From a virus: a stretch of DNA of 21,011 nucleotides. Positions 1 through 21,011 of the stretch are shown piece after piece. A program made the position numbers and the translations under genes. A model generated the notes under the pieces. That model did no database searches. It was not told where the DNA came from and saw nothing but the letters and a program-made list of their open reading frames with translations. The stretch's first letter is position 1, and the number at the start of each line of letters is the position of its first letter. The stretch covers positions 1 to 21,011 of the IMG/VR virus record IMGVR_UViG_3300042938_001022; one strand, 5' to 3'.

Positions 1-488
1 ACAAACATAATGTAAGGGATGCATAACTCTGCTTTCAATTTTCTGATTAGCTTAGACTTTAACTTAAGGTGAGCTTCTGCATAGTGCTCTGCATTAGTTA
101 AGTGATCAGCTTTAAACATTACAGCCATCATATCTGAGATGTATCCTTTCTGTTTGTGGATGGCAATCTTTTCTATCAGCTTAGTTTCACGTACTGTTAG
201 CTTAAGCTCTGCAGTATATGTAAAGCCATCTAGCTCTAGTGTACCTACAGGCTCACTTGGTGCCATGGGATCCTGAGCAGAATTAAACTCTTTAACAATC
301 TCAATAAAATCAGAGATATCAAAATCAAAAAATTCCTTTTCAGGAATACCTAAGTACTCAAATATCTGTAAATGCCTATCAACAGGATCAAGTTCTTTAT
401 TGTTATTAATATCTGTTATTGCTTCGAACTGCTCGATCGTCAGCTCTTCAATTTTGTTGGGAATTTCCCTACCTAAAATTTTTACCAT
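1..488 (-). CDS. Phage protein, possible tail assembly chaperone (3' end outside window)
   Basis: This open frame reads leftward from ATG at 488 (seen as CAT at 486-488) for 162 codons without a stop and leaves the window. The product is acidic and soluble. It begins MVKILGREIPNKIEELTIEQ, with no signal peptide or membrane segment. A short N-terminal strand followed by a 'LTIEQFEAITDI' helix and an alpha-helical C-terminal half (residues 100-155) resembles small tail assembly chaperones of siphoviruses, but that is a resemblance only. It is the only minus-strand gene seen and is divergent from the capsid operon, which suggests the tail module lies to the left on the opposite strand. If it is a chaperone, a programmed frameshift near its end would be expected, but that part is not visible. 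The reading frame is certain; the function is a weak inference. Confidence 0.75.
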   Translation of the reverse strand, partial: MVKILGREIPNKIEELTIEQFEAITDINNNKELDPVDRHLQIFEYLGIPEKEFFDFDISDFIEIVKEFNSAQDPMAPSEPVGTLELDGFTYTAELKLTVRETKLIEKIAIHKQKGYISDMMAVMFKADHLTNAEHYAEAHLKLKSKLIRKLKAELCIPYIMF

Positions 489-503
489 AGTTTAATTTTT
501 TTA

Positions 504-511
504 CAAATATA
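504..511 (-). promoter_or_regulatory. Candidate TAnnTTTG promoter box for the leftward gene
   Basis: On the minus strand this reads TATATTTG, matching the Bacteroidetes -7 consensus TAnnTTTG. It lies 15 bases before the ATG at 488, leaving room for a short leader. A TTTG that could serve as the -33 element (CAAA on the + strand at 536-539) is 24 bases upstream, slightly longer than usual. It overlaps the start region of the rightward protease gene, so the two divergent units may share control. Confidence 0.35.
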
Positions 512-519
512 TGAATAAT

Positions 520-534
520 TATAATATAGTTATG
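520..534 (+). promoter_or_regulatory. Start-site motif TATAATATAGTTATG, copy 1
   Basis: This 15-base sequence is identical to the one at 3125-3139, and in both places its last three bases are the start codon of a gene (532 and 3137). TATAAT is followed by six bases and then ATG, and a TTTACAA lies upstream in both copies (500-506 and 3111-3117). It could be a promoter producing a nearly leaderless transcript or a shared translation-start element. The exact repeat is directly visible; the role is inferred. Confidence 0.4.
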
Positions 535-1488
535 GCAAAAGATAAATTACCTATTTATAAAATTACTATAGATCCTGAATACTCTGAAAACGGGGAGGAA
601 CTTGGCATTGAACAAATAGCCTTCACATCAACACCAGCTATTAAAGTAATGGGTATGGCTTTCAATTCTCAGGTTAAACCGATGATGTTTACAGATGATC
701 TTAAGTATCGTATTGTTGCGCCTGCTCTTATACCAATGGAGATTTATCGTAAAGATGATGAGGATGGCAAAGAGTATTATGTAAAGTTTACCATAGAAGA
801 GATTGAAAAAATTCATGCAAAGTTTATGCGTGACATGTCAAATAAAAATTTGTTTAATTTAGAACACGATACAGATAAAACTGTTCCTGCTTATGTACTA
901 GAGGCTTGGATTGTTGATACACCAAAAGAAGACAAAGCTTACTCAAGCTTTAATATAGAAGTGCCAGAAGGAACTTTAATGGTTACGGCTCAAGTAACAG
1001 ATAAAGAATACTATGCACAATTGGTAGCAGATGGGCAGGTAGGTTTTTCAATTGAGGGTTATCTAGGAATGAAATTAAAAGAGCAACAACTTAAAACAAA
1101 TAATATGAACAAATTACCTGATGGTGAACACTTAATTGACGGCAAAATCTACGTTGTAGTTGATGGTGAAATCACTGAGATTAGAGAAGAAGAAATGCAG
1201 GAGGAGGCAGTAGTAGAAGAAGAAATGTCCGATACTGTAGTAGAAGAAGAAGTAGTAGAAGAAGAAGAAATGGCTGTAGATCCTACAATGGATGCTGAGG
1301 CAATACTTGCAATAGTACAACCATTAATTACAGAACAAGTAGACATGCTCGTGGCTATGATAGCTGATTTAAAAAATCAATTTGAAGAGTCATTAGTAGT
1401 TGATACAGAAGAGGAGGTGATGGAAGAGGCTGTAAAGATGAGCGTACAGCAAAAATTAAGTAAATTCAATAAATTTAATAATCAATAA
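532..1488 (+). CDS. Prohead (capsid maturation) protease, XkdF-like, with scaffold-like C-terminus
   Basis: This is a serine protease of the XkdF/S78-like phage type, expected to cleave scaffold and capsid precursors during prohead maturation. Numbered from the ATG at 532, the putative catalytic His is H112 in 'FNLEHD' and the Ser is S173 in 'GFSIEGYL'. After the protease domain (about 1-185) comes a very Glu-rich stretch (about 220-250), a helical segment and a short basic tail, the layout of an internal scaffold domain. The frame could also start at the in-frame ATG at 511. I prefer 532 because the sequence before it is an exact copy of that before the gene at 3137. It lies 15 bases before the major capsid gene, as expected for a protease/scaffold gene. 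The family call is fairly sure; the scaffold role is inferred from composition and position. Confidence 0.75.
   Translation: MAKDKLPIYKITIDPEYSENGEELGIEQIAFTSTPAIKVMGMAFNSQVKPMMFTDDLKYRIVAPALIPMEIYRKDDEDGKEYYVKFTIEEIEKIHAKFMRDMSNKNLFNLEHDTDKTVPAYVLEAWIVDTPKEDKAYSSFNIEVPEGTLMVTAQVTDKEYYAQLVADGQVGFSIEGYLGMKLKEQQLKTNNMNKLPDGEHLIDGKIYVVVDGEITEIREEEMQEEAVVEEEMSDTVVEEEVVEEEEMAVDPTMDAEAILAIVQPLITEQVDMLVAMIADLKNQFEESLVVDTEEEVMEEAVKMSVQQKLSKFNKFNNQ
1105..1488 (+). CDS. Possible internally started scaffold protein (in-frame with protease)
   Basis: An in-frame ATG at 1105 (residue 192 of the protease frame) begins 'MNKLPDGEHLIDGKIYVV' and would yield a separate 127-residue acidic scaffold protein. The sequence before it (TTAAAACAAATAAT) is A-rich like the leaders of the capsid gene and other genes here, and the change of protein character begins right at this point. 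Nested scaffold genes inside protease genes are known, for example nu3 within C of lambda. No direct evidence of use is available. Confidence 0.3.
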   Translation: MNKLPDGEHLIDGKIYVVVDGEITEIREEEMQEEAVVEEEMSDTVVEEEVVEEEEMAVDPTMDAEAILAIVQPLITEQVDMLVAMIADLKNQFEESLVVDTEEEVMEEAVKMSVQQKLSKFNKFNNQ

Positions 1489-1503
1489 ACAAAAACAAAA
1501 ACA

Positions 1504-2448
1504 ATGAGAAAACTAAGATTTGATTTAAACATTGATGCTTCTGCATTATTGGCACCAAACGCTGATGCATTCTATGCACAGGCTTACCTTTCAGGTAGTG
1601 AAATTCCTGATAACTTCCGTACTTTACCTGGTATTAAGTACAAAACTAAAATTGGTACAGTTACTTTTGGTACAGGCTTACTAGCAGTTAGTCCATGTAA
1701 CTTCCCTAACCTTAACACTGATGATTTAAGCTCACACGAAGTGGACGTTTGCGCTCTTTCTGCTATGGCTCAAGTTTGCCAATTTGATTTGGAGCAGTCT
1801 TTTGTATCTTTACAAATGGCAGCAGGATCTAATGGTGATTTCACAGTAGCTTCTTTCTTTAGCTTCTACTGGTCAGAAATGGCAAACGCTATTGCAGGAC
1901 AAATTGAGGCATTAAGATGGCAAGGTGATATCTTATCTGTAAACCCACAGCTTGCTTTGTGTGATGGTTATGAGAAACAATTAGCTGCTTCAGTTTTGGC
2001 AGGTGATGTTATCTCTGGTGGTACAGGTAATATCACTACGTTTACAGGTGTAGCTGGATTAGGTGCAAAATTAGAAGCTGCGTTTGCTTTGGTTCCTGCA
2101 GCTATTGCTTCTAGAACTGCTGACTTGCGTATCTACATGCCTACTCAATTGGTTAATATCTACCGATTAGGTGTAGCTTCAGGTAACACTAATGCTTATA
2201 TCACTCAGGATCTATCTTTGACTTACTTAGGTATCAAAATAGTACTTTGTCCAGGGATGTCTAACAATAAATTTGTTATCACTTTGAAAGACAACCTTAT
2301 CTATGCATTTGATGGTGAAGGTGACTCTTCAGACTTACGTGCTATCAACTTAGCAGATACTGTTGCTGAGCCAATTATCAGAACTCGTGCTAACATGAAG
2401 GTAGGATTTAGCTTTGTTAATCCAACTGACATCGTTTACTACGCATAA
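1504..2448 (+). CDS. Major capsid protein
   Basis: This 314-residue protein is taken to be the HK97-fold major capsid protein that builds the head shell. The grounds are position directly after the protease/scaffold gene, size, and an overall pattern of a helical/loop N-terminal arm followed by mixed alpha/beta segments without membrane or signal sequences ('FYWSEMANAIAGQIEALRWQ', then 'LRIYMPTQLVNIYRLG', then a terminal beta segment 'MKVGFSFVNPTDIVYYA'). Base composition is clearly richer in G+C than in the early genes: a hand count of bases 1741-1800 gives 28 of 60. The leader is the CA-rich ACAAAAACAAAAACA, typical of strongly expressed Bacteroidetes genes. A hairpin follows the stop codon, which would allow extra capsid transcript relative to downstream genes. 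Confidence 0.75.
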   Translation: MRKLRFDLNIDASALLAPNADAFYAQAYLSGSEIPDNFRTLPGIKYKTKIGTVTFGTGLLAVSPCNFPNLNTDDLSSHEVDVCALSAMAQVCQFDLEQSFVSLQMAAGSNGDFTVASFFSFYWSEMANAIAGQIEALRWQGDILSVNPQLALCDGYEKQLAASVLAGDVISGGTGNITTFTGVAGLGAKLEAAFALVPAAIASRTADLRIYMPTQLVNIYRLGVASGNTNAYITQDLSLTYLGIKIVLCPGMSNNKFVITLKDNLIYAFDGEGDSSDLRAINLADTVAEPIIRTRANMKVGFSFVNPTDIVYYA

Positions 2449-2464
2449 TAATAATTATTAATTC

Positions 2465-2488
2465 ATAGAGGGGGGCAACCCCCTTTAT
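2465..2488 (+). terminator. Strong hairpin after the capsid gene (terminator or attenuator)
   Basis: A ten-pair stem, with one G-T wobble, pairs 2465-2474 with 2479-2488. Five consecutive G-C pairs close on a GCAA tetraloop. Only three T's follow the C run before AT-rich sequence, so termination may be partial, or it may stabilise the 3' end of the capsid message. It lies between the capsid stop (2448) and the next start (2505). Confidence 0.55.
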
Positions 2489-2504
2489 ATAAAACATATA
2501 AATC

Positions 2505-3050
2505 ATGCCAACAACATGCCAGGCCCTAGAGGCCATTTTAAAAAGTTGCGACAATAATTCAGGGGGTATCTATGGTATATGGATTAACACTCAGGATAAC
2601 ATTGACTCTATCACTCCTACAGATCCATCTGCAGGTTTAGGATGGTCTATCACAGGTATCACTTTACAGGCTTTAGCTCCATTATTTGAGAACTATTACA
2701 TCCGTAGAAACACATCTAGCTTTACAGAAGAGGCTGCTATAGACTTAATTAATGGTTCGTCTTTTGTTACTTCTACTATCTCTTTAATGTTTCAACGCAG
2801 AGAAGCTGATAAGTCAAGAGCTATCAAAATTTTAGGATCGGGACAACAATATCTTACGGCTGTAGTTTTAGATGCTAACGGTCTTTATTGGTATTTCCCT
2901 TACTTACAAGTTACAGGTGTAGCTGAAGGTTCTGGGACTGCTCGTGCGGATGGTTCTAAATACGCCGTTACTTTGTTAGCTGAGAATGAATACTTGGCTT
3001 ATGAAGTTAACATGACTCCTGTAGCTTTAGCTGCTATCGGAATACAATAA
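2505..3050 (+). CDS. Putative major tail tube protein
   Basis: This 181-residue protein lacks signal or membrane segments and is predicted to be largely beta. Its C-terminal half has the pattern 'VVLDANGLYWYFPYLQVTGV' followed by 'GSGTARADGSKYAVTLLAEN', which resembles tail tube proteins (a strand pair, a long loop and a DGSKY-type strand). Two Cys sit near the N-terminus (C5, C15). It is the last gene before the terminator at 3073, so it shares the transcription unit of the capsid, suiting a protein needed in many copies. An alternative is a capsid decoration or other virion protein. A structural role is likely; the exact one is uncertain. Confidence 0.45.
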   Translation: MPTTCQALEAILKSCDNNSGGIYGIWINTQDNIDSITPTDPSAGLGWSITGITLQALAPLFENYYIRRNTSSFTEEAAIDLINGSSFVTSTISLMFQRREADKSRAIKILGSGQQYLTAVVLDANGLYWYFPYLQVTGVAEGSGTARADGSKYAVTLLAENEYLAYEVNMTPVALAAIGIQ

Positions 3051-3072
3051 CAATATTAAAACGCTTAAAATT

Positions 3073-3100
3073 AGCCCTGCAATTAGTGGGGCTTTTTTTA
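3073..3100 (+). terminator. Rho-independent terminator of the capsid unit
   Basis: The stem AGCCCTGC (3073-3080) pairs with GTGGGGCT (3086-3093), with two G-T wobbles, around the loop AATTA. It is followed by a run of seven T's and further T-rich sequence. It cleanly separates the protease-capsid-tail tube unit from the portal unit. Confidence 0.85.
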
Positions 3101-3124
3101 TTTTTAAACATTTACAAGTGAACA

Positions 3125-3139
3125 TATAATATAGTTATG
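3125..3139 (+). promoter_or_regulatory. Start-site motif TATAATATAGTTATG, copy 2
   Basis: This is an exact copy of the 15 bases at 520-534. It again ends in a start codon (3137), lies 25 bases after the terminator, and has TTTACAA at 3111-3117. Coming right after a terminator, a new promoter is needed here, which favours a promoter role. The recognising sigma factor is unknown. Confidence 0.45.
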
Positions 3140-3487
3140 ATATATGTAGAACAAGGCGTAATAAATCAAATAGTTTTAACCTTAACAGAGGTTACTACTG
3201 TACCTACCCCTCATTATCTATTTGCTTTCACTAATGAAATGAATACTACTAGTGTGCCTCAGTTATTTACTACTGCAGATACTAGTTTGTGGCCTGAACG
3301 TTATAATCTTTTTGTGCTTAACGAGCCAGTAGATATTACATTATTGCAAGGACAATTTATTTATCAAATATATCAAAGCGCTACACCTTTTGTTTTGCCT
3401 TTATCTATTGCACAAACTACAGGAGTAGTAATAGAGGAAGGTAGAATGGTAGTTAGCGGACCAATAGGCACATCAATATACGACTAA
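3137..3487 (+). CDS. Small beta-rich phage protein of unknown function
   Basis: This 116-residue protein has alternating hydrophobic residues typical of beta strands and no membrane segment or signal peptide. Recognisable stretches are 'PHYLFAFTNEMN', 'PERYNLFVLNEP' and 'GQFIYQIYQS', ending in 'VIEEGRMVVSGP'. Proteins with this pattern accompany portal or tail genes in Bacteroidetes phages, but I know of no assigned role. It starts right after a terminator and the repeated start-site motif, three bases before the portal gene, so it leads the portal-connector-lysis unit. A minor virion component or an assembly factor are both possible. Confidence 0.65.
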   Translation: MIYVEQGVINQIVLTLTEVTTVPTPHYLFAFTNEMNTTSVPQLFTTADTSLWPERYNLFVLNEPVDITLLQGQFIYQIYQSATPFVLPLSIAQTTGVVIEEGRMVVSGPIGTSIYD

Positions 3488-3490
3488 ATT

Positions 3491-4774
3491 ATGGCATGGT
3501 ACAACGTATTTAAAAAAGAAAATAAAACACCAGAAATGGTGGAGGGATATCAATCATTTTCAACTCCATTTTTACCTGTTGGTAGAGGGAATTTAACTTT
3601 GCCATATGTAAATGGTAGGTATTCAACTAACATGTGGGTAAGATTTGGTAATGACAATCTTTACCCTGAGCTGCTTAATCAAATGTATTATTCTAGTCCA
3701 CTTCATGGAGCAATTTGCGATTATAAAACAAATGCAGTAATTGGTGGTGGTTTTACTTTAGGCACTGACAAATTAACCACTCCTGAGAAGCTAGAGCTTT
3801 ACATGTTTGAGCGGAAAATTAAAATTAGGCATGTTGTAAAGGCAGTTACAAAGCAACTAATTGTTCATAATAGAATATATTTTAAATTGTTTTTTGATAG
3901 TACTAAGAAATTAGTTAAGATTGAGAACATATCACCTGAAAAGGTAAGAATTTCAAGATTTAAAGATATGTATTATCTATGCGAAGATTGGAGTACTAAT
4001 ATAGATATAAAAGAAATCAAACCATACCACATTACATGCTCTGATTATGAGCAATTATATTGCTATGAGATTAAATCACTAGGTCAAGATTACTATTCGC
4101 TGCCACAATACACATCGGCACTTAATTTTGCGTTTCTCTCAGGTGAGCTTTCATACTTTGCCAAAAGTAATATTCAAAATTCTGTATTCCCTAGCTTTGC
4201 CATGATGTTTCCTAAACGTCCGCAATCTGAGGAGGAGAAGCACATGATCAAAGAAACTATTGACAGATTAAAAGGTGCTGCTAATGCAGGTAAGGCTGTT
4301 GCTTTCTTTGCTAATAGCCAGGATCAGTTACCTAAGATAGAAGCACTACCCAATAATGGTAATGATAGTCTCTTTCAGGAGGCCTCACAGCTTAACACTG
4401 AGCAGATATGTTTTGCTCACACTATAGATCCTATCTTAATGGGTGTACGTACTACAGGAAGCCTTGGAGGTGGTGCAGATATTAAGCAGGCTTATGTGAT
4501 ATTTGAAAAGAATGTAGTAATGGAGCTAAGAGCTTGTGTACAGCATATCTTTAATGAGCTATTAACCATCTCAAAAATCCCTGCAGAATTTACTATCAAT
4601 AACTTTCAGATAATAGATGAGTCTATTGTAGAACTTGAAGGGGATGCTTCTAGAATAAACAACTTAATAAGTGCTATGCACCCTACTGTAGCTCAAAAGA
4701 TATTAGATAATATGACACCTGATGAGATAAGAGCTTTAGCTGATTTACCACCACTTAATAACACCCCTGTATAA
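3491..4774 (+). CDS. Portal protein
   Basis: This 427-residue protein is the portal through which DNA enters and leaves the head, expected as a dodecamer at one vertex. Its general pattern is that of HK97/PBSX-type portals: an N-terminal 'PLHGAICDYKTNAVIGGGF' segment, a long central mixed domain with 'ISPEKVRISRF', and a C-terminal helical region containing 'HTIDPILMGVRTTGSLGGG' (about 309-327), the wing/stem loop region with the typical 'P.l.G......' motif. Length fits the family. Start codon ATG is three bases after the preceding stop. The stop overlaps the start of the connector gene by one base, indicating translational coupling. Its place after, rather than before, the capsid gene is unusual. 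Confidence 0.8.
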   Translation: MAWYNVFKKENKTPEMVEGYQSFSTPFLPVGRGNLTLPYVNGRYSTNMWVRFGNDNLYPELLNQMYYSSPLHGAICDYKTNAVIGGGFTLGTDKLTTPEKLELYMFERKIKIRHVVKAVTKQLIVHNRIYFKLFFDSTKKLVKIENISPEKVRISRFKDMYYLCEDWSTNIDIKEIKPYHITCSDYEQLYCYEIKSLGQDYYSLPQYTSALNFAFLSGELSYFAKSNIQNSVFPSFAMMFPKRPQSEEEKHMIKETIDRLKGAANAGKAVAFFANSQDQLPKIEALPNNGNDSLFQEASQLNTEQICFAHTIDPILMGVRTTGSLGGGADIKQAYVIFEKNVVMELRACVQHIFNELLTISKIPAEFTINNFQIIDESIVELEGDASRINNLISAMHPTVAQKILDNMTPDEIRALADLPPLNNTPV

Positions 4775-5340
4775 TGCTATATTTCATAACTGAAACTTAC
4801 CTTAAGGTTAATACACCCATCACTGCTAATGTCGATGTAACAGATGTAACTCCATACATAGCTACTCAGGCAGCACTAAGAGTACAACCTATACTAGGCA
4901 CGACTTTCTATAACCACATGTTGACGGCTTATAATGCTCAGACGCTTACGCCAGATGAGATTGATTTGGTAGAATTTATTCAGCCGGTTATTGCTTGGAG
5001 ATCTGCTGAGGATGCGGTATTCGGATTAACATATCAACTTAAGAACAAAGGTTTGCAAACACAATCAGGTGATTATTCTGCTAGTGTATCTAGAGCTGAG
5101 GTGGCATTTGGCATGGAGCATTATGCACAAAAAGCATCGTTCTTTGAGCAAAGACTTATCAGATGGCTACTTGCTAATAGAAATTTATTTCCAATATTTA
5201 TTTCAACCGCTAATTTAGATACTGATTTACGGCCAATGTTTAACAACTGCTCATGCATTAATCAATTTCAGACCGTGTGTACTGGTTTATGTGGTAATCT
5301 TAGAGAGAATGGTTACAATAATTCTATTCTTATCTTATGA
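4774..5340 (+). CDS. Head-tail connector / head completion protein (DUF6712-like)
   Basis: This 188-residue, mainly helical protein starts 'MLYFITETYLKVNTPITANV' and continues with 'TPYIATQAALRVQPILGTTFY'. That is the pattern of Bacteroidetes phage connector proteins (DUF6712-like, related in layout to gp6-type adaptors) that dock under the portal. The C-terminal tail is Cys-rich (four Cys between about 159 and 173), possibly for metal or disulfide stabilisation. Its start overlaps the portal stop and its own stop overlaps the holin start (ATGA at 5337), so it is the last head gene before the lysis cassette. Confidence 0.6.
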   Translation: MLYFITETYLKVNTPITANVDVTDVTPYIATQAALRVQPILGTTFYNHMLTAYNAQTLTPDEIDLVEFIQPVIAWRSAEDAVFGLTYQLKNKGLQTQSGDYSASVSRAEVAFGMEHYAQKASFFEQRLIRWLLANRNLFPIFISTANLDTDLRPMFNNCSCINQFQTVCTGLCGNLRENGYNNSILIL

Positions 5341-5828
5341 AAGTTCAGTTAGCTATATTATTAAGTACTATAAAAAATTCAATGGTTCAATTACTTACTG
5401 TAGTTGGTGCATTCTTTTTGCCTATTTCAGGCATATTATTTTTGATTGGATTTGCTATAGCAGTAGACACAATAACTGGTATTTGGAAAGCTAAAAAATT
5501 AAAGATTAAAATTACATCAAGAAAATTATCAATTGTAATCTCTAAAATGATGCTTTACGAAGTTGCTGTGATTGGATTCTATCTAATAGATTATTGGATT
5601 CTTAATGATATCATAATGAAATTCTTCTCTGTACCATTAATGCTTACAAAGATTCTTTCTTTAGTTCTTGTTTCAATAGAAGTAATGTCAATCAACGAAA
5701 ATTATAAAGCTGTAAAACAAATAGATATTTGGTCAGCACTTAAAAACCTATTTGCCCGGGCTAAAGAAATTAAAAACGATATCAATGGAATTAGACATAA
5801 GCAAGATAATTCAGCACCTATTATCTGA
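5337..5828 (+). CDS. Holin (phage_holin_4_1 / TcdE-like)
   Basis: This 163-residue membrane protein has hydrophobic segments at about 18-47, 70-92 and 98-116, with 'AVDTITGIWKAKK' after the first and 'SIEVMSINENYKAVK' after the last, the pattern of the toxin-secretion/phage-lysis holin family in Bacteroidetes and Firmicutes phages. It would form lesions in the inner membrane that release or activate the endolysin. Its start overlaps the connector stop, and the amidase gene begins inside its 3' end, so lysis genes are translationally coupled to the head genes. Confidence 0.75.
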   Translation: MKVQLAILLSTIKNSMVQLLTVVGAFFLPISGILFLIGFAIAVDTITGIWKAKKLKIKITSRKLSIVISKMMLYEVAVIGFYLIDYWILNDIIMKFFSVPLMLTKILSLVLVSIEVMSINENYKAVKQIDIWSALKNLFARAKEIKNDINGIRHKQDNSAPII

Positions 5829-6432
5829 AAACCAATACGTTCAAGAGCTTACCGACAAGAGACAAATCTATTTGCATCATACAGCAGGTGGACCAGATGC
5901 AGTATCTGTAGCTAAATTCTTTAATCAGAAAGTAGGTAAGGTAGCCACTGCTTTTATCATTGGTTCCAAGGGCACAATAGTGCAATGCTTTAGCTCTAAA
6001 AATTGGGCTTATCACCTAGGACTTAAACAGGAAGTATTTACAGAAGCAGGGGTAACTTATAGGAGCCTGGATAGATTATCTGTAGGAATAGAGATCTGTA
6101 ACTATGGGCCACTAACTAAAAAGAACGGTTATTACTATAACTATGTAGGTGGTAAAGTAGATTATACTCAGCTAACTATCTTAGATAAACCATACAAAGG
6201 GCACATCTATTGGCAAATGTACACAGATGCACAAATAGAGTCTACCCGGCAGCTGTTAGTGTACCTTTGTGATCAGTATAACATCCCTAGAGATTACTTT
6301 GCTAGCATATTTGATATTGATAAACGTGCTTTGAGGGGAGAGCCAGGTATATTTACACACAATAGTGTAAGAAAAGATAAATCAGATATCTACCCCTGCC
6401 CTAGAATGATACAAATGCTAGAGAATTTATGA
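5785..6432 (+). CDS. N-acetylmuramoyl-L-alanine amidase (endolysin)
   Basis: This 215-residue Amidase_2-type zinc hydrolase is expected to cut the bond between muramic acid and the stem peptide of peptidoglycan. Numbered from ATG 5785, visible features are 'LHHTAGG' (H31/H32), 'GIEICNYG' (E103) and 'THNSVRKDKSDIYPCPRM' with H192 and C205 as the remaining likely zinc ligands and K198 near the active site. The frame is open upstream to a TTG at 5752, but ATG at 5785 is a better start and still overlaps the holin gene by 44 bases. There is no signal peptide, so export depends on the holin. There is no separate wall-binding domain. Confidence 0.85.
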   Translation: MELDISKIIQHLLSENQYVQELTDKRQIYLHHTAGGPDAVSVAKFFNQKVGKVATAFIIGSKGTIVQCFSSKNWAYHLGLKQEVFTEAGVTYRSLDRLSVGIEICNYGPLTKKNGYYYNYVGGKVDYTQLTILDKPYKGHIYWQMYTDAQIESTRQLLVYLCDQYNIPRDYFASIFDIDKRALRGEPGIFTHNSVRKDKSDIYPCPRMIQMLENL

Positions 6433-6875
6433 GATACATCCTACCAATTATAGCACTATGCCTGTTAGGCTCCTGCTCAGATGCTAAAAAGGCACAGTAC
6501 CACTACAAAAAAGCTGTTAAATTTGGCTTAGAGGTAGTGCAGGATAGTGATACTATCAGAATAATCTCAATAGACAGCTTTGCAGTGATACGTAATGATA
6601 CGCTTATATACGAAAAGGTAATAAGAACTAAGGACACTGTTATCTTTTTTAAGAATATCTATGTACCTAAGACCAGGTGGCAAACAAGGATAGAGTACCG
6701 GTATAAGACTCAACTTGTAAAGCAGGATGTGCTTAAGTATAAGTACATATATAAAGCAGAAAAAAAGCAAAAGGCCAAAACTAATTGGCTGCTCTTTATA
6801 ATAGGATTTGGCTGTGGGATAGCTCTATTTTTTACGCTTAGATTAATAGATAAATTATACAATCCTTTTAAATAA
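6429..6875 (+). CDS. Putative unimolecular spanin (lipoprotein with C-terminal membrane segment)
   Basis: This 148-residue protein combines a lipoprotein signal (charged MRYI, hydrophobic stretch, lipobox LGSC with C16) and one C-terminal transmembrane helix (about 119-137, 'NWLLFIIGFGCGIALFFTL'). Between them is a roughly 95-residue beta-prone periplasmic region. A protein anchored to the outer membrane by lipid and to the inner membrane by a helix is the layout of u-spanins such as T1 gp11, which fuse the two membranes as the last lysis step. Its ATGA overlap with the endolysin stop and the holin-endolysin context support this. No separate Rz/Rz1 pair is seen. The homology is not established; the call rests on topology and context. 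Confidence 0.7.
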   Translation: MRYILPIIALCLLGSCSDAKKAQYHYKKAVKFGLEVVQDSDTIRIISIDSFAVIRNDTLIYEKVIRTKDTVIFFKNIYVPKTRWQTRIEYRYKTQLVKQDVLKYKYIYKAEKKQKAKTNWLLFIIGFGCGIALFFTLRLIDKLYNPFK

Positions 6876-6878
6876 ATT

Positions 6879-7754
6879 ATGATTAGACATGGTAAGAATG
6901 TTCACGAGCTTTCACTTGAAGGCAGCGAAGTAAGAATAGCTATGCTTAGCGATTTGCACTGGGATAATCCTCATGCAGATAGAGATCTTATCAAGAGGCA
7001 TCTGGATTATTGCTTAGAAGAAAATATACCGGTAATTATTAATGGTGATTTGTTCTGTTTAATGCAAGGTCGTGGCGATAATAGAAGAAGTAAATCTGAT
7101 ATCAGACCGGAGCATAATAACGCTATGTACTTAGATAGTATTGTAAATACAGCCGTTGAATGGTTTATGCCATATGCTAATATAATTAAATTGGTAGGAT
7201 ACGGTAATCATGAAACAGCTATAATTAAATGGCAAGAGACTGACATACTTCAGCGGTTTGTTGATAATATAAACTTTAGAGCCAATTCTAATATGCAGTT
7301 AGGTGGTTATGGTGGATGGGTAGTAGTTAGACAACAAGCCAGTAAAAGTAATACTACATCATTTTCTACAAAGATTAAATACTTCCATGGATCAGGTGGT
7401 GGCGGTGTGGTTACTAAAGGTGCTATTAATTTAACCAGAGCTTTAGAGCTCTATGAAGGCTTTGATGTTTTTTCAATGGGACATATCCACGAAAACTCTA
7501 GCAGAAATGATGTAAGAGATACACTTGAAAAGCATTCAGCGTCAGGTTATACTTTAAAACAAAAACAAATTCACCTCATGCTTACAGGAACCTACAAAGA
7601 GGAGTACGGTGATGGATCTAAAGGTTGGCATGTAGAAAGAGGTGCACCCATTAAGCCATTAGGTGGTAGAATACTTACTATTAAATGTGTAAGAGAAACT
7701 ACAGGAGAAAGAAAAACTATAAAATATATAGATAGTCACAAATTTAATATGTAA
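6879..7754 (+). CDS. Calcineurin-like metallophosphoesterase
   Basis: This 291-residue protein carries the full motif set of two-metal calcineurin-like phosphoesterases: D25-x-H27 ('SDLHWDN'), G56-D57 ('NGDLF'), G109-N-H-E112, H170 ('YFHGSGGG') and G201-H-I-H204. It should hydrolyse phosphomono- or diesters using Mn/Fe-type metals. The substrate is not evident; nucleic acid, nucleotides or a host signalling molecule are all possible. It follows the spanin gene by three bases and is the last gene of the late unit before a strong terminator. The fold and catalytic competence are well supported; the role is unknown. Confidence 0.85.
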   Translation: MIRHGKNVHELSLEGSEVRIAMLSDLHWDNPHADRDLIKRHLDYCLEENIPVIINGDLFCLMQGRGDNRRSKSDIRPEHNNAMYLDSIVNTAVEWFMPYANIIKLVGYGNHETAIIKWQETDILQRFVDNINFRANSNMQLGGYGGWVVVRQQASKSNTTSFSTKIKYFHGSGGGGVVTKGAINLTRALELYEGFDVFSMGHIHENSSRNDVRDTLEKHSASGYTLKQKQIHLMLTGTYKEEYGDGSKGWHVERGAPIKPLGGRILTIKCVRETTGERKTIKYIDSHKFNM

Positions 7755-7762
7755 GTTTGCAC

Positions 7763-7784
7763 CAGGTTGAATATATGTAACCTG
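7763..7784 (+). other. Small hairpin upstream of terminator
   Basis: CAGGTT (7763-7768) pairs with AACCTG (7779-7784) around a ten-base loop. It lies between the phosphoesterase stop and the main terminator hairpin and may protect the 3' end of the late transcript or be incidental. Confidence 0.35.
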
Positions 7785-7786
7785 AA

Positions 7787-7830
7787 ACCCCTCTGCATCT
7801 TTGGTTAGTTTGGCAGGGGGGTATTTTTTT
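7787..7830 (+). terminator. Rho-independent terminator of the late/lysis unit
   Basis: ACCCCTCTGC (7787-7796) pairs over ten positions (one T-G wobble) with GCAGGGGGGT (7813-7822), followed by A and seven T's. It marks the boundary between the virion/lysis genes and the early region. Confidence 0.85.
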
Positions 7831-7875
7831 GCGCTAATTTTGCAAATATTTTAAAAAAAATGTCAATAAAGTTTT

Positions 7876-7903
7876 TTTGTTACAAATACTTGTTTTACAT
7901 TTG
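7876..7903 (+). promoter_or_regulatory. Early promoter of Bacteroidetes type (copy 1)
   Basis: TTTG at 7876-7879 and TACATTTG at 7896-7903 match the -33 TTTG and -7 TAnnTTTG consensus, with 16 bases between. The segment TTACATTTGCGTATAATTA that spans the box recurs at 16158 ahead of the ERF gene. It lies just after a strong terminator and about 40 bases before the first early gene. Confidence 0.65.
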
Positions 7904-7942
7904 CGTATAATTAATTACTAACGATTTAAAAAACTAACCAAA

Positions 7943-8122
7943 ATGAAAGAACTAACTAAAAAAGACGAACGATTAGCTAAAAAATGTTTAAAGCATTTAG
8001 AAGATTGGACAAAAGAACAATTACTTGCGGATATGGAGCAATTGCTTTTGGCTTTAGCCGAAAAAGGAAGCGATTTAACTAACCTTGAATTTTATTACTC
8101 AAATCACAAACAAAGCAATTAA
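7943..8122 (+). CDS. Small early protein of unknown function (59 residues)
   Basis: ATG at 7943 opens a 59-residue frame that begins MKELTKKDERLAKKCLKHLE and continues with the amphipathic helix 'TKEQLLADMEQLLLALAEKG'. It is helical and highly charged, without signal or membrane segments. It is the first gene after the early promoter and is preceded by the leader TAAAAAACTAACCAAA, shared with the genes at 8149 and 16198. First-expressed small phage proteins often bind host factors, but nothing specific can be recognised. Confidence 0.6.
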   Translation: MKELTKKDERLAKKCLKHLEDWTKEQLLADMEQLLLALAEKGSDLTNLEFYYSNHKQSN

Positions 8123-8148
8123 TACTAACCTTTAAAAACTAACCAAAA

Positions 8149-8325
8149 ATGGAACACGATCTAACCGCTGTTGAGTACCTACTCCAGCAAATCAACTCAG
8201 GCACATCATTTACAGAAGAGAAATGGAAGCTAATATCCGATGTGGCCATAGCCATGGAGAAATATCAAACAACGAAAGCAGAAATTAAAGCAGTAACAGA
8301 AATCTATAAAATTAAAAGAAATTGA
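8149..8325 (+). CDS. Small early protein of unknown function (58 residues)
   Basis: This frame opens with MEHDLTAVEYLLQQINSGTS and ends 'EIKAVTEIYKIKRN'. It looks fully alpha-helical and soluble. The leader (CTTTAAAAACTAACCAAAA) is nearly identical to that of the preceding gene, so the pair was possibly duplicated with its leader or is under common translational control. Its TGA overlaps a TTG that can start the next small frame. Confidence 0.6.
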   Translation: MEHDLTAVEYLLQQINSGTSFTEEKWKLISDVAIAMEKYQTTKAEIKAVTEIYKIKRN

Positions 8326-8459
8326 AAAAGAAACTAACCGACCTTGTGTATTACTTTACACCCCTCACTGATGAGCATAGAGACATTTTAAGCACCTCTG
8401 CTGTATTTATATTGTTTTGGGTGAGTGTTTACACCTTAGCTTACATTACTAACCTTTAA
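8322..8459 (+). CDS. Possible 45-residue membrane protein (TTG start)
   Basis: A TTG overlapping the previous stop (TTGA) opens a 45-residue frame beginning MKKKLTDLVYYFTPLTDEHR, followed by a hydrophobic segment 'STSAVFILFWVSVYTLAYIT' close to the C-terminus. One membrane helix with a basic N-terminus predicts a small inner-membrane protein. It fills an otherwise empty 140-base gap exactly, between the upstream gene and the leader of the next. The rare start codon keeps the confidence moderate. Confidence 0.45.
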   Translation: MKKKLTDLVYYFTPLTDEHRDILSTSAVFILFWVSVYTLAYITNL

Positions 8460-8470
8460 AACGCTTTAAA

Positions 8471-8806
8471 ATGAATTTAACAGAAGACTTACAAGTAGAC
8501 AAGTACACAGCCTCTTTATGGTATGAGGTGGGCCGTATTGAATTTATCTTAGATTTTGAGTGGAGCTTTGTCTCATTTGATCCTGAAACTAATGAATGCA
8601 TAGTAGATGTATCCCTAGAGAAAGGTGAGCAGTGGTTTAATAACATATGCCATCCATTTACACCTGCAAAAGACGAACTAAGAGAAATAATAACAGCTAT
8701 TGAAGACAGTATACTAGAAGACCCGGAACGATTTGATGTAATGGCTTGGGAGGAAGGTAACCGAGATTTTTATAATGACTTAAATAATGATAGAGATGAC
8801 AGATAA
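8471..8806 (+). CDS. Acidic early protein of unknown function
   Basis: This 111-residue, strongly acidic, soluble protein has a beta-prone first half ('RIEFILDFEWSFVSFDPETN', 'CIVDVSLEKGEQW') and a helical second half ending in a charged tail. The preceding ACTAACCTTTAAAACGCTTTAAA is a variant of the leader at 8149. No family is recognised. Its small size, acidity and place in the early operon would suit an inhibitor or DNA-mimic role, but that is speculation. Confidence 0.6.
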   Translation: MNLTEDLQVDKYTASLWYEVGRIEFILDFEWSFVSFDPETNECIVDVSLEKGEQWFNNICHPFTPAKDELREIITAIEDSILEDPERFDVMAWEEGNRDFYNDLNNDRDDR

Positions 8807-8972
8807 CACAGCACCAGTACCCACTAACTTTAGCTTGCAGGCTAAGATGGATTGGTGGAAGAACAAAAAAAGCGAAGGCGATAAAGGTGGTAGCTTTAAT
8901 TTAAAACTGTATTTAGATTACCTAAGTTTACAAGATACTAATCAAATAAAAAACGACAATGAAAAGATTTAA
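8796..8972 (+). CDS. Small hypothetical protein
   Basis: This 58-residue frame begins at ATG 8796 (an alternative ATG is at 8787) and overlaps the upstream gene slightly. It starts MTDNTAPVPTNFSLQAKMDW and contains 'WWKNKKSEGDKGGSFNLKLYLDYLSL'. It is polar, with no recognisable domain. Spacing and overlap with both neighbours (the next ATG is at 8959, inside this gene) support that it is translated. Confidence 0.5.
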   Translation: MTDNTAPVPTNFSLQAKMDWWKNKKSEGDKGGSFNLKLYLDYLSLQDTNQIKNDNEKI

Positions 8973-9105
8973 AGTTACGTACAACTATTTTGATAGTGGC
9001 AAAAAAAGAATTGCCATCAGAATCCTAGAGGCACTAGATAGGGAACACGCAATAATGCAAATGGCTATGTGGCCTAAACTAATACTAAAAGTAGAAACGT
9101 TATGA
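8959..9105 (+). CDS. Small basic hypothetical protein (48 residues)
   Basis: The frame starts MKRFKVTYNYFDSGKKRIAI and continues 'RILEALDREHAIMQMAMWPKLILKVETL'. The pattern of two strands, a helix and a final strand is like small phage proteins that modify or mimic a ribosomal or enzyme surface, but no family is recognised. It overlaps the gene before and shares an ATGA with the gene after (9102), good evidence of an operon. Confidence 0.55.
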   Translation: MKRFKVTYNYFDSGKKRIAIRILEALDREHAIMQMAMWPKLILKVETL

Positions 9106-9482
9106 TTGATCGAATAGAACAAATAATTGAAGAGCAAAATTTAAAAGAGAAATCCAGATACAGATATTTAGTCCATAGAAGGTGGTTTTTATTTGGAATA
9201 CTACGTAAACATGGAATAATATACAGGCGAATTGGTGAGATGTTTAACTTAAATCACTCAACTATTTTATATGGTATGGCGATGGCTGACTTTTACGAAC
9301 GGCAGCAAGACGAACTTTACTTACTTGATACTATGGAACTTCAAAAAGAATTTGCTGGCAAAGAAATAATATTCCATCAAAGAAATTTGATAGACGATAT
9401 TCATAACTGTAAATCAATGAACGAACTGTTAGTTATACAATGTCGATTAAAAAATAATCAATACAAAAATTATATAAACTAA
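9102..9482 (+). CDS. Stand-alone DnaA domain IV-like DNA-binding protein
   Basis: Residues about 20-70 resemble the C-terminal DNA-binding domain of DnaA: 'RRWFLFGILRKHGIIYRRIGEMFNLNHSTILYGM'. 'IGEMFNLNHSTILYG' corresponds to the DnaA signature helix-turn-helix (GRDHTTVLHA type), with H52, S53 and T54 at the base-contacting positions. There is no AAA+ ATPase domain: the protein is only 126 residues, with a helical C-terminal half of unknown role. It may bind DnaA boxes to recruit or block host initiation, or regulate transcription. It is coupled by ATGA overlap to the preceding small gene. The domain is fairly clear; its function is inferred. Confidence 0.6.
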   Translation: MIDRIEQIIEEQNLKEKSRYRYLVHRRWFLFGILRKHGIIYRRIGEMFNLNHSTILYGMAMADFYERQQDELYLLDTMELQKEFAGKEIIFHQRNLIDDIHNCKSMNELLVIQCRLKNNQYKNYIN

Positions 9483-9493
9483 ATTTAAAAAAT

Positions 9494-9769
9494 ATGAACA
9501 TTTTAGAAAAGGCAAATGAGATAATTAATTTGCGAGTTGAAGAGAAAGAAAGAATGTATGGTCCATTTGAAGAAGGAATGGAACGAGCAGCGATGATTGC
9601 TTCAGGGTGTACAGGCAAGGAATTTACGGCTAGCGATATGTATATATGCCTAGTGGCTTTAAAAATGTCTAGGCAGTCTTATAATCACAAAGAGGATAAC
9701 CTATTAGATGCTGTTGCTTATCTAGCTAGTTTAAATAATTATAACAATAATAAAAAATGTAAAATATGA
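9494..9769 (+). CDS. All-alpha NTP pyrophosphohydrolase-like protein (DUF6378-like)
   Basis: This 91-residue helical protein has 'ERMYGPFEEGMERAAMIASG', 'TASDMYICLVALKMSRQSY' and 'HKEDNLLDAVAYLASLNNY'. The last stretch is like the E/D..D metal-binding helix of MazG/dUTPase-type all-alpha pyrophosphohydrolases, and the whole resembles phage DUF6378 proteins. If active, it would cleave a nucleoside triphosphate to monophosphate plus pyrophosphate. It directly precedes, and overlaps by four bases, the first gene of the putative base-modification cluster, so trimming a dNTP pool is a sensible role. The first metal-binding EExxE-type helix is less clear than in the MazG-like protein at 13061. Confidence 0.5.
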   Translation: MNILEKANEIINLRVEEKERMYGPFEEGMERAAMIASGCTGKEFTASDMYICLVALKMSRQSYNHKEDNLLDAVAYLASLNNYNNNKKCKI

Positions 9770-10659
9770 AAAGAGCAATAATTGGGATTTTAAATAACCC
9801 AGCAACTTCTTTAAATTCTCATTCTGCAGGAATGGTTGAAATAGTAAGCAAATTATTTAACGCTGACATTTTAAATGATCGTGATGATTGGGATCAATAT
9901 GATGAGTTGATTATTTATCATGGTCCTAATTTTAAACCTGGTTCTTTTAATGTAATTGGTGGAATTAATGATGCCATTTTAGTAAGAGCAAAAAAATTAA
10001 ATGAATTTAAAAAAAGCATTTTATCTCTTGATGGTTTTCAATTATCAGAATTTTCAATTAAAAGAAAATTATTTCTTTATGACGAAGTTGATAATTACAA
10101 AACAACAGAATTGCCAAAAAGATCAAATTTAGTTATTGGAGATAGCCATTCGTTGTCAGTTTGGCCAAATGAAAATTATACTATTTCTAGAAATGATGGT
10201 AAAACCTTATATGGCTTTTTAAAATTAGATGTAGATCTGTCTGCTTATGATCATATAATTATGTATTTTGGCAATATCGATCTAAGATTTCATTTAGCTA
10301 GACAACCAGATCCGATAGAAGCTACAAAAAAATTATTTAAAAACTACATTAATTACGCTTCAAAGTATAATATAACCTTAACTACTTTACTTCCTGTAGA
10401 AGATGAGTCTCGAAAAATACCTCAATCAGGTCAGTACAAAGGCAAAAACTTTTTTGGATCAATAGAGCTAAGAAAAGAAATAAGAAACGTTGCAAACAAA
10501 ATAATAATCGAATCAGGATTAAAATACATTGAATGGCCTGAAACTTATCTAAATGAAGAAGGAAATTTAAGTTTTGATGCAATGGAACCTAAGCAATCTG
10601 TTCACTTAAGACCAAAATTTTATATTAGAAATATTAATAACCAACCTAAACTATTTTAA
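9766..10659 (+). CDS. SGNH/GDSL hydrolase-like protein in modification cluster
   Basis: This 297-residue protein has two parts. The N-terminal ~115 residues show an alternating strand/helix pattern ('RAIIGILN...', 'DELIIYHGPNF') of unknown type. The rest has SGNH-hydrolase-like blocks: G125-D-S127-H ('NLVIGDSHSL'), 'MYFGNIDLRFHL' (169-172 GNID in place of GxND) and 'DAMEPKQSVHL' with D271 and H280 as possible catalytic acid and base. This would predict an esterase, deacetylase or acyltransferase using S127. The gene is extremely AT-rich: hand counts give 11, 17, 15 and 12 G+C of 60 for lines 10021, 10081, 10201 and 10321, against 28-29 of 60 in capsid and terminase samples, a hint of separate origin. 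It overlaps its upstream neighbour and is followed after one base by the next gene. Catalytic role and substrate are unknown. Confidence 0.55.
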   Translation: MKRAIIGILNNPATSLNSHSAGMVEIVSKLFNADILNDRDDWDQYDELIIYHGPNFKPGSFNVIGGINDAILVRAKKLNEFKKSILSLDGFQLSEFSIKRKLFLYDEVDNYKTTELPKRSNLVIGDSHSLSVWPNENYTISRNDGKTLYGFLKLDVDLSAYDHIIMYFGNIDLRFHLARQPDPIEATKKLFKNYINYASKYNITLTTLLPVEDESRKIPQSGQYKGKNFFGSIELRKEIRNVANKIIIESGLKYIEWPETYLNEEGNLSFDAMEPKQSVHLRPKFYIRNINNQPKLF

Positions 10660-10660
10660 A

Positions 10661-11572
10661 ATGTTAAAACAATTCACTGATTACTACTCTAAAGCAAAAA
10701 AAATGCAAGAGTTAAAATTCCAAGGTAAAAATTGGACAAAAGAAGATATTAATGATGATCTAGTATGGAACATCCCAATCTATGATGTCGTTAATAGACG
10801 GTATGCAGCCTTTAGTTCTTTGCCAGAAGCAATTAAATATAAAGATAAAGATCCAAAGAAAAATGGTATTTATTTTGATAGCTTAGGTGATAAATTAAAC
10901 TCTGATAATTTTATTAAAATGTGTTATCTTTTTAGACTTTGTGGTTCTGGTATTAATTACATCCCTAAAGTTAAAGATCAAAAACCTTTTGGAACACATG
11001 GCTTTGGAAATTTTTGGATCGTAGAACAATTACGGAATGGCTCATGTTTGCATGAAGATTGGCTTAAAGCAATACCTGAGAATAGATTTTGCGATGTAAA
11101 AGGATATTTATTACCAATGATCAAAGGAGGCCTTAGGAATTATATAATTAATGAATCAATGGATCTAGTTAACTATCTTACAGATATAATAAACACATCT
11201 GATAAAACTGGAATAAAAGAAATAGTTGACAAAGGAAATGAATGGCTATTAAAAAAAGGTTATAATCGACAAAACTTTGTGCTAACAGCATTTGCTATGG
11301 ACATGGCAGAATATTTTCCTAATTTAGTTGATCAAGAATCAGATGTATATGTAGGAAGCAATGCAAAAAAATGCCTTAACATGATCTTGCCAAAAATGAA
11401 TACTGATAAAGCGTTAAGATATCTTTGTAATCTTACAGGCAATTTTAGTAAACCTTACGACATGGAAGACGTCGCATGTGACTTTATTAGATACATTGAG
11501 AACTTTCAATCCGAAGGACATATAAAAGCAAACAACAATATAATTTATAAAAACAATATAAGCCATGAATAA
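10661..11572 (+). CDS. aGPT-Pplase / amino acid:DNA transferase-like protein
   Basis: This 303-residue, mostly helical protein resembles the alpha-glutamyl/putrescinyl-thymine pyrophosphorylase (aGPT-Pplase, also called amino acid:DNA transferase) group. Those enzymes have a DNA-glycosylase-like fold and displace pyrophosphate from an activated hydroxymethylated base in DNA with an amine such as an amino acid. Pointers are 'CYLFRLCGSGINY' (88-100), 'GTHGFGNFWIVEQL' (111-124), 'DVYVGSNAKKCLNMILP' (228-244) and the C-terminal 'YDMEDVACDFIRYIE' (266-280), a position where family members have an E..LCE-type motif. The neighbours, a TS-family hydroxymethylase and a PLP enzyme, are the typical genomic partners of this group. 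No base-phosphorylating kinase is seen in the window. The assignment is by pattern memory and needs a profile search. Confidence 0.5.
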   Translation: MLKQFTDYYSKAKKMQELKFQGKNWTKEDINDDLVWNIPIYDVVNRRYAAFSSLPEAIKYKDKDPKKNGIYFDSLGDKLNSDNFIKMCYLFRLCGSGINYIPKVKDQKPFGTHGFGNFWIVEQLRNGSCLHEDWLKAIPENRFCDVKGYLLPMIKGGLRNYIINESMDLVNYLTDIINTSDKTGIKEIVDKGNEWLLKKGYNRQNFVLTAFAMDMAEYFPNLVDQESDVYVGSNAKKCLNMILPKMNTDKALRYLCNLTGNFSKPYDMEDVACDFIRYIENFQSEGHIKANNNIIYKNNISHE

Positions 11573-12401
11573 AGTAGAAAAGTTTACCGTAACCAATTCT
11601 AATTACAATATGGATTTAGTATACACTAGAGATGAATATTTAGAAATGGTTGAAGATTTCAACAGTAGTTTTAATGATCCTATAATTGAAGATTATGATG
11701 GCATTAAAGTAGTCAGAGAAGATTTATTAGAAGTAGGGTCGAAAGCAAGAGCTGGAGAAGCATTAATTGCAAATTGTAAATCAGATACAATTGTCTATGT
11801 TCAACCAAGATTTGGCTATGCAGGAATTTCATTGACTCAATTGTGTAAAAAGTACAATAAAAAGCTTGTATTATTTATGCCAAGCTCAAAAGAAATATCA
11901 GAGCACCAGGCTTATTGTATTGAAAACGGATGTGAATATCACTTTCATAGAATAGCTGCCATGCCTAACTTAAACATCATAGCTAAGAATTATGCTAAAC
12001 AAATTGGAGCGTTTTTTATTCCTTTAGGTTTAAAGCATCCTTTAGTTACTGCCATGATCATAAAGACTGCAATGAAAATAGAAGAGCCTAAAAGCTTTTG
12101 GACTGCCTTTTCAACAGGTGTTTTAAATAGAGCATTACAAATTGCTTGGCCAAATGCTATAGCAAATGGTTTAGCTGTGTCTAGAAATATACATGATGGA
12201 GAAAAGGGAACAGCTAACGTAGTAGGTCACTACCAAAATTTTAGTTCTGACAGTAAAATAAAGCCTCCGTTTCCTAGTGCGTCTAATTATGATGCAAAAG
12301 TCTGGGAATATTTACAACCAGGAGATTTGTTCTGGAATGTAGCTGGTAATTTAAAATCTAACTTAGATAAAAAAACAATTAATTCATTTAGAAACTGGTA
12401 A
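11565..12401 (+). CDS. Fold-type II PLP-dependent enzyme
   Basis: This 278-residue protein looks like a compact member of the tryptophan synthase beta / ACC deaminase / cysteine synthase superfamily. K60 in 'EVGSKARAGEALI' is the likely Schiff-base lysine (compare GNKxRKL). 'VYVQPRFGYAGISLTQLCKK' (77-96) corresponds to the substrate-binding loop and helix, 'KLVLFMPSS' to the next Rossmann strand, and 'AFSTGVLNRAL' (181-191) to the glycine-rich phosphate-binding loop. It would act on an amino acid: elimination, replacement, deamination or decarboxylation. In thymine-hypermodifying phages PLP enzymes remodel the amino acid added to the base; by position (8-base overlap with the transferase gene) the same is inferred here. 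At under 280 residues it is shorter than free-amino-acid enzymes of the family (about 310-400). Confidence 0.6.
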   Translation: MNKVEKFTVTNSNYNMDLVYTRDEYLEMVEDFNSSFNDPIIEDYDGIKVVREDLLEVGSKARAGEALIANCKSDTIVYVQPRFGYAGISLTQLCKKYNKKLVLFMPSSKEISEHQAYCIENGCEYHFHRIAAMPNLNIIAKNYAKQIGAFFIPLGLKHPLVTAMIIKTAMKIEEPKSFWTAFSTGVLNRALQIAWPNAIANGLAVSRNIHDGEKGTANVVGHYQNFSSDSKIKPPFPSASNYDAKVWEYLQPGDLFWNVAGNLKSNLDKKTINSFRNW

Positions 12402-12402
12402 C

Positions 12403-13035
12403 ATGAAATATTATAACGCACAACATGCATTTGAAGATTTGTACACTAGCATTAGTGACAATGGAAATAATTTTGCAGATACTAAGGCACAATTTAACGT
12501 TGGCTTTTACATAATGAATCCTCAAGATAATGTAATTAAAACAGAATTTAGAAAATGGAATCATGACTATGCAGAATATGAGTGGCAATGGTATCTATCT
12601 GGAAATCCTGACGCATCTGAGATATCTAAAAGAGCTCCAATATGGTTAAGCCATATGGACGAAAAAAACCACGTTAGATCAAACTATGGTTGGCAATGGT
12701 TGCGAAAAGATCAATTAAAAAATGTTATAGATAAACTATCTGAATATAAAGATACTAGACAAGCTGTGATTTCAATATATGATGGCAAAGAAATAGATAC
12801 TTATTACAAAGATACTCCTTGCACATTGTCCATTCATTTTCAAATTATAAATGATTTACTTTGCATGACGGTTAACATGAGGTCTAACGATTTATGGTTC
12901 GGCTTTTGCAACGATCAATATTGCTTTAGTGAACTTCAAAAAATGATGGCACAAGAATTAAATATTAAAACAGGATGGTACTACCATTTTGCAAGCAACA
13001 TACACATTTACAATAATTTTCTAAATAAACAATAA
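12403..13035 (+). CDS. Thymidylate-synthase-family nucleotide hydroxymethylase, probably dCMP-type
   Basis: This 210-residue protein is a TS-family enzyme that adds a one-carbon unit from methylene-tetrahydrofolate to C5 of a pyrimidine monophosphate. Catalytic Cys is C140 ('DTPCTLSIHFQI'). R160-S-N-D binds phosphate, and H201 and Y203 ('NIHIY') match the sugar-binding pair. E60 matches the general-base Glu. Spacing from C140 to H201 equals that in E. coli TS (C146 to H207), so the residue matching TS N177 is D171. Asp at this position is the hallmark of T4 dCMP hydroxymethylase (C148/D179), so dCMP rather than dUMP is the likely substrate and hydroxymethylation rather than methylation the likely reaction. 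At 210 residues it is shorter than TS (264 in E. coli). It starts one base after the PLP enzyme gene. Confidence 0.8.
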   Translation: MKYYNAQHAFEDLYTSISDNGNNFADTKAQFNVGFYIMNPQDNVIKTEFRKWNHDYAEYEWQWYLSGNPDASEISKRAPIWLSHMDEKNHVRSNYGWQWLRKDQLKNVIDKLSEYKDTRQAVISIYDGKEIDTYYKDTPCTLSIHFQIINDLLCMTVNMRSNDLWFGFCNDQYCFSELQKMMAQELNIKTGWYYHFASNIHIYNNFLNKQ

Positions 13036-13060
13036 TAACTTAAAACTAAAAATAAACATT

Positions 13061-13405
13061 ATGAAACTAAAAAACGAATTTGAAACAATAAGAACTTGGG
13101 CATCTGAAAGAGGAATCTACGACAAAGGTGATGGTAAAACTCAATGCATTAAATTATTTGAAGAAGTAGGAGAACTTTCTAAAGCTATTTTAAATAATGA
13201 CAAAGAAGAAATGATTGACGCTATTGGCGACATAGTAGTAGTATTAACAAATCTAACCGAGTTGTTGCCTCTGTACAAAGAAGGCGAAGATTATGGCGAT
13301 GTTGAAAAGATGACAATTGAAGATTGTATTAATTCAGCCTTTATGGTTATAGCAAATAGAAATGGTAAAATGATTAATGGCACATTTATAAAAGAAACGA
13401 AATGA
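13061..13405 (+). CDS. MazG-like NTP pyrophosphohydrolase
   Basis: This 114-residue all-alpha protein has the MazG metal-binding signature: E34-E35-x-x-E38 ('KLFEEVGELSKAI') followed by E50-x-x-D53 and D57 ('EEMIDAIGDIVVVL'). It should hydrolyse a (d)NTP to (d)NMP and pyrophosphate. Next to a TS-family hydroxymethylase this parallels T4 gp56, a dCTPase that both supplies dCMP and keeps normal dCTP out of new DNA; the substrate here is inferred only from that parallel. The leader AATAATAACTTAAAACTAAA is A-rich. Its stop overlaps the next start (ATGA at 13402). Confidence 0.75.
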   Translation: MKLKNEFETIRTWASERGIYDKGDGKTQCIKLFEEVGELSKAILNNDKEEMIDAIGDIVVVLTNLTELLPLYKEGEDYGDVEKMTIEDCINSAFMVIANRNGKMINGTFIKETK

Positions 13406-13821
13406 GAACTTACAAATCAAGAATAAAAATACCAACCGAGTTAGAATATAACTCAACAGGTGTAATTGGAGAAAAAATATTTGAGCTTTGGTTTACTCTT
13501 AATTTTCAAGGCGAAAAAATATTCAAACAATTAGCTGATCGTGAATACCAACAAATTGATTTTGCCGATGAGAAAGGTTTCACATATCAAATCAAAGCAA
13601 CTAAACATCGTTCGTACACTTTTAATTGTACTTTAGATGACATTAGAGATCATTTAAACAGCGACTATTATGTATTTATACAAATAAAAGAGAAGTATGC
13701 TTACATCGAGTCTATTTACACGAAAGCAGAAATACTTGATAAAGTAAGCGTATCGTTTAAGGATCAAAATACTTGTTTTATTTGGGCTAATGATTTGCTT
13801 CAGCAAAAATTAGATATATGA
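13402..13821 (+). CDS. PD-(D/E)XK nuclease-like protein
   Basis: This 139-residue protein shows the core order of restriction-endonuclease-like folds: a helix with E24 ('VIGEKIFELWF'), then a strand with D53 ('QQIDFADEKG'), then 'YQIKATK' (Q63-I-K65) standing for the (D/E)xK strand, and a following helix. Such small proteins occur as phage nucleases, resolvases or inactive DNA-binding versions. It overlaps the MazG-like gene (ATGA) and the replisome organiser gene (ATGA at 13818), so it sits between the modification and replication modules. A nuclease that destroys unmodified host DNA while sparing modified phage DNA would be logical here, but this is only inference. Confidence 0.5.
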   Translation: MRTYKSRIKIPTELEYNSTGVIGEKIFELWFTLNFQGEKIFKQLADREYQQIDFADEKGFTYQIKATKHRSYTFNCTLDDIRDHLNSDYYVFIQIKEKYAYIESIYTKAEILDKVSVSFKDQNTCFIWANDLLQQKLDI

Positions 13822-14432
13822 GTGGCTGGATAAAGTTACATAGACAGATTTTAGAATGGGAATGGTTCTCTGATACAAATACTTTTAGACTTTTTTTATA
13901 TATAATTCTTAAAGCAAATCATAAAGAGAAAAAATATAGAGGCATTGATTTAAAAGTTGGTACAATAATAACGTCAAGAGATATTTTAGCCATAGAAACT
14001 GGATTAAGTGTTAGGCAAATTAGGACCGCATTAAACAAGCTAAAAATGACCAACGAATTGACCATTAAAACTAGCGTGCAAGGTACTATAATCGAGGTAG
14101 TTAACTACACAAAGTATCAACTAACTGCCAATGAAATGACCGTGGAAAGACCAGGAATAGACCAGGAAGAGACCAGTAACAAGAAGGATAATAAAGAAAA
14201 GAATAAAAGAAGTGTATTTATAGAACCTACTTATAATGAAATTCTTGAATACTGTTCACAACGAAAAAACGGTGTTGATGTAAATAAATTCTTAAATTTT
14301 TATTCAGCAAAAGGTTGGATGGTAGGTAAGAATAAAATGATTGATTGGAAGGCTTGTGTAAGAACATGGGAAAAACCTGTACAAATACAAGAAGTAAATG
14401 AACCAGCAAAATGGAAAGCGCCATGGAGTTAA
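13818..14432 (+). CDS. Replisome organiser / replication initiation protein
   Basis: This 204-residue protein has an N-terminal winged-helix region of the type found in phage replication proteins: 'GWIKLHRQILEWEWFSDTNTFRLF', then 'ITSRDILAIETGLSVRQIRTALNKLK' as the helix-turn-helix. A hydrophilic linker (about 112-136) leads to a C-terminal helical domain 'PTYNEILEYCSQRKNGVDVN...FLNFYSAKGWMVGKNKMIDW', common in helicase-loading proteins. By analogy with lambda O or DnaD-like organisers it would bind the origin and recruit the helicase encoded next. Tandem 11-bp repeats lie inside the linker-coding part. It overlaps both neighbours. Confidence 0.65.
   Translation: MSGWIKLHRQILEWEWFSDTNTFRLFLYIILKANHKEKKYRGIDLKVGTIITSRDILAIETGLSVRQIRTALNKLKMTNELTIKTSVQGTIIEVVNYTKYQLTANEMTVERPGIDQEETSNKKDNKEKNKRSVFIEPTYNEILEYCSQRKNGVDVNKFLNFYSAKGWMVGKNKMIDWKACVRTWEKPVQIQEVNEPAKWKAPWS
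14148..14180 (+). repeat. Three tandem 11-bp repeats (possible origin iterons)
   Basis: AGACCAGGAAT, AGACCAGGAAG and AGACCAGTAAC follow one another without gaps, preceded by a degenerate unit TGACCGTGGAA at 14137-14147. Further TGACCA copies are at 14047 and 14059. The 11-base period is not a multiple of three and the encoded protein has no repeat, so the pattern is at DNA level. An A-rich stretch with almost no pyrimidines follows (14179-14216). The layout, repeats plus AT-rich DNA inside the initiator gene, resembles lambda ori within the O gene. Confidence 0.55.
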
Positions 14433-15334
14433 ACGGATTTAAAATAACAGAGGTTGGTGATGTAATTACTGACCTCTTTAAATATCGAGATACATACCAT
14501 GAGAAAGGAAAGTATTTAGGTTTTGCAAAACTACATGAGCATTACTCAATGAGTTTAGGTAATTGCACGGATTGGACGGGTTTTCCTATGAGTGGCAAAA
14601 CTCAGGTTTTAATGGAATGCTTAATGAACACATCTAAGTTTTATGGATGGAAGCATTTAGTTTATTTCCCTGATGTTGGTAGCAACGTTGAGATCATAGC
14701 TGATTTAATCAATAAGAAAACTGGTAAGAGCTTTAATCCATTAGATAGAAATGTGATCGAAGATAGAGAAATTACTCAAGCAATTGATTGGGTATTAAAT
14801 CATTTTAAAGTATTAACTAAAAAAGATGTAAAGGCTAAATTAACTCCAATTCAATTTTGGGATATGGCTGTTGAGATTAAAAAAACTGAAGAGCTACATA
14901 CTGCATCAATAGATAGTTGGAAAGATTTAAACCATCCATACAATGATTATGGTGGCTATGCTCAATACCTCGAATACGTTTTGCCATATAGAAATCAAAT
15001 AGCTGAGGATAATGATTTACATTTGCATACGATTATACACCCTAAATTAACCGAGAAAGAAAATGGCAAAAGAAATCCACCTGTGCCATATGATTTAAAA
15101 GGCGGCAGCGAATGGTTTAATTCAGGTAAATGTATGATTACGGTACATAGACAGGATCCGACTTTTAATTTAGCTGAAATACATTTTAATAAAATTAAGC
15201 CAAGATCAAATGGAAATATTGGTATGATCGAGATATGGTTTGACAAAGAGAGGTTAAGCTATTTTGAACAATCAAATCCTGCACCAAATGTATATGAGAA
15301 AGCATATGCTACTAAACAAATAACAAATCGATAA
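14411..15334 (+). CDS. Replicative DNA helicase, DnaB/Twinkle-type RecA-fold ATPase
   Basis: This 307-residue ATPase has Walker A G57-F-P-M-S-G-K63-T64 and Walker B 'ASID168SWKDLNHPYNDYGGY', comparable with the IDPWNEL-type motif of Twinkle and phage helicases. 'GGSEWFNSGKCMITVHR' (231-247) matches the position of the sensor/arginine-finger segment near the C-terminus of DnaB-like helicases. It lacks both a DnaB N-terminal domain and a primase domain, so it is a bare motor that probably depends on the organiser gene upstream and a host primase. An in-frame ATG at 14423 is an equally good start; either overlaps the upstream gene. No DNA polymerase is seen nearby, so host polymerase is probably used. 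Confidence 0.75.
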   Translation: MESAMELNGFKITEVGDVITDLFKYRDTYHEKGKYLGFAKLHEHYSMSLGNCTDWTGFPMSGKTQVLMECLMNTSKFYGWKHLVYFPDVGSNVEIIADLINKKTGKSFNPLDRNVIEDREITQAIDWVLNHFKVLTKKDVKAKLTPIQFWDMAVEIKKTEELHTASIDSWKDLNHPYNDYGGYAQYLEYVLPYRNQIAEDNDLHLHTIIHPKLTEKENGKRNPPVPYDLKGGSEWFNSGKCMITVHRQDPTFNLAEIHFNKIKPRSNGNIGMIEIWFDKERLSYFEQSNPAPNVYEKAYATKQITNR

Positions 15335-15619
15335 ATGGAACTACAAATTTTAAAAGCCAGGGTAATTTTACATAAGACATTGCTTAAGCTTAAAGCAAGC
15401 CGTGAAGAAATTGAAGCTAAAAATGAGCATAGAAAGGATTTAATTAATTCAATGCTTGAAACCGAATCTGAATTATCTGAGGTATTAAATACATTTATAA
15501 TTTTAGAGAAACAATCTCGAGAATATATTCAGGCATCTTACAGACTAGAGAGATTAAATTTAGATTTAAAATGTGAGATGAGACAATTAGAGAATCAATT
15601 AAAAGTAAATAATTTTTAG
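15335..15619 (+). CDS. Coiled-coil protein of unknown function
   Basis: This 94-residue protein is almost wholly predicted helix, rich in Leu, Glu, Lys and Arg with heptad-like spacing ('LHKTLLKLKASREEIEAKNE', 'YRLERLNLDLKCEMRQLENQ'). Its ATG follows the helicase stop directly and its stop is one base before NinG. A structural or adaptor role in the replication or recombination module is possible; no family is recognised. Confidence 0.55.
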   Translation: MELQILKARVILHKTLLKLKASREEIEAKNEHRKDLINSMLETESELSEVLNTFIILEKQSREYIQASYRLERLNLDLKCEMRQLENQLKVNNF

Positions 15620-15620
15620 T

Positions 15621-16136
15621 ATGAAGAAATGTAAGAATTGTAAGGAAGGTTTTACGCCGGTAAATTTTAATCAAAAGTATTGCCTTCAAAAAGATTGTGT
15701 ACAAATTTGGTTAAAAATTGAACATGATAAGAAATGGGTGGATAAAAAGAAAGAAATAAAAGAGAAACTTCAAACAGTTCAAGAGCTGCATAAACTAGCT
15801 CAGGTTTATTTTAATTCTTTTATAAGGAATAGAGATAGGGATAAAGGTTGTATCTCTTGTGGATCTGCTTTAGGTCAAAAATTTGATGCCGGCCATTATT
15901 ACTCAATGGGAGGACATAAAGCTATTACATACGATGAGGACAACGTACATGGTCAATGTGTTTATTGTAATCAATATTTGCATGGTAATCTTTTGAATTA
16001 TCAAATAGGCATACAAAAACGAATTGGAGCTGAGAAATTGATTGAATTACAAGGCAAAGCACATGAAGAAAAAAAATACTCAAGAGACGAATTAAAAGAA
16101 ATAATAAAAAAATATAAAAATAAATTAAAAAAATAG
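15621..16136 (+). CDS. ninG: NinG/Rap-like recombination protein
   Basis: This 171-residue protein matches the lambda NinG (Rap) family: an N-terminal zinc-binding Cys cluster (C4, C7, C21, C26: 'KKCKNCKEGF', 'KYCLQKDC'), a basic helical region, and a second cluster with 'GCISCGSALGQKFDAGHYYS' and 'HGQCVYCNQYLHGN', an HNH-like metal site. NinG/Rap is a structure-specific DNA-branch endonuclease that helps recombination. It stands just before the ERF-exonuclease-SSB genes, which fits that role. The C-terminus is Lys-rich. Confidence 0.8.
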   Translation: MKKCKNCKEGFTPVNFNQKYCLQKDCVQIWLKIEHDKKWVDKKKEIKEKLQTVQELHKLAQVYFNSFIRNRDRDKGCISCGSALGQKFDAGHYYSMGGHKAITYDEDNVHGQCVYCNQYLHGNLLNYQIGIQKRIGAEKLIELQGKAHEEKKYSRDELKEIIKKYKNKLKK

Positions 16137-16157
16137 TAGCCATGTTAAAATAAAGAA

Positions 16158-16182
16158 TTACATTTGCGTATAATTACTAACC
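16158..16182 (+). promoter_or_regulatory. Early promoter box with leader (copy 2)
   Basis: TACATTTG at 16159-16166 fits TAnnTTTG, and the segment TTACATTTGCGTATAATTA is repeated exactly from the promoter at 7895. It is followed by ACTAACC at 16176-16182 and a second ACTAACC at 16190-16196, just before ATG 16198. No good -33 TTTG is visible here, unlike copy 1, so it may be weaker or need an activator. Confidence 0.5.
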
Positions 16183-16197
16183 AATAAAAACTAACCA

Positions 16198-16725
16198 ATG
16201 AAAAATTTATTTAAAAGCCTAGCGGAGTTTCAACAAGAGGTTCCAACGATTCACAAATCAACACAAGGATATGGTTACACATATGCTGATCTACCAAAGA
16301 TCTTTGAAGTAATTAATCCATTGCTAAAAAAGCACGGATTAGGATTCACTCAACTTATTCATGCTACTGATTTAATTACAATCATATTTCATATTGAAAG
16401 TGGTGAAACAATTGAAAGCAAAACAAATATACCACAAGGCGTGGCATTAAAAGGCATGAATGATTTTCAGGTTCTTGGCAGCGCTATTACTTACTTGAGA
16501 CGTTACGCGTTATCAAGTGCTTTAGGATTAGTTACTGACAAAGACACAGACGCAGGGGGCGAGCAAGTTAAAACTGAAACAAAAAACGAAACTAAAAAAG
16601 TTGCTATTGACGATAAACGACTTACTAAGGCATTAAAGGCAATAAGCGATGGTGAGTACACGGAACATGAGTTGTTAAAAACATTTGATTTAACTCTAGA
16701 ACAACTTAGAACCCTTGCGATATGA
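16198..16725 (+). CDS. ERF-family single-strand annealing protein
   Basis: This 175-residue protein has the ERF core: 'GYGYTYADLPKIFEVINPLLKKHGLGFTQ' (about 24-52), then 'GNDFQ'-like 'GMNDFQVLGSAITYLRRYALSSALGL' (about 90-116), where the GSAxTYxRRYxL motif is diagnostic, and 'DKDTDAG' after it. ERF proteins anneal complementary single strands during phage recombination and genome circularisation. It has its own promoter copy, overlaps the exonuclease gene by four bases (ATGA), and its C-terminal helical tail may contact partner proteins. Confidence 0.85.
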   Translation: MKNLFKSLAEFQQEVPTIHKSTQGYGYTYADLPKIFEVINPLLKKHGLGFTQLIHATDLITIIFHIESGETIESKTNIPQGVALKGMNDFQVLGSAITYLRRYALSSALGLVTDKDTDAGGEQVKTETKNETKKVAIDDKRLTKALKAISDGEYTEHELLKTFDLTLEQLRTLAI

Positions 16726-17396
16726 AGATAAGATGCTCAGCAATAGGGAAGATAATGACAAACCCTAAAACGAAAGGAGAAACATTAAGCCAAACAACTA
16801 AGACTTACTTACAAGAGTTGGCTGTTGAAGAAGTTTTTGGTATACGTAAAGAATTTTCAAGCCGATACACTGACAAAGGAAACGAAGTTGAAGATCTTTC
16901 AATTGATTTTTGTAATGACGTTCTAGACCTTGGATTCATATACAAGAACGAAGAGCATTTTACCAATGATTGGATAACAGGAACACCAGATGTAAATACG
17001 AATGAGATTCTGTTAGATGTCAAATCTAGTTATGATGCCACAACGTTTCCATTTTTTGATACTAAATTAAATAACAAATCTTATTTTTATCAAATGCAAG
17101 GTTACATGTGGCTTACAGGTAAAGAAGAATCATTACTTTGCTATTGCTTAATTGACACGCCATTACAAATCGTTGAGGACGAGATAAGACGTGAGCATTG
17201 GAAAGCAAGCTTAATAGAAGAAAGCTTAGATATAAGAGCTTTTGTACAGGCTAAGCATATATTTGGCCATATACCAAAAGAAAAGCGCTTAAAGACATTT
17301 AAAATAGCAAAAGACGATACCGTAATAGAAGAAATTAAAACGCGAATTGAATTATGCCGAGAATATTACAATGAATTATTAACTAATTTGATATAA
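16722..17396 (+). CDS. Lambda-Exo/YqaJ-like exonuclease
   Basis: This 224-residue PD-(D/E)XK exonuclease is the expected 5'-3' partner of the annealing protein. Visible signature residues are E55/E57 ('DKGNEVEDLS'), D90 ('GTPDV'), D99-x-K101 ('LLDVKSS') and the Q124-x-x-x-Y128 motif ('YQMQGYMWLTG') typical of the lambda exonuclease/RecB-like branch. Together with ERF it would form a two-component recombination system: one degrades a strand, the other anneals the exposed single strand. It starts inside the ERF stop (ATGA). Confidence 0.8.
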   Translation: MKIRCSAIGKIMTNPKTKGETLSQTTKTYLQELAVEEVFGIRKEFSSRYTDKGNEVEDLSIDFCNDVLDLGFIYKNEEHFTNDWITGTPDVNTNEILLDVKSSYDATTFPFFDTKLNNKSYFYQMQGYMWLTGKEESLLCYCLIDTPLQIVEDEIRREHWKASLIEESLDIRAFVQAKHIFGHIPKEKRLKTFKIAKDDTVIEEIKTRIELCREYYNELLTNLI

Positions 17397-17489
17397 ATGA
17401 TTCTACTAATATCAATTTTACTAGCTCCTGCAATTGTGTGGGGATGGTACTACTCAATAAAGTATATATTAACAATTAAAAATAAATAA
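17397..17489 (+). CDS. Possible 30-residue membrane peptide
   Basis: ATG directly after the exonuclease stop opens a 31-codon frame: 'MILLISILLAPAIVWGWYYS' then 'IKYILTIKNK'. It is one hydrophobic helix with a basic C-terminus and fills the gap before the next gene exactly (3 bases). Phages often encode such short membrane peptides, but at this size chance cannot be excluded. Confidence 0.4.
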   Translation: MILLISILLAPAIVWGWYYSIKYILTIKNK

Positions 17490-17492
17490 CAA

Positions 17493-17849
17493 ATGAAAGT
17501 AACAGGTAAAATCCACTTTGTTGGACAAGTAAAGCAAGTGAGCGACAAGTTTAAATCTAGAGATGTTGTAATATTGACAGATGAGAAATATCCTCAGTAC
17601 ATAACCATCCAATTTACACAGGATAAAACGGAACTAGTAAGCCAAGAGGATAGAGGCGAACAAGTTGAGATAAGTATTAATTTACGTGGCCGTGAATGGA
17701 AATCACCAACGGGCGAAATAAAGTATTTTAACACTATAGAAGGATGGCAAGTTAACACAACAGCAAGAGCAAATGAAATGGCATCTGAAAGATTAGCTGA
17801 TTTACCACAAGCGCCATTTAGATTAGATGACGAAGACTTACCATTTTAA
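17493..17849 (+). CDS. DUF3127-like OB-fold single-strand DNA-binding protein
   Basis: This 118-residue protein has five-strand OB-fold spacing ('VTGKIHFVGQVKQVSD', 'SRDVVILTD', 'YITIQFTQDK', 'GEQVEISINLRGREW', 'KYFNTIEGWQV'), as in the Bacteroidetes DUF3127 family. It ends in the acidic tip DDEDLPF (112-118), the kind of tail through which bacterial SSB recruits repair and replication proteins (compare DDDIPF). Location after ERF and exonuclease supports a single-strand DNA-binding role. It would coat single strands and hand them to the annealing protein or recruit host SSB-interacting proteins. Confidence 0.75.
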   Translation: MKVTGKIHFVGQVKQVSDKFKSRDVVILTDEKYPQYITIQFTQDKTELVSQEDRGEQVEISINLRGREWKSPTGEIKYFNTIEGWQVNTTARANEMASERLADLPQAPFRLDDEDLPF

Positions 17850-17859
17850 TAAAGTATAA

Positions 17860-17876
17860 GTGGTAAAAGTTGCCAC
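17860..17876 (+). other. Small hairpin in gap after SSB-like gene
   Basis: GTGGTA (17860-17865) can pair with TGCCAC (17871-17876) around AAAGT, with one wobble. It lies 21 bases before the ATG at 17897. It is too weak, and lacks a T run, to be a terminator; it may affect translation of the next gene or mean nothing. Confidence 0.25.
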
Positions 17877-17896
17877 ATTACTTAAATAGAAATGAT

Positions 17897-18121
17897 ATGA
17901 AAGCAACTATAGAATATAATTTACCTGAGGACCAATTTGAGTTTGATTGTGCAAGCAAATCTTTAAAAATGTATTTTGCATTAAGTGAAATCAAGGAAGA
18001 GCTTCGAGCAATTTGGAAATACGAAGAACTAAAAGAAAATCAATTCGAAATGGTTGAAAGAATAAGAGAAAAGTTTTTTAAAATCTTACAAGAAAATGAA
18101 ATAAATCTTGACCTATGTTAA
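17897..18121 (+). CDS. Conserved-type small phage protein of unknown function
   Basis: From ATG 17897 (an upstream TTG at 17870 is a less likely start) this gives a 74-residue acidic protein: 'MKATIEYNLPEDQFEFDCAS', a helical stretch 'KMYFALSEIKEELRAIWKYE', and a charged C-terminal helix. Proteins with the opening MKAT..YNLPED are frequent next to recombination/replication genes in Bacteroidetes phages, with no known function. The next gene starts within its last codons. Confidence 0.6.
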   Translation: MKATIEYNLPEDQFEFDCASKSLKMYFALSEIKEELRAIWKYEELKENQFEMVERIREKFFKILQENEINLDLC

Positions 18122-18333
18122 TAGATGACCATAGCCTTAGAAATCATCTAAGAGACGCGTTAAAAACACGAACAAGAAATCAAATAGTAAAAGAGATACA
18201 ATCAAGAGGCGAGAAGTTTCACCAATACAATATTGATAGGTTCCTGCAAGGTAAAGATGTAAGCTTGGAAACAGCAAAGAAGCTAGATAAATACATTTAC
18301 AGAATTAATTTACATGATTGTAATTTATTTTAG
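18115..18333 (+). CDS. Small helix-turn-helix-like protein
   Basis: This 72-residue basic helical protein has a pattern like a Cro/CI-type helix-turn-helix: 'NQIVKEIQSRGEKFHQYNIDRFLQG' followed by 'SLETAKKLDKYIYRI', where the last part matches the usual 'S.eta.kLa.yL' helix. It overlaps the gene before by seven bases. It may regulate transcription of nearby units, but no operator sites could be pinned down. No divergent partner repressor is present, so it is not evidence for lysogeny by itself. Confidence 0.5.
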   Translation: MLIDDHSLRNHLRDALKTRTRNQIVKEIQSRGEKFHQYNIDRFLQGKDVSLETAKKLDKYIYRINLHDCNLF

Positions 18334-18345
18334 TATATTTACTGC

Positions 18346-18594
18346 ATGAATTTACTAGCATTAATTCCGTTGGCATGGTGGTTCGTTAATTTCGAGCCAC
18401 TTCAAGCCATGTTTGATCAATTATTTAGGTACAAACCTAATAGTACATTGGCTATTCATATCCATTCTGCTTTAGGTTGTATCAAATGCGTTGCTTTTTG
18501 GTTAACATTACTTTGTACCTTTGACTTTATCCTAGCTTGTCAGGCTGCATTACTTTCATTTATACTAGACGAATGTTTGAACAGGCTGAAATAG
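18346..18594 (+). CDS. Small membrane protein with CxxC motif
   Basis: This 82-residue protein has a hydrophobic N-terminal segment ('LLALIPLAWWFVNF', about 2-15) and a long hydrophobic region (about 42-75) interrupted by C45-x-x-C48 in 'ALGCIKCVAFWLTLLCTFDF'. It predicts two to three membrane passes with the Cys pair at one membrane face. Its sequence type is known in Bacteroidetes phages without assigned role. Possible jobs are superinfection exclusion or membrane anchoring of other proteins. It precedes the Cys-containing protein at 18573 and overlaps it. Confidence 0.6.
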   Translation: MNLLALIPLAWWFVNFEPLQAMFDQLFRYKPNSTLAIHIHSALGCIKCVAFWLTLLCTFDFILACQAALLSFILDECLNRLK

Positions 18595-18788
18595 ATTTAA
18601 TAGCACAAATAGAACTTTTACCTGAGAACATCAGGTACTCTAAGCACTCATGTGTTAGCTTATTAAAGATAAGAATGAAGTATGATGGTATACAACCAAG
18701 AGAATGCTTCTGTGCGTCAGTACGTAGACGAATTTGGTATAAGGATTTTATGATTTGGTATGAAAAAGCTCTTAGACAACTACATTAG
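18573..18788 (+). CDS. Small hypothetical protein with conserved Cys/Arg C-terminus
   Basis: ATG 18573, inside the upstream membrane gene, gives 71 residues. The upstream TTG at 18537 is less likely. Features are an N-terminal acidic helix ('FEQAEIDLIAQIELLP'), C27, and 'ECFCASVRRRIWYKDFMIWYEK' with C48 and C50 followed by an Arg- and aromatic-rich helix. The CxC and basic helix suggest metal or nucleic acid binding, unproven. It overlaps the sigma-like gene by 29 bases. Confidence 0.55.
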   Translation: MFEQAEIDLIAQIELLPENIRYSKHSCVSLLKIRMKYDGIQPRECFCASVRRRIWYKDFMIWYEKALRQLH

Positions 18789-19302
18789 TAAGGCTTACCC
18801 TGAGGTAAGAGCTTATACCGCTTACTTCCTATCTAAGATGGGGTTATTTATCGACGCCGATACCGTGATCAATAATAGTTATCTACATGTTCTAACGATA
18901 AATGATAATACAACCGACGAAGACAAGATAAAAAGCTATCTGCTGAACACAATTAAGTACCAAATCCTATGGTCAACATCTAAAAGCCACAAAGACGACA
19001 GGGTAACAGCCGTAGTAAATAACCTATTTGATAAATTAGATGATGATGATCTAATTATGAAGATAAAAGAGGACAAAAAATACGCTTTTCAAAAAGGAAT
19101 CATTGAAATTTACAGATCAGAGATAAAAGACCAGGTACAACGAATAGTATTTGAGGCTTATATCGACAAGGGATACATAACATCAAGAGCATTGGCCACA
19201 TATTTTGGTATCACTCATACTTCTGCTTATTATCTAATCAAAGAATTGAAACAAAACCTGAACAAATTACAATATAGATATGAGACCGAGTCAATTTATT
19301 AG
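18760..19302 (+). CDS. Sigma-70-like (ECF-type) factor or related regulator
   Basis: This 180-residue protein follows the ECF sigma layout. An N-terminal helical region resembles sigma region 2 ('RAYTAYFLSKMGLFIDADTVINNSYLHVL' and 'IKSYLLNTIKYQILWSTSKS', about 18-80). An acidic linker (about 93-105) leads to a C-terminal helix-turn-helix like region 4 ('VFEAYIDKGYITSRALATYFGITHTSAYYLIKELKQNL', about 130-167). The similarity of region 2 is modest, so it might instead be another DNA-binding phage regulator. Standing just before the terminase genes, it is a good candidate for the late-gene activator, perhaps acting at the repeated start-site motif of 520 and 3125. Confidence 0.55.
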   Translation: MKKLLDNYISKAYPEVRAYTAYFLSKMGLFIDADTVINNSYLHVLTINDNTTDEDKIKSYLLNTIKYQILWSTSKSHKDDRVTAVVNNLFDKLDDDDLIMKIKEDKKYAFQKGIIEIYRSEIKDQVQRIVFEAYIDKGYITSRALATYFGITHTSAYYLIKELKQNLNKLQYRYETESIY

Positions 19303-19456
19303 CATGTTATCTTTACTTATTGCTTTAAGCTGTGGCTTAGCGCTATTTATGCTAGATTATATATGGGCTTCTAGAGCAGCTGGTTTATGGATTGCATTTT
19401 ATTATACATTTTTAATTTTAAATCAATATGAAGACAAAGACGGAACACCTAGGTAA
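19280..19456 (+). CDS. Small two-helix membrane protein
   Basis: This 58-residue frame starts inside the sigma-like gene and ends inside the next one. It begins MRPSQFISMLSLLIALSCGL and has two hydrophobic segments (about 7-25 and 33-48) separated by 'DYIWASRAAG', then a short charged tail 'QYEDKDGTPR'. It fills the 125-base gap between its neighbours, which would otherwise be empty. Layout is that of a small inner-membrane protein; the function cannot be told. Confidence 0.5.
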   Translation: MRPSQFISMLSLLIALSCGLALFMLDYIWASRAAGLWIAFYYTFLILNQYEDKDGTPR

Positions 19457-19637
19457 GTATATTACTATGTATAATGGTAATTTTGAGACCAGCTTTACAG
19501 TAACAGAAGAGACTGCTAAGGATCACAAGTATTACACCTCTAAAGGATTAGGCTATCTATTTGAAGAGAGTACTCCTAAGGTAAAGTATAAAGGGGTAGA
19601 TAACGAAGACAAAAAAGAGAAAGATGCCGAAGCCTAA
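19428..19637 (+). CDS. Small hypothetical protein upstream of terminase
   Basis: This 69-residue charged protein has a beta-prone middle ('KYITMYNGNFETSFTVTEET') and a Lys/Glu/Asp-rich C-terminal tail. It overlaps the membrane protein gene before it and the terminase small subunit gene after it (14 bases). No family is recognised. The position suggests a packaging-associated or simply co-expressed role. Confidence 0.55.
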   Translation: MKTKTEHLGKYITMYNGNFETSFTVTEETAKDHKYYTSKGLGYLFEESTPKVKYKGVDNEDKKEKDAEA

Positions 19638-20046
19638 ACTTATAGAATCTCCTGAGAAGCTAATGGAGATCTTCGAAGAATACAAAGCCTATACATTAGC
19701 CAATCCTAGAACTAAATGGGTATTATCACAGAAGACAGCTGAGATGGTGCCAGAGCCTCTAAGAATACCATTTACCAATGAAGGCTTTGAGATATTCTGC
19801 TTTAAGAATTATAGCGATGTACATAATTATTTTGACAACCATGATAATCGATACGCTGCATATAAGACAGTCTGCTCGCACATTAAGAAAGAGATCCGAA
19901 ACGATCAAATAACCGGTGGAATGGTAGGTCAGTATAACGCATCGATTACTCAGAGATTAAATGCATTGAAAGAGCATACCGATGTGACAAGCGACAACGA
20001 GAAGGTTAATGCCATCACCGTGACAATCGTCAAGTCGGCAGAGTAA
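19624..20046 (+). CDS. Terminase small subunit (P22 gp3-like)
   Basis: This 140-residue protein resembles the DNA-packaging gp3-type small terminase: an N-terminal 'SPEKLMEIFEEYKAYTLANP' helix, 'IPFTNEGFEIFCFKNYSDVHNYF' (about 49-71), and a C-terminal core 'HIKKEIRNDQITGGMVGQYNASITQRLNAL', where family members have a conserved GQYN..I..RLN stretch. It should recognise the packaging site on phage DNA and direct the large subunit to it. It ends immediately before the large subunit start. Confidence 0.75.
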   Translation: MPKPKLIESPEKLMEIFEEYKAYTLANPRTKWVLSQKTAEMVPEPLRIPFTNEGFEIFCFKNYSDVHNYFDNHDNRYAAYKTVCSHIKKEIRNDQITGGMVGQYNASITQRLNALKEHTDVTSDNEKVNAITVTIVKSAE

Positions 20047-21011
20047 ATGGAGATAAAAAGCACCGTGATCTTTGAGAAGAACTATGAGGCTATCTTAGGT
20101 GACCGACGCTTTATCATTAACGAAGGTGGTTCTAGATCATCTAAGACCTATTCACTTTGTCAGCTCATGATCATCTATTGCTTACAGAATAAGAATAAAA
20201 TAGTATCTGTAATACGCAAGACCTTCCCTGCCCTACGTGCTACAGTGCTCAGGGACTTCATAGAGATACTCAAAGAGATTGGTTTGTACAATCAAGAGAG
20301 CCACAATAAGTCTGAGCACATATATACATTCAGCAATGGTTCGATGGTTGAGTTCTTCTCAGTAGATGATGAGCAGAAGATAAGGGGTAGGAAGAGAGAC
20401 ATAGCCTGGTGTAATGAGGCCAATGAGCTGTACTTCGATGACTTCACTCAGCTTAACATGCGTACCGAGCATAAGCTTATATTCGACTACAATCCATCTG
20501 ATTCGGTATCGTGGCTGTATGAACTACCAAAAGACGAAAGCACATTGATCAAATCCACATATAAGGATAATCCATTCTTGCCTGATAGCATTAAAGCTCA
20601 GATCGAAGATCTTAAACGTACTGATGAGGCATTGTACCAAATATACGCTCTAGGCGAGAAGGCTACTAGCAAGAGCAACATCTACTCTAACTGGTCATTC
20701 GTGGCACATAGGCCATCTAGATTCGTTAAGTATGTATATGGATTAGATTTTGGTTACAATCACCCTACTGCATTGATGAGAGTCTACTATTGCGACAATG
20801 ATATCTACATCGAGCCAGTAATATATGAGAGCTATCTGACAACCACGATGCTCATAGAGAAGCTAAGCACATTGAACATAGAACAGACTGTTACGATCCT
20901 AGCAGATTACTCTAGGCCTGAAATAATTAAGGAGATGAACATAGCTGGCTACGACGTACAGAATGCCAATAAGGTGGTGAAGAAAGGAATAGATAACCTC
21001 AAGACATTTGG
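20047..21011 (+). CDS. Terminase large subunit (3' end outside window)
   Basis: ATG follows the small-subunit stop directly; 321 codons are visible before the edge. This is a Terminase_3-type packaging motor and headful/cos nuclease. Walker A is G27-G-S-R-S-S-K-T34, and Walker B with catalytic Glu is 'RDIAWCNEANELY' (E124). The nuclease domain begins at 'YGLDFGYNHPTALM' with D234, and D287 in 'ILADYSRPEII' is the next metal ligand. The final nuclease Asp is expected beyond the window. Base composition is again higher in G+C (29 of 60 in 20221-20280), like the capsid genes. Confidence 0.9.
   Translation, partial: MEIKSTVIFEKNYEAILGDRRFIINEGGSRSSKTYSLCQLMIIYCLQNKNKIVSVIRKTFPALRATVLRDFIEILKEIGLYNQESHNKSEHIYTFSNGSMVEFFSVDDEQKIRGRKRDIAWCNEANELYFDDFTQLNMRTEHKLIFDYNPSDSVSWLYELPKDESTLIKSTYKDNPFLPDSIKAQIEDLKRTDEALYQIYALGEKATSKSNIYSNWSFVAHRPSRFVKYVYGLDFGYNHPTALMRVYYCDNDIYIEPVIYESYLTTTMLIEKLSTLNIEQTVTILADYSRPEIIKEMNIAGYDVQNANKVVKKGIDNLKTF

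Follow-up and report, generated by a model that had tools for sequence, protein, structure and literature searches.

Six adjacent genes of an uncultivated phage form a recurrent cassette predicted to hypermodify cytosine in DNA

The window analysed here is an entire IMG/VR record of 21,011 bases. It includes six adjacent open reading frames, all on the + strand (Table 1). The first and second overlap by 4 nt and the third and fourth by 8 nt. Gaps of 1 nt separate the second from the third and the fourth from the fifth.

Table 1. Genes of the cassette, their positions in the window and the match or model on which each name is based
Product	Coordinates	Strand	Length	Match or model
DUF6378 protein	9494..9769	+	91 aa	PF19905, E 6.5e-12
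SGNH-fold protein	9766..10659	+	297 aa	fold from AF2 model
P3, amino acid:DNA transferase-like	10661..11572	+	303 aa	all-helical DNA-glycosylase-like fold
PLP fold-type II enzyme	11565..12401	+	278 aa	phrog_7093, E 2.7e-36
TS homologue, predicted dCMP (or CMP) 5-hydroxymethylase type	12403..13035	+		PF00303, E 5.6e-24
MazG-type nucleotide pyrophosphohydrolase	13061..13405	+	114 aa	PF03819, E 5.4e-5

The original prediction described these genes as a DNA hypermodification island. That they belong together is borne out by their distribution: the order DUF6378–SGNH–P3–PLP–TS–MazG was found again in about 88 distinct uncultivated viral loci, and the gene set is therefore far beyond chance. Gene presence was counted over 31 cassettes with ample flanks. 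P3 and the PLP enzyme are present in all 31, the SGNH protein in 30 as a separate gene and in one more fused to P3, the TS homologue in 29, the DUF6378 protein in 25 and MazG in 22. The cassette is kept across loci in which P3 identity ranges from 25% to 99% and is still conserved at one locus with an altered gene order (L105). P3 has no relative among 50,697 phage records, and a pattern-based search of 84,980 species genomes also gave none.

The TS homologue is firmly assigned by PF00303. Its best PDB match is the CMP hydroxymethylase MilA (5jnh; E 1.6e-33) and it also matches the dCMP hydroxymethylase of T4 (E 1.2e-28). Cys140 and Asp171 are invariant, the latter in 44/44 homologues, so that the dUMP-type Asn is absent from this base-reading position. 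The corresponding residue is Asp in phages 44RR and 25 and Asn in M6, a difference which argues for cytosine and not thymine. The protein can be classified as the dCMP/CMP 5-hydroxymethylase type, with the activity predicted from its sequence, in agreement with the earlier view that it looks dCMP-specific. A thymine or uracil pathway derived from 5-hmdU, like that of M6 or ViI, could also make use of the ADDT-like and PLP components of the cassette, but is very unlikely: it was rejected on the identity of Asp171, the top solved match is a CMP hydroxymethylase and a 5-hmdU kinase was not found in the cassette contigs. The match to MilA would also fit a nucleoside natural-product pathway, such as that for mildiomycin, instead of DNA modification, and pathways of this kind often contain PLP and SGNH enzymes. 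We regard this as extremely improbable since P3 is folded like enzymes that act on DNA bases and the cassette is seen in phages only, where it adjoins replication genes and MazG.

P3 had been proposed to resemble aGPT-Pplase/amino acid:DNA transferases, and its structure agrees. The AF2 model (pLDDT 92.7) resembles A0A6J5L8T5, a viral protein named for an "Amino acid:DNA transferase domain" (Foldseek E 8.2e-12, TM 0.79). Its best match among solved structures is 8z2n, the 5-phosphomethyl-dU glycinyltransferase PaMx11 gp46/PUGT (VIA, rank 1), with a Z of 10.0 that is only moderate for a helical protein. Sequence profiles, in contrast, do not recover this relationship. Searches against Pfam, PHROGs, NCBIfam and PDB profiles assigned P3 to no sequence family. 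With an E limit of 10, the ADDT profile PF18724 matches neither the window P3 nor any of the 47 members scanned, and a search of 17 cassette contigs was likewise empty; the controls ViI, M6 and phiW-14 do match. Comparison of the P3 alignment with M6-clade ADDT and HMUDK_hel alignments by hhalign also gave no match. A sequence-level proof that P3 is an ADDT thus failed in all family, PDB-profile and hhalign comparisons. ADDT and HMUDK_hel themselves align weakly (E 0.013), and sequence is therefore not decisive for P3, which shares the ADDT fold and falls outside the family at the Pfam cut-off. The models support a relationship in fold with the aGPT-Pplase/amino acid:DNA transferases, with a putative transferase activity.

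The PLP enzyme, taken as a single sequence, reaches 16.6 bits against PALP, under the Pfam cut-off. Its profile matches cysteine synthases (E 1.1e-5), with the invariant Lys60, the putative Schiff-base Lys, aligned on the SIKDR lysine, and also matches the PLP enzyme of M6 (hhalign E 7e-7). Its expected membership of PLP fold type II is supported in this way, being seen only with a profile. The relative in M6 adjoins the ADDT gene, and a PLP gene beside ADDT has been documented for the M6-like phage SN1 (PMC9476957). Comparison with the PLP enzyme of ViI by hhalign gave no match, and the M6 type is therefore the supported relative.

The two outermost genes had both been suggested to encode pyrophosphohydrolases. 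For the last of them, the MazG annotation is solid: PF03819 scores above its cut-off, phrog_1992 (MazG-like) matches with an E of 2.9e-31 and the EExxE (34–38) and ExxD (50–53) motifs are present. The first matches DUF6378 instead and the name pyrophosphohydrolase is therefore unestablished for it; it is a putative accessory protein, possibly related to the nucleotide pool.

The AF2 model of the SGNH protein (pLDDT 93.3) includes an SGNH domain, at about residues 114–291, and an additional N-terminal domain. It matches the sialate O-acetylesterase 6xpg (Foldseek, PDB; E 5.6e-6), an acetyl xylan esterase (VIA, Z 12.6) and the PatB O-acetyltransferase (VIA, Z 10.6), and this modelled structure places the protein in the SGNH hydrolase superfamily. 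Sequence searches gave no family match apart from two PHROGs of unknown function. In the alignment, Ser127 of block I (GDSH), Asn170 of block III (GNID) and His280 of block V (SVH) are all invariant. The Asp of block V (DxxH) is absent and is replaced by Gln277, conserved at 90% or more; the protein may work with a dyad or act as a transferase. P3 is constantly accompanied by the SGNH protein, and at two loci (L053 and L058) both are fused in single 639-aa ORFs. The original prediction had treated the SGNH protein as an addition to the pathway, which understates this partnership. A match between the SGNH and P3 alignments (E 1e-10) was discarded, as it was traced to the L053 fusion within the P3 set, a fusion that was then confirmed.

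Relatives of the SGNH protein also occur in the Aeromonas phages 44RR and 31, where the fusion partner is a C-terminal domain with a weak match to HMUDK_hel (PF18723, E 9e-4). The SGNH domain of 44RR ORF233c, a hypothetical protein, is homologous to that of the window (32% identity over 286 aa) and is followed by a C-terminal glycosylase-like domain in one fused protein, whereas SGNH and P3 are separate in the window. This C-terminal domain gave no profile alignment with P3, and a PLP gene was looked for in 44RR and not found. Phages 44RR and 31 have a gene 42 hydroxymethylase and no glucosyltransferase (PMC2993671). In the literature searched, no system connects SGNH proteins with 5hmC and the modification of phage DNA.

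In an alternative reading, the SGNH protein would itself be the modifying enzyme, an SGNH-P3 O-acyltransferase (or O-aminoacyltransferase) esterifying 5hmC in a base presented by P3, with the PLP enzyme making or altering the acyl donor. The domain resembles carbohydrate esterases and PatB, which acylates sugars; the SGNH gene of Aeromonas phage 25 lacks a P3-like domain and lies next to genes for a UDP-galactopyranose mutase and what may be a glycosyltransferase; and HMUDK_hel, together with the 5-hmdU kinase of M6, is a precedent for helical partner domains. We nevertheless find this unlikely: the best matches of P3 lie in the ADDT branch; P3, with 28 invariant residues, is no less conserved than the SGNH protein; and M6-type PLP remodelling suits an attached amino acid more than an ester.

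Known pathways of M6, PaMx11 and ViI comprise an ADDT (aGPT-Pplase2), a 5-hmdU kinase, aGPT-Pplase1/HMUDK_hel, a PLP enzyme and a radical SAM enzyme. A P-loop base kinase, for which the original prediction had suggested a search of the rest of the genome, was looked for in cassette contigs and not found. PF18748 (5-hmdU DNA kinase) matches none of 19 cassette contigs and PF18723 (HMUDK_hel) none of 17, and both are matched in M6 and ViI. PF18748 also misses phiW-14, a 5-hmdU phage, and has therefore a limited sensitivity, so that a divergent or non-Walker kinase may have been missed. No P-loop kinase was found in two apparently complete or in seven partial genomes of the window clade. The two apparently complete genomes have 165-bp terminal overlaps, and their only P-loop proteins are terminase and/or DnaB-like.

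A P-loop kinase gene does adjoin TS in a separate, distant clade, and the same arrangement is seen in cultured Pseudoxanthomonas/Stenotrophomonas phages. This could suggest ordinary ADDT chemistry on cytosine, in which a host or undetected phage kinase phosphorylates 5hmC and the SGNH protein has the task of trimming or capping the product. We consider such a scheme rather doubtful, given the absence of the kinase from the window-clade genomes searched and its behaviour at L099 and L104, where it is linked to TS, kilobases from the SGNH-P3-PLP triad, as a nucleotide kinase would be. This absence and the TS linkage disfavour the distant-clade kinase as a base kinase and favour a nucleotide kinase, but the UDG-like C-terminus of one of these proteins (L170; PF03167, E 8e-5) leaves a base-kinase role open.

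The six genes very probably direct the synthesis of an elaborately decorated cytosine in phage DNA, a predicted chemistry for which we favour, at a probability of about 0.6, a four-step pathway in a virulent tailed phage whose cytosine-hypermodification cassette is the island described here. In the first step, strongly suggested by sequence, the TS homologue would convert dCMP to 5-hydroxymethyl-dCMP, 5hmC would enter phage DNA, and MazG, perhaps with the DUF6378 protein, would trim the nucleotide pool. As fold, fusion and linkage suggest, P3 would then flip out 5hmC and attach an amino acid or amine to its 5-methylene, working in one complex with the SGNH protein. The SGNH protein might activate the hydroxymethyl, for example by acylation, making a carboxylate the leaving group in place of phosphate, a role assigned to it because no base kinase was found. 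Finally, as homology to the M6 enzyme suggests, the PLP enzyme would remodel the amino acid once it is in place, decarboxylating it, for example, to give an amine-bearing cytosine. DNA modified in this way would be shielded from restriction. To our knowledge, SGNH activation has no precedent in hypermodification chemistry of this type. Only tentatively do we propose a kinase-free route in which the SGNH protein acylates 5hmC in DNA, the glycosylase-fold transferase swaps the acyl group for an amino acid and the PLP enzyme remodels it, and in which a related SGNH-helical fusion explains the hydroxymethylcytosine modification of 44RR and 31.

The cassette shares a TS-family pyrimidine hydroxymethylase, an ADDT-fold protein and an M6-related PLP fold-type II enzyme with the thymidine hypermodification systems of M6, PaMx11 and ViI (PMC6449724 for M6/ViI; PMC9476957). 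It differs from these in its dCMP-type hydroxymethylase, in a P3 that lies outside PF18724 by sequence, in the lack of the PF18748 kinase and HMUDK_hel and in the addition of SGNH and MazG; motifs revealed no radical SAM gene. A dCMP-type hydroxymethylase and a pool-cleaning pyrophosphohydrolase are common to the cassette and the 5hmC system of T4 (gp42, gp56 and glucosyltransferases). However, MazG replaces gp56, no glucosyltransferase was recognised in the cassette and the predicted adduct is amino-acid-derived. The 5hmC carbamoyltransferase and CmoX/CmoY also decorate hydroxymethyl- or carboxymethylcytosine in phage DNA, but with different enzymes, by ATP-dependent carbamoylation or amide ligation (PMC8670742, PMC12783734). 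The text of the CmoX paper mentions no SGNH or PLP component.

What would be new is an esterase-like SGNH protein where known pathways have a kinase, probably acting jointly with P3 on 5hmC in DNA. As far as we know from the literature, amino-acid hypermodification of DNA by ADDT-type enzymes is established for thymine only. The cassette points to a cytosine branch of ADDT-type hypermodification, widespread in uncultivated viruses, and provides both a candidate role for an SGNH family and a possible account of how phages 44RR and 31 treat hydroxymethylcytosine without glucosyltransferases. If the SGNH protein does replace the kinase, this would represent new enzymology and may provide a tool for labelling 5hmC.

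The six ORFs of the original prediction were recovered, closely packed on the + strand of a window that is a whole 21,011-base IMG/VR record without near match among cultured phages. Family assignments and the coordinates of related genes are collected in the table. Just upstream (9102-9482) lies a small protein with the C-terminal helix-turn-helix of DnaA (PF08299 at E 5e-5, short of the cut-off). The MazG gene is followed at 13402-13821 by a 139-aa protein conserved in many cassettes, which looks by eye like a PD-(D/E)XK-type nuclease (no significant Pfam match) and could act against unmodified DNA.

Genes of the cassette and related loci in other viral contigs (L-numbers) and phages
Feature	Location	Match or remark
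DUF6378 protein	window 9494-9769	DUF6378
SGNH protein	window 9766-10659	two PHROGs, function unknown
P3 (303 aa)	window 10661-11572	no match in family searches
PLP protein	window 11565-12401	PALP (weak) and phrog_7093
TS homologue	window 12403-13035	thymidylate synthase
MazG protein	window 13061-13405	MazG
PLP relative	L002:2326-4764	Erythrobacter phage ZS04
PLP relative	L003:9998-10708	Microcystis phage Mae-JY30
P-loop kinase beside TS	L170:7942-8937	UDG-like C-terminal domain
P-loop kinase beside TS	L169:7913-8890	
P-loop kinase beside TS	L106:9244-10179	

P3 retrieved 201 relatives in one scan of viral contigs, 80 of which were retained; a scan with the PLP protein retrieved 31. The order DUF6378-SGNH-P3-PLP-TS-MazG is repeated amid differing flanking genes. 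Among 88 distinct P3 loci, many on truncated contigs, PLP is found in 87, SGNH in 82, TS in 77, DUF6378 in 74 and MazG in 62; for the 31 amply flanked loci, all with P3, the corresponding numbers are 31, 30, 29, 25 and 22. Of the amply flanked loci, only one has no SGNH gene of its own; this is apparently L053, in which a single 639-aa ORF joins SGNH to P3. In L058 the two are joined likewise. The SGNH-P3-PLP triad stays together even where P3 identity falls to 25–33%, with an altered order in L105. Since no P3 relative turned up in 50,697 phage records or in a pattern-based scan of genomes from 84,980 species, the cassette seems to be borne by virulent phages not yet cultured. Thirteen loci have a dCMP deaminase gene close to the cassette (e.g. 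L092:6791-7207; PF00383, E 3e-24), as expected for pool control, and a 186-aa, weakly YunG-like protein (PF24585, E 0.05) separates PLP and TS in nine (e.g. L083:3130-3690).

P3 had been proposed to be aGPT-Pplase/amino acid:DNA transferase-like. This holds for its fold and not at the level of profiles, which link it to no family. The confident AlphaFold model (pLDDT 92.7) matches viral models that bear the name of the amino acid:DNA transferase domain, one with E 8.2e-12, TM 0.79 and 25% identity and a second with E 2.5e-5, followed by aG/PT-PPlase1 and HMUDK_hel proteins. The first-ranked solved structure is PaMx11 gp46, a 5-phosphomethyl-dU glycinyltransferase (Z 10.0), before AGOG DNA glycosylases (Z 9.3). 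We therefore call P3 a predicted fold-level relative of these transferases rather than a member of PF18724.

The proposed fold type II of the PLP enzyme was borne out: its profile matches cysteine synthases and the invariant Lys60 aligns with their Schiff-base lysine. It also matches the enzyme encoded beside the M6 amino acid:DNA transferase (hhalign E 7e-7, BLASTP 3e-4). The M6 gene set found here agrees with the annotation of M6-like SN1: hydroxymethylase, aGPT-Pplase1, kinase, rSAM, PLP enzyme and aGPT-Pplase2 (PMC9476957). In L002, L003 and L004, relatives sharing about 31% identity with the PLP protein are either joined to a piece of an N6/N4 DNA methylase or located next to one, with genes annotated ParB alongside in the Microcystis phage; this neighbourhood is a second DNA-modification context of the family.

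The predicted hydroxymethylase is of dCMP type, as originally suggested: its profile matches MilA and T4 dCMP hydroxymethylase, and Asp171 is conserved in 44/44 sequences; phages 44RR and 25 also have Asp at this position, M6 has Asn.

The confident SGNH-protein model (pLDDT 93.3) structurally matches, over residues 114-291, sialate O-acetylesterases, acetyl xylan esterases and the O-acetyltransferase PatB; the motif Ser, Asn and His are invariant and Gln replaces the block V Asp. Relatives occur in phage records of Aeromonas (38), Tenacibaculum (3) and Stenotrophomonas (2). In 44RR-type phages the relative is a 795-aa protein; HMUDK_hel is a weak match to its C-terminus (E 9e-4, short of the Pfam cut-off), where GxGPyy.YhfssnL, AGPGA and E..aCqFnvF are discernible by eye. 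In Aeromonas phage 25 the SGNH gene is separate, directly preceded (L202:2276-4457) by a UDP-galactopyranose mutase (E 5e-54) and an unassigned 358-aa protein, perhaps a glycosyltransferase; these possibly serve sugar modification of 5hmC. Phages 44RR, 31 and 25 have gene 42 and lack glucosyltransferases; whether hydroxymethyl-dC is otherwise modified in such phages was left open, naming RB69 and JS98 (PMC2993671). A dCMP-type hydroxymethylase is thus the factor common to the Aeromonas SGNH carriers examined, PTm1 having only a weaker TS-family match.

M6 and ViI encode both the P-loop 5-hmdU DNA kinase (PF18748) and HMUDK_hel. Neither was found in the cassette contigs searched (0/19 and 0/17, respectively); a caveat is that phiW-14 also gave no PF18748 match. 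Two contigs of 33.9 and 36.7 kb look complete from their 165-bp terminal overlaps (99.4% identity); judged by size and motif, each has a terminase as a Walker A protein, one adds a DnaB-like ATPase, and neither encodes any further protein of this kind. In the distant clade a TMK-like kinase adjoins TS; in L099/L104 both lie apart from the triad. Kinase relatives also adjoin TS in Pseudoxanthomonas phage PW916 and Stenotrophomonas phage AXL_3, where TS is annotated as dUMP-type or plain, yet carries the dCMP-type Asp.

Cassette conservation, fusions, the P3 fold, the SGNH fold and motifs, PLP type and dCMP-type TS are computational observations; the chemistry may be pictured as follows. The substrate would be 5hmC in DNA; the SGNH protein and P3 would work jointly, P3 attaching an amino acid and the PLP enzyme remodelling the adduct. 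More speculatively, SGNH acylation could replace phosphorylation. Were the attached residue to resemble serine and keep its amine free, its decarboxylation could yield, as one possibility only, the cytosine counterpart of the ViI 5-(2-aminoethoxy)methyl base (PMC6449724). We conclude that the island is real and conserved and probably represents a cytosine-directed version of an already known type of DNA hypermodification, to which the SGNH protein, in a role yet to be assigned, is added as a new constant partner.

Follow-up and report, generated by a model that had tools for sequence, protein, structure and literature searches.

We report a viral gene cassette in which, as we consider reasonably probable, a folate-dependent dCMP 5-hydroxymethylase is combined with three proteins that tailor 5-hydroxymethylcytosine (5hmC) in DNA, perhaps with an amino acid. 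The cassette lies in a stretch of 21,011 nucleotides (IMG/VR record IMGVR_UViG_3300042938_001022; hereafter the window), and its genes are listed in Table 1. The residues of the thymidylate synthase (TS)-fold enzyme, its TS fold, the rigid gene set around it, and the recurrence of that set with enzymes resembling T4 gp42 are established, and they frame the more conditional proposals made below for the three neighboring proteins, i.e., the BGT-like/SGNH protein, U303, and the PLP enzyme (the trio).

Table 1. Cassette features and their positions in the window.
Feature	Position	Strand	Remark
DUF6378 protein, 91 aa	9494..9769	+	lies upstream in all testable U303 cassettes
297-aa protein; N-terminal T4 beta-glucosyltransferase (BGT)-like segment (N62-x-x-G65-G66), C-terminal SGNH-like half (GDS127H, GN170ID, SVH280)	9766..10659	+	
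U303, nearly all-helical protein; fold predicted to resemble amino acid:DNA transferases / HhH DNA glycosylases	10661..11572	+	no family match by sequence
PALP-like PLP enzyme (fold-type II), 278 aa, K60 in GSK60-x-R62	11565..12401	+	PHROG 7093, same as phage M6 gp52
TS-fold dCMP hydroxymethylase (predicted)	12403..13035	+	210 aa; D171 = ThyA N177 = T4 gp42 D179
D171 codon GAT	12913..12915	+	computed from ORF start 12403, residue 171
MazG/PRA-PH-like nucleotide pyrophosphohydrolase, 114 aa	13061..13405	+	candidate dCMP supplier

The TS-fold Enzyme Carries the Residues of a dCMP Hydroxymethylase

The TS-fold protein matches Pfam Thymidylat_synt at 5.6e-24. An earlier note on this DNA had proposed that C140, R160, H201, and Y203 keep the spacing of C146, R166, H207, and Y209 in E. 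coli ThyA, and the alignments bear this out with a constant offset of 6. Its further claim, that D171 falls without a gap on ThyA N177 and on D179 of T4 gp42 (the T4 dCMP hydroxymethylase, dCH), holds in both sequence and profile alignments, for which the ThyA and gp42 sequences were taken as in their database records. C140 is aligned with C148 of T4 gp42, the stretch RSND..FGF.ND common to the two proteins holds D171/D179, and the sole gap column close to D171 is an insertion in the hmdU enzymes of phages M6 and PaMx11. The AlphaFold model of the protein (mean pLDDT 96.7) is matched in fold by MilA, the mildiomycin CMP 5-hydroxymethylase (Z 26.4, the best), AfhB (Z 25.9), T4 dCH (Z 22.8), and ThyA (about Z 22). 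Since the fold comparison reports ranges and no residue pairs, the residue match rests on the sequence and profile alignments. MilA is also the best PDB match by sequence (9.4e-20), and in the profile search MilA and T4 dCH score 1e-25 vs. 8e-17 for AfhB. With its length of about 210 aa, the window protein lacks the C-terminal tail of TS, which closes on folate.

A shift by one residue, which would place N170 at the N177 position, was tested and is excluded on two grounds. In the alignment with the T4 dCH profile, N170 pairs with the residue preceding D179. In loci picked via the U303 gene, and thus blind to the TS, 64 distinct TS were found, three of them fragments without the D171 column; D171 is Asp in all of the remaining 61, while the N170 position is Asn in 53 and Ile in 8. 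D171 is therefore the constrained residue and N170 is not the selector. The conservation of D171 is beyond chance; it is also Asp in 58/58 of the TS in loci chosen via the TS itself, a count biased by the peptide WFGFCNDQ being among the six used for that search.

The rest of the active site points to the same substrate. A passage of PMC6400193 on T4 dCH names E60 as activating methylene-THF, S94, Y96, and D145 as serving hydroxymethylation, D171 as contacting the pterin, as well as C148 and D179, and counterparts of all of these are present in the window protein (E60, S93, Y95, D137, D163, C140, and D171, respectively). Among the distinct TS of the U303-chosen loci that have the column, the catalytic pair is invariant (C140 61/61, E60 62/62), S93 and D137, which match S94 and D145 of T4 dCH, are kept in 61/62 and 60/61, and D163 and G167 are kept in 61/61. 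Excerpted text of PMC5175136 describes that Ser and Arg replacing Ala176 and Lys133 of MilA shift the preference from CMP to dCMP; the window protein has S161 and R119 at these positions, as dCMP enzymes do, and a MilA-type CMP hydroxymethylase, with Ala176 and Lys133, was rejected on this basis. In the part of the MetaGPA study considered here (PMC8670742), positions 147 and 177 best split the TS of cytosine-modified contigs from those of unmodified ones, and the window protein has T141 and D171 there. The earlier note's choice of dCMP over dUMP as the substrate is thus backed by D171, T141, S161/R119, S93, and D137, and the protein is very likely a dCMP hydroxymethylase, as predicted from its residues. 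Residues E60, S93, D137, T141, S161, and D163 further agree with a T4-gp42-type dCMP hydroxymethylase that depends on folate, and not with a TS, MilA, or the RB69/AfhB dCMP 5-hydroxylase. In a tree of 35 TS, a T4-gp42-like clade (100/99) stands apart from the window-like sequences; the tree does not require the Asp to have arisen independently in each.

A Rigid Gene Set Around the TS Gene

The gene order of the cassette is DUF6378, BGT-like/SGNH protein, U303, PLP enzyme, TS, and MazG. From 201 U303 relatives among pattern matches we kept 80 loci, all with the U303 ORF. The PLP gene lies directly downstream of U303 in 79 of them (the other is cut off), and the SGNH-type protein lies directly upstream in 75; in two further loci (L049 and L054) it is fused with U303 into a protein of 639 aa, and the remaining three are cut before it. 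DUF6378 is found in 74 (six cut), the TS within 3 kb in 70 and farther away in one, being absent in nine loci that end within 2.5 kb, and MazG in 64, with 14 loci cut and two lacking it. A search of 50,697 phage records, cultured phages included, turned up no U303 relative.

Other loci, chosen via the TS, contain DUF6378, TS, and MazG either with no intervening gene or with a SAM methyltransferase in between. These loci without the trio suggest that TS, MazG, and DUF6378 form an apparent core, and the trio looks like one of several swappable tailoring sets. The SAM methyltransferase (about 252–267 aa) replaces the trio between DUF6378 and an Asp-type TS in L101:2944-3717, L099, L125, L120, and L096; the Pfam scan covered the L101 protein. 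According to the portion of PMC8670742 used, PRA-PH co-occurs with TS in modified contigs. We also considered MazG or DUF6378 as a relative of T4 gp56 and rejected this, as hhalign detected no relationship of either protein with gp56.

The PLP enzyme matches PALP at 0.0053, under the cut-off, and phrog_7093 at 2.7e-36 (33-260 on 14-278/279), a profile that M6 gp52 matches at 2.2e-159. K60 of the GSK-x-R motif is conserved between the window protein and M6, where the amino acid:DNA transferase (ADDT) gene (PF18724) directly precedes gp52, the same order as in the U303-PLP pair. PLP enzymes of the PALP-like kind act on amino acids. Relatives annotated as DNA modification methylase are present in the Erythrobacter phage R6L and the Microcystis phage Mae-JY30 (L155, L156), inside a longer gene in R6L and next to ParB-like genes in Mae-JY30.

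The earlier note spoke of aGPT-Pplase partners, and such an identity of U303 was not confirmed: Pfam, PHROG, PDB-profile, and hhalign searches were all negative, the predicted fold alone points there, weakly, and we rejected the name. The conflict that the note saw between a cytosine enzyme and the thymine-directed chemistry of its neighbors rested partly on this name. The U303 model (pLDDT 91.4, nearly all helix) matches BFVD proteins named amino acid:DNA transferase (1.2e-10 and 6.1e-5) and aGPT-Pplase1 (9.6e-3). Its top PDB fold match by VIA-align is 8z2n, PaMx11 gp46, a 5-PmdU glycinyltransferase (201 residues aligned, 3.7 Å, 8% identity), with a Z of 10.3 that is within the tool's common range for helical models, followed by the AGOG glycosylase (Z 9.1); Foldseek found no PDB match under E 0.1. 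By sequence, U303 matches none of ADDT, HMUDK_hel, and aGPT-Pplase. PF18724 was detected in 0/47 members, 0/9 distant members, and 0/16 U303 contigs, while M6, PaMx11, and PhiW-14 were positive, and PaMx11 gp46 ranked 101 of 163 in hhalign. A small-template hhalign of U303 was likewise negative, a comparison so powerless that it missed even HMUDK_hel pairs joined by Pfam. U303 is thus ADDT-like by predicted fold, weakly so, and not a member of the family.

A Protein That Joins BGT-like and SGNH-like Parts

The 9766–10659 protein itself matches no Pfam family, and the PDB profile search of its family returned chance rows only. The Pfam T4 beta-glucosyltransferase model picks up 3/26 family members (8.3e-5 for the best of them), and record searches with this model give 12–14 bits for proteins of this type, under the cut-off, vs. 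1e-99 for T4 itself. The family aligns with T4 BGT in hhalign with a probability of 91.8, and when 163 phage proteins were ranked for the SGNH family, T4 BGT came first (90.7), the next seven rows reaching at most 2.9. The likeness is confined to the N-terminal segment, to about residue 98, and includes N-x-x-GG (N62 and G66 in 125/125, G65 in 124/125); we take the shared region to be the DNA-acceptor side of BGT. The remainder of the protein differs from BGT and is SGNH-like, with S127 of GDSH in 125/125, N170 in 123/125, and H280 in 124/125, which we take to be the SGNH pattern. A full GT-B protein with a sugar-nucleotide domain was not found here, the match being to the N-terminal segment only.

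Relatives of this protein occur in other gene contexts. In the Aeromonas phage 44RR2.8t, ORF233c (L153:8001-10388) is a 795-aa fusion of an SGNH-type protein with a stretch weakly like HMUDK_hel (0.0036, under the cut-off); this phage further encodes a separate ThyA as well as a T4-gp42-like enzyme that bears the complete residue signature, and represents a cultured test case. Together with the SGNH-U303 fusions, the 44RR fusion supports a working pair of the SGNH protein and its helical partner. The SGNH protein neighbors HMUDK_hel proteins above the cut-off in L122 and L167. In L122:1680-8149 (also in L121), the genes encode DUF6378, SGNH, myo-inositol-1-phosphate synthase, a 126-aa protein, an FkbM methyltransferase, HMUDK_hel, MazG, and an Asp-type TS, and this variant cassette suggests an inositol-related cytosine modification. 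Inositol-1-phosphate synthase is also found by the SGNH protein in L167. The SGNH protein adjoins a gene like C5-cytosine DNA methylases in L167:4893-10144 and L163:9095-10294 (both scanned) and in L164, L165, and L168, and a T4-gp42-like TS lies upstream in all five of these loci (L163, L164, L165, L167, and L168).

A Second Clade Probably Links the Trio to Cytosine

The 9766–10659 family, searched against GTDB contigs, yielded nine loci, three of which (L163, L166, and L169) carry U303-like, PLP, and SGNH genes together. All seven TS that could be read in these nine loci have the Asp, and six are 47–65% identical to T4 gp42; for the TS of L166, which nonetheless has the T and D, the closest match is PaMx11 gp51. 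A viral scan with the U protein of L169 gave 104 relatives, of which 80 loci were kept as clade 2. The PLP enzyme is found in 73/80 and SGNH in 67/80 of these. T4 gp42 is the best match of the TS in 63/80 loci, with no other type of TS as the best match; the other 17 loci have no TS, nine of them being cut off. The Asp is present in 45/45 distinct clade-2 TS. Between the U and PLP genes sits one (L163:6145-7131) whose product of about 330 aa has neither a Pfam nor a PHROG match; relatives of this protein occur in 48/80 clade-2 loci.

The trio accompanies dCMP hydroxymethylases of two distant kinds, and no TS seen beside it lacks the Asp. This is our main argument that the trio works on cytosine, and we consider it likely that it acts on hydroxymethylcytosine. 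Of the two ways out of the conflict that the earlier note had offered, this favors the first, that the neighbors act on a cytosine derivative, given that the module recurs with T4-gp42-like enzymes and the 9766–10659 protein has a BGT-like segment.

Comparison With Known Systems

The window TS agrees with T4 gp42 in the Asp that matches N177 and in every active-site residue named above, although identity is 31% over 132 columns, the lengths differ (210 vs. 246 aa), and the window enzyme lies outside any glucosylation gene set. MilA, the closest structure, differs at the two positions that we discussed above (K133/A176 for CMP vs. R119/S161). In M6 thymidine hypermodification, the ADDT gene is directly followed by that of a phrog_7093 PLP enzyme, and both M6 and PaMx11 combine a TS-fold hydroxymethylase with a helical ADDT protein, where the window has its TS-fold enzyme and the weakly ADDT-like U303. 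By contrast, the M6 and PaMx11 TS (gp58 and gp51), like that of Ackermannvirus maane, have no Asp at the 177 position and have Asn after the catalytic Cys, and these three presumably belong with hydroxymethyl-uracil chemistry. M6 and PaMx11 also possess a 5-hmdU DNA kinase, whose place the BGT-like/SGNH protein may take in the window. The kinase model PF18748 was detected in 0/16 U303 contigs and 0/6 clade-2 contigs, which may be incomplete; M6 and PaMx11 were positive in both scans and maane in the clade-2 scan, while PhiW-14 was missed, so the model misses some kinases. The known activation step is thus not seen in these contigs, and the BGT-like/SGNH protein may be the natural candidate to fill it. 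Finally, the 5hmC carbamoyltransferase phages of MetaGPA resemble the window in having, in the text of PMC8670742 consulted, an Asp177-type TS and PRA-PH in cytosine-modified contigs, but none of the ten window proteins scanned has a carbamoyltransferase domain.

A Proposed Pathway and Its Alternatives

We infer a pathway in which the activities, the order of the steps, the incorporation into DNA, the amino acid, and the chemistry of the final base are all conditional. MazG would probably split dCTP and so feed dCMP to the TS-fold enzyme, where C140 would attack C6 of dCMP, D171 would read and protonate the cytosine ring, E60 would open methylene-THF, and S93 and D137 would direct water to the methylene, yielding 5-hydroxymethyl-dCMP. 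This product would be incorporated into phage DNA, where its hydroxymethyl group would be the target of the trio. The BGT-like/SGNH protein might recognize and activate 5hmC, and U303 might flip the base and attach a small nucleophile, for which an amino acid is the most likely candidate. The PLP enzyme might trim the attached amino acid, a role for which M6 gp52, beside its ADDT, is likewise positioned. An amino-acid origin of the added group is quite conceivable, if somewhat short of probable.

The trio might instead add a group of another kind (a polyol, acyl, or other group) to the hydroxymethyl product of the same TS-fold enzyme. The pairing of SGNH relatives with inositol-1-phosphate synthase and an HMUDK_hel protein in L122 and L167 makes the SGNH protein compatible with non-amino-acid chemistry, and U303 has no sequence match to any amino acid:DNA transferase. 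We nevertheless regard this alternative as unlikely, as the PLP enzyme is present in 79/79 testable U303 cassettes and M6 has the same ADDT-PLP pair. More tentatively, and with some doubt, the two kinds of chemistry could belong to one branch of cytosine hypermodification, in which a BGT-derived 5hmC-recognition segment and an SGNH half replace the kinase and the helical partner picks the group, U303 an amino acid that is then PLP-trimmed and HMUDK_hel-type proteins a group such as inositol.

A different alternative concerns the TS-fold enzyme, which could be a flavin-using dCMP 5-hydroxylase that needs no folate, like RB69 ORF048 and AfhB. AfhB of phage HY126, to which RB69 ORF048 is nearly identical, is deposited both as a dCMP hydroxylase and as a riboflavin-dependent monooxygenase (the latter in the title of 9iqc, which also names dCMP and FAD), and passages of a 2026 paper describe such TS-superfamily enzymes as 5-hydroxy-dCMP synthases (PMC13390438). 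RB69 ORF048 has D at the D171 position, and since these hydroxylases bear the Asp, Asp at 177 is a marker of cytosine and not of hydroxymethylation as such. The fold of AfhB is nearly as close to the window model as that of MilA, and the missing C-terminal tail would also suit a flavin enzyme. On the other hand, AfhB scores below MilA and T4 dCH in the profile search, and RB69 ORF048 has N at the pterin-binding D163 and V at G167, and with them departs from the RSND..G motif; the window family keeps both residues throughout. At the catalytic E60, also kept in the family, RB69 ORF048 has F in two of three alignments and E in the third. With these differences, the last of them alignment-dependent, we rejected the flavin hydroxylase, which we consider very improbable, and hydroxymethylation stays our main reading. 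The Bacteroides phage BF486P2 encodes two Asp-type TS (L152:7138-7899 and 9971-10651), the first of which has L at the catalytic Glu position and may be a different, perhaps hydroxylase-like, enzyme.

It is still less probable that the enzyme methylates dCMP to 5-methyl-dCMP. The N177D change makes TS a dCMP methylase, as stated in the portion of PMC8670742 used, but the window family conserves D137 and S93, whose T4 dCH counterparts are tied to hydroxymethylation in the passage of PMC6400193 cited above, and the 9766–10659 protein resembles an enzyme that uses 5hmC. Enzymes of the dCMP deaminase type work on the dNMP pool. Later deamination to a final thymidine derivative, the other option of the earlier note, has dCMP deaminase relatives in 36/80 clade-2 loci in its favor, but we rejected it as unneeded and hardly credible, given that nothing found requires it, the ten window proteins scanned include no deaminase, the Asp-type TS is constant over the module, which also turns up with T4-gp42-like enzymes.

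Implications

Amino-acid-type hypermodification is known from thymidine phages, and our best reading of the cassette is that it is a cytosine counterpart. Asp-type TS with tailoring enzymes are already known, while the pairing of cytosine with a PLP/ADDT-like set and a BGT-like/SGNH protein is new within the searches made. The open-access literature that we searched, outside which the main pathway papers lie, contained no amino-acid or inositol hypermodification of cytosine. The cassette is common in environmental phage contigs, with 201 U303 relatives and 104 second-clade relatives among pattern matches. The source is a virus of bacteria, and the decorated cytosine perhaps shields the viral DNA against bacterial defenses. 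If this reading is true, it would bring with it a further class of DNA bases, novel 5hmC-acting enzymes, and a new means of evading bacterial defense.
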